Source: an uncultured Pelagibacteraceae bacterium
GTDB taxonomy: Bacteria > Pseudomonadota > Alphaproteobacteria > Pelagibacterales > Pelagibacteraceae
Direction of reading: 5' to 3'
Length of the DNA: 64,000 bases
Assembly: GCA_902609675.1 (NCBI GenBank)
Contig: CACLST010000002.1
Span: 33,794 to 97,793, forward strand
Positions 1-64,000 of the stretch are shown here, piece by piece. The notes under the pieces are model-generated. The model was not told the origin of the DNA and searched no databases. It saw nothing but the letters and a program-made list of their open reading frames with translations. The position numbers were made by a program, and so were the translations under genes. How positions within the stretch are numbered: the stretch's first letter is position 1; each line of letters opens with the position of its first letter.

Positions 1-81
1 GACAACCAGATACAAATTATTGGCGGATGCTGTGGTGTTACAGACAAACATCTAAAAAAACTAATTGAGACCTATTCTTAA
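1..81 (+). CDS. Homocysteine S-methyltransferase-family protein, C-terminal fragment
   Basis: The frame is open from base 1 and ends at a TAA, giving 26 residues. They contain IIGGCCG, the paired-cysteine zinc motif at the C-terminus of homocysteine S-methyltransferases (BHMT, MmuM and MetH N-terminal families). The gene starts upstream of the window, so substrate and length cannot be judged. A second member of the family, with the same GGCCG ending, lies on the opposite strand at 1713-2627, so these are neighbouring paralogs. The ORF track omits this piece because it lacks a start. It converges with the serine hydrolase gene, with only a base or two between them. The family call is firm from the motif; the methyl donor is unknown. 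Confidence 0.75.
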   Translation, partial: DNQIQIIGGCCGVTDKHLKKLIETYS

Positions 82-82
82 T

Positions 83-1246
83 TTAATATTTTTTATTAAC
101 TAAATTTATCAGCATATTGATCATATCAGTTTTATAACTTTCTTTTGTTGCTGATTTCGTTTCTAGAACAGAAAAAAAAGCGGCTACATTCCCAGTTTTA
201 AAATTAGTTGCAAGAAACTGACCACCATACCCTGAGTGCCCAATCATGTTGCCTGAAACCATTGTAGAATTTGAATAATATAAATATTTGTCTTTTGATA
301 AATTCATATATTTGGGTCCTACATTATTAATTGTTTTGTTTAAAAATGATGAAGATCCAACTTTTCTATTCCCAACACCCATACCTTTTCTTGCGAAAAG
401 TAAACCCATTCGCAAAAAGTCTCTTGTAATTAAGCAACCACCTCCAGACATCCAAGGCATACCATATCTATCTGAAGCAATATATAACCCATCTTCAAAT
501 CCTGCAGCCTCAACTGCAGATAAAACCCAATCTCTTAAATTTCTACCACTAACTTTTTCTATTATTAATCCTACTACATCAGTATTTGCAGATTTATAAA
601 ATGCTTGTTCAGAATTATTAATTAAACTTTTATTTTTAGATTTTTTAATTGTATTTAAATATTCTTCTTGGCTTAGATGATTTTTAAGATTTTTAGGTAG
701 CCTCCATCCTCCAACAGGTTCATGCATAAACGAAGATGAGTATGCCTTAGTATAATCTTCAGTATAAGAGTTTATAACATTCATGTTCAAAACATCTTGG
801 ATCTTTGCATTTGCATACCCACTTCCAATTTTTGGCAAATAGTGAGAAACTTTTTTATTAAGATCTATTAATTTGTTCGTAACCAATTCTCCAATAAATA
901 GATTAACGAACATTTTTGTAATGGACATAATTGTTTGAGGCTGGTTTTTTTTAAAATCTTTGGCATATTTTTCAAATAATATATTTTGACGGTTGCCAAC
1001 AATTAATGAACAAAAAGATTTATTTTTAGTCATCTTCTTTACTAGAGGAAGTTTTGCGATAGTTTTATTTGGATTAGAGTTTAATTTTAATATCAAATCA
1101 GATCTTAAAAAAATACTGTATCTATTGATTTTATGTAAATTTTTATAACCAAACCTCCTTGTTTTAGGAAGGTTCCATGAAGCTTTATTATCTTTAAGTG
1201 TAGTTAATTCTGGGTTTCTAACAGAGATTAATTTTTTTTTCTTCAA
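83..1246 (-). CDS. Serine hydrolase, beta-lactamase fold (NylB-like)
   Basis: This 387-residue protein belongs to the class C beta-lactamase/penicillin-binding-like serine hydrolases. The nucleophile motif SITK is at residues 108-111, a tyrosine follows at about 217 in YKSANTD, and a GHSGYGG motif lies near the C-terminus in place of KTG. The spacing (Ser 108, Lys 111, Tyr 217) is close to that of 6-aminohexanoate-dimer hydrolase NylB (112, 115, 215), so an amidase or esterase is likelier than a true beta-lactamase. No clear signal peptide is seen. The start in the track is TTG, overlapping the msrA stop as TTGA, which suggests coupled translation. The next Met is at residue 72 and would remove conserved N-terminal sequence. 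The natural substrate is unknown. Confidence 0.7.
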   Translation of the reverse strand: MKKKKLISVRNPELTTLKDNKASWNLPKTRRFGYKNLHKINRYSIFLRSDLILKLNSNPNKTIAKLPLVKKMTKNKSFCSLIVGNRQNILFEKYAKDFKKNQPQTIMSITKMFVNLFIGELVTNKLIDLNKKVSHYLPKIGSGYANAKIQDVLNMNVINSYTEDYTKAYSSSFMHEPVGGWRLPKNLKNHLSQEEYLNTIKKSKNKSLINNSEQAFYKSANTDVVGLIIEKVSGRNLRDWVLSAVEAAGFEDGLYIASDRYGMPWMSGGGCLITRDFLRMGLLFARKGMGVGNRKVGSSSFLNKTINNVGPKYMNLSKDKYLYYSNSTMVSGNMIGHSGYGGQFLATNFKTGNVAAFFSVLETKSATKESYKTDMINMLINLVNKKY

Positions 1247-1695
1247 TATTTTAATGATTTTTTTTGTTCGTACTTTTGGTGATAAGCTTCAGCTTTGCAG
1301 TAATTTTTTTCTTTTGAAACTCTAGTTGAAACTTTTCCATCTAATTTACTGTTTACTTCGTTTAAAACTTTTTCTGCAATCTCTTTTTCTTCCTCTGTAC
1401 TATAAAATATTTCTGAACGGTATTGAATACCTACATACGTACCTTGTCGATTTACTTGGGTTGAGTCGTGTAATTCAAAAAATAAATTGACCATGTCCTC
1501 GTATGACTTTTCTTTTTCATCATACTCAACTTTGACCACTTCTATATGTCCTGTATCTCCACCACAAACTGCCTTGTATGTAACATTTGGTTCATCTCCG
1601 CCACAGTAACCGCATTCTGTAGACACTATACCTTTGATGCCCTCATACTTTTTTTCGTCCCAAAAACAGCCAATACCGCCAATAAATGTTTTCAT
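1243..1695 (-). CDS. msrA: Peptide methionine sulfoxide reductase MsrA
   Basis: MsrA reduces methionine-S-sulfoxide in proteins or as the free amino acid, with electrons from thioredoxin. The active-site motif GCFW is at residues 9-12 of the protein beginning MKTFIGG. Other family hallmarks are the GYCGG segment, the GDTGHIEVV segment, and a C-terminal AEAYHQKY. I start at 1695 (150 residues) because the first 24 residues of the track ORF precede the conserved N-terminus and overlap the upstream gene. It lies between the homocysteine methyltransferase-like gene and the serine hydrolase on the same strand, with a 4-bp overlap to the hydrolase. The resolving cysteine is probably the one in KNYCKAEAY. 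Confidence 0.93.
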   Translation of the reverse strand: MKTFIGGIGCFWDEKKYEGIKGIVSTECGYCGGDEPNVTYKAVCGGDTGHIEVVKVEYDEKEKSYEDMVNLFFELHDSTQVNRQGTYVGIQYRSEIFYSTEEEKEIAEKVLNEVNSKLDGKVSTRVSKEKNYCKAEAYHQKYEQKKSLKY

Positions 1696-1712
1696 AATAT
1701 TTAATATATACT

Positions 1713-2627
1713 TTAGTTTTTTAAAATTGAAATTGCTTTTATTTCTTCTACACCGATCCCACAACATCCACCAATAATCTGGGCTCCATTTTTAATCCAT
1801 GACCTCACTTCATTTAAATATCCAGTTGGCGTCATATCATCTATAAATCTCCAGTGTGGTTTTTCATAATAACCTTTATTTGGATATGCTCCTACTATTC
1901 CATGGTAATTCTTCTTCGCAGTTTCAATTGCTTTTCCTGTAATATTTATATCTGAATGAGCAACCAATATTGGACCACTGTGTAATTTTTTAAAATTATT
2001 TATGGATGTCTCAAAGTTTTCATAGACATGTGTATCAGAGTCAATTGTATCATTATATCCAAGCATTATATTTTTTTGATCATCCATTACGCATGACACT
2101 GATAACCAAACTGGTATATTTACTTTCGTTGAACAATTTAACATAGTTTCAACTATGTCAGCTTGTGAGGACATAGCTTCTAAAATAATTAAGTCTACTC
2201 CTTCACCTGATAAAATTTTTAATTGTTCATCAAAGCCAGGTATCATTGCTTTAAGTCCGAGTTTATAAAAATTACCAAAAGTTGAAACGCTCCCAGCAAG
2301 CGCAACATCTTTACTTGAATTTTTAATTGCTTCTTTTGCAACTTGAACACTTTTTTTATTAAATTTCTCTATTGAGTCTTCATAACCATACTGTCTCATT
2401 GATATAGGCGTAGTACTATACGTATTAGTTGTTATTACATCCGCACCCGCACTTATATAATCTTCATGAATTTTTCTTACTAATTCTGGATGATCTACTG
2501 AGCATTTTCCACACCACATTTTTTCATCCATTTTAGCGCCATTCTTTTCTAATTCAGCGCCCATCCCACCATCTAAAATAATAGTTTTTTTATTTTCTAA
2601 TTTTTTATGAATTGATGAGTAGGACAT
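1713..2627 (-). CDS. Homocysteine S-methyltransferase-family protein with atypical zinc site
   Basis: This 304-residue protein starts at MSYSSIHKKL; the longer track start runs into the upstream VOC gene in another frame. ILDGGMGAELEKNG at the N-terminus and GGCCG near residues 286-290 place it in the homocysteine S-methyltransferase family, cytosolic zinc TIM barrels that move a methyl group to homocysteine. The third zinc cysteine normally sits in a GxNC segment after strand 6. Here the matching stretch reads VAHSDIN, so that ligand appears replaced, although a Cys occurs earlier in WLSVSCV. This may mean a different substrate or a changed metal site. It follows the VOC gene by 4 bp, suggesting one transcript. 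Confidence 0.75.
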   Translation of the reverse strand: MSYSSIHKKLENKKTIILDGGMGAELEKNGAKMDEKMWCGKCSVDHPELVRKIHEDYISAGADVITTNTYSTTPISMRQYGYEDSIEKFNKKSVQVAKEAIKNSSKDVALAGSVSTFGNFYKLGLKAMIPGFDEQLKILSGEGVDLIILEAMSSQADIVETMLNCSTKVNIPVWLSVSCVMDDQKNIMLGYNDTIDSDTHVYENFETSINNFKKLHSGPILVAHSDINITGKAIETAKKNYHGIVGAYPNKGYYEKPHWRFIDDMTPTGYLNEVRSWIKNGAQIIGGCCGIGVEEIKAISILKN

Positions 2628-2631
2628 AGTA

Positions 2632-3018
2632 TTATACTTTGCTATTTGTGAAGGTACATATTTTATTTCCATCAAGATCACGAACGTAAGAATAATAAAC
2701 TCCTGATCCTTCTGGTCGTTCACCCCCTGATCCTTCGCTAGTACCTCCTGCTTTTAGTCCTATTTCGTGAAATTTGTCAACAATAACTCTCGAAGATGTT
2801 ATAAATGATATTTGTGTTCCATTTCCAAAAGTTGCTTCTTTTTTATTAAACGGTTTTGTAATGTAAAACTCTATTTCGTTTGTATCTTTCTTTCCATATG
2901 CTGCATAATCGTTTTCAACAGTTTCGTTTCTTGTTAGCCCAATAACTTTCAAAACTTCATCATAAAACTTAATGGCTGTGTCTAAATTATTTGTTCCCAC
3001 CATTACATAACCAATCAT
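2632..3018 (-). CDS. VOC-superfamily (glyoxalase/bleomycin-resistance-like) protein
   Basis: This 128-residue single-domain protein has the vicinal-oxygen-chelate pattern: GYVMVGTNNLDTAIKFYD at the N-terminus and a YVRDLDGNKICTF strand at the C-terminus, separated by a glycine-rich loop (EGSGGERPEGSG). VOC proteins bind a divalent metal and act as lyases, dioxygenases, isomerases or binding proteins. I cannot assign a reaction here. The first histidine ligand of classic glyoxalase I is not obvious. It lies 4 bp upstream of the homocysteine methyltransferase-like gene and about 30 bp after the aldehyde dehydrogenase, all on the minus strand. Confidence 0.75.
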   Translation of the reverse strand: MIGYVMVGTNNLDTAIKFYDEVLKVIGLTRNETVENDYAAYGKKDTNEIEFYITKPFNKKEATFGNGTQISFITSSRVIVDKFHEIGLKAGGTSEGSGGERPEGSGVYYSYVRDLDGNKICTFTNSKV

Positions 3019-3048
3019 CTCAACCTCAATTATTTTGAATATAATTTT

Positions 3049-4479
3049 TTAATTCCAACCAGTAATTGCCTTAACCTCTAGGTATTCAGTAAACCCCCAT
3101 AGTCCACCCTCTCGACCGTTTCCTGATTGCTTAAATCCTCCAAAAGGTGCTCCAGTCTCGGCTCCTTGGCCATTGATATAAACTGTTCCCGCTCTTACTT
3201 TTCTAGCTACTCTTTTTGCTTTTTCTTTATCCTCAGTTTGTAAATAGTTACCTAATCCGTAAGAAGTATCGTTTGTGATTTTTATTGCCTCTTCTTCTGT
3301 ATCAAATGGAATAATTGAAAGTACTGGACCAAATATTTCTTCTCTAGCAATTTTCATATCGTTATTTACATCAGTAAAAATTGTTGGTTTAACAAAATAC
3401 CCCTTATTAAGACCATTTGGTAGATCGGGCCCACCGGCAGCTAAAGTTGCACCTTCTTTAATTCCCTCATTTATAAGATTTACAACTTTATCATATTGAA
3501 CTTTGGATACTAAAGGTCCAATGTGATCACCTTTTTTAGATGCTACATCTACTTTTATTTTATTTGCTTCATCTACAGCTTCTTTTACTGCTCGATCATA
3601 AATTGATCTTTGAACTAACATTCGTGTTGGAGCATCACAAGACTGTCCAGTGTTGCTCATTATAGTTCTTACTCCATCTCTAACAGCATCTGGATAAGAA
3701 TCCTCAAAGACTATATTTCCACCTTTCCCGCCTAGCTCAAGTGTAACTTTTTTAATTGTATCAGCTGCATTTTTCTGTATCAGTTTTCCCGCTCTTGTAG
3801 ATCCTGTAAATGAGACCATATCAATATCAGGGTGACCAGATATATGATTTCCAACTACTTCTCCGTTACCATTTACTAAATTGAATACACCTGGAGGAAA
3901 CCCAGCTTCATCAATTATTTCTGCAAACAATACTGCTGACACAGGAGCAATCTCAGATGGTTTTAAAATCATTGTGCAACCAGCTGCAAGTGCTGGTATG
4001 ACCTTAAGTACTATTTGGTTCATTGGATAATTCCATGGCGTTATTAATCCACAAACTCCAATTGGCTCATATCTGATTTGATTGTTTGATTTTGGATCAA
4101 ACTGATGTTCAAAATTAAAATCTTTTAAAATATCTATTACATTTTTAGATATATCTGCTCCCATTTTAGTATGAGTCTCTGATGCAAAATCTAATGGTGC
4201 ACCCATTTCCATTGATTGTGCTTCAACCATTTCATCCCATCTTCTATTATAAATTTCACAAAATTTTTCTAATAACTTTACTCTCTCTTCTTTCGAAGTT
4301 TCTTTCCAGGTTTCAAATGCTACTTTAGCAGCACTTACAGCTTTATCAGTATCCTCTTCAGATCCTAGAGAAATTACAGCAAAAGCCTCTTCAGTTGATG
4401 GATCAATTACATCAAAGTCATTAGGTTTGACTGGAGCAACCCATTTTCCGTTTATATAAAAATCTTTCTTTTCAATCAT
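3049..4479 (-). CDS. NAD(P)-dependent aldehyde dehydrogenase (paralog 1)
   Basis: This 476-residue aldehyde dehydrogenase oxidises an aldehyde to its acid. The catalytic cysteine is Cys281 in NTGQSCDAPTR, the general base is Glu248 in LELGGKGG, and the oxyanion asparagine is Asn150 in TPWNYP; EEIFGPV is also present. Substrate is not readable from sequence. Nearby genes leave open an aminoaldehyde, betaine aldehyde or semialdehyde. A close paralog of nearly the same length, with many shared blocks, is at 29965-31398 beside an agmatinase-like gene. It lies upstream of the VOC gene and downstream of the hydroxyisobutyrate dehydrogenase-like gene on the same strand. Confidence 0.9.
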   Translation of the reverse strand: MIEKKDFYINGKWVAPVKPNDFDVIDPSTEEAFAVISLGSEEDTDKAVSAAKVAFETWKETSKEERVKLLEKFCEIYNRRWDEMVEAQSMEMGAPLDFASETHTKMGADISKNVIDILKDFNFEHQFDPKSNNQIRYEPIGVCGLITPWNYPMNQIVLKVIPALAAGCTMILKPSEIAPVSAVLFAEIIDEAGFPPGVFNLVNGNGEVVGNHISGHPDIDMVSFTGSTRAGKLIQKNAADTIKKVTLELGGKGGNIVFEDSYPDAVRDGVRTIMSNTGQSCDAPTRMLVQRSIYDRAVKEAVDEANKIKVDVASKKGDHIGPLVSKVQYDKVVNLINEGIKEGATLAAGGPDLPNGLNKGYFVKPTIFTDVNNDMKIAREEIFGPVLSIIPFDTEEEAIKITNDTSYGLGNYLQTEDKEKAKRVARKVRAGTVYINGQGAETGAPFGGFKQSGNGREGGLWGFTEYLEVKAITGWN

Positions 4480-4500
4480 AAATGCACTTTAACACAGAAT

Positions 4501-5442
4501 TTAAATTTCATAACCTTTTTCTTCAGGCTCAAGATCAGTTAACTCCTCGGGAAACCCCTCAGCTCTAAAATCAATCTTATTTAAATCTTCCATTCTTTTT
4601 ACTATCATAGATGACCAGGCTCTTGAGCCGTATTTTTTTTGACCATCTTTAAATATTTCAACTATCTTAGGGGAAATTTCCAAAGGTGTATTTAATTTTT
4701 TTGCGAGCTCATCAAATAGACCGGTATCTTTTAAGACAAGGTCCATCGTAAAATTTATATTATAAGAACCATTTAATATGACTTTGCTTTCTGTTTCATG
4801 AACAAATGAATTACCTGAAGAAACAGCAATTCCTTTATAAGTTTTTGCAAGATCTAGGTTTGACTTTTTAGCTACTGTCCACGCCTCCCCAAGGGCAACC
4901 AAATGGGTAGATGCTAAATAATTTGTAATTACTTTGAGAACAGAAGCAGTACCTAATTCTCCTGTATGTAATATTTTACGCCCCATTACAGTTAAAGCAG
5001 GCAATATCTTTTCAAATGCATCTCTTTCTCCACCAACAAATATCGCTATATTTCCTGACGCTGCTCTATGGCATCCACCACTTACTGGACCATCTAGAGG
5101 TATTGCCTTTTTTTCAATTACTTTTTTGCCAATCCTTTTTACCTCTGCCTCATCAGTAGTACTCATTTCCAACCATATTTTATTTTCAGAAATACCTTCT
5201 AGAATTCCGTTATCCCCCTCCATCACTTCTGCGCAAATTTCAGGAGAAGGAAGACAAGTTATTATTAAATCAACTTTCTCTGCTAGTTCTTTAGCAGAGT
5301 TTGCAATTTTAGCCCCCATACTTTCAAATTCTTTTGTTAAATTTTTATCTAAATCTCTAACTGTTAAATTAAATTTATTCCTTAACAAACTCCCAGCTAG
5401 TTTTCCTCCAACATTTCCTAAACCAATAAATCCTATATTCAT
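4501..5442 (-). CDS. 3-hydroxyisobutyrate dehydrogenase-like NAD-binding oxidoreductase
   Basis: This 313-residue beta-hydroxyacid dehydrogenase has an N-terminal Rossmann motif GFIGLGNVGGKLA, the substrate-binding signature DGPVSGG at about residue 138, and the GxxxKxxxN catalytic block (GTASVLKVITN). Family members oxidise 3-hydroxyisobutyrate, tartronate semialdehyde, 4-hydroxybutyrate or related acids with NAD(P). The C-terminus, about 20 residues past the usual end, is acidic (DLEPEEKGYEI). Its ATG lies directly downstream of the EamA transporter gene, whose stop overlaps it by one base (TAATG), so the two are probably translated together. It may take the product of a neighbouring pathway, but the substrate is unknown. 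Confidence 0.85.
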   Translation of the reverse strand: MNIGFIGLGNVGGKLAGSLLRNKFNLTVRDLDKNLTKEFESMGAKIANSAKELAEKVDLIITCLPSPEICAEVMEGDNGILEGISENKIWLEMSTTDEAEVKRIGKKVIEKKAIPLDGPVSGGCHRAASGNIAIFVGGERDAFEKILPALTVMGRKILHTGELGTASVLKVITNYLASTHLVALGEAWTVAKKSNLDLAKTYKGIAVSSGNSFVHETESKVILNGSYNINFTMDLVLKDTGLFDELAKKLNTPLEISPKIVEIFKDGQKKYGSRAWSSMIVKRMEDLNKIDFRAEGFPEELTDLEPEEKGYEI

Positions 5443-6305
5443 TAATTTACCTCCTCTTTTTTTTTATATAATATCATTATGACACCAAATATTATTACTA
5501 CTCCTCCAATAAATAATTCACTTGTTGGTTTCTCACCTAATAAAAAAATTGCTGCAAGCAATCCAGTCGGCGGTATACCCATAGTCACTATGGGTAACAC
5601 TTTATATAATGGATTATTTTTTAGAACATAATAAAAGCAGCCATAAGTTATAGGTTGCATAATAAATCCAATGTAAAATGCTATTAACCAATGATTAAAT
5701 TTAGCAGTTGATAAATATGATATGGTATCACCTTCAATTACCGCAGAAATTAAAATTAAAGTGGGACCAGAAAATAATGCAAGCCACGCCACTAAAGCCA
5801 AAGGATTAATTTCTTTACTCAAAGGTTTAACAATTACTTGGCCAAGCGCCCATATTGCTGAACCTAAAATTGTAAGAGCGATACCAAATATTTTTCCATC
5901 TAAATTAGGTGAACCAGTTAAAATATAAACTCCTATAAACGCGATTCCTATACCGATTAAAGCTCTTAAAGTTGGTTTCTCTTTCAACATGAAAAAAGCA
6001 AATATTACTCCAAATGGAACTTCTGTTTGTACTAATAATACTGCCGCTGATGCATCTATAAAATTTAAACCAGTATAGGTAATACTGTATTGCAAGGTGT
6101 TCGCTATAAACGAAGCGATAAAGATTTTTTTTAAGAAACCTTTTGGAATAGGAAACCACCAAATTAAAATAGAAGCAGCAAAAATAAATCTTAATCCCAT
6201 TAGAAGTATTGGAGGAAAAGATTCAAAAGCAGGTTTGGCAATTACAAAACCAAAACCTAAAAAGATAGGAACAAGTGATGCAACTAGAGTATCTTTAAAA
6301 TTCAT
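5442..6305 (-). CDS. EamA/DMT-family membrane transporter
   Basis: This 287-residue integral membrane protein has about ten hydrophobic helices in two repeated EamA halves (for example VASLVPIFLGFGFVIAKP at the start and a matching half from about residue 145). Drug/metabolite transporters of this type usually export amino acids or small metabolites, sometimes import them. It heads the minus-strand run that continues into the hydroxyacid dehydrogenase and aldehyde dehydrogenase genes, and is divergent from the racemase-like gene. The roughly 60-bp divergent spacer must carry promoters for both directions. The substrate is unknown. Confidence 0.88.
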   Translation of the reverse strand: MNFKDTLVASLVPIFLGFGFVIAKPAFESFPPILLMGLRFIFAASILIWWFPIPKGFLKKIFIASFIANTLQYSITYTGLNFIDASAAVLLVQTEVPFGVIFAFFMLKEKPTLRALIGIGIAFIGVYILTGSPNLDGKIFGIALTILGSAIWALGQVIVKPLSKEINPLALVAWLALFSGPTLILISAVIEGDTISYLSTAKFNHWLIAFYIGFIMQPITYGCFYYVLKNNPLYKVLPIVTMGIPPTGLLAAIFLLGEKPTSELFIGGVVIIFGVIMILYKKKEEVN

Positions 6306-6365
6306 TCAATTCATTTAATATTAATGATTATTCAAGAACTTATGATATATTCACTCTTTTAAAAT

Positions 6366-7106
6366 ATGAATTCAACAAAAATAGAACCAAAATACATAAG
6401 TAAATCAAATCCACGAGTTGGCCTTATTGCTCTTGCAAGTGATTTTATGATTGAGAGAGATTTTATTAATGTAATTAAGGATAGAGAAATTGATTTTTTT
6501 GTTAATAGAATAGAGTGTTATAATCCTTTAACTAAAGAAAATCTGATCAAAATGTCAGATAAAGTAACCAGTGTAACAAAAGACATTTTACCAGATCAAG
6601 ATATTGATTGTGTAGTCTATGGATGTACTTCTGGAACTATTGCAGCAGGCTATAACTCTATTAAGCAAAAGGTAAAAGCAGCAAAACCAATGGCCCAGGT
6701 TACAACGCCAAGTACAGCCGCAATAAAAGCATTAAAAAAGTTAAATATTAAAAAACTTTCGCTATTTACTCCCTACAGCAAAAAACTTAATGATGAGGTT
6801 ATGGGATATTTTAAGTCAGAGGGATTTGAAATAACATCCAATTCGTACTTTGATATAGAAGCAGATTACGATATAGGCAAAGTAGACCAAAATTATTTGT
6901 ATGATGTCTTGTCTAAAATAGATTTAAATGGAGCAGACGCATTATTTGTATCTTGTACAGCTCTTCCTGTATTACCAATAATCGATAAACTTGAAAAAAA
7001 ACTTAATACGATTGTTTTATCAAGCAATCAGGCATTAATTTGGGATACTCTTGTCCAAATTAATAAAAATAACCTTGTAGAAGGTTTTGGTAAATTATTC
7101 AGATAG
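6366..7106 (+). CDS. Asp/Glu racemase-superfamily protein (EutA/maleate-isomerase-like)
   Basis: This 246-residue protein has the two cysteines of the Asp/Glu racemase superfamily: Cys87 in VYGCTSGT and Cys197 in FVSCTALPV. Its layout fits the maleate cis-trans isomerase/arylmalonate decarboxylase branch, to which the ectoine-utilisation protein EutA belongs. The M24 hydrolase just 6 bp downstream looks like ectoine hydrolase, and EutA-type genes commonly sit with it, so the EutA-like label rests partly on context. It would act on a carboxylate in the cytoplasm. An alternative is a maleate or hydantoin-type isomerase in another pathway. Confidence 0.7.
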   Translation: MNSTKIEPKYISKSNPRVGLIALASDFMIERDFINVIKDREIDFFVNRIECYNPLTKENLIKMSDKVTSVTKDILPDQDIDCVVYGCTSGTIAAGYNSIKQKVKAAKPMAQVTTPSTAAIKALKKLNIKKLSLFTPYSKKLNDEVMGYFKSEGFEITSNSYFDIEADYDIGKVDQNYLYDVLSKIDLNGADALFVSCTALPVLPIIDKLEKKLNTIVLSSNQALIWDTLVQINKNNLVEGFGKLFR

Positions 7107-7112
7107 AAATTT

Positions 7113-8282
7113 ATGTCATTTACTAAAGACGAATATAAACAAAGATTAAAAAAAGTTCAGTCGATGATGCAGGAAAAAGGTATTGAACTATTAATTTCTC
7201 ACGACACAAATAACATGAATTATTTAACTGGTTATGATGCATGGTCTTTTTATTATGCACAGTGTGCAATTGTTCATGTTAACGCTGAAGAACCTTTATG
7301 TTTTGTAAGAGCTCAAGACTCAGGCGGTGCGTATATTAAAACTTATCTTAGAGATGAAAATATTATTGTGTATGATGAAAATTATATTCATAATTGGCCA
7401 AAACATCCTTATGATTATTTAGTTCAAATTATAAAAGATAGAAATTGGGATAAGCTTTCAATCGGAGTTGAGATGGATGCTCATTACTTCACCGCTTTTT
7501 GCTATGAAAAGATAAAACAAAGTTTACCGAATGCAAAAATAAAAGATTCAGAACGATTAGTTAATTGGGCAAGATTTGCAAAATCCGATGCAGAGATTAA
7601 CTATATGAAAACTGCTGCACTAATTTCAGAAAAAGGAATGAAGACTGCAATGGAGGTAATTAAACCAGGGGTAAGACAATGCGATGCAGTAGGCGACATA
7701 CAAAAAACTTTATTTTATGGAACTCCTGAGTTTGGTGGAGAGTATTCAAGTATTGCTACACTTCTTCCCACAGGTAAAGGAACATCGGCATCACATTTAA
7801 CAGCAACCCAAGATAAGTTTGTTGAAGGCGAAGCGACGATTGTTGAGTTATCTGGAGTTTATAAAAGATATCATGCGCCAATGGCAAGAACAGTCTTACT
7901 CGGAAAACCTGATCAATTAAAAATAGACACGATGAACAAAACTATCGAAGCTCTTCAAGCTGGAATTGATGCTACAAAACCTGGAAATACAGCAAATGAT
8001 GTAGCGCAAGCTTTTTGGGGTATTTTAGATAAATATGGAATAGAGAAAAAATCAAGAACTGGTTATTCAATTGGAATAGGTTACCCGCCAGATTGGGGTG
8101 AGCATACTCTTAATATATATAAAGGAGAAATGACTGAACTAGTGCCGAATGCGTGTTTTCATATGATAGCTGTAATGCAATTTGGTGATTGGGGAGTTGA
8201 AGCATCGGAGGCTATAAGAGTTACTGACAAAGGATGTGAATTATTCTGCAATTTTCCAAAAGAGTTACACATTAAGAGTTAA
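7113..8282 (+). CDS. M24-family hydrolase, ectoine hydrolase (DoeA/EutD)-like
   Basis: This 389-residue protein has the N-terminal creatinase-like domain (GYDAWSFYYAQC around residue 40) and a C-terminal pita-bread domain. In metal-dependent M24 peptidases the block near residues 245-260 supplies two Asp metal ligands. Here it reads VELSGVYKRYHAPMART, without them. Loss of the metal site is a known feature of the metal-independent ectoine hydrolases EutD/DoeA, and GYPPDWGEHT at 323-332 resembles my recollection of that group. The likely reaction is opening of ectoine or a similar cyclic amidine to an N-acetyl-diaminobutyrate. No DoeB deacetylase is adjacent, though an M20 deacetylase lies at 31395-32582. 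DddP-like or peptidase functions are less likely. Confidence 0.62.
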   Translation: MSFTKDEYKQRLKKVQSMMQEKGIELLISHDTNNMNYLTGYDAWSFYYAQCAIVHVNAEEPLCFVRAQDSGGAYIKTYLRDENIIVYDENYIHNWPKHPYDYLVQIIKDRNWDKLSIGVEMDAHYFTAFCYEKIKQSLPNAKIKDSERLVNWARFAKSDAEINYMKTAALISEKGMKTAMEVIKPGVRQCDAVGDIQKTLFYGTPEFGGEYSSIATLLPTGKGTSASHLTATQDKFVEGEATIVELSGVYKRYHAPMARTVLLGKPDQLKIDTMNKTIEALQAGIDATKPGNTANDVAQAFWGILDKYGIEKKSRTGYSIGIGYPPDWGEHTLNIYKGEMTELVPNACFHMIAVMQFGDWGVEASEAIRVTDKGCELFCNFPKELHIKS

Positions 8283-8327
8283 TTAACTGTTGCAAAGAAC
8301 TTAACTAAGTGTTTTAAAAACTAACAT

Positions 8328-9413
8328 ATGTCAAAAAAAGAAGATTTCGTAAAATTTGATAAAGTCGACAAAAGTTACGATGGAAAAGTATTAGTAGTTA
8401 AAGATTTGAATTTGGATATCGAAGAAGGTGAGTTTGTAACAATGCTTGGACCCTCTGGTTCTGGAAAAACCACATGCTTAATGATGCTTGCTGGTTTTGA
8501 AACCCCAACTAATGGAGAAATTTATTTAGATAAAAATCCAATTTCAAACATTCCTCCACACAAAAGAGGTATTGGAATGGTTTTTCAAAATTATGCTCTG
8601 TTTCCTCATATGACAGTTTTTGAAAATTTGGCTTTTCCTTTAAGAGTAAGAAAAATTTCAAAAGATAATATTGATAAAAAAGTTGAAAAGGCATTATCTA
8701 TGGTTTCATTGTCAGGATTTGGAAACCGTATGCCAGGACAACTTTCTGGAGGTCAACAGCAAAGAGTAGCTGTAGCAAGAGCATTGGTATTTGATCCATC
8801 AGTAGTTTTAATGGATGAACCTTTAGGTGCTTTAGATAAAAATTTAAGAGAGAGTATGCAGTATGAAATTAAACATATTCATGAGAGTATTGGTGTAACA
8901 GTTGTATATGTCACTCACGACCAAGGTGAAGCATTAACAATGTCAAACAGAATAGCAGTATTTAATGATGGTAAAGTTCAGCAACTATCAAGTCCAGATA
9001 AGTTATATGAAGAACCTGTAAATTCTTTCGTTGCAGAGTTTATTGGAGAGAATAATACTTTTGCAGGGGAAATCTCAAGTATATCAAATGGATCTTGTAA
9101 AGTTAAATTAGCTGAGGGTGAAATAATTGCAAATCCAATTTCAGTTAAATCTGTTGGAGAAAAAACTACAGTATCCATTAGACCGGAAAGAGCATTGATT
9201 AATCCTAAAGATAAAATGGACAACAATCAGAAAGGTAAAATAGAAGAAGTGATTTATCATGGTGATCACACTAGAGTGAGACTTAATTTACTAGGTAATT
9301 CTGAATTTATTTTAAAAGTTCCAAATAGTTCTCAAAATTTAGATATTAAACTTGGAAATGAGATTAATATTGGGTGGAATAGTCAGGATGCAAGAGCTTT
9401 AGACCCAAAATAA
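8328..9413 (+). CDS. ABC importer ATP-binding protein, PotA-like
   Basis: This 361-residue ATPase has Walker A GPSGSGKTT at residues 41-49, the LSGGQQQR signature, a DEPLGALD Walker B/D-loop, and a C-terminal TOBE-like regulatory domain (from about residue 270, with SIRPERALI). That architecture is typical of spermidine/putrescine- and iron-type importers. The binding protein and two permeases follow on the same strand, giving an ATPase-SBP-permease-permease order. A 45-bp spacer separates it from the hydrolase, so it may share that transcript. The substrate could be a polyamine or, given the hydrolase, a compatible solute. Confidence 0.9.
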   Translation: MSKKEDFVKFDKVDKSYDGKVLVVKDLNLDIEEGEFVTMLGPSGSGKTTCLMMLAGFETPTNGEIYLDKNPISNIPPHKRGIGMVFQNYALFPHMTVFENLAFPLRVRKISKDNIDKKVEKALSMVSLSGFGNRMPGQLSGGQQQRVAVARALVFDPSVVLMDEPLGALDKNLRESMQYEIKHIHESIGVTVVYVTHDQGEALTMSNRIAVFNDGKVQQLSSPDKLYEEPVNSFVAEFIGENNTFAGEISSISNGSCKVKLAEGEIIANPISVKSVGEKTTVSIRPERALINPKDKMDNNQKGKIEEVIYHGDHTRVRLNLLGNSEFILKVPNSSQNLDIKLGNEINIGWNSQDARALDPK

Positions 9414-9446
9414 GCTAAATTATTACGAAATTACCAAAATCCCCTG

Positions 9447-9475
9447 TTGACTCTCTTTTCCTATGTTGCTGTACT
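9447..9475 (+). promoter_or_regulatory. Likely sigma-70 promoter of the PotD-like gene
   Basis: TTGACT is followed by a 17-bp spacer and TGTACT. The 99-bp gap before the binding-protein gene and the strong GGAGGAT ribosome site just before its ATG suggest that this gene has its own high-level promoter inside the transporter operon. No transcription start can be proven from sequence. Confidence 0.5.
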
Positions 9476-9512
9476 TCGTTTTTTATAAAAAAAACGTTTA
9501 AACGGAGGATAA

Positions 9513-10631
9513 ATGAAAAAATTAAGTAAATTATTACTTGCCGTAACTTTTGCTATCTCAGTATCTTCATCAGCATTTGCAGTAGTTGTTGCATCATGGG
9601 GTGGAGCTTACACAGAAAGTCAAAAGCTAGGATATGGTGATCCAACTGCAAAAGCATTGGGTATACCTATCGAATGGGTAGATTATTCTGGTGGATTATC
9701 AGAAATCAAAGCCCAAAAAGAAGCAGGGGCGATTACATGGGATATTATAGATGTATTTGCTTATGACACTATTAATGGTTGTGATGAAGGTATTTTTGTT
9801 GAATTTGATTTTGATAAAGACTTTCCACCAGCCCCAGATGGCACACCTGCAAGTGAAGACTTCTTTACAGACATGCCAAGTAAATGTGCTGTAGGAAATA
9901 TTTTATATTCTTGGAACTATGCTTACAACAGTGACTTATTAAAAAGCACACCAAGTACAATTAAAGATTTCTTTAACACTAAAAGATTTCCTGGAAAAAG
10001 AGCAATTTACAAAAGTGCTCTTACAAACCTAGAAATTGCTTTAGCAGCTGACGGCGTAAAAATGGGTAAAGGTGGAGCATTTTTGTATGAAAAACTTGAA
10101 GATCCAGCTTACGTAACTAGAGCTATGAACAAAATCAAAGCACTATGTGAAGATCCTAATGGTGGATGTGTATTTTGGTCAGCAGGAGCTCAACCACCAG
10201 AATTATTGATGAGTGGTGAAGTTGTAATGGCAACTGGTTGGAATGGTAGATTTTTCAATGCAGCAGTTGGAGAAGGTGCTCCTATAGTTCAAGTTTGGGA
10301 CGGACAAGGTCTTGACTATGAATATTTTGCATTAGTTAAAGGTGGACCAAACGAAGCAGATGCTAAAAAAGCTTTAGCAATGATGACAAATACTGAAATG
10401 TTAGCAGGAAGTGCAAAATATATTGCATATGCTCCATGGAGAAAATCATCAATTGCAGTTATGGAAGCAGGAGAGCCTTGGTATAAAGATGGAAAAACAA
10501 ATATGGTTCCACATATGCCAACTGCACCAGCTAACCTTAAAAAATACTTCTTAGTGAATGCTGAGTACTGGGCTGATAACGGTACAGAGCTTGGTGAACA
10601 GTGGGAAGCTATGAAAGCTAGTATTAAATAA
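9513..10631 (+). CDS. Periplasmic substrate-binding protein, PotD/PotF-like
   Basis: This 372-residue protein starts with a signal peptide (cleavage after AFA near residue 23) followed by VVVASWGGAYTESQK, the usual opening of polyamine-type extracellular solute-binding proteins. It would capture a cationic or zwitterionic ligand in the periplasm and hand it to the downstream permeases. A strong GGAGGAT ribosome site precedes the ATG. A hairpin with a T-run follows the stop codon, as is common for binding proteins made in excess of their membrane partners. Ligand identity cannot be read; polyamines or an ectoine-like solute are the context-based options. Confidence 0.88.
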   Translation: MKKLSKLLLAVTFAISVSSSAFAVVVASWGGAYTESQKLGYGDPTAKALGIPIEWVDYSGGLSEIKAQKEAGAITWDIIDVFAYDTINGCDEGIFVEFDFDKDFPPAPDGTPASEDFFTDMPSKCAVGNILYSWNYAYNSDLLKSTPSTIKDFFNTKRFPGKRAIYKSALTNLEIALAADGVKMGKGGAFLYEKLEDPAYVTRAMNKIKALCEDPNGGCVFWSAGAQPPELLMSGEVVMATGWNGRFFNAAVGEGAPIVQVWDGQGLDYEYFALVKGGPNEADAKKALAMMTNTEMLAGSAKYIAYAPWRKSSIAVMEAGEPWYKDGKTNMVPHMPTAPANLKKYFLVNAEYWADNGTELGEQWEAMKASIK

Positions 10632-10668
10632 TTAGAGTTTTAAACACTTTAATTTTATATTATATTTA

Positions 10669-10696
10669 GGGCGGTTACTATAACCGCCCTTTTTTT
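10669..10696 (+). terminator. Intra-operon terminator/attenuator after the PotD-like gene
   Basis: GGGCGGTTA and TAACCGCCC form a perfect 9-bp, GC-rich stem with a 3-base loop, followed by seven T. The T-run abuts the ATG of the downstream permease at 10697, leaving no room for a separate promoter or a normal ribosome site after it. Partial read-through would give high binding-protein and low permease expression. Confidence 0.85.
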
Positions 10697-11947
10697 ATGA
10701 GCTCAGAACAAAAAATATTATCAACAGATGGAATTCCCTTAGAGGAAAGCCTTAAGCAGGCAGAAAAAAAAAATAAAATAAAAGCCTTTCTTTTAGTAAC
10801 ACCATTACTCTTATTTCTAATTATTACTTACATAATTCCTATCGCAGACATGTTCTCTCGAAGTATAGACGACAAAATGGTCACAAACATGCTTCCCAAA
10901 ACATACAAAGCAATGGAGCAGTGGGATGGTAAAGAGCTTCCACCCGAAGAAGTGTTTAAAGCTTTTTATTTAGATTACAAGATTTTAGTTGAGAATAAGA
11001 CAGCAGGAAAGTTACAAACCCAACTAAATTATGAGAAAAATGGCTTTAAGAGTGTCCTAAAAAAATTAGCTAGAAAGCAAAAGAAATTTGAAGAAGGAAA
11101 CTATAAAGAGCAAATTATGAAAGTTCATAAAAGGTGGAGAAATGTTGATTATTGGAGAGCAATCAAAAGGAGAGCTCCAGCCTACACATACTCTAAATAT
11201 TTGAAGGGTGTTGATATGTACTCAAATGAAGACGGAAAAATTGTACAAGTAGCTGAAGACAGAAGAATTCATAGAATTTTATGGTCTCGAACATTAGAGG
11301 TAGCTTTTTTTGTAACTCTTTTTTGTTTTTTAATGGCTTATCCAATTGCACATTTGTTAGCAACTCTTCCAATGAAGTATAGTAACTTGCTCATGATTTG
11401 TGTACTGCTTCCATTTTGGACCTCACTACTTGTGAGAACTGCCAGTTGGATGATTTTGTTACAGCAACAAGGACTGGTAAACGACTTTTTTGTATGGATT
11501 GGTCTTGTTACAGACGATAACAGGCCAGAGATGATGTACAACAAAACAGGGACTTATGTTGCTATGACACAAATACTTTTACCATTTATGGTATTACCTT
11601 TGTATAGTGTTATGAAAACAATCTCTCCAAGTTTAATGAGAGCTGGAAAATCTCTAGGGGCAACTCCTGGTGTAGCTTTTTTTAAAATTTATTTTCCACT
11701 TACAATACCAGGAATTGGAGCAGGCTGTTTATTAGTTTTTATACTTGCAATTGGTTATTACATAACTCCAGCTCTGGTAGGAGGTGCATCTGGAACACTT
11801 ATAAGTAATCAGATAGCTTATCATATGAAAAGTACTTTAGATTGGAGTTTTGCTTCTGCAATGGGATTAATGTTGTTGACAGGAGTATTAGTTATTTATT
11901 GGATTTACAACAAACTTGTTGGAGTTGATAATATTAAATTAGGATAA
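10697..11947 (+). CDS. ABC importer permease, PotB-like with large periplasmic insert
   Basis: This 416-residue permease has a hydrophobic helix near residues 30-50 (IKAFLLVTPLLLFLIITYI), then a charged, helical segment of about 140 residues, then the usual block of five or so helices with the EAA-type loop (MRAGKSLGATPGVAFFKIYFP). The insert between the first and second helices makes it about 120-130 residues longer than E. coli PotB and should face the periplasm. It lies directly downstream of a hairpin and 2 bp before the second permease, with which it should form a heterodimer. No ribosome site is clear because the T-run of the hairpin occupies that position. Confidence 0.88.
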   Translation: MSSEQKILSTDGIPLEESLKQAEKKNKIKAFLLVTPLLLFLIITYIIPIADMFSRSIDDKMVTNMLPKTYKAMEQWDGKELPPEEVFKAFYLDYKILVENKTAGKLQTQLNYEKNGFKSVLKKLARKQKKFEEGNYKEQIMKVHKRWRNVDYWRAIKRRAPAYTYSKYLKGVDMYSNEDGKIVQVAEDRRIHRILWSRTLEVAFFVTLFCFLMAYPIAHLLATLPMKYSNLLMICVLLPFWTSLLVRTASWMILLQQQGLVNDFFVWIGLVTDDNRPEMMYNKTGTYVAMTQILLPFMVLPLYSVMKTISPSLMRAGKSLGATPGVAFFKIYFPLTIPGIGAGCLLVFILAIGYYITPALVGGASGTLISNQIAYHMKSTLDWSFASAMGLMLLTGVLVIYWIYNKLVGVDNIKLG

Positions 11948-11949
11948 TT

Positions 11950-12804
11950 ATGGCTTTACCAAAATATACAGAACCCCATTACAGAATCTGGCATTATTTT
12001 TATCTTTTTGTTTGTGCATGTGTATTTTTCTTTTTAATTGCTCCTTTATTTGTAATTTTTCCGTTATCATTTAACGCAGAAGAATTTTTAGTATTTACAG
12101 ATGGAATGAAGAGATTAGACCCAGATGCTTTTTCTACGAGATGGTACAAAGATATGGTCTATGGAACAAAAAATCCTTGGGGCTTAGCTGCAAAAAATAG
12201 TTTTATAATTGCAATATTTGCAACCATTGGTTCAATTATACTTGGTACATTAGCCGCTTTAGGTTTGAGTAGCAGACATATGCCTTACAAAGGTTTGATA
12301 ATGGCAACTTTAATATCTCCAATGATCGTTCCTTTAATTATTTCAGGTGTTGCAATTTTCTTTTTTATGGCGAAAGTAGGATTGGCTGCTACACACTTAG
12401 GTATAATTTTAGCACATATTATACTGGGAACTCCATTTGTAGTAATTACAGTCACCGCAACACTTTCAGGATTTGACCATAGCATAACTCGAGCTGCATC
12501 TAGTTTAGGTAGCAATCCTTTTAATACATTTATGAAAATTACTCTGCCATTAATTCTACCTGGTGTAATTTCTGGTGGTTTGTTTGCGTTTGTTACATCT
12601 TTCGATGAGGTAGTAGTTGTATTATTCTTAGCAGGCTTAGATAATACTACAATACCAGTTCAAATGTGGACTGGTCTAAGAGAACAGCTTAGTCCTACAA
12701 TTTTAGCTGTAGCAACATGTTTAATTGTTTTATCAATATTAATCTTAGTTACAGCTGAGCTTTTAAGAAGAAGATCTGAGAGATTAAGAGGAATAAATAG
12801 ATAG
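11950..12804 (+). CDS. ABC importer permease, PotC-like
   Basis: This 284-residue inner-membrane permease has six predicted helices and the EAA loop ITRAASSLGSNPFNTFMKITLP near residues 177-198. It should pair with the permease gene 2 bp upstream and the PotA-like ATPase. It is the last gene of the plus-strand transporter operon. The stop codon is directly abutted by the convergent thiolase gene (1 bp between), so the two transcripts must terminate within or past each other. Confidence 0.9.
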   Translation: MALPKYTEPHYRIWHYFYLFVCACVFFFLIAPLFVIFPLSFNAEEFLVFTDGMKRLDPDAFSTRWYKDMVYGTKNPWGLAAKNSFIIAIFATIGSIILGTLAALGLSSRHMPYKGLIMATLISPMIVPLIISGVAIFFFMAKVGLAATHLGIILAHIILGTPFVVITVTATLSGFDHSITRAASSLGSNPFNTFMKITLPLILPGVISGGLFAFVTSFDEVVVVLFLAGLDNTTIPVQMWTGLREQLSPTILAVATCLIVLSILILVTAELLRRRSERLRGINR

Positions 12805-12805
12805 T

Positions 12806-13930
12806 TTAGTTTACAGACTCGATTACTGTAGCAATTCCCATACCCAAACCAATACATTGAGTAGATAAAGCATACTTTTTATTTTCTCTCTGAAGTAATT
12901 CAGCAGCTTTGCCTGTAATTCTTGCACCTGTTGCCCCAAGAGGATGTCCAAGAGCAAGTGCTCCACCATCTAAATTAACTTTATCTTTATCTATTCCTAA
13001 ATCTTTAATGCATGCTAAGGATTGCGACGCGAAAGCCTCATTCAATTCAACAATATCAATTTTATCCGCTGACAAATTAGCTCTCCCCAAAGCTTTTCGC
13101 GATGCTCCAATTGGACCTAATCCCATATAGTCAGGATCACAGCCTTGCACTGCAGTAGACACAATTCTTCCTAGAATATTTAAATTATTTTCTTTTGCAT
13201 AATTTTCCTCACAAATTAATGTTGCGGCCGCACCATCTGTTAAAGGTGAAGAAGTTGCTGCTGTAACAGTACCATTTTCATCGAACGCGAGTTTTAATCC
13301 ATCTAATTTTTCCATTGTACTACCTGGTCTAATATTTCCATCAGTATCACAATCACCAATAGATACTATTTCATTTTTAAAATTCCCTTTTGTTTGAGCT
13401 TCATGTGCTTTTTGATGACTTGAGATCGCAAATTCCTGCTGTTCATGCCTTGAGATATTATATTTTTTTGCAACATTTTCTGCGGTAGTTCCCATTGAAA
13501 AATACACATGAGGATTATCATTTTTATTTTCAGGATAAGGTATGGGATCAAATCCTGTATTAACTCTGGTCATACTTTCTACTCCTCCACATATAAATAC
13601 TTTTCCTGCACCTAATGAAATTTTACCTGCAGCAATATGAATTGCTTCCATTGAAGAACCACACCATCTGTCAACTGTCATTCCTGAAGTTTTGACATCC
13701 ATATTAGTTAAAAATGTTGTTAGCTTTCCAATATTAAATGACTGTTCTCCAGTTTGGAATGCACAACCAACAACAATATCTTCAATATCATCTTTTTTAA
13801 CATTGGATTTAGTAACTAAATTTTTAATCACCTCTGCTAATAAATTTACTGGTTTTGTATCTATGAGAGCACCTTTTCTCGCCATTGTAAAAGGCGATCT
13901 AGAGAAGCCAGCAATTACAGGTTTAAACAT
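12806..13930 (-). CDS. Thiolase (acetyl-CoA C-acyltransferase)
   Basis: This 374-residue thiolase cleaves 3-ketoacyl-CoA with CoA or runs in the biosynthetic direction. The acyl-binding nucleophile is Cys90 (DRWCGSS), and the second-site residues are His329 (ALGHPLGATGAR) and Cys359 (STQCIGLGMG). It closes a minus-strand run of seven genes and lies 16 bp after the DmdA-like gene. A candidate partner, a 3-hydroxyacyl-CoA dehydrogenase/enoyl-CoA hydratase fusion, is 12.6 kb away at 26544. Its presence in this run implies that the pathway there ends in a 3-ketoacyl-CoA, or that it is co-transcribed by chance. Confidence 0.92.
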   Translation of the reverse strand: MFKPVIAGFSRSPFTMARKGALIDTKPVNLLAEVIKNLVTKSNVKKDDIEDIVVGCAFQTGEQSFNIGKLTTFLTNMDVKTSGMTVDRWCGSSMEAIHIAAGKISLGAGKVFICGGVESMTRVNTGFDPIPYPENKNDNPHVYFSMGTTAENVAKKYNISRHEQQEFAISSHQKAHEAQTKGNFKNEIVSIGDCDTDGNIRPGSTMEKLDGLKLAFDENGTVTAATSSPLTDGAAATLICEENYAKENNLNILGRIVSTAVQGCDPDYMGLGPIGASRKALGRANLSADKIDIVELNEAFASQSLACIKDLGIDKDKVNLDGGALALGHPLGATGARITGKAAELLQRENKKYALSTQCIGLGMGIATVIESVN

Positions 13931-13946
13931 AATAATAAATATAAGG

Positions 13947-15113
13947 TTAATCTGGAAATGGTAAAGAAGTTATAATGCCTTTTCTATTTTTTCCATTGAA
14001 AGTATTCACAAAGACCTCATTTCCAATTTCCCAATAATCTTTTAAAATCATAGAAAGGCCTATATTCTTTCTAAATCCAGGAGAATATATTCCAGATGCA
14101 ATTTGCCCAATTTTTTCATTATCCTTTGAATATACTGGTAGAGGTACACCGGTTGGCTTACACGGATCTCCATCAAACAAAATTCCTCTCATTTTCTGAA
14201 CTATTCCATCAGATTGGATCTTTCTTAAAGCCTCTTTACCTATAAAATCGTGATCATCTTCTTGTTTGCAGTATTTTTCAAGATTGCACTCCAAAGGATT
14301 ATTTTCTCTTGTAAAATCATTTCCGTAAGACATTAACCCTGCCTCAATTCTATCAATTAAATTTGGGCATCCTGGAGAAATATTAAATTTTTGTCCATTC
14401 TCCCAAACAGTATCCCAAAGTTTTTCTCCAAGTTCTATTTCATTAAAATGAGTTTCAAATCCTTTAAAATATATTTCAAAACCGTCTTGTTTACTATATC
14501 CTGATCTAGCAATAATTTGTTTAGTTCCTAAAAAATCAAACACTTTAAAATTAAAAAATTTTAGCTTTTTTATATCCTCACCAAAAATTGAAATTAGTAG
14601 ATCCTCAGATTTCGGACCTTGAATAGCTAGTGGATAGACATCTGGTTCGATAATTTCTACATTTAATTTTGATCCTAAAGCAATTCCTTTTGCCCAAAGT
14701 AAAATATCTGAATCTGCAATAGAAATCCAAAACATATCATCATCTAGTTTTAATAAAACTGGATCATTAATCATACCAGCCGTTTCATCAATTATTGGAA
14801 TATAAAAACATTTACCTGTTTCCATTTTTTTTATGGATCGGGGTGTCATTTTTTGTACAAGTTTTTCAGCATCTGGACCTTTGATTTGTACTTGTCTTTG
14901 ACAAGACACATCCCATACTTGAACCTGTTCTCTTAAATGCCAGTAGTCTTCTTCTACAGTATTTTTAAAACCTTTAGGTAATAGCATGTGATTGACAACA
15001 GTAAAATCAGATACTCCACATTCCTCTACTTTATTAGTAAATGGAGTTCGTCTTATACGCCTAGACATATTCAATTTTATATTTTTTTGTGAAATTAAAT
15101 TTTCTTTACTCAT
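13947..15113 (-). CDS. DmdA-like tetrahydrofolate-dependent aminomethyltransferase-family protein
   Basis: This 388-residue protein has the GcvT fold in which a methyl or aminomethyl group moves to tetrahydrofolate. The N-terminal SRRIRRTPFT, the HLREQVQVWDVSCQRQVQI block, NDPVLLK and SIADSDILLWAKG all resemble the DMSP demethylase DmdA more than glycine-cleavage T protein. However, DmdA in SAR11 is expected with dmdB and dmdC, and neither is near. The gene sits instead with a transthyretin-like hydrolase, a ThDP enzyme and an FMN oxidase. It may be a DmdA paralog with another methylated substrate, or a genuine DmdA in an unusual place. About 18 residues precede the conserved start, so a later Met is possible. 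Confidence 0.72.
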   Translation of the reverse strand: MSKENLISQKNIKLNMSRRIRRTPFTNKVEECGVSDFTVVNHMLLPKGFKNTVEEDYWHLREQVQVWDVSCQRQVQIKGPDAEKLVQKMTPRSIKKMETGKCFYIPIIDETAGMINDPVLLKLDDDMFWISIADSDILLWAKGIALGSKLNVEIIEPDVYPLAIQGPKSEDLLISIFGEDIKKLKFFNFKVFDFLGTKQIIARSGYSKQDGFEIYFKGFETHFNEIELGEKLWDTVWENGQKFNISPGCPNLIDRIEAGLMSYGNDFTRENNPLECNLEKYCKQEDDHDFIGKEALRKIQSDGIVQKMRGILFDGDPCKPTGVPLPVYSKDNEKIGQIASGIYSPGFRKNIGLSMILKDYWEIGNEVFVNTFNGKNRKGIITSLPFPD

Positions 15114-15114
15114 T

Positions 15115-15450
15115 TTATTTAGACCACCAAACTGTGTAACTATTTTTAGAGATTATAATTGGAACATGGTATTTTTTATTTTGATCTTCCATTTTAAATT
15201 TAATATTAATTTCTGAAACTATTTTTTTTTCTGAAAAATAATTGCCAGTTTTACAAACCATTTCATACTCACAATTGCAGTCGTCTTTACTTAATTCAAA
15301 TTCTTGCAGTATACGTCCACCTTCATCAGATTTAGTTTTGCAGAAAACATTCTTTTCTCCATTTTCATTAATTTGATAAATAATTACTTCAACATTTGCA
15401 GCGTGCGAGCCATTTGTTGCATCTAATAAGTGAGAAGAGAAAGTTGCCAC
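15115..15450 (-). CDS. Transthyretin-like (hydroxyisourate hydrolase-family) protein with altered C-terminus
   Basis: This 111-residue protein matches the 5-hydroxyisourate hydrolase fold. Three of the usual active-site residues are present: His7 (SSHLLDATNG), Arg46 (DEGGRIL) and His95 (KYHVPII). The diagnostic C-terminal YRGS tetrapeptide is missing, and the end reads SYTVWWSK. No uricase, OHCU decarboxylase or allantoinase is nearby, so purine breakdown is not supported. It is packed between the ThDP enzyme (2 bp) and the DmdA-like gene (1 bp). I infer hydrolysis of a different cyclic amide or imide in the pathway encoded here. Confidence 0.75.
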   Translation of the reverse strand: MATFSSHLLDATNGSHAANVEVIIYQINENGEKNVFCKTKSDEGGRILQEFELSKDDCNCEYEMVCKTGNYFSEKKIVSEINIKFKMEDQNKKYHVPIIISKNSYTVWWSK

Positions 15451-15452
15451 AA

Positions 15453-17195
15453 TTATTCTATTGATGATTTTTCTCTTTTACTTGCAACTGCTGAGACTAT
15501 TGGGCTTAATACAGGTTTTGCTTTAACATTTACACATGCGGGTTTTCCACTTTCCATAGCTCTTTTAAGTGCAGGACCTAATTCTTCTCTTTTATTAACT
15601 AATTCTCCATGTCCTCCAAAACCCTCAAATATCTTGTGAAATGGTATATCACGAAAATCAGTTCCCACGCTTTTTCCACTTTTAAATAATCTCTCTTGTT
15701 GCTGACCAATTGAGGCAAGACCTCCGTTATTATCAATTACAACAGTAATAGGTTTTTTCTCATAAAATACACTTTCAATAGACATTCCCCCAGATAAAAA
15801 TGCACCATCACCACTAATTAAAACTACATTTGAATCTGGATTATGATTTTTTGCAGATAGAGCGAATGAAACCCCAACACCTAACATGCTAAAAGTTCCA
15901 GGATGCAATATACCTTTTAATTTTTTCCCTTTGGCACCTGCGATGTTAATTGCAATTTCAGACCAAAAATGAGTATTTCCTCCGTCGATAACAAGCCAAT
16001 CATTTTCACTCATTGCATTTTGAACATCCAATGAAAGTTGTAGAGGGTGAATTTTTCCTCCATTTTTTTTAGATGCCTCAGCTTCAATTTCTAAATCTTT
16101 TAATGATTTATCTACCCATTCTTTCTTCTTTTTTTTATTCTCTTCAAACCAATTTGTATTTAAAGACCATTTATTATTTTTTTTTAAGTTGGATAATGTA
16201 TCTAAAAAAACACCAGGATCACTTAGTAAACTAAAATCTGCAGCTCTGTTAAGTTCTAATTCTTCATGTGAACCATTCACACAAACTAATTTTGTTGTTT
16301 CTGGTATAAAAGGTGGATTTCCAAAATTTAGTTGATTATCTAATCGTGCTCCAACTACAAGAACTAGATCTGAATTTTGTAATGCAAATTCTGAGGGAGG
16401 ATATTGATGTATATCAGCCAAGCCCATATAAGCGTTAGCTTCTTCTCCTAATAATTTTTGATGATATGGGACATTAAAAATTGGTATATTTAAATTATTA
16501 CCAGCTGCCTCAAGATTTTTTTCTGAATGTGACCACCAAACACCGTGTCCACCAATAATAACTGGTTTTTTTGAATTACAAGCAAGTTCTAATACTTTAG
16601 AGAGTGAATTTGGATCTGGCCACGCTTTGGCTATAGGTTTTGCTTTTTGAGAATATGGTCTTTCCTCTAAACCAACTTCCTCTGCAAAAGATGAAAACAT
16701 AATATCAACAGGAAGACTAAGATGTACAGCACCTGGATATCCGTTAGTTGCAATATGATATGCTTTGTCTACAAATTCTCTTATTCTAGTTCCATCAGTA
16801 ATGCTTGCACTATATTTCGTTAAAGGGGCTGCAATTGAAACATCATCAATTTCTTTAAAACCACCTGAGCCTTGTCTTTTAAGACTGCTAGATCCTGTAA
16901 TGTAAATAATTGGACTTCTCTCACCCCAAGCCTCCATCATTGAAGGAACTGCATTTGTAAATCCCTCTGGTCCAACTAAACATACTGATGGTTTACGAGT
17001 AATTCTTGTATTGCCATCTGCTAAATGACCTGCAATCTGCTCATGAGGAGTGTTTATAACTTCAATTTGGCATTCAGCAAAACCTTCAATTGCTGGATTA
17101 CAAAAACCTCCTGAAAGAGTAAAAACTTTACTAATTCCTTTATCTTTTAGAGCCCTCGCAAGTAAAGCCCCACCTCTAATTTTGTTTTCGCTCAT
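15453..17195 (-). CDS. Thiamine-diphosphate-dependent enzyme (acetolactate synthase-like)
   Basis: This 580-residue protein has the three domains of the acetolactate synthase/oxalyl-CoA decarboxylase/Xsc superfamily. The catalytic glutamate is Glu52 (TPHEQIAGH), and the Mg-ThDP motif GDGAF...DNNGG lies near residues 455-485. Members decarboxylate 2-oxoacids and either release or ligate the aldehyde. The substrate cannot be assigned: it does not obviously match IlvB, Gcl or Xsc. It is flanked by the FMN hydroxyacid oxidase, which would make a 2-oxoacid, and the transthyretin-like protein, with nearly zero spacing. A decarboxylation step following oxidation of a 2-hydroxyacid is a reasonable inference. 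Confidence 0.85.
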   Translation of the reverse strand: MSENKIRGGALLARALKDKGISKVFTLSGGFCNPAIEGFAECQIEVINTPHEQIAGHLADGNTRITRKPSVCLVGPEGFTNAVPSMMEAWGERSPIIYITGSSSLKRQGSGGFKEIDDVSIAAPLTKYSASITDGTRIREFVDKAYHIATNGYPGAVHLSLPVDIMFSSFAEEVGLEERPYSQKAKPIAKAWPDPNSLSKVLELACNSKKPVIIGGHGVWWSHSEKNLEAAGNNLNIPIFNVPYHQKLLGEEANAYMGLADIHQYPPSEFALQNSDLVLVVGARLDNQLNFGNPPFIPETTKLVCVNGSHEELELNRAADFSLLSDPGVFLDTLSNLKKNNKWSLNTNWFEENKKKKKEWVDKSLKDLEIEAEASKKNGGKIHPLQLSLDVQNAMSENDWLVIDGGNTHFWSEIAINIAGAKGKKLKGILHPGTFSMLGVGVSFALSAKNHNPDSNVVLISGDGAFLSGGMSIESVFYEKKPITVVIDNNGGLASIGQQQERLFKSGKSVGTDFRDIPFHKIFEGFGGHGELVNKREELGPALKRAMESGKPACVNVKAKPVLSPIVSAVASKREKSSIE

Positions 17196-18359
17196 TTAGT
17201 AATTTACCTTATTTACAGTACTATCTATTACTATATTAGAAGTTACATCATTAATATCGTTTAATCCTACTAACCCGAGTGTCGTGCTGACTTCTTCTTT
17301 GATTATTTCCACAATTCTCCTTAGTCCTTTTCTTCCATCAGCACCCATTGCATACATTACGGGCCTTCCAATCATTGCATAATCTGCGCCAAATGCAAGA
17401 GCTCTCACGATATCACTTCCACTTCTTATTCCACTATCAAAGATTAAAGGAAAATCATTTCCTACTGACTTTCTGATTAATGGAAGCATATTTATTGCTG
17501 CTGTAGCGCTATCTAATTGTCTGCCTCCATGATTTGAAACTTGAATTGCATCTGCTCCTGCTTCTTTTATTTGATTTGCATCATCTGGAGACATCACTCC
17601 TTTAATAATAAGTTTACCTTTCCATTTATCTCTAACTCTTTTAAGTGTACCCCAATCTGTTGAGCCTCTGCTTTCTTTTCTTTTAAATATACCGTCTCCA
17701 GTTTTAGATGTTACATAATTCATTGGTTTAGGTATACCACTTAGTAAAGTAGAAAGAGACCAAATAGGGTGAGTTGCAAAATCAAAAAATTGTTTTGGAC
17801 CAATTTTAAAAGGGTAGGAGAAACCATTTTTATCATCTCTAGTTCGTCTAGATAGTACTGGTACATCTACAGTTAATATTGCAACTTCATATCCTGCATT
17901 TTTAGCTCTATCTAAAAGTTCCATAACAAAATTTTCATCTTGAAATATATATAGCTGCATCCAAGAATGACCTTCTGAAAGTTCATACATTTTTTCTAAA
18001 GTGGTTGTAGATGCCATAGAAACACACGTAGGAATATTATTTCTCGCACTTTCTGCAGCTAACATAGAGTCTGCTCCAGGCCATGATAAATTGGTCATTC
18101 CCATTGGAGCAAAACCAAAAGGAAAATTAAATTCATATCCTAATACTTTTTTTTTAAGAGATCTTTTTTCAACATTTCTTAAAACTTTAGGTTCAAGTCT
18201 AATTTGATCTAAAGCTCTGCTATTTATTTCTGCTAATTTTTCATCTCCAGATGCACCATCAATAAAATCAAAAACTAATTTAGGGAGACGTTTTCGTGAT
18301 AATTCTCTTGCGTCTTTAATGCTAAAAATTTTTTGACTTGGTAAAATATTATCGCTCAT
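17196..18359 (-). CDS. FMN-dependent alpha-hydroxyacid oxidase/dehydrogenase (LldD-like)
   Basis: This 387-residue TIM-barrel flavoprotein oxidises an L-2-hydroxyacid to a 2-oxoacid. The active-site His-Gly-Gly-Arg motif is in QVSNHGGRQLD near residue 275, and other family blocks are FDFIDGASGDE near residue 30 and LTVDVPVLSRRTRD. L-lactate, glycolate and mandelate dehydrogenases belong here, and the sequence alone does not decide. It abuts the ThDP enzyme gene with no spacer and overlaps the S51 peptidase gene upstream by 11 bp. In this position it most likely feeds a 2-oxoacid to the ThDP enzyme. Confidence 0.88.
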   Translation of the reverse strand: MSDNILPSQKIFSIKDARELSRKRLPKLVFDFIDGASGDEKLAEINSRALDQIRLEPKVLRNVEKRSLKKKVLGYEFNFPFGFAPMGMTNLSWPGADSMLAAESARNNIPTCVSMASTTTLEKMYELSEGHSWMQLYIFQDENFVMELLDRAKNAGYEVAILTVDVPVLSRRTRDDKNGFSYPFKIGPKQFFDFATHPIWSLSTLLSGIPKPMNYVTSKTGDGIFKRKESRGSTDWGTLKRVRDKWKGKLIIKGVMSPDDANQIKEAGADAIQVSNHGGRQLDSATAAINMLPLIRKSVGNDFPLIFDSGIRSGSDIVRALAFGADYAMIGRPVMYAMGADGRKGLRRIVEIIKEEVSTTLGLVGLNDINDVTSNIVIDSTVNKVNY

Positions 18360-19047
18360 TATTAACTTTTATATATTCTTTTAAATTAAGTTGTTTATTT
18401 TGATCAACAAAATAAGCATTATGACTTTCTCTGGAAGAATAAACCTCAGTTGGTTTTCCGTCAATAAAAAGTACCGCAACTCCATCATCTAAAGCAATAC
18501 CACTGGGTAAAATTACATTATTTATATTTTCTCTGTATTTATCTGCTCTTTTTGCATCTGAATAATGTGGCGTAAAACTTCCTGATATAAGACCTATTCC
18601 ACGCAATGGCTTGAAGCCAGGTCCATCTGAGTCTGTCAGAAAATAATCAAACCAACATGCAGCCCCAGCACTTACACCAGAAAGAATTATACCTGCGTTA
18701 TAAACTTCTTTAAAAATATTAAATAAATTATTTCTTTTCCATAAGTCGAGCATAAATTTTGTATTTCCACCACCTACATAAACAGCGTCTAAATTTGAAA
18801 TCCAGTTTTCAAAACCCTGAACTTTAGAGACAAGATCGAAATGAGAAACTTTAAAGTTAGTATTTTTAAATCTTTTATAGAATAGTTCAGTTTTTTTAGT
18901 GTCATCATTGCTGGCTGTTGGTAAAAATCCAATAGAGCAGTTTTCTTTACTTATTTGATCTAAAAAAAATTGATCTAGATCGTTATCTTCGTTATGAGTG
19001 AAGCCTCCACCACCAACTGCTATTATTTGTTTTTTATCCTTCACCAA
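18349..19047 (-). CDS. Peptidase S51 (PepE/cyanophycinase-like)
   Basis: This 232-residue protein has the S51 nucleophile elbow GVSAGA with Ser126, the AVGGGGF N-terminal strand, YVGGGNTKFM, and PHYSDAKRADKY carrying a likely active-site histidine. PepE enzymes cleave alpha-aspartyl dipeptides, and relatives cleave cyanophycin or other aspartyl/glutamyl amides. There is no signal peptide, so it is cytoplasmic. It lies 8 bp after the GcvT-like gene and overlaps the oxidase gene. Together with the Dpp-type importer across the divergent promoter, this suggests that the imported molecule has an amide bond to an acidic amino acid. Confidence 0.85.
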   Translation of the reverse strand: MVKDKKQIIAVGGGGFTHNEDNDLDQFFLDQISKENCSIGFLPTASNDDTKKTELFYKRFKNTNFKVSHFDLVSKVQGFENWISNLDAVYVGGGNTKFMLDLWKRNNLFNIFKEVYNAGIILSGVSAGAACWFDYFLTDSDGPGFKPLRGIGLISGSFTPHYSDAKRADKYRENINNVILPSGIALDDGVAVLFIDGKPTEVYSSRESHNAYFVDQNKQLNLKEYIKVNNER

Positions 19048-19055
19048 ATAAATGA

Positions 19056-20285
19056 TTAATTTGTGGTTTTAATACCTGTCCAAGGATTAGGTTCTCTAGG
19101 AATATTTCTATTTATACCTCTAACAATTTCTCCTTTTTCATCGTACATGGGTAATTTACAGAGTTGACCTTTATGTACTTTTCCGTCAGTGCATTTAACA
19201 TCAACAACATCTCCTGGTCCATTTTCATTGTTATAGAGGTGCACAATGCCAACTCCACAAATTTGATATGGCGACCAAGTACTAGAAGTTATTTTACCAA
19301 TATTTTTTTCATTTATTTTAATACTTTCACCTTTAATAGCAGTTCCCTCTGCAACTCTAATTCCCCATGTTTTACATTTTTTATCTGATGTCATGAGAGC
19401 CTCTTTTCCAATAAAATCTTCTTTATCAAAATTTATAAAACGCCCAAGACCAACTGAAAATGGATTTGTTTTTTTTGTAAAATCTTGACCTGCAGATAGT
19501 AGACCTGCCTCAATTCTTCTACATCTAAAACCAGGAGTGGCGACTAAAACCATACCTAATTTTTTTCCCTCCTCAAGAATGTAATCTCCTATTTTTTCAG
19601 TTTCATTTTCAGGTCGAAAATAAATTTCCCACCCAAGTTCGTTTGTAAAACCACTTCGACTTACAATCACTTTTTGATCTAAAATTTGTAATTCTTTCCA
19701 ATCAAAATATTTCCAGTTATTTTCAGAAAATCCATCTGCTATATTTTCTAACAGTTTCATTGATAAAGGACCTTGGATTTGACTTACCCATACGTCAGGA
19801 TCTTTTATTTCAACATCCATATTTTTAGAATGAGCTTTATACCAAGAAAAAAGATCGCCATCTGCTTGAGCAAACCAAAATTTATCTTCATCAATTTTTA
19901 ATAAAACTCCATCTGTAATCATCCCCCCATCATGATAACAAGCAAACTGGTAAGAACATCTTCCTTTTGATATTTTTGATACATCTCTTGGGAATATTTT
20001 TTGTAATAACTTAAGTGAGTCTGGGCCGGATATTTCAAATGGATGTTCACCAGTATGTCTAAATATTATTTCTTGCCGTCCTTTCCAATACATTTCCTCG
20101 GAACTAACATTTGACAATTTCTCAAGTGTTAATCTTCCAGCATAATTTGAATATTCAGGGTCATAAGGAAGCTCTTGATAAGTCAATGGATGAACTTGAA
20201 TTGATCTTGCAAGCTCTAAAGAGTTAGAATTTTCATGGCTAACAGGCTTAACTGTAAACCTATATTTATTGATTAAATCTTTCAT
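19056..20285 (-). CDS. GcvT/DmdA-family aminomethyltransferase-like protein
   Basis: This 409-residue protein is a second GcvT-fold enzyme. It carries GGMITDGVLLKIDEDKFWF, ADGDLFSWYKA and ASxxG-type C-terminal blocks, with TxGFRCRRIEAGLLSAGQDF near residue 260. It is clearly divergent from the DmdA-like gene in the same run and carries an extra N-terminal 60-residue region. The acceptor should be tetrahydrofolate and the donor an N- or S-methyl compound, inferred from the fold only. It is the first gene of the minus-strand run, facing the oligopeptide-type importer across a 115-bp divergent spacer. Confidence 0.78.
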   Translation of the reverse strand: MKDLINKYRFTVKPVSHENSNSLELARSIQVHPLTYQELPYDPEYSNYAGRLTLEKLSNVSSEEMYWKGRQEIIFRHTGEHPFEISGPDSLKLLQKIFPRDVSKISKGRCSYQFACYHDGGMITDGVLLKIDEDKFWFAQADGDLFSWYKAHSKNMDVEIKDPDVWVSQIQGPLSMKLLENIADGFSENNWKYFDWKELQILDQKVIVSRSGFTNELGWEIYFRPENETEKIGDYILEEGKKLGMVLVATPGFRCRRIEAGLLSAGQDFTKKTNPFSVGLGRFINFDKEDFIGKEALMTSDKKCKTWGIRVAEGTAIKGESIKINEKNIGKITSSTWSPYQICGVGIVHLYNNENGPGDVVDVKCTDGKVHKGQLCKLPMYDEKGEIVRGINRNIPREPNPWTGIKTTN

Positions 20286-20400
20286 TACTTTTTTTTAAAT
20301 AATTAAAATACATCAATAAAACAAATAAAAAAGAACCATTTTCACTGTTGCTATATAAGTTGCTAATTGTTACCTTTTATTTTTTTAAAGAGAGGAAATT

Positions 20401-21888
20401 ATGAAAAACATTTTTAAATTGATATCAGTTTCATTGGTATCACTATTTGTAACGTTTTCATTTGCCAATGCATCAAGTGGAGTTTTTAAATTATCTCATG
20501 ATGTTGGTTTTGGAAAAGATACAAATTTAGACGCAATTACTAAAGGACGACTGTTTCAGGTAGTAATAATGACACAGAACCGTCTCGTAAGAAAAGATCT
20601 TAAAGGGGTAACATCACCTGAGCTTGCAACCGACTGGTCAGGAAATGCAGATGCTACAGAATGGACTTTTAACTTAAGAAAAGGTGTAAAATTCCATGAT
20701 GGATCTGATTTTGATGCAGAGGATGTAAAATATTCTTTGATGAGAGTTAAAGATCCTGAAATTGGTTCTCCTGCTAAGAAAAGTATGAGTGCAGTAACAG
20801 ATATTGAAATTGTAGACTCACACACAGTTAAAATGAAGTTGAACACATCATTTGCAGATTTTCCACTTTTATTAACTGACTACAGACTAAGAATGATACC
20901 TAATGGATCAGGTGATACCATTGGAAAAACTGGTATTGGAACTGGGCCTTTTATAGTTGAAAAGTTTGATGCTGAGGGAACAACAATCCTTAAAGCAAAC
21001 CCAGATTATTGGGAAGGAGCACCTAAACTTTCTGAAGTGCATGTTATAGCTATCCCAGATGGTCAAGCTAGAATTCAAGCTCTACTTACAGGTCAAATAG
21101 ATATGAATAGATATGTTCCATTCAATCAGAAAAAAATATTTGATGGTAATTCAAAGTTTAACGTTTCGGTTATACCAACAGGAAATTGGAGAGGTATGGT
21201 AATGAGAACTGACGTTGCGCCATTTGATGACCCTAGAGTAAGAAAGGCTGTTAGAATAGCTGTAGACAGACAAGAACTAGTTGATTTAGTTATGGCTGGT
21301 GCAGCAACAGTATCTTGTGATACTCCAGTTGCACCTTCAGATCAATATAGAATGGATAAGAAGTGTCCGCCTCAACCAGCAACTGCAAAAAAACTTCTTA
21401 AAGAAGCTGGCTATCCTGATGGTATTGATATGACAATTCACGTTTCTACGAAAGAACCAACATGGCCAACTATTGCTGAGGTTCTACAACAACAATTTGC
21501 AAAAGCTAACATAAGAGCGGATATCCAAATGACACCCTCAAAAAGTTATTGGAATGAAACTTGGATGAAAAAAGCTGTAGCAATGACACGTTGGAATGAG
21601 AGACCCGCAGACAGTATTTTGCATGAAGCTTATCATAGTGAAGCAAAATGGAACGAGTCTTTCTATAAAAGCGCATCTTTTGACAAAAATTTAGCTGAAG
21701 CTAGGGGAGAGTTAAATTTTAGCAAAAGAAAAAAAGCATATATCAATGCTCAGAAAACACTATGGGAAGAATCTGGAACTATGATTCCTTACCACGTATC
21801 TAGACTGGTTGTCACATCTTCTAAAGTGAAAAATCTAGACGAAGTTGAGTATTTCTCAATAAGATGGCACACAGTTAGTGTTGAGTAA
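20401..21888 (+). CDS. Periplasmic substrate-binding protein, family 5 (DppA/OppA-like)
   Basis: This 495-residue protein has a signal peptide ending near FANA (residues 20-24), then an SBP_bac_5 domain with the typical WTFNLRKGVKFHDGSDF and DVKYSLMRVKDPE blocks. Family 5 proteins bind peptides, nickel, glutathione, opines or other bulky solutes, so the ligand is open. An AGAGGAAA ribosome site precedes the ATG. Two permeases and a double ATPase follow. Its divergent partner genes encode demethylases and amide hydrolases, so the ligand may be a methylated peptide-like or heterocyclic compound. Confidence 0.9.
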   Translation: MKNIFKLISVSLVSLFVTFSFANASSGVFKLSHDVGFGKDTNLDAITKGRLFQVVIMTQNRLVRKDLKGVTSPELATDWSGNADATEWTFNLRKGVKFHDGSDFDAEDVKYSLMRVKDPEIGSPAKKSMSAVTDIEIVDSHTVKMKLNTSFADFPLLLTDYRLRMIPNGSGDTIGKTGIGTGPFIVEKFDAEGTTILKANPDYWEGAPKLSEVHVIAIPDGQARIQALLTGQIDMNRYVPFNQKKIFDGNSKFNVSVIPTGNWRGMVMRTDVAPFDDPRVRKAVRIAVDRQELVDLVMAGAATVSCDTPVAPSDQYRMDKKCPPQPATAKKLLKEAGYPDGIDMTIHVSTKEPTWPTIAEVLQQQFAKANIRADIQMTPSKSYWNETWMKKAVAMTRWNERPADSILHEAYHSEAKWNESFYKSASFDKNLAEARGELNFSKRKKAYINAQKTLWEESGTMIPYHVSRLVVTSSKVKNLDEVEYFSIRWHTVSVE

Positions 21889-21896
21889 TAATTTTT

Positions 21897-21928
21897 GTTT
21901 TACAGGCCTTTAAGTAGGCCTGTAAAAC
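21897..21928 (+). terminator. Hairpin after the DppA-like gene
   Basis: GTTTTACAGGCC and GGCCTGTAAAAC form a perfect 12-bp stem with an 8-base loop, 9 bp after the stop codon. The following CTCTTTCATTTC is only moderately T-rich, so it may act as an mRNA-stabilising or attenuating hairpin more than a full terminator. It separates the binding-protein gene from its permeases, like the hairpin at 10669. Confidence 0.75.
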
Positions 21929-21971
21929 CTCTTTCATTTCTAAATAAATAATTTAAAATTTAAGTATTCTT

Positions 21972-22928
21972 ATGCTTTTTTTAATTATTAAAAGAATTCT
22001 ATTAGGTCTAATAACCTTATTTATAGTATCTTTAATCACTTTTGTTGGAACTGAAATTTTACCTGGTGATGCTTGCACAACATATCTTGAAAGACAAGCA
22101 TTTGGAGAACAATTAGAAGCTTGTTATAGAAGATTAGGTTTGAATGTTCCTGCATATGAAAGATATGTATCCTGGGCAGCAAATGCTATTCAAGGAGACT
22201 TTGGTTATTCATTGAGTGGAGAGATGCCGATCAAAGAGGTTCTAGGGCCACGTATTAAAAATTCATTAGTTCTAGCATCAGCTGCCATTTTTATTGGTAT
22301 ACCGATTGCTTTAATACTAGGAATTGTAACTGCACTTTGGAGAGATAAATTGCCTGATGTAGCAATTTCAACAGTAACAATATTTGCTATGACTATTCCT
22401 GAATTTATCAGTGCTACTCTATTAATCTTGATAATCGCAATATGGTTAGAGTGGTTACCCGGCATAGTAATTGTTCCAACTGATGTTTCATTCTTAGAAT
22501 TATTACCAAATATTATTTTACCAGTAATCGCAATTGCTATGATAATGACCGCTCATATGGCGCGTATGGTGAGATCAAGTGTCATTCAAGTTATGGCAAG
22601 TGAATATGTTCAAATGGCAATCTTAAAAGGTGTTCCCTATTGGAAAATGGTTTTTAAACATGTTTTACCAAATGCTTTGTTGCCAGCTATTAATGTTGTA
22701 GCTTTAACAATTGCATGGCTTTTAGGTGGTGTTGTTGTAACTGAGGTTGTATTTAATTATCCTGGTCTTGGAAGGCTTGTTATAGAATCTATTTCAAATA
22801 GAGATTTGCCTACAGTTCAAGCATTAGCAATAATTCTTGCATCTATATATGTTAGTATAAATTTATTGGCAGACCTAATGACACTTATGCTTAATCCAAG
22901 ATTAAAGACATTACAGATAAGAAAATAA
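21972..22928 (+). CDS. ABC importer permease, DppB-like
   Basis: This 318-residue inner-membrane permease of the peptide/nickel type has six helices, the N-terminal LIIKRILLGLITLFIVSLITF, and the EAA loop around VQMAILKGVPYWKMVFKHVLP (near residue 220). It should dimerise with the next gene. It starts 83 bp after the binding-protein gene, past the hairpin, and lies 1 bp before DppC-like. Confidence 0.93.
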   Translation: MLFLIIKRILLGLITLFIVSLITFVGTEILPGDACTTYLERQAFGEQLEACYRRLGLNVPAYERYVSWAANAIQGDFGYSLSGEMPIKEVLGPRIKNSLVLASAAIFIGIPIALILGIVTALWRDKLPDVAISTVTIFAMTIPEFISATLLILIIAIWLEWLPGIVIVPTDVSFLELLPNIILPVIAIAMIMTAHMARMVRSSVIQVMASEYVQMAILKGVPYWKMVFKHVLPNALLPAINVVALTIAWLLGGVVVTEVVFNYPGLGRLVIESISNRDLPTVQALAIILASIYVSINLLADLMTLMLNPRLKTLQIRK

Positions 22929-22929
22929 T

Positions 22930-23823
22930 ATGAAATTAGATAATATTTATCAGGAAGAAAAGAAAAGCAACTTCGCGAAGGTCTCCGAGATAATAATTAC
23001 AATGGCCTCAAGACCGTCAGGATTTATTGGTTTAAGTATATTAATTTTCCACGTAATACTTGCATTTATTAGTCCTTATATTGCACCATATGATTTTAAA
23101 GCCATAAATCCAACTTTAATGCTACAGGCTCCTTCGGCTGAGTATTGGTTTGGAACAGATGATCTTGGAAGAGATGTTTTTACTAGAACAATTTTAGGTG
23201 GAAGGACAGCTTTAACAATTACTTTTTTTGGATCTTTGATAGCACTACTTTGGGGTGGTCTATTAGGAATTTTTTGTGGATTAGTTGGTGGAAAAACTGA
23301 CGATATTGTGATGAGAATTGTTGATGCATTTTTATCTATACCTTGGATATTAGCAATGTTGTTAATTGTGTCTTTGTTAGGTACATCAACTGAAGTATTA
23401 ATACCTGCTTTGGGTTTCTTTTATGGCAAAGGAATTGTGAGAGTAGCAAGAGCTGCAACCCATGATGTTATTGCAAAAGACTTTATTGTATCTGCTAGAG
23501 CAAGAGGTCACAGTAATTTTTCAATAATATGGTTTGAAATAATTCCAAATGTAAGAGATGCAATTTTGGTGGAAGGTGCAATGAGATGGTCATGGATGCT
23601 ACTTGGCTTTAGTTCTTTGTCATTCCTAGGTTTTGGTGTTAGTCCTCCAACTCCAGATTGGGGATTGATGATATCAAATGCCAGAGGTTTAATGTCTTTT
23701 GCTTATTGGTCGGTGATAGCTCCAATTGTTGGTTTAAGCAGCTTAATAATTGGCATCAATTTGACAGCTGATGCTTTCGCTAAAGCATTAGGTATAGATA
23801 GATCAACAAAAGCGCCTGTTTAA
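22930..23823 (+). CDS. ABC importer permease, DppC-like
   Basis: This 297-residue permease has the N-terminal cytoplasmic stretch, a first helix near residue 35, and the DppC-type loop YWFGTDDLGRDVFTRTI around residue 73. The EAA loop is near VSARARGHSNFSIIWFEIIP. It completes the membrane channel with the DppB-like protein, and is 2 bp from the downstream ATPase gene. The same ligand uncertainty applies as for the binding protein. Confidence 0.93.
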   Translation: MKLDNIYQEEKKSNFAKVSEIIITMASRPSGFIGLSILIFHVILAFISPYIAPYDFKAINPTLMLQAPSAEYWFGTDDLGRDVFTRTILGGRTALTITFFGSLIALLWGGLLGIFCGLVGGKTDDIVMRIVDAFLSIPWILAMLLIVSLLGTSTEVLIPALGFFYGKGIVRVARAATHDVIAKDFIVSARARGHSNFSIIWFEIIPNVRDAILVEGAMRWSWMLLGFSSLSFLGFGVSPPTPDWGLMISNARGLMSFAYWSVIAPIVGLSSLIIGINLTADAFAKALGIDRSTKAPV

Positions 23824-23825
23824 AA

Positions 23826-25853
23826 ATGACTGAAATAATTCAAAAAGTAAAAAATTTATCTATTGGTTTTAAAAGTAAAAAAGGAGAAGAGATTTTAATA
23901 TTAAGAAACATAAGCACAAATATTAAAAAAGGTGAAACCGTTGGTATTGTTGGAGAGTCTGGATCTGGAAAAAGCACTCTTGCACTTGCAATGATGGGGT
24001 ATGTTAAGCATGGTCTCTATACTATTGGTGGAGAATGTGAATTCAATTCATCAAATCTTTTAAAAATGAAAAACAGAGATTTGGAAAAAATCAGAGGTAG
24101 GAAAATCGCAATGATACCACAAAATGCTGGACAGGCATTAACACCAAATTTAAAAATAGGTTATCAAATTGATGAGGCATTACAGTTGCATTCTGATTTA
24201 AAGGAGGAGGAAAGAGAGAAAAAAATTTCTGAATTGTTAAATAAAGTGAGACTTCCTTCCCCAGAAACAATTGCTCTTCGATATCCTCATGAACTTTCAG
24301 GTGGACAACAACAAAGAGTTGCTGTTGCAATGGCATTAGCTGGAACTCCTGACCTTTTACTGTTGGACGAACCTACCACTGGCCTAGACGTAACAACACA
24401 AGCTCACGTTTTAGAACTGCTTAATTTCATTGCCAAAGACACTGGAACATCAATGGTTTATGTGAGCCATGACCTAGGAGCAATAGCTCAAGTAAGTGAC
24501 CGTATTATTGTAATGTACTCTGGTGAAATAGTTTTAGAGGGCCCCTCTAGAGATATTCTTAAAAAACCAATTCATCCGTATACATATGGTTTGCTTAAAT
24601 CTATACCAAAATTATCACTAGCAGGGCTTCCACAATCAATGCCTGGTAGCCAACCTCAACCTGGAACAATGTATAGAGGCTGCAGTTTCTTTGATAGGTG
24701 CGATTTTTCAGAAGAAAAATGTAAAAATAACTCTCCTAAACTTGAGTACTTAGAAGATTTAAACACAAGTGTTAGATGTTTTAATTATAAGAGTTTAGTG
24801 AATGACAGTCAGGTTAATCAAACCGTTAATAAAATTAAGACGAGTTTGCAGGATAAAGAAATATTAAGCCTTTCAGAAGTTTCAATAAGTTACGCTAAGC
24901 AAAAACTTTTAGATCAAGTGTTAAATAGAATTTCTGACGATAATCCAACTGTAAAAGATATTAATATTAATATTAAGAAGGGCGAAACTATAGCTCTTGT
25001 TGGAGAGTCAGGTAGCGGAAAGTCAACAATTCTTAAATCTATTGCTGGGTTACTCAGAACCAAAGGTGGAATAATAAAATTTGATCAAAATAGAAATTTA
25101 TCGTCTGACCTCAAAGAGAGAGATCCTAATGATTTAAGAATTATTCAATTAATTTTTCAAAATCCAGATGAGTCTTTAAACCCAAACCATACTGTTGAAG
25201 AAATAATAGCGCAACCATTAAAATTATATTTTGGTTTAAAGAGTGATGAATTAAAAAAAAATATTATAGATCTATTACAAAAAGTAAGACTTGGAGAATT
25301 TTATATGTCCAGGTACCCCAGACAATTATCTGGTGGTGAAAAACAGAGAGTTGCAGTAGCAAGAGCCTTTGCAGCTAAACCAGATATTATATTATGTGAT
25401 GAGGTAACATCTGCATTAGATGTATCAGTTCAAGCAGCTGTATTAAATTTGCTACAACAACTTAAAGAAGATTTTGGAACTACATATATATTTGTTTCGC
25501 ATGATTTAGCTGTCGTAAGAGCTATAAGTGATAGAGTTGCTGTTCTTTATCAAGGAAGATTGTGTGAAGTGGGACCATCAAAAGATGTTTATCAATTTCC
25601 ATCACACCCTTATACAGAGGTTTTATTAGGAGCAGTGTTGGAACCAGATCCAGATATCAAACCAAAATTAGTTGCTGAGGATATTGTAGAAGAAAAGCCA
25701 CCTCAAAAAGGATGTAGTTTTCAAGGGAGATGTTCAAGAATATTAGGTGATATTTGTAAGAGTGAGGTACCACCTTGGCAAATAACTAACAGTGGAAACT
25801 CTATCAGATGCCACATACCATTAAAAGAATTACAGAAAGACCAAATTAATTAA
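23826..25853 (+). CDS. ABC importer double ATPase, fused DppD-DppF-like
   Basis: This 675-residue protein carries two full nucleotide-binding domains. The first Walker A, GESGSGKST, is at residues 43-51 and the second about residue 393; each half has its own LSGGQQQR or LSGGEKQR signature. Each half ends with the cysteine-rich oligopeptide-type C-terminal region (GCSFFDRCDF and GCSFQGRCSR). In E. coli these are separate DppD and DppF subunits. Fusion is common in Alphaproteobacteria. It energises the transporter encoded by the three upstream genes and is the last gene of that operon. Confidence 0.94.
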   Translation: MTEIIQKVKNLSIGFKSKKGEEILILRNISTNIKKGETVGIVGESGSGKSTLALAMMGYVKHGLYTIGGECEFNSSNLLKMKNRDLEKIRGRKIAMIPQNAGQALTPNLKIGYQIDEALQLHSDLKEEEREKKISELLNKVRLPSPETIALRYPHELSGGQQQRVAVAMALAGTPDLLLLDEPTTGLDVTTQAHVLELLNFIAKDTGTSMVYVSHDLGAIAQVSDRIIVMYSGEIVLEGPSRDILKKPIHPYTYGLLKSIPKLSLAGLPQSMPGSQPQPGTMYRGCSFFDRCDFSEEKCKNNSPKLEYLEDLNTSVRCFNYKSLVNDSQVNQTVNKIKTSLQDKEILSLSEVSISYAKQKLLDQVLNRISDDNPTVKDININIKKGETIALVGESGSGKSTILKSIAGLLRTKGGIIKFDQNRNLSSDLKERDPNDLRIIQLIFQNPDESLNPNHTVEEIIAQPLKLYFGLKSDELKKNIIDLLQKVRLGEFYMSRYPRQLSGGEKQRVAVARAFAAKPDIILCDEVTSALDVSVQAAVLNLLQQLKEDFGTTYIFVSHDLAVVRAISDRVAVLYQGRLCEVGPSKDVYQFPSHPYTEVLLGAVLEPDPDIKPKLVAEDIVEEKPPQKGCSFQGRCSRILGDICKSEVPPWQITNSGNSIRCHIPLKELQKDQIN

Positions 25854-25883
25854 AGTTTTATATTTATTATTTTAAATTTGCAT

Positions 25884-25909
25884 TCAAGTATGTTTAAATA
25901 CATACTTGA
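25884..25909. repeat. Perfect inverted repeat over the bioY start
   Basis: TCAAGTATG and CATACTTGA are 9-bp arms with an 8-base spacer. The second arm ends on the A of the bioY ATG. It could be an operator for a repressor, an RNA hairpin masking the start codon, or the 3' end signal of the importer operon, though no T-run follows. It does not look like a BirA or BioR site that I can recognise. Confidence 0.55.
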
Positions 25910-26472
25910 TGAAAAATAATTCTACTTTGATTAAAAATTTATTATCTGATTTTAGAATAAATATTTATTTTCAGAATATTTCTTTGATGTTAATAGGTAC
26001 ACTTATCCTAGCTTTTTCATCAAAAGTTCAAGTTCCATTTTGGCCAGTTCCAATGACGATGCAAACTTTTGCAGTTTTCATAATTGGAATGACATTTGGT
26101 TCAAAATTAGCGTTTTTTACACTTTTATTATATCTCTTTGAAGGAGCTATTGGGTTTCCAGTTTTTGCAAAAGGGGGAGGTTTAATTTATTTAACAGGTC
26201 CTACAGCTGGCTATCTTTATGGAATGACTATTGCAGCTGGCGTTATTGGTTATTTAGCAGAAAGAAATTTTAACGACTCTTATATCAAAAGTTTATTTTC
26301 TCTTTTGCTAGCAACTTTCATAATTTTTGTTTTTGGGGTGGGTTATTTGGGCTCAGTTATCGGTTATGAAAAGGCTTTAGCTGGTGGTCTATATCCTTTT
26401 TTACCAAGTGAATTATTCAAAATTGCTCTAGCAGTGGCAATAATTCCATCAATTACAAAAATAATTAAATAA
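25909..26472 (+). CDS. bioY: BioY-family biotin transporter
   Basis: This 187-residue membrane protein (ATG start preferred over the TTG three bases upstream) has the BioY pattern: VPFWPVPMTMQTFAVFIIG after helix 1, then GAIGFPVFAKGGG and GPTAGYLYGM. BioY is the biotin-binding S-component of the ECF-type uptake system and can work alone. No BioMN genes are adjacent. Biotin import fits an auxotrophic, streamlined marine bacterium. The gene is isolated between the peptide-type importer and the HCDH-ECH gene, and its start codon is covered by an inverted repeat that may regulate it. Confidence 0.93.
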   Translation: MKNNSTLIKNLLSDFRINIYFQNISLMLIGTLILAFSSKVQVPFWPVPMTMQTFAVFIIGMTFGSKLAFFTLLLYLFEGAIGFPVFAKGGGLIYLTGPTAGYLYGMTIAAGVIGYLAERNFNDSYIKSLFSLLLATFIIFVFGVGYLGSVIGYEKALAGGLYPFLPSELFKIALAVAIIPSITKIIK

Positions 26473-26543
26473 TAATATTAAAATATTTAATGGCTTTAAG
26501 TTGCTCTTGAATAAATTTTTCATTATAAACTTTTATTCTCATT

Positions 26544-28766
26544 ATGAAAATTAACAAAGTAGTAGTTATAGGGTCAGGCACAATGGGTAGTGGAATCGCT
26601 GCTCAATTATGTAATGCAAATGTTCCGGTAACATTGTTAGACTTAACCACTGAAATTTCTGAAAAAGCTAGAGAGAGAATTTTAAAGTCTAGACCTCCTT
26701 TATTAATAGATAAGTCAAAAATAAATAATATAAATGTTGGAAATATAAATGACAATTTCAATCAAGTTGGTGAAGCAGACTGGATAGTTGAAGCTGTCGT
26801 TGAGAGAATTGATATTAAACACAATATTTATGAAAAAATTTTTAAAGAAAGAAAAAAAGGATCAATAGTATCTTCAAACACATCTTCTATTCCAATTAAA
26901 GTTCTTTCAGAAAAACTCTCCGATGAGGAAAAAAAAGATTTTTGTATAACTCACTTCTTTAATCCAGTGAGATATATGGATTTGTTAGAAATTGTAAAAA
27001 ATGAATATAATGATTTAGATCAAATAAACTCACTTAAAAGTTTTTGTGAAAAAGATTTAGGAAAAGGAGCATTAATCTGTAATGATACTCCAGGATTTTT
27101 AGGAAATAGAATTGGTGTCTACGCTATGCAAGTGGCTATGACTGAAGCTTTTAAAATGAAATTAACAATTGAAGAAGCTGATGCCGTTTTTGGAAGACCA
27201 ATGGGAATACCAAAAACAGGTGTTTTTGGACTTTATGATTTAATTGGAATTGATTTGATGGCTGATGTTTTAAAAAGTTTTATAAAAGAACTTCCAGAAA
27301 CTGATGATTTTCAAGTTGTGGCGAAGGAAATACCATTAGTTAAAAAACTAATAGAAACTGGGTATACCGGAAGAAAAGGAAAAGGTGGTTTCTATAGAAT
27401 GAATAAGTCTGATAATAAAAAAATTCTAGAAGGTATAAGCTTAGAAACAGGTGAATATTCACTATCTAAAAAGTTCAATTTAGGATCAGAAAAAATGGAT
27501 ATTGTTGGTCTTATAAATAGAAAAGATAAATATGGTGAATACGCCTGGTCTGTAATTTCAAAAATTATTAAATATGCATCATCTTTAGTTCCAGGTATTA
27601 CAGATAAATTTAATGATATCGACGAAGCAATGAGACTAGGGTTTAACTGGTCTAAGGGACCTTTTGAAATGTTAAAAGAAATTGGTGTTAAGGATTTTTT
27701 TGAGAGAATAGATGCATTTGAAAATAATAAGTTTCTTGAAAACTTATCTCAAAGTAAAGACGAAAACTTTTATGGTGAAAGACAACAATACACTGATTTA
27801 GAAACTTTAGGTAAAATAAAACCAAAGGCCATTAAATTAGATAAAAATAACTCTGCTGAAACCTATAGATTTGACGACTTTAATATTGTTGAATTCACTA
27901 CTAAGGCTAATGCTTTAGATTACGACTCGATGGATAGCTTAAAAAATGCAACTGACAAACCTTTAATTATAATAAATGAGGCGATGCAGTTTTCAGCAGG
28001 TGTGAACTTGTCTTACACAATGAATTTTGCAGATAAAGGAGATTTTAAATCTATTGAAAAGTTTGTTAAATATTTTCAGGAGACTTGTAAACATTTAAAA
28101 TATTCTAAGTATCCAGTTGTATCAGCGCCATCAGGGTTGGCATTGGGTGGTGGTTTTGAAGTTTTATGTCAAAGTAACTTTGTTGCGTCCCATACAAACA
28201 TTGTAGTTGGCTTAGTCGAGACTATGGTTGGATTAATTCCAGCAGGTGGAGGATGTAAAGAAATGCTTTGGAGATGGTCTCAAACTGAAGAAGCTAAAAA
28301 TGATCCTGATTATGCTTCTTTAAAAGTATTTGATATTATTGGATATGCTAAAACTGCTACATCACCAATTGAAGCTGAGCCTTTAAAATATTTAAGACCA
28401 GAGGATAAAAAAATTATGAGTAGAAATAGTTTATTACAGGTTTCTAAAGAGATAATTCAAAATAATAAAGATTTTTCTCCCCCAGAGGAATGTACATTTA
28501 AACTGTCAGGAAAAAGCGTTTATGACAAAATGGTAAAAATGTTAGAAAAATTATACAATGAAAAAATTATTCTTGATCATGGCATGGAAGTTGGAAAAGA
28601 ACTAGCAAAAGTATTGAGTGGTGGAGATACTGCTTTAGAAAAAACCTTATCAGAGGATGATTTATATAAATTAGAGTTAGATGCATTTATGAAGCTAATT
28701 GAGACAGAAAAAACTCAACAAAGAATTAAACATACATTGAAAACTGGTAAACCTCTGGTAAACTAA
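26544..28766 (+). CDS. 3-hydroxyacyl-CoA dehydrogenase/enoyl-CoA hydratase fusion
   Basis: This 740-residue bifunctional beta-oxidation enzyme has the dehydrogenase first (Rossmann GSGTMGSG at residues 10-17; catalytic HFFNPV near 140; NDTPGFLGNR near 185). The hydratase/isomerase-like domain is C-terminal (about 430-650, with SGLALGGGFEVLC and GLIPAGGGCKE). This order is the reverse of E. coli FadB and like FadN-type proteins. It would hydrate an enoyl-CoA and oxidise the 3-hydroxyacyl-CoA. No acyl-CoA dehydrogenase or ligase is nearby; the thiolase at 12806 could complete the cycle. A small membrane protein gene follows by 4 bp. Confidence 0.9.
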   Translation: MKINKVVVIGSGTMGSGIAAQLCNANVPVTLLDLTTEISEKARERILKSRPPLLIDKSKINNINVGNINDNFNQVGEADWIVEAVVERIDIKHNIYEKIFKERKKGSIVSSNTSSIPIKVLSEKLSDEEKKDFCITHFFNPVRYMDLLEIVKNEYNDLDQINSLKSFCEKDLGKGALICNDTPGFLGNRIGVYAMQVAMTEAFKMKLTIEEADAVFGRPMGIPKTGVFGLYDLIGIDLMADVLKSFIKELPETDDFQVVAKEIPLVKKLIETGYTGRKGKGGFYRMNKSDNKKILEGISLETGEYSLSKKFNLGSEKMDIVGLINRKDKYGEYAWSVISKIIKYASSLVPGITDKFNDIDEAMRLGFNWSKGPFEMLKEIGVKDFFERIDAFENNKFLENLSQSKDENFYGERQQYTDLETLGKIKPKAIKLDKNNSAETYRFDDFNIVEFTTKANALDYDSMDSLKNATDKPLIIINEAMQFSAGVNLSYTMNFADKGDFKSIEKFVKYFQETCKHLKYSKYPVVSAPSGLALGGGFEVLCQSNFVASHTNIVVGLVETMVGLIPAGGGCKEMLWRWSQTEEAKNDPDYASLKVFDIIGYAKTATSPIEAEPLKYLRPEDKKIMSRNSLLQVSKEIIQNNKDFSPPEECTFKLSGKSVYDKMVKMLEKLYNEKIILDHGMEVGKELAKVLSGGDTALEKTLSEDDLYKLELDAFMKLIETEKTQQRIKHTLKTGKPLVN

Positions 28767-28770
28767 CATC

Positions 28771-28992
28771 ATGGCAAATAGACCAACAAAAAAACAAGTA
28801 GACAACGCAACAAAAATTCTAATTTCTTGGAAGAAAAAAATGCCATTTTATTATGCTGCAGCTATTATAATTGCTCTAATAATAATTCTAGTTTCTTCAA
28901 ATTCGAATAAAGAGCTTTCTATGCATCAAAAAAATATCAATGATTTTAAAAAAGCAGCTGAATTTATTCATAAAAATAGCTCTAAAAATTGA
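28771..28992 (+). CDS. Small single-helix membrane protein of unknown function
   Basis: This 73-residue protein has a lysine-rich N-terminus, one strong membrane helix (about residues 29-46, AAAIIIALIIILVSS), and a short polar tail rich in Lys and Asn. I do not recognise a family. It is squeezed between the HCDH-ECH gene (4 bp) and the ureohydrolase gene, whose TTG start overlaps its TGA stop as TTGA. That packing argues for a real, co-translated gene. Confidence 0.6.
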   Translation: MANRPTKKQVDNATKILISWKKKMPFYYAAAIIIALIIILVSSNSNKELSMHQKNINDFKKAAEFIHKNSSKN

Positions 28993-29945
28993 AAGATAAA
29001 AATAAAAAACCAATCCAACCAGTAAGTGGAACAAAAGTACCAAGATATGCGGGACCATCAACCTTCGCTAGATTGCCAGAATTAAGAGATGTTGAAAGTT
29101 GTGATGTTGCAATTGTAGGAGTTCCTTTTGACTCTGGAACTAGTTACAGGCCTGGAGCACGATTTGGACCCCAAAGTATAAGACAAGCTTCAAGACATTT
29201 GAGAACAAATTATCACCCAAGTTATGATGTTGAACCATTTAAAGTGCAACAAGTTGCGGATGCAGGGGATATAGCCTGTAATCCTTTTAATATTGATGAG
29301 GCTATAAAACAAATAGAAGTTGGTGCTACAGATATTTTAAATAAAGTAGGAGGGATTATTAGTCTTGGCGGTGATCATACAATAGCTGTTCCATTGCTTA
29401 GAGCAATTAATAAAAAGAATAAAGGTCCAGTTTCATTAGTCCATTTCGATGCTCATCTAGATACTTGGGATACTTATTTTGGAGCACCTTATACACATGG
29501 TACACCATTTAGGAGAGCTAGAGAGGAAAATTTATTTTTAGATGATGCGTCAATGCACGTTGGAATAAGAGGGCCTCTTTATAGTAGAGAAGATATCAAA
29601 AATGATGAAAGTTTTGGTTTTAAAATAATCCATTGTGATGAATTTCAAACGGAAGGTATAGACAAAATAGTTGAGAGAATTAGAAACAGAGTAGGAGACA
29701 ATTCCTTATATATGTCGATAGACATTGACGTCTTAGATCCAGCTTTTGCTCCTGGAACTGGTACACCCGAGATAGCAGGTATGACTACGAGAGAAATTGT
29801 AAATGTTATTAGAGGATTGTCAGGCTTAAACTTAGTTTCAGCTGATGTTGTTGAGGTAGCACCAGCATATGATCATGCAGAAGTAACTTCTTTAGCAGCT
29901 GCTACAATTGTTTATGAATTGACAAATTTGTTTGCAAAAGCCTAA
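28989..29945 (+). CDS. Agmatinase-family ureohydrolase (SpeB-like)
   Basis: This 318-residue manganese ureohydrolase has the metal motifs GGDHTI (about residue 122), HFDAHLDTWD (about 155) and SIDIDVLDPAFAPGTGTPE (about 245). The family hydrolyses agmatine, guanidinobutyrate, guanidinopropionate or proclavaminate to urea plus an amine. The RPGARFGPQSIR block favours agmatinase/guanidinobutyrase over arginase. The only start in reach is TTG, overlapping the upstream stop. An aldehyde dehydrogenase follows 19 bp later, so a guanidino compound or polyamine breakdown route is likely, ending in an amino or guanidino acid. No urease is visible in the window. Confidence 0.88.
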   Translation: MKDKNKKPIQPVSGTKVPRYAGPSTFARLPELRDVESCDVAIVGVPFDSGTSYRPGARFGPQSIRQASRHLRTNYHPSYDVEPFKVQQVADAGDIACNPFNIDEAIKQIEVGATDILNKVGGIISLGGDHTIAVPLLRAINKKNKGPVSLVHFDAHLDTWDTYFGAPYTHGTPFRRAREENLFLDDASMHVGIRGPLYSREDIKNDESFGFKIIHCDEFQTEGIDKIVERIRNRVGDNSLYMSIDIDVLDPAFAPGTGTPEIAGMTTREIVNVIRGLSGLNLVSADVVEVAPAYDHAEVTSLAAATIVYELTNLFAKA

Positions 29946-29964
29946 AGAACAGATAGCTTAATAT

Positions 29965-31398
29965 ATGCTAGAAAAAAGAAATTTTTATATAAATGGTAAA
30001 TGGGTAGAACCAAAAAATTCTAAAGATATTCAAGTAATAAATCCTGCTACAGAAAAAAGTTGTGCTGTTATTTCATTGGGTGGAAAAGAAGATGTTGATG
30101 ATTCAGTGTCAGCTGCAAAAACTGCTTTTCAAACTTGGGGTTTTACAAAAAAAGAAGAGAGGATTAAACTATTAGAAAAGTTCTATGAGCTATATAAAAA
30201 AAGATGGAATGACACCACAGAAGCAATAATGATGGAAATGGGTGCTCCAAAAGATTTTGCATCGAAACTACAAACTGGTACAGGAGCCAGCCATACGAAA
30301 TCATTTATAAAGTATCTTAAAGCTTTTGATTTTGAAAAACCTTTAGGAGATCACGCACAAGATCAGAGAATTATTTATGAACCCAAAGGAGTTTGTGTAT
30401 TAATAACTCCTTGGAATTGGCCAATGAATCAAGTTTGTTTAAAAGTAATCCCAGCTTTAGCAGCAGGATGTACTATGATCTTAAAACCTTCTGAGCTAGC
30501 ACCTTTGTCATCGATGATACTTGCAGAGCTTATTGATGAGGCAGGTTTTCCAAAAGGTGTATTTAATTTAGTTAATGGAGATGGGGAAACTACAGGTAAT
30601 GCACTGACAAGTCACAAAGATGTAAATATGATATCTTTTACAGGTTCAACAAGAGCTGGAGCTCTAATTTCTCAAAACGCAGCAAAAGACTTTAAAAGGG
30701 TAAGTCTTGAATTAGGTGGAAAAGGAGCAAATATTATTTTTAAAGATGCAGATTCTGAGGCAATTGAAAGAGGAGCAGCAAGATGTTTTAGAAATTCAGG
30801 GCAATCATGTAATGCACCTACAAGAATGCTGGTAGAAAAATCAATTTATGATGATGCAGTAAATAGATTAAAAAAATTTGCTAATGAATATAAAGTTGAT
30901 GTTCCTCAAAAAGAAGGGGACCATATAGGTCCAGTAATATCAGAAACTCAATATAATAAAATTCAAGGTTTAATTAAAAAGGGTATAGACGAAGGAGCTA
31001 ATTTAATAGCAGGGGGACCTGGAAAACCTGATGGTTTAGAAGATGGTTATTACGTAAAGCCAACTGTTTTTGCTGATGTAAATAATAATATGGAAATTGC
31101 CAGAACTGAGATTTTTGGTCCAGTATTATCAGTAATTCCATTTGAAACAGAAGAAGAGGCAATAGCAATTGCAAATGATACTCCTTATGGTTTGACAAAC
31201 TATATTCAAACCGAAGATCAAGAAAAAGTTAAAAGAGTTGCAAGAAAACTTCGATCAGGAATGATAGTTGCAAATACTGCTTCACTTGCTGTAGACGCCC
31301 CATTTGGAGGATTTAAACACTCTGGAATAGGGAGAGAAGGTGGAAAAGAAGGTTTGTTAGAATTTTTAGAAGTAAAATCTATTGGTGGTTGGAATTAA
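29965..31398 (+). CDS. NAD(P)-dependent aldehyde dehydrogenase (paralog 2)
   Basis: This 477-residue aldehyde dehydrogenase has Cys282 (NSGQSCNAPTR), Glu249 (LELGGKGA), Asn151 (TPWNWP) and EIFGPV. It aligns almost end to end with the enzyme at 3049-4479, sharing FYINGKWV, SAAKxAF, EERxKLLEKF and the C-terminal GGW(N). The ureohydrolase immediately upstream suggests gamma-guanidino- or gamma-amino-butyraldehyde as substrate, which is an inference. Its stop overlaps the stop of the convergent M20 deacetylase gene by 4 bp. Confidence 0.9.
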   Translation: MLEKRNFYINGKWVEPKNSKDIQVINPATEKSCAVISLGGKEDVDDSVSAAKTAFQTWGFTKKEERIKLLEKFYELYKKRWNDTTEAIMMEMGAPKDFASKLQTGTGASHTKSFIKYLKAFDFEKPLGDHAQDQRIIYEPKGVCVLITPWNWPMNQVCLKVIPALAAGCTMILKPSELAPLSSMILAELIDEAGFPKGVFNLVNGDGETTGNALTSHKDVNMISFTGSTRAGALISQNAAKDFKRVSLELGGKGANIIFKDADSEAIERGAARCFRNSGQSCNAPTRMLVEKSIYDDAVNRLKKFANEYKVDVPQKEGDHIGPVISETQYNKIQGLIKKGIDEGANLIAGGPGKPDGLEDGYYVKPTVFADVNNNMEIARTEIFGPVLSVIPFETEEEAIAIANDTPYGLTNYIQTEDQEKVKRVARKLRSGMIVANTASLAVDAPFGGFKHSGIGREGGKEGLLEFLEVKSIGGWN

Positions 31399-32582
31399 TT
31401 CAAAGATTTATTTTTTACACCATCTAAAAAACGAATACATTTTTTAATTTCAGATAGTTTTATAAACTCATCAATCTTATGTGCTTGCTTTATAGATCCT
31501 GGTCCACATACAACTGTACTTATCCCAATCTCTTGAAATAGTCCTGCTTCGGTTCCAAATGAAACCACTTCTCTAGAATTATCTCCAGTTATACTTGAAA
31601 CAAATTCACACGCCTCTGAGTTAGAAATTCTATCGAAACCAGTTATTTCACCAATAATATGTTTTTTAATTGAAGACTCTGGATAAATTTTTTTCATTTT
31701 GGGTAAAAGAATTTCTTTTGTAAATTTATCTATTTCGTCATTTAAATAAATTCCATCTTCTTTAACAACTGGTCTTGTTTCCCAGTTCACATGACATTTA
31801 TCAGCGATTACATTATGTGCAATGCCACCAAAAATTCCACCAATTTGTAAAGTTGAGTATGGAGGATCAAAGATAGAATCTTTAAGCTGTCTTTCTTTAA
31901 GTTTTTCTTTTAATTCTAAGAGTTTATTTACATATCTTGCTGCAAATTCAACCGCACTTACTCCTTTATCTGGTTGAGAACTATGACCTGCAAGACCTTC
32001 AAAGTAAGTAGTATATTCATAGCATCCTTTGTGTGCATCTATTATTTTCATATTAGTTGGTTCACCTACAATACAAATACAATCATGTATTTCCCTTTTT
32101 TTTAATTCTTTAATTAAAATAGGCGCACCTTTACATGCAGTTTCCTCATCGAAAGTAAATGAGAAATGAATATCTCTATCCAAATTTGATGAAGAGAAAA
32201 TAGGAGCATATGCTAATGCGCATGCTATAAATCCTTTCATATCACATGAGCCTCTACCAAATAATTTATCTTCTTTAATTGTTGCATCAAAAGGATCTGT
32301 TGCCCATCCTTTAGAAACTGGAACTACATCAGTATGACCAGATAAAATTATTGGTTTTTTGTCACTCGCTTTTTTAGCTTTAATAGTTGAAAATAGATTT
32401 ACTCTTTTTTCTTCTTCGTCATATGTTCTAAAAGATACCGCACCCAATGAATTTAAAATGTTATCACAATAGTCAATTAGTAGAGTATTGTTTTCACCAG
32501 ATACAGTTTTAAATGCAATTAAATCTTTTAGTATTTTAATTGAATTACTATATATTTCTTCTAAATTATTTCCTGTACTCAT
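31395..32582 (-). CDS. M20-family deacetylase/peptidase (ArgE-like)
   Basis: This 395-residue zinc hydrolase has SGHTDVVPVS (about residue 80), GRGSCDMKGFIA (about 110) with the bridging Asp, the catalytic EE pair in FDEETACKG (about 144), and FGTEAGLFQ near residue 345. The length and motifs match acetylornithine deacetylase ArgE, which releases acetate from N-acetylornithine. Other M20 members remove acyl groups from diaminobutyrate-like or other amino acids. Nearby ureohydrolase and aldehyde dehydrogenase genes point to arginine/polyamine chemistry. A link to the ectoine-like hydrolase at 7113 is conceivable but unsupported. Confidence 0.85.
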   Translation of the reverse strand: MSTGNNLEEIYSNSIKILKDLIAFKTVSGENNTLLIDYCDNILNSLGAVSFRTYDEEEKRVNLFSTIKAKKASDKKPIILSGHTDVVPVSKGWATDPFDATIKEDKLFGRGSCDMKGFIACALAYAPIFSSSNLDRDIHFSFTFDEETACKGAPILIKELKKREIHDCICIVGEPTNMKIIDAHKGCYEYTTYFEGLAGHSSQPDKGVSAVEFAARYVNKLLELKEKLKERQLKDSIFDPPYSTLQIGGIFGGIAHNVIADKCHVNWETRPVVKEDGIYLNDEIDKFTKEILLPKMKKIYPESSIKKHIIGEITGFDRISNSEACEFVSSITGDNSREVVSFGTEAGLFQEIGISTVVCGPGSIKQAHKIDEFIKLSEIKKCIRFLDGVKNKSLN

Positions 32583-32607
32583 TTGTTTTTAATTATATAT
32601 TAAATCT

Positions 32608-32949
32608 ATGAAAGAACAAATAACCTACGACATTTATGACAAAGTAGATATCAGAGTAGGAACAGTAATATCGGTAAAAAAAAATGAAAAAGCAAGGAAA
32701 CCATCTCTTGTTGTTGAGGTTGATTTTGGAAAAGATATAGGAATTAAGCAATCATCAGCACAGATAACCCATTATTATAATGAGGAAAATTTAGTTGGAA
32801 AACAAGTCATTGGTATATGTAATTTTCCTGAAAAAAATATAGCAGGTATTGTCTCTCAGGTTTTAATACTTGGTTCTATAGATGAGGAAGGCAAAGTTGT
32901 TCTTGTTCACCCGTCCCAAAAAGTAGAAAATGGTTTGCCTGTAGCATAA
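32608..32949 (+). CDS. csaA: CsaA-like tRNA-binding-domain protein
   Basis: This 113-residue single-domain protein has the EMAP/tRNA-binding fold, with VDIRVGTVISV at the start, LVVEVDFGKDIGIKQSSAQIT, and LVGKQVIGICNFPEKNIAGIVSQVLILG. That is the CsaA pattern (an export-related chaperone in Bacillus; tRNA binding by homology). It is divergent from the M20 gene by about 25 bp and 2 bp upstream of the LysE-type exporter. Confidence 0.88.
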   Translation: MKEQITYDIYDKVDIRVGTVISVKKNEKARKPSLVVEVDFGKDIGIKQSSAQITHYYNEENLVGKQVIGICNFPEKNIAGIVSQVLILGSIDEEGKVVLVHPSQKVENGLPVA

Positions 32950-32951
32950 AC

Positions 32952-33542
32952 ATGCACCCCGAATTACTGTCTCTATGTTTGTTTATGTTTGTTACAAGCT
33001 GTTCTCCAGGTCCAAATAATATTGTTGCCTCTCACTCTGGATTTAATCACGGATTTAAAAAAACTATTCCTTTAATGTTGGGAGTAATTTTTGGATTTAC
33101 ATTTATGCTAGCAGTAATTAACTTTGGTTTAATAAATATATTTAAGCTTTATCCAATACTTCAAAAAGGTTTAATTATAACAGGAACAATTTTTTTAATA
33201 TATTTGTCATACAAAATATCATTTTCAAAATCATCAAGTGAAAGTGATAATTTAAAACCTGTAAATTTTGTTGAAACATTTCTGTATCAATTTTTAAATC
33301 CTAAAGGAGTAATTGTTGCTATAATTGCAGTTTCTACCTATGTAGAATCTGGTGGCAACTTTATTTCATATTCAATTTGGTTATTAAGCATTGCCTTTTT
33401 TTTTGCAGTTATTAGTATTATTTTTTGGACTATAATTGGAAAATTTATGAGGAAATTCGCGACAAATGAGAAATTTATTAAATGGTTTAATTATGTTATG
33501 TCGGCACTCTTATTAAGCTGTATAGCAACTTTTTATTACTAA
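32952..33542 (+). CDS. LysE/RhtB-family exporter
   Basis: This 196-residue membrane protein has about six helices and the family motif SCSPGPNNIVASHSGFNHGFKK in the first loop. These proteins export amino acids or small metabolites. The substrate cannot be read. It lies 2 bp after csaA and 6 bp before aconitase, so it may be carried on a housekeeping transcript. Confidence 0.9.
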   Translation: MHPELLSLCLFMFVTSCSPGPNNIVASHSGFNHGFKKTIPLMLGVIFGFTFMLAVINFGLINIFKLYPILQKGLIITGTIFLIYLSYKISFSKSSSESDNLKPVNFVETFLYQFLNPKGVIVAIIAVSTYVESGGNFISYSIWLLSIAFFFAVISIIFWTIIGKFMRKFATNEKFIKWFNYVMSALLLSCIATFYY

Positions 33543-33548
33543 AAAACT

Positions 33549-36224
33549 ATGAAACCAGGTAAACAAAATTCATTTAATTGTCTTAAAGAACTATCAGCAA
33601 ATGGAAAAAATTATTCATACTATTCACTAAAAGAAGCGGAGAAAAATGGTTTGGAAGGCATAAATAATTTACCAAAATCAATAAAAGTCTTACTTGAAAA
33701 TCTTCTTAGATATGAAGACAATGTGACAGTTAACAAAGAACAGATTTTAGCAATTAAAGAGTGGTTAAATTCAAAAAAATCTAAAACAGAAATTGCATAT
33801 AGACCTGCAAGAGTGCTTTTGCAAGATTATACGGGTATACCAGCTGTTGCTGATCTTGCTGCTATGAGGGATACAGTTAAGGAAAAGAACAAAGATCCTA
33901 ATACCATCAACCCTCTTTCTTCTGTGGATCTTGTGATCGATCATTCGGTTCAAGTTGATAAGTTTGCAACAAAGAGTTCATTAAAAGAAAATGTTGATAT
34001 TGAATTTGATAGAAACTTTGAGAGATATTCTTTTTTAAAATGGGGACAGCAAGCCTTTAATAATTTTAGAATTGTTCCTCCAGGTACAGGTATTTGCCAT
34101 CAGGTAAATTTAGAATATTTATCAAAAGTAGTTTGGAACGAAAAGTTTGAAGATAAAGAGTATTTATTTCCAGATACGCTAGTTGGAACTGATAGTCATA
34201 CCACAATGGTTAATGGGTTATCAGTATTAGGTTGGGGTGTTGGAGGAATTGAAGCAGAAGCAGGTATGCTGGGACAACCTATATCAATGTTGATACCAGA
34301 AGTGATTGGGTTTGAAATGAAAAATAAACTACCCGAAGGTACAACTGCTACCGATTTAGTTTTAACAGTAGTGAAAATGTTAAGAGACAAAGGTGTTGTA
34401 GGCAAATTTGTAGAATTTTATGGAGAAGGTCTAAAAAATCTAACACTTGCTGATAGAGCAACTATTGCCAATATGGCACCTGAGTACGGTGCTACCTGTG
34501 GATTTTTTCCAATTGATGATGAAACTTTAAAATATTTAGAATTTTCAGGAAGATCAAAAGAAAATATTCAAATCGTAGAAAAATATGCAAAAGAACAAAA
34601 TTTGTGGGCAAGTGAAGATGTTGTTTTTACTGATACTTTATCTTTAGACATGTCTACAGTTGTTCCAACAATCTCTGGACCAAAAAGACCACAGGATAAA
34701 GTTCTTTTAACAGAAGCATCAAAAAATTTTATAAAAGTTTTTGAAGATATATGTAAAAAAACTGATCCAACAATAGCAAAAATTAAAGATACAGATTTTG
34801 AGATAAAAGACGGAGACATATTAATAGCAGCTATTACGTCATGTACAAATACCTCCAATCCAAATGTATTAATTGGTGCAGGATTGTTAGCCAAAAATGC
34901 AATCGAAAAAGGTTTAACAGTCAAACCTTGGGTTAAAACTTCATTAGCGCCTGGATCACAAGTTGTTACTGACTATTTAGATAAAGCTGGTTTAAGTAAA
35001 TATTTAGATGAATTAGGTTTTAATCTAGTTGGTTATGGTTGCACTACTTGTATTGGTAACTCTGGACCTTTGCCAGATAATATTACTGATGCTGTTAAAG
35101 AAAATAATTTATACGCAGTTTCAGTTTTGTCTGGAAATAGAAACTTTGAAGGAAGGATTTCTCCTTTAGTAAAGGCTAACTATTTAGCTTCACCTCCTCT
35201 TGTAGTAGCTTATGCAATTGCAGGATCTATGAGAATGGATTTGTATAAAGATCCATTGGGTAAAGATAACAAAGGGCAAGATGTTTATTTGAAAGATATT
35301 TGGCCCTCTAATAAAGAGATTGAGGATACTCTTAAACAATCCTTAAACCCAGAAATGTTTGTGAACAGATATTCAAATGTCTCTGAAGGACCAGAACAAT
35401 GGCAAAAAATTAAAGTGGATAAAGGAAGTATTTATAATTGGGAAGAAAACTCTACCTATGTAAAAAAACCACCATTTTTTGAAAACTTACCAGATGAACC
35501 AGAGGGTTTTAAGGAAATAAAAGATGCAAGACCATTATTAATTTTAGGGGATATGGTAACAACAGACCATATATCTCCAGCTGGAAGCATTCAAAAAGAA
35601 AGCCCAACAGGAAATTATTTTATGAAGCATCAAATTTTGCCAAAGGATTATAACTCCTATGGCGCAAGAAGAGGAAATCATGAGGTAATGATGAGGGGAA
35701 CATTTGCCAATATTAGAATTAAAAATGAAATGGTCCCAGGTACTGAGGGAGGTTTCACTAAACTGTATCCTGAAGAAAAAGTAATGCCTATTTATGATGC
35801 TGTTGTTGAATACAAAAAAAGAGGAACTGATTTAGTAGTATTTGGTGGAAAAGAATATGGAACAGGTTCTTCAAGAGATTGGGCTGCAAAAGGAACAAAA
35901 TTATTAGGTGTAAAAGCTGTGATTGCAGAAAGCTTTGAAAGAATACATAGATCTAATCTTATAGGTATGGGGGTTTTACCTTTGCAGTTTGTAGACAACA
36001 TGAACAGACAGAATTTAAATCTAAAAGGGTCAGAATTAATTTCAGTATTAGGTCTTGAGAAAGGAATTAACCCAGGTGATCATTTAGAGGTTGAGATCAA
36101 ATATGCAACGGGTGATATTAAAAAAACTAAAATGTTGTGCAGAATAGACACTAAAAATGAATTAGAATACTATAAGAACGGTGGTATTCTACAATATGTT
36201 CTAAGGAATATGATTAATGGATGA
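33549..36224 (+). CDS. acnA: Aconitate hydratase A
   Basis: This 891-residue enzyme converts citrate to isocitrate through cis-aconitate in the TCA cycle. The [4Fe-4S] cluster cysteines are in TSCTNTSNP (about residue 432) and YGCTTCIGNSGPL (about residues 497-500). GTDSHTTMVNGL, the C-terminal swivel domain (from about 670) and the KEYGTGSSRDWAAKG motif are present. The length is standard for bacterial AcnA (about 890). It heads a plus-strand series with the YfgM-like and BamB-like genes, overlapping the former by 8 bp. Confidence 0.97.
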   Translation: MKPGKQNSFNCLKELSANGKNYSYYSLKEAEKNGLEGINNLPKSIKVLLENLLRYEDNVTVNKEQILAIKEWLNSKKSKTEIAYRPARVLLQDYTGIPAVADLAAMRDTVKEKNKDPNTINPLSSVDLVIDHSVQVDKFATKSSLKENVDIEFDRNFERYSFLKWGQQAFNNFRIVPPGTGICHQVNLEYLSKVVWNEKFEDKEYLFPDTLVGTDSHTTMVNGLSVLGWGVGGIEAEAGMLGQPISMLIPEVIGFEMKNKLPEGTTATDLVLTVVKMLRDKGVVGKFVEFYGEGLKNLTLADRATIANMAPEYGATCGFFPIDDETLKYLEFSGRSKENIQIVEKYAKEQNLWASEDVVFTDTLSLDMSTVVPTISGPKRPQDKVLLTEASKNFIKVFEDICKKTDPTIAKIKDTDFEIKDGDILIAAITSCTNTSNPNVLIGAGLLAKNAIEKGLTVKPWVKTSLAPGSQVVTDYLDKAGLSKYLDELGFNLVGYGCTTCIGNSGPLPDNITDAVKENNLYAVSVLSGNRNFEGRISPLVKANYLASPPLVVAYAIAGSMRMDLYKDPLGKDNKGQDVYLKDIWPSNKEIEDTLKQSLNPEMFVNRYSNVSEGPEQWQKIKVDKGSIYNWEENSTYVKKPPFFENLPDEPEGFKEIKDARPLLILGDMVTTDHISPAGSIQKESPTGNYFMKHQILPKDYNSYGARRGNHEVMMRGTFANIRIKNEMVPGTEGGFTKLYPEEKVMPIYDAVVEYKKRGTDLVVFGGKEYGTGSSRDWAAKGTKLLGVKAVIAESFERIHRSNLIGMGVLPLQFVDNMNRQNLNLKGSELISVLGLEKGINPGDHLEVEIKYATGDIKKTKMLCRIDTKNELEYYKNGGILQYVLRNMING

Positions 36225-36861
36225 AGAAATAGAAATTATTAATACAAATACAAGAGTTGAAAAATTAAAAAATTTTTTAATATCAAAAAGAAAACAATTA
36301 ATAACTTCATTAATATTAATTATTTTAATATTGATCACTTTTTTTGGTTATCAAGAGTTCAAGTCTACTAGTAAAGAAAAACTAGCAAATAAATTTAATT
36401 CAATTGTTACAAATTTTGAGACGGGTAAAAAAGAAAATATAAATAATAATTTGATAGAAATCATAAACACTAAAGATAAAACATATTCCCCATTAGCCTT
36501 CTTTTTCTTACTTGATAAAGATTTAATTACTTCAAGTGACGAAATAAATTCATATTTTGACCTTCTTATAAATGAAGTATCGCTTGATAAAGAAATTAAA
36601 AATTTAACTATTTATAAAAAAGGTCTCTTTAATTCCAATTTTGTAGATGAAAATCAATTATTAGATATCCTCAACCCTGTTATTAAGTCAGAAAGTATTT
36701 GGAAACCACAAGCAATGTATTTAATGGCAGAGTTCTACTTATCAAAAAACCAAAAACAAAAGTCTAAGGATTTTTTTGAACAAGTAATGAATATAGAAAA
36801 TGTAAGTCCTAAAATTAAACTAGAAGTTCAAAGAAGATTGCGTTCAGAATTCGGTGAGTAA
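36217..36861 (+). CDS. YfgM/TPR-like membrane-anchored protein
   Basis: This 214-residue protein has a short cytoplasmic N-terminus, one membrane helix at about residues 27-46 (LITSLILIILILITFFGYQEF), then a helical, lysine-rich tail with tetratricopeptide-like helices near the end (AMYLMAEFYLSKNQKQKSKDFFEQV). The layout matches the YfgM/TPR_21 family, which is encoded next to BamB in many proteobacteria. The inferred role is periplasmic chaperone or outer-membrane assembly support. The next gene begins with GTG eight bases before its stop. Confidence 0.75.
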   Translation: MDEEIEIINTNTRVEKLKNFLISKRKQLITSLILIILILITFFGYQEFKSTSKEKLANKFNSIVTNFETGKKENINNNLIEIINTKDKTYSPLAFFFLLDKDLITSSDEINSYFDLLINEVSLDKEIKNLTIYKKGLFNSNFVDENQLLDILNPVIKSESIWKPQAMYLMAEFYLSKNQKQKSKDFFEQVMNIENVSPKIKLEVQRRLRSEFGE

Positions 36862-38125
36862 AAGATTTCTATATATAGTAATTTTAATATTTTTAACTAG
36901 TTGTAGCCTTTCAAATAAGAAAATTGAAATTAATGACGGAACAATAAATATTTTTGAAAAAATAGAACCAATTAAAAAAGAATTCAACTCTGATTTAAAA
37001 ATAAAATCTTTAATTAACTTAAAAAATAGGTCATTTCTAAATAATAAAACTAATAGCAACGGTAATATTAACTTTGATACTAACTTTACAAAAATATCAA
37101 GTTATAAATTTAGAAAGATAAAAAAATTTGAATTTCATCAACCTGAATTATTTTTTACTAATTCTGATGAAATAATATTTTTTAACGGAAAGGGTACAAT
37201 ATTTAAATTAAATCAAAATCTTGAAGAGATATGGAAAATAAATAATTATAATAAAAAAGAAATAAAACTTAATCCAATTTTATATTTTGCTCAGATAGAC
37301 AATAAGTTAATTGTAAATGATAATTTATCAAAAATATATTCTGTTGATTTAAATACAGGAAAAATCATTTGGTCAAGATATAGTAATTCATCATTTAATT
37401 CTGATATTAAAACATATAAAGAAATATTTTATACAATTGACTTTGACAACGTTATAAGAGCTATTTCTTCAAAAAATGGAAATGAACTATGGAATTTTCA
37501 AACTGAAAACTCGTTTATAAAATCAGAAAAAAAATTATCAATAGTTATAAAAGATGAAATTATTTTTTTTGTAAACAATTTAGGTGATGTGACTGCACTA
37601 GATGTTAATAATGGAAGTCTAGTTTGGCAAACACCTACACAAACAAATACAATATATCAAAATGCTTTTACTCTAGAGAATTCAGATTTAGTGTTTGAAA
37701 ATAATACTATTTATTTTTCTAATAACAAAAATGAATTTTTTTCCATAGATGCTAGAACAGGATCTATAAAGTGGGCTCAGTCAATAAATTCGAGTTTAAG
37801 ACCGACCATTATTGAAAATTTAATTTTTACAATATCAAATGAGGGGTATCTTTTTATTATAGATGATCCTACTGGCAATATAATAAGAATTACAGATATA
37901 TTTAAAAACTTTAAGGATAATCTTAAGATTAAGCCAATTGGGTTTATACATGCTAAAAACAAAATTTATGTATCATGCAGTAATGGAAGATTAGTAATTA
38001 TTAATTCTTCTACAGGCATTCAGGAAAATATAATAAAAATTAATAATTCAAAAATATCTAGACCATACGTTCTTAATAACAGCATGTATTTAATAAAAGA
38101 TAATTCAATAACCAAAATTGATTAA
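36854..38125 (+). CDS. bamB: BamB-like PQQ-repeat outer-membrane lipoprotein
   Basis: This 423-residue protein has a lipoprotein signal with lipobox LTSC (Cys17), then a beta-propeller built of PQQ-like blades with repeated VDLNTGKIIWSR, ALDVNNGSLVWQT and SIDARTGSIKWAQ units. BamB is the propeller lipoprotein of the BAM complex that folds outer-membrane proteins. Position right after a YfgM-like gene supports this. In many Alphaproteobacteria der follows, but here a cupin gene starts in a TAATG overlap. The start is GTG. Confidence 0.85.
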   Translation: MSKRFLYIVILIFLTSCSLSNKKIEINDGTINIFEKIEPIKKEFNSDLKIKSLINLKNRSFLNNKTNSNGNINFDTNFTKISSYKFRKIKKFEFHQPELFFTNSDEIIFFNGKGTIFKLNQNLEEIWKINNYNKKEIKLNPILYFAQIDNKLIVNDNLSKIYSVDLNTGKIIWSRYSNSSFNSDIKTYKEIFYTIDFDNVIRAISSKNGNELWNFQTENSFIKSEKKLSIVIKDEIIFFVNNLGDVTALDVNNGSLVWQTPTQTNTIYQNAFTLENSDLVFENNTIYFSNNKNEFFSIDARTGSIKWAQSINSSLRPTIIENLIFTISNEGYLFIIDDPTGNIIRITDIFKNFKDNLKIKPIGFIHAKNKIYVSCSNGRLVIINSSTGIQENIIKINNSKISRPYVLNNSMYLIKDNSITKID

Positions 38126-38553
38126 TGCTTTTACAAATTCTTGAAAAATTGGGAAGAAAAAAAGTAGTTTTAGATAGAGGTCCCTCACACCCAGAGTTTA
38201 ATAAAGCAAAACCATGGATGAATAGATATTATTTACTATTCCGTCATAGACCAAAGTGGTTTCCATTTAATATACTAATCCATGAAATGTTAGATGATGA
38301 CCATGGTGATGGAGTCCATAACCATTTATTTCCTTACATCACAATCATTTTAAGAGGAGGATATTGGGAAACATTAAAAACAGGAAAAGTGTGGCGAGCA
38401 CCAGGATATATAGGATTTAGATCTGCTAATAATTTTCACAGAGTAGACTTAGAGCCAGGAACAAAACCAATGACTATTTTTTTAGCAGGCCCATATGGAT
38501 TGAGAAAAGGACCAAGATCAGAATATGGAATTGATTTTAAAACAAAAAAATGA
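38125..38553 (+). CDS. Cupin-like protein of unknown function
   Basis: This 142-residue protein shows a cupin-type metal site: DDHGDGVHNHLFPYITIILRGGYWE (His residues near 57-65) and NFHRVDLEPGTKPMTIFL. It is cytoplasmic and has no other domain. I do not know its reaction. It overlaps bamB by one base and the ZapE/AFG1 gene by 4 bp, so it is made with housekeeping proteins. Some family members resemble redox-sensing or dioxygenase cupins. Confidence 0.6.
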   Translation: MLLQILEKLGRKKVVLDRGPSHPEFNKAKPWMNRYYLLFRHRPKWFPFNILIHEMLDDDHGDGVHNHLFPYITIILRGGYWETLKTGKVWRAPGYIGFRSANNFHRVDLEPGTKPMTIFLAGPYGLRKGPRSEYGIDFKTKK

Positions 38554-39602
38554 GTTTGAAAAAATCTTATCTTAAACACTGCAAAGATAAGGACTTAGAA
38601 ATAAACGAAAATCAAATAAAAATAGTCCAAAAATTAAGTGAATATTACAATCTTAACTTCGGTCAGTCATTTATTAAAAAACTATTCAAAGATAAAAAAA
38701 TTAAATTAGGCTTTTATTTAGTTGGCGATGTAGGTGTAGGTAAAACAATGATTTTAAATTTTTTTTTTGAAAGTTTAAAAGAAAAAAAATCAAGATTACA
38801 CTTTAATGAGTTTATGGTTGGATTTCATGATTTTATATTTGAAAATAAAAAGAAAGGAAGTGACAAAGGCTTAGAAAAATTTGTTAAAAATTTAAGTGAC
38901 AAAACAAAAATATTATATTTTGATGAATTTCAAGTAACAAATATTGTTGATGCTATGATTTTAGGTAAATTATTTGAAAGAATATTTAATGAAAATATAA
39001 AAGTTATTTTTTCCTCAAATACAAATATTAAAGATTTATATAAAAACGGATTACAGAGAGATCAATTCATCCCTTTTTTAAATATTTTAAAAAATAATTG
39101 CTCTGAATTAGAACTTAATATTGAAGAAGATTATAGAGCTACAAAAAATTCAAATTTAAGTCGATTTTTATCACCAATAGATAACTCATCTAATTTTAAG
39201 TTTAATAAATCTTTTAGAAAAGCTACAAAGAATAAAAAACAAACCACTAAGATATTAGATGTGAAGGGTCGTAAATTAGTATTTGATAACTTTCATGAAG
39301 GAGTCCTTAGGGTTTCTTTTGACGAAATTTGTAATAGAAATCTTGGATCCGAGGACTACATCAAAATTGCAAACGAAAGCGAATTTATTTTTATTGAAAA
39401 TCTACCTAATTTTAATGAAAGTAATTCTAATCAGCAACAAAGGTTTATTACTTTTATAGATATTATTTATGAAAAAAAAATACCATTGATGATCAAATCA
39501 GAAGTTGAATTAAATTCACTTGAATCCGCTAACAACATTAAAAAGCCTTTCAAAAGAACAGTTAGTCGATTGTATGAACTAACATCACAAAACTATAATT
39601 AA
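38550..39602 (+). CDS. zapE: AFG1/ZapE-family P-loop ATPase
   Basis: This 350-residue ATPase has Walker A GDVGVGKT at residues 59-66 and Walker B ILYFDEFQ at 121-128, and a C-terminal GRKLVFDNFHEGVLRVSFDEIC block typical of AFG1-like proteins. E. coli ZapE helps Z-ring constriction, while mitochondrial AFG1 aids protein quality control. The protein is lysine-rich like its neighbours. It starts in a 4-bp overlap with the cupin gene and is followed 3 bp later by yjbQ. Confidence 0.85.
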   Translation: MSLKKSYLKHCKDKDLEINENQIKIVQKLSEYYNLNFGQSFIKKLFKDKKIKLGFYLVGDVGVGKTMILNFFFESLKEKKSRLHFNEFMVGFHDFIFENKKKGSDKGLEKFVKNLSDKTKILYFDEFQVTNIVDAMILGKLFERIFNENIKVIFSSNTNIKDLYKNGLQRDQFIPFLNILKNNCSELELNIEEDYRATKNSNLSRFLSPIDNSSNFKFNKSFRKATKNKKQTTKILDVKGRKLVFDNFHEGVLRVSFDEICNRNLGSEDYIKIANESEFIFIENLPNFNESNSNQQQRFITFIDIIYEKKIPLMIKSEVELNSLESANNIKKPFKRTVSRLYELTSQNYN

Positions 39603-39605
39603 TTT

Positions 39606-40025
39606 ATGAAACAAAAATTTTACAACCTAGAAATTAATACAAATGGTCAAAAACTGTATGAGTTTACTGATGAAACAATTGAATGGATTAACAATAATAA
39701 CTTTAAAAATGGAATTATTAATCTCAGCATCCAACACACTAGTGCCTCACTTATTATTCAAGAAAATGCTGACCCAGATGTACAAAAAGATTTAATTAAT
39801 TATTTTGATAAATTGGTACCCATGGACAACAAGTTGTATGTCCATACTACTGAGGGAAAAGATGATATGCCAGCCCATATCAAATCTGCATTAACCAATA
39901 ATCAAATTTCTTTAAGTATAAAAGATAATGAATTACTACTAGGAACTTGGCAGGGTATATATTTGTTCGAACACAGGTTAGATGCAACAATAAGAACTGT
40001 AATTCATCATTATATTGGAGACTAA
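39606..40025 (+). CDS. yjbQ: YjbQ/UPF0047 family protein
   Basis: This 139-residue protein has the UPF0047 hallmarks: SIQHTSASLIIQENADP, an HTTEGKDDMPAHIK segment, and GTWQGIYLFEHR at the C-terminus. Family members have a low thiamine-phosphate-synthase-like activity and their real role is unclear. The histidines probably bind a metal. Its stop overlaps that of the convergent photolyase by 4 bp. Confidence 0.93.
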   Translation: MKQKFYNLEINTNGQKLYEFTDETIEWINNNNFKNGIINLSIQHTSASLIIQENADPDVQKDLINYFDKLVPMDNKLYVHTTEGKDDMPAHIKSALTNNQISLSIKDNELLLGTWQGIYLFEHRLDATIRTVIHHYIGD

Positions 40026-41446
40026 TTTTTTTTCTTAATTGATTGAAAAGCGCTCAAAGCATCAGCCCTAGCTTTTTCATGAATAACAATCGGCATTGGA
40101 TAGTTCGAGCCTATAATAGTATTAATTGCTTCTTGATATTTTTTTTCCATTTCCCATGGTTTGTGAATATATTTTGGTGGAACTTTTGATAATTCAGGAA
40201 CCCATTTTCTTACATAATCTCCTTGTTTATCAAATTTTTCACCCTGTAATATAGGGTTGAAAATTCTAAAATATGGTGCTGCATCTGCACCACATCCAGC
40301 CACCCATTGCCATTGTGCAACATTGTTTGCTTCATTGAAATCAAGTAAACAATTTCTGAAATATTTTTCTCCTTCTTTCCAGTTAATTCTTAAATGCTTC
40401 ACTAGAAAAGATCCAACGACCATTCTAATTCTATTGTGCATCCATCCTGTTTCGTACAATTCTCTCATTCCAGCATCAACAATTGGATAACCTGTCATTC
40501 CTTTTTTCCATGCATTTAAAAATTTAGAATTATTTACCCATGGAAACTTATCAAATTCTTTTCTTAGGTTTCCTTTAAGCATTTGTGGAAAGTAATTTAT
40601 AAGACTATGTGAAAACTCTCTCCAACCAATTTCATTGGTATATTTTTTTATACTCACATTATTTGATTTTAGTTTTTTGCATTTGTGCCAAATATCACCA
40701 ACATTTATTTGTCCATTTCTAATATATGGAGAAAGTAATGACGTACCTTTAATTGATGGAAAGTCACGATCAACACCATAATTAAGTATGCTTTTGTTGA
40801 CAAAATTATCTAAATTTTCATGGGCTTTTTGCTCTGAAGGCTCCCAATATTTTTCAAATTTCTTATACCAATCAGATTTAGGTAAAATATCTTCAGATTT
40901 TATTTGATTTTTGAACAATGTGTTTATCTTTTTACACTTCTTAACTTTGTTTATTTTATCAGGCAGTCTTTCTAAATAAAATTGCTCTGCATTTCTCCAA
41001 AAAGCACTGTAGACTTTAAAAGGTGTGCCATCATTTTTCTTAATTTTATTATATTCATTAAGCACATTTCCTTTAAAAAATTTAAAATCAATATTCTTCT
41101 TAGTAAAATCAGCACCAATTTTTTTTTCTTTTTCTAATTCATTAGGTTCATAAACTTTATTCCAATAAACAGATATTTTACTATTAGATTTTATTTTAGA
41201 AAAAAAATTTATTTCGTCATCTTTAATTATTTCCAATCCAATATTCATTTTTTTTAAATCAGATTTAAAATTTTCTAGGGATTTACTTACCCACCATTTT
41301 TGAGCCTCTCTTTTATGATCGAAAATATTACTATTAAAAATAAATACTGCGGTAACAGCATCATGTTGATTTGTAGCATAATTCAGCGCATCATTATTTT
41401 GTATTCGAAAATCATCTCTTATCCAAACAAGTGCTGTATTAACCAT
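40022..41446 (-). CDS. phrB: Deoxyribodipyrimidine photolyase (cryptochrome/photolyase family)
   Basis: This 474-residue flavoprotein repairs UV pyrimidine dimers with blue light. The N-terminal antenna domain begins VNTALVWIRDDFRIQNNDAL. The C-terminal FAD domain has GMTGYPIVDAGMRELYETGWMHNR and DFNEANNVAQWQWVAGCGADAAPYFRIFNP. These match class I CPD photolyases. Light-driven repair fits a surface-ocean organism. Its start overlaps the stop of the ammonia-lyase-like gene by 8 bp, so it may be the tail of that minus-strand operon. Confidence 0.95.
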   Translation of the reverse strand: MVNTALVWIRDDFRIQNNDALNYATNQHDAVTAVFIFNSNIFDHKREAQKWWVSKSLENFKSDLKKMNIGLEIIKDDEINFFSKIKSNSKISVYWNKVYEPNELEKEKKIGADFTKKNIDFKFFKGNVLNEYNKIKKNDGTPFKVYSAFWRNAEQFYLERLPDKINKVKKCKKINTLFKNQIKSEDILPKSDWYKKFEKYWEPSEQKAHENLDNFVNKSILNYGVDRDFPSIKGTSLLSPYIRNGQINVGDIWHKCKKLKSNNVSIKKYTNEIGWREFSHSLINYFPQMLKGNLRKEFDKFPWVNNSKFLNAWKKGMTGYPIVDAGMRELYETGWMHNRIRMVVGSFLVKHLRINWKEGEKYFRNCLLDFNEANNVAQWQWVAGCGADAAPYFRIFNPILQGEKFDKQGDYVRKWVPELSKVPPKYIHKPWEMEKKYQEAINTIIGSNYPMPIVIHEKARADALSAFQSIKKKN

Positions 41447-42584
41447 TTGATAACTTTTCTGATCCTTTAGACAGAAGTTCGTTATAAAGTTTTATGTCTG
41501 TATCACCTTCACATCCAATTAATAAAACGTTCGCATTCATATCCAATTCAAGATCTTTTTTAATTTGTTCATTATTGCAACTAACATTTATACTTATTAG
41601 AGCAGGTGCTGAACATTCTCCTGCAACTATGTTATCATCACCAAAGTATCCCTTAGCTAACATTGCAATTGATAGTGGTATGTCATCATCAGGAATACTT
41701 AGACAATTATTTACTGAGTTTTTTAGAATTTGCCATGGGACTAATGATACATCTCCACATGACATTCCCCCCATAATGCTCTCTTTTTCTATTTCAACTC
41801 TAGTAAGTTTGCCAGCATCAATGCTTTTTAAGACACAGTCTGCATTTTTTGGTTCAACAATAATAATTTTTGGAATTCTTTTAAAATACCGGGCAACTCC
41901 TGCAATTACACCAGAAGCCATGCCTCCAACACCTGCCTGTAAAAATATATGTGTAATATAATGATCAGTTTGTTTGGAGATTTCTTCTATCATTACCGAA
42001 TATCCAGCCATGGTTAGTTTTGGCACTTTTTTATAATCTTCCCAGGCAACATCTTGTACAATTTCCCAACCATTTTGCTTAGATTGTTTTATGCATTCAT
42101 CTAAAGAATTTTCGTAATTGCCTTTTACTCTAGTCACCTCTGCTCCAAGTTTTCGCATCTCGTCAGCCCTTGTTTCACTAACAAATTCACTTATGAAAAT
42201 TTTACATGGAATACCTAGTCTTTTTGCTCCCCAGGCAACTGATTTTCCATGATTTCCTGCTGTTGCTGTAGCAACAACTACATCTTTTCTTCCAGCTGAA
42301 ACTTCCGCTACTGCATAAGCACCACCAAGAGCTTTAAAAGATTTAAGTCCAAATCTTTTTGACTCATCCTTGTAAAAAATATTTTTAAGGCCAAGATCTT
42401 TTGAAAGTTTATTTAAATTAAGTAGAGGAGTAGGTTCATAATTCTCCCAACCAGACAAAGAATTAAATGCTTTATCAATAGTTTCTTTATTTAATACACT
42501 TAATATTTCTTGTCTACTGAATGAATAATTTTTATTTTTAATAAATGATGAAAACTTATTAATATGACTATAATTAATAGACAT
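41439..42584 (-). CDS. PLP-dependent diaminopropionate ammonia-lyase-like enzyme
   Basis: This 381-residue fold-type II PLP enzyme has the internal aldimine lysine in FGLKSFKALGGAYAV (Lys84 most likely), ATAGNHGKSVAWGAKRLG, and the phosphate-binding glycine loop (QAGVGGMASGVIAGVARY). The RFGLKSFKALGG pattern is characteristic of diaminopropionate ammonia-lyase (YgeX/DpaL), which releases two ammonia and pyruvate. It ends an operon with type III glutamine synthetase (3 bp upstream) and the Amt-side genes, so ammonia release and re-assimilation make sense. A threonine-dehydratase-like activity on another beta-amino acid cannot be excluded. Confidence 0.8.
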   Translation of the reverse strand: MSINYSHINKFSSFIKNKNYSFSRQEILSVLNKETIDKAFNSLSGWENYEPTPLLNLNKLSKDLGLKNIFYKDESKRFGLKSFKALGGAYAVAEVSAGRKDVVVATATAGNHGKSVAWGAKRLGIPCKIFISEFVSETRADEMRKLGAEVTRVKGNYENSLDECIKQSKQNGWEIVQDVAWEDYKKVPKLTMAGYSVMIEEISKQTDHYITHIFLQAGVGGMASGVIAGVARYFKRIPKIIIVEPKNADCVLKSIDAGKLTRVEIEKESIMGGMSCGDVSLVPWQILKNSVNNCLSIPDDDIPLSIAMLAKGYFGDDNIVAGECSAPALISINVSCNNEQIKKDLELDMNANVLLIGCEGDTDIKLYNELLSKGSEKLSNG

Positions 42585-42587
42585 ATT

Positions 42588-43913
42588 TTAACAATCTAAG
42601 GTATTAGATCTTTCCCACTTTGTAATAGGTTTTAATTTATCAAATTTTTCTTTTGACTTGAAATTTTCAATTTCAGATTTTTTTAATTTGATATAACTGT
42701 TTAAAACATTTTTTCCAAAAGCATTTTTCATTACTGTATTAAAATTTAACAATTCTAGGGAATCTTCTAGTGTATTCGGTAATTTTTGTAGGTTAGGATA
42801 TTTTTGGTGATCAGTATACATATTACAGAATAATGGTTTTCCAGGATTAATTTTTTTTCTAATCCCATTTATGCCTGCTGCTAAAACTCCTGCTTGTAGT
42901 AAATATGGATTCGCTGACCCATCCATTAATCTAAGTTCAAATCTTCCCGGATCTGGAACTCTAATCATATGTGTTCGATTATTCCCCGTATAAGAAATAC
43001 TACTTGGTGACCATGTTGCACCAGATTTAGTCGGTGGCGCATTTATCCTTCTATAACTATTTAAAGTTGGATTAAAGAATGCTGATAATGAACCTGCATT
43101 TTTAATCACTCCACCTAAAAAATTGTATGCTAATTTACTAAGTCCAAGTTTGTCATTTTTATCTAAAAATTTATTTTTTTTCTTATCCCATAGCGAAATA
43201 TGTGCATGACATCCATTACCCGTCAGTTGCTCAAATGGTTTTGGCATAAATGTTGCTCTTAACCCATGCTTTTCTGCTATGGATTTAACCATAAATTTAA
43301 AAAATGTATGTCTATCTGCTGTAGTTAAACAGTCAGTGAAATCCCAATTCATTTCAAACTGGCCATTAGCATCTTCATGATCATTTTGATATGGGTTCCA
43401 TCCCATTGTAATCATGCAATCGCATATTTCCTTTATTAAATCATATTGTCTCATTAAAGCAGATTGGTCATAACAGGGTTTAGATTGAGTATCTCTAGGG
43501 TCTGCAATAGAGCTGCCATCAGGTGATATAAGAAAATATTCACACTCAACACCTGACTTCATTGTGTAACCTTCATTTGATAGTAATTTTATTTGCTTTT
43601 TTAACATCACTCTTGGTGATGCCTCAACAAGTTTACCGTTCATCCATAGGTCTGAAGCAAGCCAACCTACTTCTTTATTCCAAGGTAATTGAATTAAACT
43701 ACTTGGATCTGGTACAGCGAACATATCCGAGTCTGCTGGGGACATATCAAGCCAAGCTGCAAATCCAGCAAATCCAGCTCCATTTTTCTGCATCTCTTTT
43801 ATTGCTTGTGCGGGAACTAATTTAGATCTTAATACACCAAATAAATCAACGAAACTTATTAAAAAATATTTAATTTTTTTTGATTTTGCAATTTTATATA
43901 AGTCTTTTGTCAC
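42588..43913 (-). CDS. glnT: Type III glutamine synthetase-like ligase (GlnT/GmaS branch)
   Basis: This 441-residue GS-fold ligase joins glutamate to ammonia or an amine with ATP. Active-site blocks are present: GVECEYFLI, NDHEDANGQFEMNW, GNGCHAHISLWD, NNRTHMIRVPDPGRFELR and DGSANPYLLQAG. The opening KYFLISFVDLFGVLRSKLVPA and GAGFAGFAAWLDM fit the type III/GlnT group, which also contains gamma-glutamylmethylamide synthetase (GmaS). That makes it one of two GmaS candidates in the window. The start in this frame is GTG. It lies between the ammonia-lyase-like gene and small membrane protein genes next to amt, all on the minus strand. Confidence 0.82.
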   Translation of the reverse strand: MTKDLYKIAKSKKIKYFLISFVDLFGVLRSKLVPAQAIKEMQKNGAGFAGFAAWLDMSPADSDMFAVPDPSSLIQLPWNKEVGWLASDLWMNGKLVEASPRVMLKKQIKLLSNEGYTMKSGVECEYFLISPDGSSIADPRDTQSKPCYDQSALMRQYDLIKEICDCMITMGWNPYQNDHEDANGQFEMNWDFTDCLTTADRHTFFKFMVKSIAEKHGLRATFMPKPFEQLTGNGCHAHISLWDKKKNKFLDKNDKLGLSKLAYNFLGGVIKNAGSLSAFFNPTLNSYRRINAPPTKSGATWSPSSISYTGNNRTHMIRVPDPGRFELRLMDGSANPYLLQAGVLAAGINGIRKKINPGKPLFCNMYTDHQKYPNLQKLPNTLEDSLELLNFNTVMKNAFGKNVLNSYIKLKKSEIENFKSKEKFDKLKPITKWERSNTLDC

Positions 43914-43934
43914 TCAATCTTCTTATCATACTTT

Positions 43935-44093
43935 TTAAAAAAATGATAAAAAGAAATCTTTATAGTAAATTATATTTACAACAATAATAATTAATATAGC
44001 AAGTACCAATCCATATTTTGCCTTTGGCCATGCTAATCTTGCCATTTTACTCGGAGTTTTATTTGATTGCTCTTTTTTATTTTGCTCGTCCAT
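43935..44093 (-). CDS. Small single-helix membrane protein (52 residues)
   Basis: An ORF too short for the track encodes MDEQNKKEQSNKTPSK followed by a basic stretch and one membrane helix (YGLVLAILIIIVVNIIYY, about residues 27-44). It sits between the 75-residue protein gene and the glutamine synthetase-like gene on the same strand, 21 bp upstream of the latter. There is no strong ribosome site, and the hairpin at 44104-44127 lies just before it. The charged-tail-plus-helix layout argues that it is translated. Function is unknown; an Amt-associated role is a guess from position. Confidence 0.5.
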   Translation of the reverse strand: MDEQNKKEQSNKTPSKMARLAWPKAKYGLVLAILIIIVVNIIYYKDFFLSFF

Positions 44094-44103
44094 TTTAATC
44101 TAA

Positions 44104-44127
44104 GGGCGCAATTAAAATTTTGCGCCC
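44104..44127. terminator. GC-rich stem-loop downstream of the amt/small-protein genes
   Basis: GGGCGCAA and TTGCGCCC form a perfect 8-bp stem with an 8-base loop, which stands out in this AT-rich sequence. It lies about 20 bp after the stop of the 75-residue gene (read on the minus strand) and 10 bp before the 52-residue ORF. The bases after it on the minus strand are only weakly T-rich, so it may attenuate or process the amt transcript. Confidence 0.6.
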
Positions 44128-44144
44128 CTACTACTATTATTTAT

Positions 44145-44372
44145 TTATCCGTCAGTTATATTACTTTTCCATGCATTTGAGCTTGGTCTTTTTCTTGCAA
44201 GCTTAGAAAGTTTATCACTTTCTTGTTTTGAACTTACAACAGTCCAACCTATCCAAATAACTGCAAGTATAAGGACCAATATACCTTCTGATCCTACTCC
44301 AGGATAAATAGCACCTACGACATCTTCAGCAGGTTTATTTAAGTGATCTATCCAATTAGATACTGTAGCCAT
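44145..44372 (-). CDS. Small single-helix membrane protein co-encoded with amt
   Basis: This 75-residue protein has a polar N-terminus (about 25 residues), one helix at about 28-46 (SEGILVLILAVIWIGWTVV), and a basic tail. It lies 11 bp downstream of amt on the same strand. I do not recognise it. The one-helix design and amt linkage suggest a subunit or modulator of ammonium transport, but that is inference. Confidence 0.62.
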   Translation of the reverse strand: MATVSNWIDHLNKPAEDVVGAIYPGVGSEGILVLILAVIWIGWTVVSSKQESDKLSKLARKRPSSNAWKSNITDG

Positions 44373-44383
44373 ATTATCCTCCT

Positions 44384-45784
44384 TTAACTACTTGAAGAAG
44401 CAACAGTGCGTTCATCTTCTTTTGCTTCCTCCATTATTTGATAGTCTAAACCAGCTAACTCAACTTCTCTTGGTATTCTGAGTTTGCCAATACCATTTAA
44501 GACTCTTGCTATAATATAGCCTGGGATCATTCCAAGAACAAAGAACATGATTATTGCACCTATGAACATTCCTAAAGGATTTATTGCAGCGTATGTAGTT
44601 CCATCCCACATAGCACCAACACTGTATCCTGAAGAAGGGTATCCATTTAATACAAAACCGCATATCACAAGTCCTGCAAACCCAGCGTAACCATGAACTG
44701 CCACTGCTCCAACTGCATCATCAATTTTGAACCTACGTTCAACCCAGTAATGCATTTTGTAAGCTATAACGACACCAATCATTCCAATTATCAAAGATTG
44801 TATTGGATGATATAAGTCATTTCCCGCAGAGGCACAGATTATTCCAGCTAAACCACTTGAGTAAGTCCAGAAAGGATCACCTTTGGAAACAACATAACCT
44901 GCTAACAATCCTCCTGAGAGAGACATTAAAAAGTTCATTGTTATTCCACTAAGTGTGGTTGGCGTTACATAAATTGTGGTTGCGGTAAAGTAGGTTACAC
45001 CTTCCATGCCATACTCAGGTCCAAGATCGTAAATTGGAATATTACAAGCAGCATAAAATCCCCAAAAACCAGTATAAATTAAGAATAATCCAACAGTTAC
45101 TAACCAAGGATTTCTTGGTCCTATGTTTCTAGGTTCACCACTTGATGAAAATTTTCCAATTCTTGGTCCCAAAACAGCAAGTACACCTAAAGCAAATCCA
45201 CCTGCTACTGCGTGAATTACTCCTGAGGCATAAGCATCATGGTAACCGAGTATCTTCAACATCCATCCGTCAAAGTGCCATCCCCATGCAGCATCTATGC
45301 TCCAAAATACAGATCCAATTGCAATCGCAAGAATTCCAAAAGCAAAAGTAGTAATTCTTTCAATTACAGCACCTGATACAATGGATGCAGCTGTCCATGA
45401 GAAAAGTAAAAATGCAGCCCAAAATACTCCACTAATATGATCTCCTAAGTTTACTGCCATCAATTCACTATTTGGCAGATACCACTTAGCACTAAAAGCT
45501 GAGTCATCTGTAATTAGCGCTGCGCTTTCATTCATTATTGATGGTGCAAGACCTGGCCCAGTTGGAAATGCCCAATAAATCCACCAACCAAATAAAAACC
45601 AAGTTACTGTTACTAAAGGTATCAGCATTGTGTTTTTCATTAATGTATGTTGATGATGTTTGTATCGGGAAGCTCCAACTTCATACATACAGAATCCTAC
45701 GTGGATAAGAAACATTAGTACTACTGTTATCCAATAGTAAAATTCTGTGAATATGGTTGTCAATGCACCTAGTTCGTCAGTCAT
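44384..45784 (-). CDS. amt: Ammonium transporter (Amt family)
   Basis: This 466-residue protein with about eleven helices carries NH4+/NH3 across the inner membrane. Family features include the pore/gate segments SGAVIERITTFAFG, the conserved GYHDAYASGVIHAVAGGFALG histidine region, and VGAVAVHGYAGFAGL with the twin-His partner. The C-terminal tail (EDERTVASSSS) is short and no GlnK gene is nearby. The ATG is preceded by a GGAGGT ribosome site. A 134-bp AT-rich gap upstream, with a 12-bp palindrome TTGTTTAAACAA at 45796-45807, may carry its own promoter. It is followed by the small helix protein. Confidence 0.96.
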   Translation of the reverse strand: MTDELGALTTIFTEFYYWITVVLMFLIHVGFCMYEVGASRYKHHQHTLMKNTMLIPLVTVTWFLFGWWIYWAFPTGPGLAPSIMNESAALITDDSAFSAKWYLPNSELMAVNLGDHISGVFWAAFLLFSWTAASIVSGAVIERITTFAFGILAIAIGSVFWSIDAAWGWHFDGWMLKILGYHDAYASGVIHAVAGGFALGVLAVLGPRIGKFSSSGEPRNIGPRNPWLVTVGLFLIYTGFWGFYAACNIPIYDLGPEYGMEGVTYFTATTIYVTPTTLSGITMNFLMSLSGGLLAGYVVSKGDPFWTYSSGLAGIICASAGNDLYHPIQSLIIGMIGVVIAYKMHYWVERRFKIDDAVGAVAVHGYAGFAGLVICGFVLNGYPSSGYSVGAMWDGTTYAAINPLGMFIGAIIMFFVLGMIPGYIIARVLNGIGKLRIPREVELAGLDYQIMEEAKEDERTVASSSS

Positions 45785-45795
45785 TTAACCTCCAA

Positions 45796-45807
45796 TTGTT
45801 TAAACAA
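45796..45807. repeat. 12-bp palindrome upstream of amt
   Basis: TTGTTTAAACAA is a perfect palindrome lying 12 bp upstream of the amt ATG, within the only gap over 100 bp in this operon. It could be a regulator site, but short AT-rich palindromes arise by chance often in this base composition. Confidence 0.25.
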
Positions 45808-45918
45808 ATTATTTAAATATTATTATTTCGAATTATCGGATCAATCTTAAATAAAACAATTGTATCAATAAAATTTTATAATATTACAACTGTAGGTATA
45901 TATAAATTGCTGGCGATT

Positions 45919-46326
45919 CTAAAATTTACGATAAGCTTTTTTTAAATCTACCAATGGGTGATTTGGAGACATTTGAAATTTTACCAATAGTTCTCTTGCT
46001 ATCATGTCTCTATCTTGTTGATTATTTGGTAATTTAATTTTTTTCGGAATAGTTACCCAACCATTTGCATTTCTATCAAAAACTGCTGGTCTATCTTCTT
46101 CATACCCCATGTGAACATCTTCCAACCAATTTAAATCATCCCAACCCATTGCTTCGATATATTTTTTTAGGAAAGGAGTTATTCTTGAATAGTCTGGCAA
46201 TAAATTCACATCATATCTGTAACCAATAGTTTGGCCTATCATCTTTTCTCGAGCGGTTTCTTTCTTTTTACCTAACTGGCCTTTAACTTTTTTTTTGCTC
46301 GATTTTTTACTTTTTTTCTTTGGCAT
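45919..46326 (-). CDS. Conserved-looking protein of unknown function in the mgs cluster
   Basis: This 135-residue protein starts with a lysine-rich segment of about 28 residues (SKKSSKKKVKGQLGKKK) and continues with a mixed domain (YRYDVNLLPDYSRITPFLKKYI, MGYEEDRPAVFDRNANGWVTIP). There is no signal peptide or membrane helix. I recognise no family. It is 2 bp downstream of the FMN glutamate-synthase-like gene and is presumably co-transcribed with mgsABC-like genes. A role in assembling or regulating that enzyme is a guess from position. Confidence 0.6.
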   Translation of the reverse strand: MPKKKSKKSSKKKVKGQLGKKKETAREKMIGQTIGYRYDVNLLPDYSRITPFLKKYIEAMGWDDLNWLEDVHMGYEEDRPAVFDRNANGWVTIPKKIKLPNNQQDRDMIARELLVKFQMSPNHPLVDLKKAYRKF

Positions 46327-46328
46327 AA

Positions 46329-47723
46329 TTATATTTTATGAAAATCGTCAACTCCTACAGTGTGATTTGTACCAGAAAGCGGCACTTTTGCTAAAGCAGA
46401 AGCTTCCATTGTTAAAGCTGCCATATCTTCAGGTTCTAATGAATGGATATTAGTTTTACCACAAGCTCTTGCTAATAATTGGGCTTCTAGTGTCATAGTA
46501 TGTAGGTAATTATAAACTCTAAGAGCTGCCTCATCTGGGTTTAGTCTTTTTCTCAATTTAGGATCTTGAGTAGCAACTCCTACTGGGCAACGACCAGTAT
46601 GACAGTGATAACAATGGCCTGCTGGTACTCCCATTTCTTTTTCAAAATTAGACTCTGGAATTTCTTTATTACAATTTAGTGCAATCATAGCTCCTGTACC
46701 TATAGCGATAGCATCTGCTCCAAGAGCTAATGCTTTTGCCATGTCAGCTCCGTCTCTAACTCCACCCGCATAAATAAGAGTAACTTTTCCAGTTTTACCA
46801 ACATCATCTATTGCTCTTCTTGCTTCTCTAATTGCAGCTATTCCAGGTATACCTGTGTTTGCTGCTGCAATATGTGGACCAGCTCCTGTTGAACCTTCCA
46901 TACCATCTAAATAAATAGAGTCTGGATCACATTTAGCTGCCATACGAACATCGTCATAAACTTTTGCTGCTCCAAGTTTTAATTGTATTGGAACTTTATT
47001 TTTTGTTAATTCTCTTAGCTCTTGGACTTTTAAAGCTAAATCATCTGGTCCTAACCAATCAGGATGTCTAGCAGGCGATCTTTGATCAATGCCAGCTGGT
47101 AGTGATCTCATCTCTGCTACTTGGTCAGTAACTTTTTGACCCATCAAGTGACCACCCATTCCAACTTTTTGTCCTTGACCAATAAACACTTCAATTCCAT
47201 CAGCAAGTTGAGCATGATGAGGATTAAATCCATATCTTGATTGAATACATTGATAGTACCATTTTTCTGAATATCTTCTTTCATCAGGTATCATTCCACC
47301 TTCACCTGAACATGTTGCGCTACCGGCCATAGTCGCTCCTCTTGCAAGCGCTGTTTTTGCTTCATAGGACAAAGCTCCAAAACTCATACCTGTAATATAA
47401 ACTGGAATATCTAATTCTACTGGATTTTCACATCTTGGACCAATGATAGTTTTTGTTTCACATTTTTCTCTATAACCCTCGATTACAAATCTTGTGAGAG
47501 TTCCAGGTAAAAAAACTAAATCATCAAAGGTAGGAATCTTTTTCATTAGAGCCATACCTCTCATTCGGTATCTTCCTAACTGAGCCTTTATGTGAATGTC
47601 GTCGATTACCTCAGGTGTAAATATAGCGTTATAACCTAATAAACTTTTATTTCTTTTTGAAAATTCACTTCCACCATTCCCGTTGGAATGACCATTTGAT
47701 TTTCCGTTTTTTTTCTTTGCCAT
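46329..47723 (-). CDS. mgsC: N-methylglutamate synthase FMN subunit-like (MgsC/GltB core domain)
   Basis: This 464-residue protein is the FMN-binding central domain of glutamate synthase as a separate polypeptide. Blocks include GMSFGALSYEAKTALARG, LKLGAAKVYDDVRMAA, the FMN-phosphate loops (GGVRDGADMAKALALGADAIAIGTGAM), and the 3Fe-4S cysteines CYHCHTGRCPVGVATQD. With the two upstream genes it matches N-methylglutamate synthase MgsABC, which makes N-methylglutamate from methylamine and glutamate. Split glutamate synthase-like enzymes (Glx type) look similar, so the methylamine role rests on context with tmm, tdm and the glutamine synthetase genes. It overlaps the GXGXG gene by 1 bp. Confidence 0.85.
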   Translation of the reverse strand: MAKKKNGKSNGHSNGNGGSEFSKRNKSLLGYNAIFTPEVIDDIHIKAQLGRYRMRGMALMKKIPTFDDLVFLPGTLTRFVIEGYREKCETKTIIGPRCENPVELDIPVYITGMSFGALSYEAKTALARGATMAGSATCSGEGGMIPDERRYSEKWYYQCIQSRYGFNPHHAQLADGIEVFIGQGQKVGMGGHLMGQKVTDQVAEMRSLPAGIDQRSPARHPDWLGPDDLALKVQELRELTKNKVPIQLKLGAAKVYDDVRMAAKCDPDSIYLDGMEGSTGAGPHIAAANTGIPGIAAIREARRAIDDVGKTGKVTLIYAGGVRDGADMAKALALGADAIAIGTGAMIALNCNKEIPESNFEKEMGVPAGHCYHCHTGRCPVGVATQDPKLRKRLNPDEAALRVYNYLHTMTLEAQLLARACGKTNIHSLEPEDMAALTMEASALAKVPLSGTNHTVGVDDFHKI

Positions 47724-48577
47724 TAAATTGCTCCTTTTTTCTCGGTTGGTTCTAAAGCATCATAATTCCAGAGTTTTTTACCTGCAACGACTTTTGTCAT
47801 CTTTGAAACATCAAAATTTTCACCGATCTCGGCTACTTTAAGTTTTCTTTTGATCCAATCTATATCACTTTTTGTCATAGGTGACTCAATCGCATCACTA
47901 CCAAATGATCCAATTTTTCCACCCACATAAATAGTTCCATCATACATGGAGTCTCCAAGGTTTATACCGACATTACCTAAAATTATTATTCTTCCTCTTT
48001 GCATCATAAAGCCAGTGAATGCTCCAGCGTCACCACCAACAATAATTGTTCCACCTTTTTGATCAATTCCTGTTCTAGCGCCAACGCTACCCTTACATAT
48101 TAAATCTCCACCTCTAACTGCTGCACCAAAACATGATCCTGCATTTTTTTCTATTACTACTTTTCCTGCCATCATATTTTCTGCACATGACCATCCAACT
48201 CTACCATTAATTCTTACCGTTGGACCATCAATAGAACCAACACCAAAATAACCCAAACTTCCTTCAAATATTAAATTTAATTTATTTAACACCCCAACAC
48301 CTAAACTATGTTTTCCTTGTGGGTTCTTTATAACTATTGTTCCATAACCTTGACTCATAAGTTCATCAATTTTTTTGTTTGCCTCTTTACAATCTAGATC
48401 ATTTACATCAAGATCAATTCTTTTATTAAAATCAACATCATAAGTTCCCCAATAGTAAAAGTTTTCTGCCTCATCAGGGTTAAAAAATTTTTGTTGAGTT
48501 TTTCCTGTTAAGACTTCACTATGAAGTCCCATTGATTGTGCTTTAGTTTTTTTCTCAGTCGTTTTTAAATTTGCCAT
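47723..48577 (-). CDS. mgsB: N-methylglutamate synthase GXGXG subunit-like (MgsB)
   Basis: This 284-residue protein has the right-handed beta-helix GXGXG domain of glutamate synthase, with repeated GxxGxxxGxxxxGG turns (GKVVIEKNAGSCFGAAVRGG, GGDAGAFTGFMMQRG, GDSMYDGTIYVGGKIG). It acts as the structural subunit between the amidotransferase and FMN subunits. It overlaps the amidotransferase gene by 13 bp and the FMN gene by 1 bp, so subunits are likely made in equal amounts. Confidence 0.85.
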   Translation of the reverse strand: MANLKTTEKKTKAQSMGLHSEVLTGKTQQKFFNPDEAENFYYWGTYDVDFNKRIDLDVNDLDCKEANKKIDELMSQGYGTIVIKNPQGKHSLGVGVLNKLNLIFEGSLGYFGVGSIDGPTVRINGRVGWSCAENMMAGKVVIEKNAGSCFGAAVRGGDLICKGSVGARTGIDQKGGTIIVGGDAGAFTGFMMQRGRIIILGNVGINLGDSMYDGTIYVGGKIGSFGSDAIESPMTKSDIDWIKRKLKVAEIGENFDVSKMTKVVAGKKLWNYDALEPTEKKGAI

Positions 48578-49506
48578 ACTTTAACCTCTCCATCAAATGG
48601 ATCATATGTGTCTATCTCTTGTGGTAAAATAGATCTTATAGCTATTTCCTCAGAACCCATTGCTACTAAATCATCTGACTCGTATAATACCAATGGTTTT
48701 GCAGCCATCGTATCTTTTGCCATTCCTAAAGAATCTTTTGTTGCAACAAAATATGTAAATACACCATCTAAGCCAGATAAACTATCTTTCATACCTTCTT
48801 CCAAAGATGCGCCATTTCTCATTTTTTCTGCTAAATAAACTGCAATTAATTCAGAGTCACATTCAGACATAAATCTCATACCTTTATTCTCTAACACTCT
48901 TCTATTATTCCAATAGTTTGTAAGTTGACCGTTGTGTACAACTGATACATCACTGAAAGGATAACCCCAAAATGGATGAGCAGATTTAATATCTACGCCA
49001 GATTCAGTTGCCATTCTAGCATGTCCAATACCATGGGTTCCTTTAACTTTTGCTAGATCATATCTTTCAGAAACTGCCTGAGCATCTCCTAGATCTTTGA
49101 TTAATTCTAATGATTTACCAATAGACAATATCTCCACACTCTCTATGCTTTCGATTTTTTTTGAAAACTCCATTAAATCCTGATCATATTTCATTTCATA
49201 TCTGTAAGAGTAAGGAGTTAACTTTTCTTCTTTTACAACTGTAGCATTAAGATTTTTTAGCATCTGGTCGACAAGTTCTTTTCTTTTGTCATAAACACTA
49301 TCATCTTCATTAACTGATGTGCTTCCTTCTCCAACATTTTCCCCAACTTTAAATCTCATTATGAAATTTTCTCCATCATTATCTGCATAGAGAGCGTATC
49401 CAGTTGAGTCAGGACCTCTATGTTTTAATGCTTGAAGCATTAACTGTAATTCATTTCCTACATCAGAGGATTTTCCTCTATGGATTAGTCCCGCAATTCC
49501 GCACAT
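48565..49506 (-). CDS. mgsA: N-methylglutamate synthase glutamine-amidotransferase-like subunit (MgsA)
   Basis: This 313-residue protein is a class II glutamine amidotransferase with the N-terminal nucleophile cysteine in MCGIAGLIHRG (Cys2 after Met removal), LKHRGPDSTGYAL, GIGHARMATES and SVVHNGQLTNY. In N-methylglutamate synthase this subunit partners the FMN and GXGXG subunits. An ammonia-producing role in a Glx-type enzyme is the alternative. It is 22 bp downstream of the second glutamine synthetase-like gene. Confidence 0.85.
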   Translation of the reverse strand: MCGIAGLIHRGKSSDVGNELQLMLQALKHRGPDSTGYALYADNDGENFIMRFKVGENVGEGSTSVNEDDSVYDKRKELVDQMLKNLNATVVKEEKLTPYSYRYEMKYDQDLMEFSKKIESIESVEILSIGKSLELIKDLGDAQAVSERYDLAKVKGTHGIGHARMATESGVDIKSAHPFWGYPFSDVSVVHNGQLTNYWNNRRVLENKGMRFMSECDSELIAVYLAEKMRNGASLEEGMKDSLSGLDGVFTYFVATKDSLGMAKDTMAAKPLVLYESDDLVAMGSEEIAIRSILPQEIDTYDPFDGEVKVWQI

Positions 49507-49528
49507 ATTTTTTCCTTCCTAAAATTAC

Positions 49529-50998
49529 TTATGGTAGGCAATCCAAATAAGTATCTAGATCCCATTGAGTTGTTGCTCCTAAAAATCTTTCCCACTCATC
49601 ATTTTTATACCAATGAAAAATTTTATACATTTCATCTGGCATAGCAGATTGAATAACTTTGTCATCCGCCAATCTATCTAACGCTTCTCCAAGACTTAAA
49701 GGTAATTTTTTAACATTCTTTCCAGCTTTTTGAGCTTCATAAATATTTCTAGACTCAGGTTTTCCAGGATCAATATTATTTGTTATTCCATCATCAAAAG
49801 CTTTTAATAAACTTGCTCCCATTAAATATGGATTATGCATTGAATCTACGGATCTATATTCAAATCTTCCTGGAGCAGAAACTCTCAATCCACAAGTTCT
49901 GTTTTGATATCCCCAATCTGCATAAACAGGTGCCCAAAAACCTTGATCCCAAAGTCTTCTGTATGAGTTAACAGTTGATGAACCAATAGCTGTTAGTGCA
50001 GGCAAGTGTTTCATTACACCTCCAATAGATTTCAAACCAATTTTTCCTGGCAACTGGACATCTTTAGTATCTGGCATAAAAGTATTAGTACCACCTTCAA
50101 CATAACTGAAAACTTCGTCCATGCCTGGTAAAGATTTATGACCTAATTTATTTACTTTATCCTTTCCGCCTGTCCATAATGACATATTAGTATGACAACC
50201 ACTAGCAGAAACTCCCATGAAAGGTTTTGTCATAAAGCAAGCTATTAAATTAAATTCTCTCGCAACCTGAGCACAAATTTGTCTGTAAGTAGATAACCTA
50301 TCTGCATTTCTTAAAACATCATCATACATCCAGTTTAGTTCTAGTTGTCCAGGAGCGTCTTCATGATCACCTTGAATCATATCAAAGCCCATAGCTCTGG
50401 CGTATTCCATTACTTTCATAAATACTGGTCTTAAAGACTCGAATTGATCAATGTGATAACAATATGGTTTAGAAAAACCTTTTCCAGTTGGAGTGCCATC
50501 ATCGTTTCTAGTTAACCACATCATTTCTGGTTCAGTTCCAACTCTAAGTTGGTAACCATGTTTTTTCTTAAATTCATTAGCAATAATTCTTAAATTACCT
50601 CTACAATCAGATGTTAAGTGACCACCTGGATTTTCTCTTTCTTCTCTATTTCTAAAACAAGTTACAAAAACTCTAGCAACTTTTTTATCCCAAGGTAGTT
50701 GGCAAAATGTTTCTGGATCAGGTATTCCAACCAATTCTTTTGCTTCAGGACCATATCCAATGTAGTTGTTGTGACGATCTAAGAATAAGTTAGCTGTTGC
50801 TCCATAAACTAATTGAAAACCTTTTTCACATGTTCTTTCCCAATGATCTGCAGGAATTCCTTTACCAACAACTCTTCCTGTTACTGAAATAAATTGAAAA
50901 AAAATATAATCAATTTTTAGTTCATTTATTTTAGCTCTAACTTGTTTAACTAATTTTGCTCTACCTGGTTGATTAACATGTTTCTCTAGATCAGTCAT
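49529..50998 (-). CDS. Glutamine synthetase-family ligase (second paralog)
   Basis: This 489-residue GS-fold enzyme has VGTEPEMMWL, GDHEDAPGQLELNW, GCHTNMSLWTG and NRTCGLRVSAPGRFEYR, so the ATP/glutamate site looks intact. It diverges from the GlnT protein at 42588, lacks the GAGFAGFAAW block, and carries an extra N-terminal part. As the first gene of the mgs-like run, it could ligate glutamate to methylamine (GmaS) or another amine. The GmaS role is therefore contested between the two paralogs. It is separated from the FAD oxidoreductase gene by 67 bp. Confidence 0.82.
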   Translation of the reverse strand: MTDLEKHVNQPGRAKLVKQVRAKINELKIDYIFFQFISVTGRVVGKGIPADHWERTCEKGFQLVYGATANLFLDRHNNYIGYGPEAKELVGIPDPETFCQLPWDKKVARVFVTCFRNREERENPGGHLTSDCRGNLRIIANEFKKKHGYQLRVGTEPEMMWLTRNDDGTPTGKGFSKPYCYHIDQFESLRPVFMKVMEYARAMGFDMIQGDHEDAPGQLELNWMYDDVLRNADRLSTYRQICAQVAREFNLIACFMTKPFMGVSASGCHTNMSLWTGGKDKVNKLGHKSLPGMDEVFSYVEGGTNTFMPDTKDVQLPGKIGLKSIGGVMKHLPALTAIGSSTVNSYRRLWDQGFWAPVYADWGYQNRTCGLRVSAPGRFEYRSVDSMHNPYLMGASLLKAFDDGITNNIDPGKPESRNIYEAQKAGKNVKKLPLSLGEALDRLADDKVIQSAMPDEMYKIFHWYKNDEWERFLGATTQWDLDTYLDCLP

Positions 50999-51065
50999 AT
51001 TCCCCCTTAAGAATTTTTAGACCAAAAAGTTAACTGAAAATAAAACATCTGTCTACTCAGATAAA

Positions 51066-52391
51066 TTAGCTCCAAGGAAATGGACTATTAGATGTTGGGT
51101 GTAATTCACCCTTCTCGTAACGGTTGAATCTAAATGGTTTTAATAATTCACTCTCTGTTCCAAGAATTTCTTTTGCAACAAGTTCACCAACACCTATCAT
51201 TTTATATCCATGGTTAGAGTCTGCTATCATATAAACATTTTCTAAAAATCTATCAAAAATTGGAAATGAGTCTGGTGTCATGCATCCAAGCCCACCTGAA
51301 GGACCTTTTCTATATAAATCTGATTTTCCCTCAAATCTTTTTTGGCAATGAGCTAAAGCTGAACACCACATATCATTAAATGCTTCAGTTGTTTGATATT
51401 CAGGTGACTCTATTCCATAAGGATCAACATTAACTTGATCAAAATGTTTATCAACTATGTAAGGTGAAGTTCCACCTTGGACACCAAGCCCTTCAATATC
51501 TGGTTTATAATATATTCCCCAAATTTTATCTGTAATTAATTTTTTAGTTTTGTCTGAATATAAAGGAGCTGTTGAGTCTACATGGATTACAGGTGGCTGC
51601 TCACCATTGTCCATTTTTAAAAAATCTGCTTCTACACCAAGTACACCCTCTTGAAGCATCCAATATTTCCACATGTCTGTTTCGTGAATTCTGCCATCTT
51701 TACCTTTAATATTTGCAGTTTTAGGAAGTTCTAACATGTTCCAAAAATCTCTTGCCCAAGGACCTGCTCCAACAACAACTTGGTCACATTCTATTGTTCC
51801 TTTGTCTGTTTCAACTCCTGTAACGGCTTTGCTGTTACTTCCTCTTTTGAAACCAGTGACTTTAACACCTTTCATTACCTCAACACCATTTGAAGTAGAT
51901 TTATTTTCAAGTGCTTTAATTGAATCTTTATTAAAAGCGTATCCACCTTTTTTTTCATGAAGAACAGAAGTTATACCTTGTGCTTGCCAATCACTAAACA
52001 TACCTTTCATATATTTCATGCAATCTTTTTCACCTTCTATAAATTCAGACTCGTAACCAATTGCTTTTTGTTGTTCGTAAATAGTTGCAACATCTGCATG
52101 CATTACTTCTGGTGAAATCTGTAAATAACCAACTGCATTATATTTAAATGCTTTTGGGTCGCTCTCCCAAACTGAAACTGAATGAGCCATTAATTCTCTC
52201 ATTGCAGGCTGAAAATAATTATTTCTTACAACTCCACACGCAATACCACTTGCTCCAGCTGCAGTATCTTTTTTTTCTAATACTACAATATCACCTGGAT
52301 TTTTGTAAGTTTCGGAAAGTTTCCAAGCAGTACTTAGGCCGTGAATTCCCCCTCCAACGATTACTACTTTAGCTTTTGTCGGTAATGACAT
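51066..52391 (-). CDS. FAD-dependent oxidoreductase, sarcosine oxidase beta-like
   Basis: This 441-residue DAO-fold flavoprotein starts with the dinucleotide motif VVIVGGGIHGLSTAWKL, has KDTAAGASGIACGVVRNNYFQP, and ends with CMTPDSFPIFD and HGYKMIGVGELVAKEI. Relatives are sarcosine oxidase beta subunit, dimethylglycine dehydrogenase and the SoxB-like subunit of N-methylglutamate dehydrogenase (MgdA). Its place between the mgs-like genes and tdm supports oxidation of an N-methyl amine. The gamma, alpha and delta partners normally encoded together are absent from the window. It is preceded by a 97-bp AT-rich gap. Confidence 0.82.
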   Translation of the reverse strand: MSLPTKAKVVIVGGGIHGLSTAWKLSETYKNPGDIVVLEKKDTAAGASGIACGVVRNNYFQPAMRELMAHSVSVWESDPKAFKYNAVGYLQISPEVMHADVATIYEQQKAIGYESEFIEGEKDCMKYMKGMFSDWQAQGITSVLHEKKGGYAFNKDSIKALENKSTSNGVEVMKGVKVTGFKRGSNSKAVTGVETDKGTIECDQVVVGAGPWARDFWNMLELPKTANIKGKDGRIHETDMWKYWMLQEGVLGVEADFLKMDNGEQPPVIHVDSTAPLYSDKTKKLITDKIWGIYYKPDIEGLGVQGGTSPYIVDKHFDQVNVDPYGIESPEYQTTEAFNDMWCSALAHCQKRFEGKSDLYRKGPSGGLGCMTPDSFPIFDRFLENVYMIADSNHGYKMIGVGELVAKEILGTESELLKPFRFNRYEKGELHPTSNSPFPWS

Positions 52392-52488
52392 ACTAAAACA
52401 TTATTTTTTGAAAAGAGTTAAATATATAATTTTTTTTATATATAAAATTTAGAAATAAAAACTTATAGAACTTAGGATTTGCCTATTG

Positions 52489-52839
52489 TTAAAAGCTCAA
52501 ATTTTTAAGAGTAGATAAATAATCGTTAAATTCTGAGATAAACGAAGCACTTGGTTTTATATGTTTTTTTCTTTGATCTTGAGCGGTTTTTTCTAAATAA
52601 AAAAAACCTTTTTCACATGCCTCATTAATTATTAATGCAGATTTTGGTCTAGATGTTTTAAATAGTTTAGTTTTTAGCTCCTCTACTGATAAGTTCTGTT
52701 TTTGCTTAAATGCTGACATAACTAGAAGCATCATATGATAGTGAGAAGGTGATTTTCTAAAAAAATAGTTACTTGATGTGTGTGAAAGTTTCATTTGATC
52801 TTCCCAAAACTCTAACAAATCCTTAGTTGATTTAGCCAT
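52489..52839 (-). CDS. Small winged-helix-like (MarR-type) protein, candidate TMAO regulator
   Basis: This 116-residue protein has helices followed by SRPKSALIINEACEKGFFYLEKTAQDQRKKHIKPS, which reads like the recognition helix, wing and basic strand of small MarR/winged-helix regulators. The C-terminus (FISEFNDYLSTL) looks like the dimerisation helix. No enzymatic motif is visible. Its ATG overlaps the tdm stop (TAATG), so it is translated with TMAO demethylase. I infer a regulator of this cluster, possibly binding the palindrome upstream of tdm. I am not sure of the family. Confidence 0.55.
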   Translation of the reverse strand: MAKSTKDLLEFWEDQMKLSHTSSNYFFRKSPSHYHMMLLVMSAFKQKQNLSVEELKTKLFKTSRPKSALIINEACEKGFFYLEKTAQDQRKKHIKPSASFISEFNDYLSTLKNLSF

Positions 52840-55178
52840 TAAGATCTTACTTTAGTTTTCTTTGGATCGTAATGAGGAAATCCAACAATTTTTGCAGGTA
52901 TTCTTTTTTGATGTCCATCTATTTTTCCAATTTCAACATCATTACCTAATTCTGAGTGACCTACATCTATTCTGCATAATGCAATATTTTTATTTAATGT
53001 CGGAGAAATACATCCACTAGTTATAATTCCAACCTGAGATCTTCCAATATGAACGCAATCTCCATGATTTGCTATTTCTTTACCTATTAACTCTAGCCCT
53101 ACTAGTTTTTTTTGAGGATTTTCTTTTCTCTTAATTAAATTTTCTCTTCCAATAAAATCCTCTGTTTTGGATTTTAAAGGAACTGAAAACCCAATTCCTG
53201 CCTCAAACGGATCTTGTTGTCCGTCAAATTCATTACCAAATAAAATTAAACCAGCTTCAATTCTTAAAAGATCTAAAGCAGCAAAACCAGCTGGTATCAA
53301 ACCTTCATCTTTTCCTGCTTCCATTACCTTATCCCAAACTGCAGTAGCATTACTTGGATGACACCAAATTTCAAAACCAAGTTCACCAGTGTAACCTGTT
53401 CTTGAAACAATTAATGGTATTCCGTTTAATTCTTCCAATCGACAAATTGTAAATCTAAACCATTCCAATTCAGATATAGAGGGTTGGGTAGGGGGAGTAA
53501 AAATTATTTTTTCTAAAATTTTTCTGCTTTTTGGACCTTGTAAAGATAAATTATTTATTTGGTCAGTAGAATTTTTGATATGAACTTTATAATTTTTTTT
53601 CTTTGCTTGTTCTTTAAGCCACTCACCTCCATATTCATCACCACAAACCCATCTAAAACCATGGTCACTAAGTTTTAATAACGTTCCATCATCAAACATA
53701 GTTCCATTTTCATAACACATTGCCGAATAAACAATTTGACCAACTGAAAGTTTTTTTACATTTCGAGTTAATGTATAATTCATTAATTCTTCAGCATCTG
53801 GACCAAGAATTTCAAATTTCCTTAATGAAGATAAGTCAATTAGGACAGCGTCTTCTCTGCATGCATTGTATTCATTAATTACACCATGTTTTGTATAATC
53901 ATTTGGTAACCAAAAACCTCTAGCATCGACAAAGTTTCTAGTTAATTTTGATGTTCTTTCATAGAAACCGGTATTTCTTGTAAGTTTATTCTCTGAATCT
54001 GTTTTCATTCTAAAACCATACGATTTAGTAAATTCTTTGCTTTTCTCATAAGTTCTAACAAAAATATCAGTAGGGTTCCATCCATTACAGCTATCAATAT
54101 CACTAGGGCAAGCAGTAGTTCCACATGTTAAATCTTTTAGAGCTTTAAAAATGACGTAATCACCAGGTCTTGCATAAGACTCATCAGATGTAACAGAATT
54201 TTGACCTCCCGAAGATGTATTAAAGAAAAGATTAATTGCATGCCAACCTTTTTTTTCTTCTACACCATATTTTTTCATTGAGTCATTTAAATTGTCAGAG
54301 CAATTTGCATGACCAAAATATCCTGAGTCTTCGTAGTACTTTGAGGTACAAGCTAAATTAAATGTATCATGAATACCCACTGTATCTCTTACAACTTCTA
54401 CCAATGGCTCATGATCAGTATCATAGAATTTTGAAAATAAACCAGGACCAGGGAAAGTATGTCCCATAAAGGTTCTAGTAGTTTGCCAATCAAGACCTCT
54501 TTCTATACCTTTTTCAAGTTTAGCAGTATCGTATGCAACAAAATCTGAGCATTGTCTTCCCGTTGGTGTAATTATTTGAATATAGTCTCCAGCTTTAACT
54601 TGATATCCTGTTGCAGTTTTTCTATCTATATTAACTTCATAGTCAGGATCGTAAATTGGATCAGGGATTATTGAAAATTCTTTTTCAGAATTTTTAATTT
54701 TTGCTCTTTTAACTAATACAGTTAGATCTGAAGGTGGATTTTGATCATGAACAAGCATATCGGTTCCTGGAGCAGCAAAGATGCAATAACAGTTATCCTT
54801 CGAAGTTAGAACTATTTCTTCTCCTGCAGAAGTGTTTTTATCAAAAATTAGCGACGAAGTAGCTTTATCAATTTGCAAATTTCTTTTTTTTAATTGCAGC
54901 AAAGCTTGCATAGAACTCTCTTCTTTTTTAAAAAGTATTTTCCTTATCTCTGATGAATTTTTATTTTCTCTTAAATTTAAAATTCCCAATTCTGATTTTC
55001 CATGTTTATCGAAAATGTTTATTTCGCAAATTTGATTTCCCTCATTATTTATAATTTTAATTTCATCTTCAGGAAATATTTGAATACCAGTAATTCCACC
55101 TGCATTGACCACATACCTTTCAACTCCAGGTGGTAATACGTTTAAACCAGGTTCTTTAATACTTAAACTTGTTTGCAT
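52839..55178 (-). CDS. tdm: Trimethylamine N-oxide demethylase (Tdm): DUF1989 + GcvT domains
   Basis: Tdm converts TMAO to dimethylamine and formaldehyde (or passes the methyl to tetrahydrofolate through its GcvT half). This protein, 779 residues from MQTSLSIKEPG, has an N-terminal DUF1989/urea-carboxylase-associated region (about 1-390, with CGTTACPSDIDSCNGWNP as probable zinc site). A C-terminal aminomethyltransferase domain spans about 405-779 (GYTGELGFEIWCH, LLRIEAGLILFGNEF). This two-domain layout matches characterised Tdm. The track start adds 13 hydrophobic residues that I reject. It is divergent from tmoX, with the palindrome and promoter between them, and its stop overlaps the small regulator gene. 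Confidence 0.9.
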   Translation of the reverse strand: MQTSLSIKEPGLNVLPPGVERYVVNAGGITGIQIFPEDEIKIINNEGNQICEINIFDKHGKSELGILNLRENKNSSEIRKILFKKEESSMQALLQLKKRNLQIDKATSSLIFDKNTSAGEEIVLTSKDNCYCIFAAPGTDMLVHDQNPPSDLTVLVKRAKIKNSEKEFSIIPDPIYDPDYEVNIDRKTATGYQVKAGDYIQIITPTGRQCSDFVAYDTAKLEKGIERGLDWQTTRTFMGHTFPGPGLFSKFYDTDHEPLVEVVRDTVGIHDTFNLACTSKYYEDSGYFGHANCSDNLNDSMKKYGVEEKKGWHAINLFFNTSSGGQNSVTSDESYARPGDYVIFKALKDLTCGTTACPSDIDSCNGWNPTDIFVRTYEKSKEFTKSYGFRMKTDSENKLTRNTGFYERTSKLTRNFVDARGFWLPNDYTKHGVINEYNACREDAVLIDLSSLRKFEILGPDAEELMNYTLTRNVKKLSVGQIVYSAMCYENGTMFDDGTLLKLSDHGFRWVCGDEYGGEWLKEQAKKKNYKVHIKNSTDQINNLSLQGPKSRKILEKIIFTPPTQPSISELEWFRFTICRLEELNGIPLIVSRTGYTGELGFEIWCHPSNATAVWDKVMEAGKDEGLIPAGFAALDLLRIEAGLILFGNEFDGQQDPFEAGIGFSVPLKSKTEDFIGRENLIKRKENPQKKLVGLELIGKEIANHGDCVHIGRSQVGIITSGCISPTLNKNIALCRIDVGHSELGNDVEIGKIDGHQKRIPAKIVGFPHYDPKKTKVRS

Positions 55179-55213
55179 TTTTAAAAAATATTTAAAATTA
55201 TACAAAAGTATAA

Positions 55214-55248
55214 ACAAATTTATATATAAATTTTATATATACATTTGT
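55214..55248. promoter_or_regulatory. 35-bp near-perfect palindrome between tdm and tmoX
   Basis: Starting ACAAATTTATATATAAA on the left arm, the 35 bases pair with their own reverse complement around a central T at 55231, with one mismatched pair. It lies 36-70 bp upstream of the tdm ATG and ends 15 bp before the tmoX -35 box, so a dimeric regulator bound here could control both directions. AT-rich composition inflates chance palindromes, but 16 of 17 paired positions is unusual. Confidence 0.65.
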
Positions 55249-55262
55249 ATCTATTTTGCTAG

Positions 55263-55291
55263 TTGACTGTAACTTTAATAGAGGGGATACT
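55263..55291 (+). promoter_or_regulatory. Likely sigma-70 promoter of tmoX
   Basis: TTGACT and GATACT are separated by exactly 17 bp. The ATG at 55323 is preceded by an AAGGAAAGGG ribosome site, giving a leader of about 25 bases. This should drive strong expression of the binding protein. Confidence 0.65.
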
Positions 55292-55322
55292 TTAATCACT
55301 TAATATTAAGGAAAGGGAAATA

Positions 55323-56276
55323 ATGAAAAAAATAATATCTCTATTATCAGCTATGGTGATATCTCTTGTAAGTTTTGCAGGGATTTCAAACGCAGCAGAT
55401 AGTAAAAAACCAATTGTTATCCCAACTCATAACTGGTCAAGCCAAATTGTAATGGCTTACGTAATTGGCGGAATTTTTGAAAGTATGGGGAACAATGTAA
55501 AATATGTAAATGCTGACTCTCAAGCAGTTTATGAGTCGATTAGAATTGGTGATGTAACTATATCTCATGAAGTATGGGAATCTGCATTCGGAAAATCATT
55601 CACAACTGCTTTAGATAAAGGTGGTTTATTAGATATGGGTGATCACGAAGCTAGAACTCTTGAGGATATGGGATATCCAAACTGGGTTGTAGAAAAAGGC
55701 TTATGCCCAGGTCTACCAGACTGGACTGCATTAAAAAATCCTGATTGTGCGAAAAATTTCACAACACCTGATTCACCAGATGGAAAAGGTAGAATGTTAG
55801 AAGGACCACAAACATGGCATGGAGATTTAATACCTCAAAGAGTTGATGCTCTAGGACTAGGAGATCTATGGTGGGTTAAATTTGCTGGAAGTGCAGATGC
55901 ACTTTGGGCAGAGTTAGCTGCAGCTAAAAAAGAAGGAAGAGGAACTATCATATTTAACTGGACACCAAACTTTACAGATGGTGCTGGTTTTACATTTATC
56001 GACTTTCCTCCATACACAGCTGGTTGTAGACCAGAAGATGGTGGAGATGGAAAATGTGGTTCTCCGGATGGTTATTTAAAAAAAGCTGCGCATGAAGATT
56101 TTCCAAAAACTCATCCAGCAGCTGCAAAAACGTTTAAAAAAATGTCATTCTCTACAAGTCAAATTGGAGCAATGGCAGCTTTAGTTGATGTCGACAAAAT
56201 GACTCACGAAGATGCAGCAAAAAAATGGTTAGCTGACAATAAGAGTGTGTGGGAAGAATTTACACACGATCATTAA
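55323..56276 (+). CDS. tmoX: TMAO/betaine-type substrate-binding protein (TmoX-like)
   Basis: This 317-residue periplasmic protein has a signal peptide (MKKIISLLSAMV..., cleavage near GISNA, residue 24), then an OpuAC/ProX-type domain. Aromatic residues that could cage a quaternary ammonium group are seen in THNWSSQI, HEVWES and NWTPNF, and the FPPYTAGCRPEDGGDGKCG loop carries two cysteines. Divergence from tdm and linkage to tmm and a matching ATPase/permease support TMAO as ligand; glycine betaine or choline are alternatives. It has its own promoter and terminator, separating it from the rest of the transporter. Confidence 0.83.
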   Translation: MKKIISLLSAMVISLVSFAGISNAADSKKPIVIPTHNWSSQIVMAYVIGGIFESMGNNVKYVNADSQAVYESIRIGDVTISHEVWESAFGKSFTTALDKGGLLDMGDHEARTLEDMGYPNWVVEKGLCPGLPDWTALKNPDCAKNFTTPDSPDGKGRMLEGPQTWHGDLIPQRVDALGLGDLWWVKFAGSADALWAELAAAKKEGRGTIIFNWTPNFTDGAGFTFIDFPPYTAGCRPEDGGDGKCGSPDGYLKKAAHEDFPKTHPAAAKTFKKMSFSTSQIGAMAALVDVDKMTHEDAAKKWLADNKSVWEEFTHDH

Positions 56277-56297
56277 GGTTAATTAAATAAATTAAAG

Positions 56298-56332
56298 ATC
56301 TCTCCCAATTAAATTGGGAGAGATTTTTTTTT
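56298..56332 (+). terminator. Strong terminator after tmoX
   Basis: ATCTCTCCCAATT and AATTGGGAGAGAT form a perfect 13-bp stem, followed by a run of nine T (the first is the last base of the stem). This is a textbook intrinsic terminator, 21 bp after the stop codon. It isolates tmoX from the downstream genes. Confidence 0.93.
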
Positions 56333-56347
56333 CACCTCAAAAAAATA

Positions 56348-56809
56348 ATGGTAAAAGTATTTTATATAATATTGTTAAACTTTTTTATTTTCAATTTTAC
56401 TTATGCAAAAGACATAAGTATCGATGAAAATCTTAATTTAGAGTTTTTATGTGAGTTAGAAAAAAAAATTGTTAAGAATTCGGAATATAATTATAAAACT
56501 TTTCTAGCAAAAGACTTAAATGTTAAAAATTTAGATTCATTTCAAATTTATTCAAATAAACCTAGCACATTAATGGTAAATGGATTATCAAAATTTTTCT
56601 CTCAAAATTCAAATTTTGACGTAAAAATAGTAAATAAGGATGTAGTTTTGTTTAAAGCCTTTAATAATGAAAAAACTTATTCAGAATCTGCAATAATTAC
56701 AAGAAAATCAGGCGAATTAATTCACGAAATTACAAAAAATATAAATACAGAAAATTCGGAAAAAGATATCTCAATTTATATATGTAAGAATAAATCAAAA
56801 AATGCCTAA
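56348..56809 (+). CDS. Secreted protein of unknown function
   Basis: This 153-residue protein begins with a signal peptide (MVKVFYIILLNFFIFNFTYA, cleavage near residue 20). The mature part is lysine- and asparagine-rich with FLCELEKKIVKNSEYNY and a closing ISIYICKNKS; two cysteines may pair. I do not recognise a family. It lies right after the tmoX terminator and before the MORN gene, on a stretch that interrupts the TMAO importer genes. Confidence 0.6.
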   Translation: MVKVFYIILLNFFIFNFTYAKDISIDENLNLEFLCELEKKIVKNSEYNYKTFLAKDLNVKNLDSFQIYSNKPSTLMVNGLSKFFSQNSNFDVKIVNKDVVLFKAFNNEKTYSESAIITRKSGELIHEITKNINTENSEKDISIYICKNKSKNA

Positions 56810-56843
56810 TTTTTTTTTAAGAAATTTTGTGTAATATATTTCC

Positions 56844-57221
56844 ATGAAAAAGCTTATATTTTTTATACTTTTTTCGTCATTAATTACTTCTATAGCATTA
56901 GCAAGAAGCACAGGATGTAAAGAGGGAAATTGTGAAAATGGTTATGGCAAGTGGATTTACACAGACAAAACTACCTATGAAGGTGAATGGGTTGCAACAA
57001 AAAAACATGGCCAAGGAACCGAAACATGGCCGAATGGATATATTTACAAAGGTGAATTTAAAGAGAGTCAGTGGAACGGTATAGGAATTTTATTTTTTCC
57101 TGACGGTTCAACATATGAAGGTGAATGGGCCAATGGTTTTATGAACGGTAAAGGCACTTTTACTTGGTCAGATGGAAAACAAAAAACAGGTATTTGGAAA
57201 AATGGAAGTTTCCAAGAATAG
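56844..57221 (+). CDS. Secreted MORN-repeat protein
   Basis: This 125-residue protein has a signal peptide (LITSIALA near residue 20) and then at least three MORN repeats of about 23 residues (TYEGEWVATKKHGQGTETWP, YIYKGEFKESQWNGIGILFF, TYEGEWANGFMNGKGTFTW). MORN repeats form beta-hairpin arrays that bind membranes or partners. The cellular role is unknown. Its end overlaps the next ORF by up to 50 bp. Confidence 0.8.
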   Translation: MKKLIFFILFSSLITSIALARSTGCKEGNCENGYGKWIYTDKTTYEGEWVATKKHGQGTETWPNGYIYKGEFKESQWNGIGILFFPDGSTYEGEWANGFMNGKGTFTWSDGKQKTGIWKNGSFQE

Positions 57222-57747
57222 TTTTAAAACTTTGTCAGAGCCAGTCAAACAATTTGGTGGATTAATTAGTATAATTATTCTTATCTTTTTAACTTTTTTT
57301 ATTTTAAATAATATTTTTGGTGAAGGTGATGAACTGGTTGCTAAAATGAAAATTGAAGAAGAAAGAATAGCTCAAGAAAGAAAACTTAACAAGCTAATTT
57401 CTAGTCTTCCCTCAGGAGTTTTGGTTTCGTTTGATGGTACTGACAATTTTAAATTATCTGATGAATTATATGAAGCTGTTTGTAAGGCAACTAAGCTTAT
57501 ACCTCAACGTGCAATTATGGGTGCGAATTTTCTAAACTTTAGAGCTCATGAAATTTATACAATTAACGGAAATAAAATAGATGAAACATTTGTAAAATGG
57601 GACGATGAAAAAAATAAATGTTTTGCAGGTTTCGTTGTAAGTGGAAATAATGTTGGTGTAGATGAAACTGTAAAAGTAAGTGGAGAAGCTTTGAGTTTTT
57701 TAAGTACAGGTATTGATACAAGAGTTTATTTTATTAAAAATTTTTAA
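57202..57747 (+). CDS. Single-helix membrane protein of unknown function
   Basis: Read from the second in-frame ATG (57202, MEVSKNSF) this is 181 residues; the track start at 57172 overlaps the MORN gene more. A membrane helix lies at about residues 19-38 (GLISIIILIFLTFFILNNIF), followed by a glutamate/lysine-rich coiled segment and a periplasmic or cytoplasmic domain with two cysteines (VCKATKLIP, KCFAGFVVSG). I recognise no family. It is 66 bp before the TMAO importer ATPase and may be co-transcribed with it. Confidence 0.55.
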   Translation: MEVSKNSFKTLSEPVKQFGGLISIIILIFLTFFILNNIFGEGDELVAKMKIEEERIAQERKLNKLISSLPSGVLVSFDGTDNFKLSDELYEAVCKATKLIPQRAIMGANFLNFRAHEIYTINGNKIDETFVKWDDEKNKCFAGFVVSGNNVGVDETVKVSGEALSFLSTGIDTRVYFIKNF

Positions 57748-57813
57748 GGAGGAAATGTAACAAATTATAGAGATTTTATTTTATCTTAAATTCGTATAAC
57801 CTGAATATTATTT

Positions 57814-58845
57814 ATGTCTGAACCAGTAATTAAATGCCAATCTGTTTATAAAATCTTTGGAGCAAACGCTGAAAGAATGCTTAAAGAAGCAAATGGTAAT
57901 GTTGATGCAAAAACATTTCAAGAAAATGGATGTATTGTAGGAGTTAACAATGCTTCTTTTGAGGTATCTAAAGGTGAAATGTTAGTTGTAATGGGTTTAT
58001 CAGGATCAGGGAAGTCAACACTATTAAGGTGTATATCTAGATTAACAGACGCAACTGGTGGAAAAATTTTTATTGAAGGTCAAGACTTGCTTAATTTAAA
58101 TAACAAGGAACTTATTGATTTAAGAAGAAATAAAATGGGAATGGTTTTTCAAAGTTTTGCTCTACTTCCACATAAAACAGTTTTAGAGAATATTGCTTTT
58201 CCTCTTCAAATTAAGGGTATTAAAACTGAAGATAGTATTAATAAAGCAATGGATATGGTCAAACTTGTTGGTCTCGATGGAAGAGAAAATTATTTTCCAA
58301 GAGAGTTATCTGGAGGACAACAACAAAGGGTAGGAATTGCAAGATCATTGGCAGTTGAGCCAGATATATGGTTCTTAGACGAACCTTTCTCTGCATTAGA
58401 TCCACTTATAAGGAAAGAAATGCAAGATGAGTTTTTAAGACTTCAAGAAAAATTACAAAAAACTATAATGTTTATTACTCATGATTTTGATGAAGCCTTA
58501 AAACTAGCTGATCGAATTGCAATTATGAAAGATGGAATAATTGAGCAATTAGATACACCTGCGAACATTGTTTTAAATCCAGCTACAGAATATGTAAAAA
58601 AATTTACAGAAGAAGTTCCAAGGGAAAAAGTTTTATTAATTAAAGATGTAATGGATGAAATAACCTCTGACGACATGGGTGATATAAAAGTTTCAAAAGA
58701 CGAGATTATTGAAAATGTTGCTGAAAAAATATTAACACAAGAAAAAACAGTAGCTGTTACAGATGGCAAAAATAATATTGTAGGTTCAATTAATCCTGCA
58801 AAAATTATTAATACAGTTTTTGGGGGAAGAAAAAATAATCATTAA
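57814..58845 (+). CDS. tmoV: ABC importer ATP-binding protein, ProV/TmoV-like
   Basis: This 343-residue ATPase has Walker A GLSGSGKST near residue 65, signature LSGGQQQRVGIARSLA, Walker B FLDEPFSALDP, and a C-terminal regulatory region of about 90 residues with one CBS-like motif (AVTDGKNNIVGSINPAKI). It lacks the second full CBS of E. coli ProV. An N-terminal segment (KIFGANAERMLKEANGN) matches the quaternary-amine importer subfamily. It lies 3 bp before the permease and should pair with TmoX despite the 1.5-kb gap. Confidence 0.85.
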   Translation: MSEPVIKCQSVYKIFGANAERMLKEANGNVDAKTFQENGCIVGVNNASFEVSKGEMLVVMGLSGSGKSTLLRCISRLTDATGGKIFIEGQDLLNLNNKELIDLRRNKMGMVFQSFALLPHKTVLENIAFPLQIKGIKTEDSINKAMDMVKLVGLDGRENYFPRELSGGQQQRVGIARSLAVEPDIWFLDEPFSALDPLIRKEMQDEFLRLQEKLQKTIMFITHDFDEALKLADRIAIMKDGIIEQLDTPANIVLNPATEYVKKFTEEVPREKVLLIKDVMDEITSDDMGDIKVSKDEIIENVAEKILTQEKTVAVTDGKNNIVGSINPAKIINTVFGGRKNNH

Positions 58846-58848
58846 ATT

Positions 58849-61002
58849 ATGGAATTACTTAAAAAATATCCTAAATTGTTTCAATGGTTATTTTTATTAG
58901 CTGTATTTTTTGCACTATGCTTTGCAATTGATGTTCCTGAAACTTACAAATTTATTAGAGGACAAGCAGAATTTGTAAAAGATCCTAATCAGAGTGCCTT
59001 CGTATTTCTAGGTAAAGAGGTTAGATATTACGCTTTTGATGTTTTCTGGAGATTGCCACCATTACTTGGATGGCTTCCAATTTGGATAAATGATTCATTA
59101 TTCTTTTTAATGAATGATTGGATGCCAATGGAATTTTGGAATGAAGATACGCAGGAATATAAAACACGACCTTTAGTTTTACAAATAACTAGAAACCTAA
59201 CCGCATTTATGACTTTTCTAATAGAATTAATTAGAGAGATTTTATTAGGCGGTCTTGAAACAATTGTTGCTTTTACTAGTTGGGATTGGATTGATGCTAA
59301 TCCCTGGGCAGAATTACCAGGCTTACCTTGGACTATTGTAGCAGCAGGATCAGCGATACTTGCTTATAAGTTAGGAGGTAAAGGATTGGCCTTATATGCA
59401 CTTTTATCAATGACTTACATTTCAATATTTGGACAATGGAAACCGTCTATGCAAACACTTTCTTTTATATTAGTTGCAGCACCTCTTTCATTTATTTTTG
59501 GTTTAGGTTTGGGTGTTGCGGCATACAAAAGTAAAAGAGTAGAAAAAGCTTTATATCCAATACTTTTAGTTATGCAGACGATGCCCCAGTATGCGGTATT
59601 AGTTCCTGCACTAGTTCTTTTTGGGGTAGGAGACCATGCTGCAGTAATTATAACAATGATTGTTGCTGTGCCGCCAATGATACTATTAACTTTATTAGGT
59701 TTAAGGGCTGTCCCCCCAGAGGTAATTGAAGCTGGTAGAATGAGTGGATGTAGTAACTGGCAACTAATGTCAAAAGTATTAATTCCAACAGCGAGAAGAG
59801 ATATTTTAATAGGAGTTAACCAAGTTATAATGGTGTGTTTTTCTATGGCAGTTATCTCTGCATTTATAGGAGCAAAAGGTTTAGGTTTTAATTTATTATT
59901 AGCTCTAAATCAGTTGAATATTGGATTAGCATTAGAGGCAGGTCTTTGTATTAGTTTGATTGCAATTTTATTAGATAAGATGTCTTTAGCTTGGGCAAAT
60001 AAACAGGTTGATTATTTTGGTAATTTAAATTTTTTTCAACGAAATAAAAATTCATTATTCTTTGGAGTTATAGTAATAGTAGGTATTCTATTAGCTTACT
60101 TTGGATCAATTTATTTTAAAGACGGGTATAATTATTTATTTGAGGTTCCGCATAATAAAGGAATATCAACAGCAGACTTTTGGAATAAAGGTGTTGATTG
60201 GATATTTGATACTTTCTTTGTATATATAAAAGCATTTAACACTTGGCTAATTGTTGATGTACTCCAACCGATGAGAGCTTTATATTTGAGAATGCCAGCC
60301 GTAGCCACATTAGTTCTAGTCGTTGGAGCTGGATATTTAATTGGTGGAGTTAGATCTGCTTTAGTTGTTTGTGGTTTAACTTTATTTATAGCTCTAAGCC
60401 CATGGTGGGATAGAGCTTTAGTAACCACATACATGGCAACATTTGGTGTACTAGTATCTTGCACAATTGGATTTACTGTTGGAACTTTATGTTTTCAAAA
60501 TAAACATTCTACAAACTTTATGTTAAATATTTGTGATATATTTCAAACTTTTCCATCTTTTGTATATTTAATTCCTGTGATGATGCTTTTTGGAATTACA
60601 GATACTTCAGTTTTAATTGCTGTAATAGTTTATGCTACGATACCAGCAACAAGATACACAATTGAGGGTCTTAGAAGTGTTCCAGCTGGACTACATGATG
60701 CTGCAACGATGTCAGGTGTCACAAAGTTTCAAAGACTATTTAAAATAGAATTTCCATTAGCATTTCCACACATGATGTTAGGGCTTAATCAAACAATAGT
60801 TTTTGCATTATTTATGGTGATTATCGGGGCTTTTATTGGAACAGAGGATTTGGGTCAGTATATTTTAAAAGCTTTATCAGATAAAAAAGGTGCAGGTATT
60901 GGGTTAACACTTGGAATTTGTGTTGCATTTATTGGACTAATTTTTGATAATTTAATTAGAACTTGGGTAGGACAAAGAAAAAAACATTTAGGTATAGACT
61001 AA
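58849..61002 (+). CDS. tmoW: ABC importer permease, double-length ProW/TmoW-like
   Basis: This 717-residue integral membrane protein contains two ProW-type permease units in tandem. The first is near residues 180-390 and the second near 460-710, each with its own EAA-type loop (AGRMSGCSNWQLMSKVLIPTA; AATMSGVTKFQRLFKIEFPLA). A single chain could supply both membrane halves of the importer. It follows the ATPase gene by 3 bp and is 4 bp before glpK. It most likely transports TMAO or another methylated ammonium compound with TmoX and TmoV. Confidence 0.87.
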   Translation: MELLKKYPKLFQWLFLLAVFFALCFAIDVPETYKFIRGQAEFVKDPNQSAFVFLGKEVRYYAFDVFWRLPPLLGWLPIWINDSLFFLMNDWMPMEFWNEDTQEYKTRPLVLQITRNLTAFMTFLIELIREILLGGLETIVAFTSWDWIDANPWAELPGLPWTIVAAGSAILAYKLGGKGLALYALLSMTYISIFGQWKPSMQTLSFILVAAPLSFIFGLGLGVAAYKSKRVEKALYPILLVMQTMPQYAVLVPALVLFGVGDHAAVIITMIVAVPPMILLTLLGLRAVPPEVIEAGRMSGCSNWQLMSKVLIPTARRDILIGVNQVIMVCFSMAVISAFIGAKGLGFNLLLALNQLNIGLALEAGLCISLIAILLDKMSLAWANKQVDYFGNLNFFQRNKNSLFFGVIVIVGILLAYFGSIYFKDGYNYLFEVPHNKGISTADFWNKGVDWIFDTFFVYIKAFNTWLIVDVLQPMRALYLRMPAVATLVLVVGAGYLIGGVRSALVVCGLTLFIALSPWWDRALVTTYMATFGVLVSCTIGFTVGTLCFQNKHSTNFMLNICDIFQTFPSFVYLIPVMMLFGITDTSVLIAVIVYATIPATRYTIEGLRSVPAGLHDAATMSGVTKFQRLFKIEFPLAFPHMMLGLNQTIVFALFMVIIGAFIGTEDLGQYILKALSDKKGAGIGLTLGICVAFIGLIFDNLIRTWVGQRKKHLGID

Positions 61003-61006
61003 AATT

Positions 61007-62485
61007 GTGAAAAAATTTCTTGTTGCTATCGACCAAGGCACAACATCGTCTAGAGCAATTCTCTTTGATTTAAATGGCAATATAAAATTTACATCTCAGT
61101 TTGAATTTAACCAATACTTTCCGAAAAATGGATGGGTAGAACATAATCCAAATGAAATTTGGTTAACAACTCTTAAAGCTTTAAAAAAAGTAATTAAAAA
61201 AGTATCTCTACTAAAAGGAAAAATATTAAGTATTGGAATAACCAACCAGAGAGAGACAACTATTCTATGGAACAAGAAAACGGGTAAACCAGTATACAAT
61301 GCAATTGTTTGGCAAGATAGAAGAACTCATGAGTACTGTGAAAAGCTTAAGCAAAAAAAATATGAAAATATTTTTAGAAGAAAAACTGGTTTATTTATTG
61401 ATCCATATTTTTCAGCTACTAAAATTAAATGGATCTTAGAAAACGTAAAAATTTCGAAGAAACTTCAAAAATCTAATAATTTATTATTTGGCACTGTTGA
61501 TACTTTCTTAATTTGGAAACTAACTAACGGACAACATCATTTAACAGAGGCAACAAATGCAAGTAGAACAATGTTGTTTAATATAAATAATAACACTTGG
61601 GACAAAGAAATTTTAAAAAAGCTCAATATCTCAAAAAGTATTTTACCTGATGTAAAAAATTCAGCAGATAATTTTGGATCAACAAATAAAAAAATAATTG
61701 GATATGAAATTCCTATATCTGCAGTTTTGGGAGATCAACAAGCTGCAGCTGTAGGACAATCTTGTTTTAAAAAAGGCTCTATTAAAAGTACTTATGGCAC
61801 AGGTGCTTTTGTAATAATGAATACTGGGTCAAAAAAAATTTTTTCAAAAAATAAATTACTAACAACAATTTGTTACAGATTAAACGGAAAAAATACTTTT
61901 GCTCTCGAAGGTTCGATTTTTATCGCTGGAGCAGGTGTTCAATGGTTAAGAGATAAGTTAAAATTAATTAATAATGCTTATGACACAGAACAAATTGCTA
62001 AATCAAAAAAAAATAATGAAGGTGTCTATGTTGTACCAGCTTTTAGTGGACTGGGAGCTCCATACTGGAGACCTGACGCAAGAGGAGTTATAACTGGATT
62101 AACTAGAGATAGTGATTGGAAAACCTTAGTAAGAGCAGTTATAGAATCTGTTGCATACCAAAGCTATGATCTATTTAATGCCATGAGAAAAGATGGATTA
62201 AAACCAAATATAGTAAAAATAGATGGAGGAATGGTCGAAAACGACTGGTTTTCACAGTTTTTGGCAAATATTATTGATATTAAAACAGAAAGACCCAAAG
62301 TTTTGGAAACTACAGCACTTGGAGTTGCTTTATTTGCTGGATACCAAATAGGAATATTTAAATCTTTACATCAAATAAAAAGAAAATGGAAAAAAGATAG
62401 AACCTTTAAACCTAAACTAAGTTCTACAATTAGAAAAAAACTATTGAATGGGTGGAAATTGTCAGTTGATAAAACCTTATTGTAA
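61007..62485 (+). CDS. glpK: Glycerol kinase
   Basis: This 492-residue FGGY-family kinase phosphorylates glycerol to sn-glycerol 3-phosphate. DQGTTSSRAILFD, TNQRETTILWNKKTG, WQDRRT, and GTGAFVIMNTG match GlpK closely and the length is usual. The start is GTG. It is 4 bp behind the TMAO-type permease, so methylamine uptake and glycerol use may share a transcript. A dinucleotide-binding protein, possibly glycerol-3-phosphate dehydrogenase-like, begins at 63935. Confidence 0.95.
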   Translation: MKKFLVAIDQGTTSSRAILFDLNGNIKFTSQFEFNQYFPKNGWVEHNPNEIWLTTLKALKKVIKKVSLLKGKILSIGITNQRETTILWNKKTGKPVYNAIVWQDRRTHEYCEKLKQKKYENIFRRKTGLFIDPYFSATKIKWILENVKISKKLQKSNNLLFGTVDTFLIWKLTNGQHHLTEATNASRTMLFNINNNTWDKEILKKLNISKSILPDVKNSADNFGSTNKKIIGYEIPISAVLGDQQAAAVGQSCFKKGSIKSTYGTGAFVIMNTGSKKIFSKNKLLTTICYRLNGKNTFALEGSIFIAGAGVQWLRDKLKLINNAYDTEQIAKSKKNNEGVYVVPAFSGLGAPYWRPDARGVITGLTRDSDWKTLVRAVIESVAYQSYDLFNAMRKDGLKPNIVKIDGGMVENDWFSQFLANIIDIKTERPKVLETTALGVALFAGYQIGIFKSLHQIKRKWKKDRTFKPKLSSTIRKKLLNGWKLSVDKTLL

Positions 62486-62491
62486 ATTTTA

Positions 62492-63820
62492 TTATTTTAA
62501 AAACGTATCCATAGAGTCATCCATCGCTGATGCCCAAGGTGTATGGTGAATAGGAGCTATGGATCCAGTCACAGGTGATGAAAAAGATTTATTTCTGTAA
62601 GTTGAAATATCATCCATTTTATGATGTTCCCAATCTTTGAAATGTTTTCTTATCAATTCAAAATCAATTTTTGGATAATCCGACATATCATGAAGCTCTT
62701 TAGTATACTCAGTTTGAAAATCAATCATTTGATCAGGATTTTCTAATTTTTCTTCCATAGAAACCCATTTAGAAATATCTTTTTCTATTTCACTATCATT
62801 TGGAATCTTAATTTTATTCATTATCACATCCCTTGCGAACCATGCTTGGCAATCAAACATATTAAAGGTATGAAATTGATCCTGCATACCTAGGTACATT
62901 AGCTTATGATTATCTTGCCAAACTACTCCTTTGTATAATTTTGGTGGATATAATCTGTTGTGAGTTTTGAGACTTAGTTTTTCGTTCAAAAATGGAAAAT
63001 GATGCAGGTAGCCAGTGCATAATATAATTACATCTGCTTCTTGTTCAGTACCGTCTTTAAAAATTGCTTTGTTACCTTCTAATCTATCTAGATAGTAAAC
63101 TTCTTTCATACCAGAAGGCCATTTAAAACCCATTGGATTATGTCTATAACCTATGGTTACACTTTTAGCTCCATATTTATTACACTGTAGTGCAACATCT
63201 TCAGCTGAATAACTGCTTCCAAGCACTATAACATTTTTATCTCTAAATTCTTCAGCATCTCTGAAATCATGAGAATGCATTATTCTTCCCGGAAAAGAAC
63301 TCATACCCTTGTATTCAGGAATAAATGGAACTGAAAAATGTCCAGTTGAAACAATTACGTAATCAAACTTGTCAGACAAAATTTTATTGTTAGTTTTATC
63401 TTGATAGCTAACTTCAAATTTATCTGAATTGTAATTTACGCTCATTACACTTGTGCTAAATTTTATTTTGCTTTTAAGGTTTCCTTTACTTACTCTCCCA
63501 ATTATATAATTGTATAATACTTCTCTAGGTGGAAAAGATGGAATAGGTTTTCCAAAATGCTCGTCAAAAGAATAATCTGCAAATTCCAAACATTCTTTTG
63601 GTCCATTTGACCATAAATATCTATACATACTGTTGGGTACAGGATCACCATATTGATCTGAACCAGTTCTCCAACTGTAGTTCCATAGTCCTCCCCAATC
63701 ATCTTGTTTTTCAAAGCATACGATTTCTGGAACCTTTTCTCCTTTTTGTTCAGCATGTTCAAAGGCTCTTAACATGGATAAACCACAAGGACCTGCACCG
63801 ATTATTGCAATTTTATTCAT
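62492..63820 (-). CDS. tmm: Trimethylamine monooxygenase (flavin-containing monooxygenase)
   Basis: Tmm oxidises trimethylamine to TMAO with NADPH, FAD and O2. This 442-residue protein has the FAD motif GAGPCGLSMLRA at the N-terminus, the FMO fingerprint FPGRIMHSHDF, the NADP motif GSSYSAEDVALQ (about residue 200) and the Tmm-typical YRYLWSNGPKECLEFADYSF. It is convergent with glpK (6 bp). It would supply TMAO for tdm, or act on dimethylsulfide or other amines as reported for some Tmm. Confidence 0.95.
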   Translation of the reverse strand: MNKIAIIGAGPCGLSMLRAFEHAEQKGEKVPEIVCFEKQDDWGGLWNYSWRTGSDQYGDPVPNSMYRYLWSNGPKECLEFADYSFDEHFGKPIPSFPPREVLYNYIIGRVSKGNLKSKIKFSTSVMSVNYNSDKFEVSYQDKTNNKILSDKFDYVIVSTGHFSVPFIPEYKGMSSFPGRIMHSHDFRDAEEFRDKNVIVLGSSYSAEDVALQCNKYGAKSVTIGYRHNPMGFKWPSGMKEVYYLDRLEGNKAIFKDGTEQEADVIILCTGYLHHFPFLNEKLSLKTHNRLYPPKLYKGVVWQDNHKLMYLGMQDQFHTFNMFDCQAWFARDVIMNKIKIPNDSEIEKDISKWVSMEEKLENPDQMIDFQTEYTKELHDMSDYPKIDFELIRKHFKDWEHHKMDDISTYRNKSFSSPVTGSIAPIHHTPWASAMDDSMDTFLK

Positions 63821-63934
63821 ATAAACTGTATAATTTTAAAAATTTATCTTATTAATAAAATCAAAAAAATAAAACTATTTTTTCTTTAAATTTACTTGTT
63901 ATTAATGAATAGTTTATTTTTAGTGAATTTATTT

Positions 63935-64000
63935 ATGAAAAAAATTTTAATTATTGGAGGTGGAGCTATGGGGTCAGCATTCTCTGTTCCATGTATAGAT
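63935..64000 (+). CDS. Rossmann-fold NAD(P)-binding protein, N-terminal fragment (GpsA-like)
   Basis: The window ends 22 codons into this gene. MKKILIIGGGAMGSAFSVPC has the GxGxxG dinucleotide motif and a proline-cysteine pair that resembles NAD(P)-dependent glycerol-3-phosphate dehydrogenase GpsA. Glycerol kinase lies 1.4 kb upstream, which fits, but other Rossmann enzymes start similarly. It is divergent from tmm across a gap of about 115 bp. Confidence 0.5.
   Translation, partial: MKKILIIGGGAMGSAFSVPCID

Follow-up and report, generated by a model that had tools for sequence, protein, structure and literature searches.

The spacer between the divergent genes tdm and tmoX contains a 35-bp palindrome that is present as a single copy, is strictly constrained and vertically inherited in one clade, and is absent elsewhere. 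Comparison of related sequences leads us to regard it as the central part of an AT-rich cis-regulatory block of 44 bp, with a small 116-residue protein encoded beside tdm acting at a different place, a short dyad in the tmoX leader. This is our preferred reading, held tentatively and at somewhat less than an even chance. The window (i.e. the whole stretch of 64,000 nucleotides that was analysed) comes from an uncultured Pelagibacteraceae bacterium whose 987-kb genome is about 71% complete. Trimethylamine N-oxide (TMAO) is the fish-odour compound, and the SAR11 bacteria, whose use of it feeds volatile amines, are among the most abundant in the ocean surface. The features at the centre of the analysis are as follows.

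52839-55178, reverse strand: tdm, trimethylamine N-oxide demethylase (1103.1 bits against the NCBIfam equivalog NF053776, above its cut-off of 1100).
55323-56276, forward strand: tmoX, periplasmic binding protein of the TMAO transporter, with an OpuAC domain (name from PMC8918994 and PMC5069720).
52489-52839, reverse strand: gene for a 116-residue winged-helix-like (MarR/SarX-like) protein, its start overlapping the tdm stop.
55214-55248, unstranded: the 35-bp palindrome, varying in relatives at its outer positions 55214 and 55215, with the inner 31 bp fixed.

Past the gene of the 116-residue protein lie genes for an FAD oxidoreductase, a glutamine-synthetase-like protein and an amidotransferase-like protein, so that the cluster agrees in outline with the published SAR11 TMAO cluster (PMC8918994). 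In strain HTCC1062 TMAO induces tmoX, tdm and gmaS (PMC8918994), and a regulator of tmoX and tdm is therefore to be expected. A literature search for regulators of TMAO genes found them in Ruegeria only, and none for SAR11; in Ruegeria the pathway has an activator TmaR (AraC type) and a repressor TmoR (GntR type) (PMC13390433). Work cited in PMC5069720 reports TmoX as one of the ten genes with the highest expression in metaproteomes from the Sargasso Sea. Directly after tmoX, at 56294-56328, there is a strong terminator-like inverted repeat, followed by a MORN-repeat gene and the transporter genes; relatives have similar inverted repeats.

The palindrome, ACAAATTTATATATAAATTTTATATATACATTTGT, is located between tdm (reverse strand, ATG at 55178) and tmoX (forward strand, ATG at 55323). 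The sequence-only reading had placed its centre at 55231 with 16 of 17 pairs matched, and this is correct; the sole mismatched pair is 55220/55242. Ranked with every other palindrome of 17-base arms in the 64 kb, it shares first place with the tmoX terminator (both 16/17), and the next best has 14/17. The 142-bp spacer is 82% AT with TA runs. Sixteen pairs were attained in 2 of 5000 dinucleotide shuffles of this spacer, and at least 16 in 6 of 5000 second-order Markov versions. Folded as single-stranded DNA the palindrome has an energy of -7.7 kcal/mol, compared with a mean of -2.65 for shuffles (z -3.85). A relaxed pattern, searched with as many as 3 mismatches, finds it just once in the 987-kb genome, and there is no scatter of further copies, either there or in 60 relatives. 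A search of those relatives with a 43-bp block gave one match, inside the tmoX spacer of genome G031 (the same place as locus L003).

We compared 103 tdm-tmoX spacers, including that of the window; some loci that appear in two collections are the same genome. The palindrome block is present in 36 of them, and all 36 group as a single clade in the tdm tree and again in the tmoX tree. Columns were counted in 28 distinct spacer sequences (32 loci aligned) of this Pelagibacter clade, and these define the following block.

55216-55259, unstranded: clade-invariant AT-rich block AAATTTATATATAAATTTTATATATACATTTGTATCTATTTTGC, with 2 of 44 columns variable in the 28 distinct spacers, both singletons.

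The adjacent spacer between the block and tdm varies in 19 of 35 columns (Fisher p 8e-7), and the fourfold codon sites of tdm and tmoX in the same genomes vary at 158 of 221 (p 1e-17). The DNA of the block is therefore constrained. The constraint is lopsided: the fixed stretch extends 11 bases past the right arm of the palindrome (55249-55259), where the sole variable position is 55252, in one sequence. At the other side variation at 55214 and 55215 breaks the outer pairs of the palindrome, 55215 being C in 15 of the 28 distinct spacers and T in the other 13. The mismatch at 55220/55242 is never repaired in the clade. Conservation of the spacer across SAR11 thus holds for close relatives and fails in other clades, which have either unrelated long AT-rich spacers or spacers shorter by 40 bp (mostly 99-118 bp). 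A TATATAT run is found in 61 of 63 distinct long spacers, including those of the palindrome clade. Some individual spacers have features of their own. That of locus L101 has an apparent tandem duplication of the tmoX promoter, with two TTGACTAT elements about 50 bp apart. At loci L029 and L030 the spacer and leader are of the kind (type B) that precedes tmoX in sister strains, and the binding protein under them is 48% identical; the coding region seems to have been exchanged while the promoter stayed.

The block lies among predicted promoter elements of both genes.

55263-55291, forward strand: predicted tmoX promoter TTGACT-N17-GATACT (-35 at 55263-55268, -10 at 55286-55291).
55197-55212, reverse strand: candidate -10 elements of tdm, deduced from the sequence (TATACT at 55212-55207, TATAAT at 55202-55197).

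The tmoX promoter has sigma-70 hexamers at a spacing within 16-18 nt, matching the consensus at 9 of 12 positions, and most relatives retain TTGACT and CATA(A,C)T-like hexamers. No -35 element of tdm is recognisable in the sequence; the palindrome occupies the expected place. The earlier description of the palindrome as lying between the two promoters is thus accurate for tmoX and less so for tdm, whose likely -10 would put the palindrome on its -35 region. Its right end is about 15 bp upstream of the tmoX -35, and its centre is at about -67 from the predicted tmoX start, clear of the core promoter, a geometry that does not readily suggest simple repression of tmoX by a protein at the palindrome. 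Note that a promoter scan gave no more sites here than in shuffles; promoter and motif calls are weak in this region because the sequence is AT-rich.

The start of the 116-residue gene overlaps the end of tdm, and we infer that the two are co-transcribed. The AlphaFold2 model of the protein (pLDDT 77.5, pTM 0.67) has the order helix-helix-helix-helix-beta-beta-helix, and with this predicted model as query Foldseek matched MepR, MarR, SlyA and SarX in the PDB with probability 1.00, E down to 6e-5 and TM about 0.5-0.65. The description of the protein as winged-helix-like is borne out by this predicted fold, which is closest to MepR, MarR and SarX. No curated family profile in Pfam or NCBIfam scored above cut-off; weak sequence-profile matches were to SarX (0.088) and MarR_2 (0.011 at best, 3 of 18 members). 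The gene adjoins tdm in every SAR11 clade of the genus that was examined, including those that do not have the palindrome, where the protein has 72-90% identity and the TSRPK stretch at the predicted recognition helix is invariant. Genomes G043 and G023, which have the small gene and no tmoX match, stop at a contig edge and are uninformative. Other loci differ in arrangement. Loci L149 and L150 (genus g4) have tdm and tmoX in tandem, in a cluster without the small gene. At L145 and L147 (family f2) a 63% relative lies in an unrelated sulfatase/dienelactone-hydrolase-like cluster with no tmoX nearby, and neither a matching dyad nor a matching palindrome was found at two loci of this family. A distant 138-residue relative at L152 (6508-6924) stands beside other catabolic genes, with a match to Staph_reg_Sar of 3.7e-4 that is below the cut-off. 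At L151 (G004:C12:28927-29125) a broken remnant of the gene, interrupted by stop codons, lies at the end of a contig.

A second symmetrical element is found in the tmoX leader.

55299-55310, unstranded: leader dyad CTTAATATTAAG, located where tmoX transcription is predicted to start and kept from clade to clade with paired changes.

The core, TTAATATTAA or TTAATATATTAA, is retained in 96 of 103 leaders, and in 95 of these 96 the outer pair is C-G or A-T, with one mismatched. Most of the leaders without the core have an altered dyad at the same place. Counting leaders scored as core-less as a state, parsimony on the tdm tree gives 10 changes of the outer pair and 12 of core length. An operator should be present wherever its regulator adjoins tdm and tmoX, and the dyad is largely so distributed; one exception is G046 (locus L021), where the 116-residue gene is kept and the tmoX start and leader are different. 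The exact 12-mer is unique in the 987-kb genome. MarR-type operators with TTAA-like arms are known. Two other explanations of the dyad were rejected. The pattern of TTAATATTAA plus a Shine-Dalgarno-like sequence occurs elsewhere at about the control rate, which does not fit a general 5' feature of SAR11 genes. An RNA hairpin would have 0 to -1.2 kcal/mol in four of five leaders, about that of shuffles, with the dyad unpaired in two; in the window sequence it has -0.8 kcal/mol (z -1.0). Because the RNA hairpin is weak we prefer a DNA site. The dyad is our best operator candidate, stronger than the palindrome, and the 116-residue protein more plausibly acts there.

The sequence-only reading had instead paired the protein with the palindrome, as a ligand-sensing repressor. 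In this form the protein would be a repressor, responsive to TMAO, of tdm and tmoX alike, with the palindrome as its operator, and clades without the palindrome would have a different operator sequence. The predicted winged-helix fold, the conserved linkage to tdm, the single genomic copy and strict conservation of the inner 31 bp, and the induction by TMAO in HTCC1062 (PMC8918994) are all in keeping with this. The palindrome is nevertheless confined to one clade, while a protein with the same TSRPK sequence is kept beside tdm in clades that do not have it; the palindrome is therefore not a general operator of the protein. Furthermore its outer positions are not kept, the leader dyad tracks tmoX and the small gene better, and 35 bp is long for one MarR-type dimer. 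The pairing is thus unsupported and we consider it rather unlikely. A ligand-responsive repressor role for the protein is itself plausible, and on this distribution would be better placed at the leader dyad.

The intergenic region 52392-52488, before the FAD oxidoreductase and glutamine-synthetase genes, has its own nearly invariant AT-rich block in the clade. The two blocks share the sequence TATATATAAAATTTA.

55227-55241, reverse strand: TATATATAAAATTTA, first copy (the genome has two that are exact).
52437-52451, forward strand: TATATATAAAATTTA, second copy, between the 116-residue gene and the FAD oxidoreductase/glutamine-synthetase-like genes, within the second clade-invariant block.

The exact sequence thus occurs twice in the 987-kb genome, once per block; with one mismatch allowed, matches in the genome are no commoner than those of a control. 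Read in the direction of the downstream genes, the second block agrees with the palindrome block in 20 of 23 bases. This likeness was reached in 0 of 100 dinucleotide shuffles and in 1-2 of 300 Markov sequences. Its significance is limited to the window clade and L084, and does not extend to clades B and L047. Strict co-evolution of the two blocks was also considered and rejected, the spacer-by-region matrix not being clearly diagonal, and a type-C motif, TATATATAWWTTTTTAGWWCTA, was rejected as a regulon motif, with no match at a TMAO locus in 61 genomes scanned. The likeness suggests that a shared factor may serve both blocks.

That factor could be another dimeric regulator or a nucleoid protein, encoded elsewhere, for which the palindrome is a site, binding also before the oxidoreductase and glutamine-synthetase genes. 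There are two related invariant blocks in one pathway, and the regulators of Ruegeria, TmaR and TmoR, are neither of them MarR-like (PMC13390433). Against this, the likeness of the blocks is one between AT-rich sequences and is weak in other clades, and we think this explanation unlikely. That the palindrome is a chance product of promoter DNA conserved for other reasons, its symmetry having no function, accords with the AT content and TA runs of the spacer, the unrepaired mismatch and the frequent variation of the outer positions, and is improbable given that 2 in 5000 spacer shuffles reach 16/17 and that the next-best place in the 64 kb, terminator aside, has 14/17.

In the preferred reading, the 44-bp block would have become fixed a single time, in a Pelagibacter clade, in the DNA that separates the back-to-back promoters of tdm and tmoX. 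It may provide an upstream contact region for both, covering the place of the missing tdm -35. Part of the symmetry of the palindrome could be due to an AT-rich element (TAAAWTTTATATATA) that faces in both directions and has a related copy ahead of the genes that come next in the pathway. A point against this reading is that the inner 31 bp show the same degree of constraint as the remainder of the block, and a dedicated dimeric regulator could also act on the palindrome. For the response to TMAO, the likelier reader is the 116-residue MarR/SarX-like protein, at CTTAATATTAAG on the tmoX start, where a bound dimer might block initiation until released by a ligand. A broader proposal is that a previously undescribed minimal MarR/SarX-like regulator runs the SAR11 TMAO regulon from the start-site dyad of tmoX, while the divergent promoters are coupled by a second AT-rich element, which takes the form of the 35-bp palindrome in one clade and recurs ahead of the glutamine-synthetase-like genes; we consider this possible, if on the doubtful side. 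The outcome is one particular protein and two particular DNA sites as candidates for the control of TMAO use in SAR11.

Three known systems may be compared. In the marine alphaproteobacterium Ruegeria pomeroyi the TMA/TMAO regulon of TmaR and TmoR controls tdm and methylamine genes, which are induced by pathway intermediates (PMC13390433). The SAR11 locus has a small MarR/SarX-like gene beside tdm instead, and on reading the open reading frames at 48565-62485 no AraC- or GntR-type gene was found among them. Regulation of the MarR/SarA type (MepR, MarR, SlyA, SarX) is similar in the predicted winged-helix fold of the 116-residue protein, in the position of its gene directly after one whose promoter region it may control, and in the palindromic operator candidate at the tmoX start site; it differs in that the protein has no curated family match. 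Divergent promoters that share AT-rich UP-like DNA resemble the locus in having back-to-back promoters with an AT-rich block between them. Unlike such DNA, the block does not, on sequence reading, clearly match the UP consensus at the distance where this would be expected, and it is far more constrained than its AT content alone would demand.
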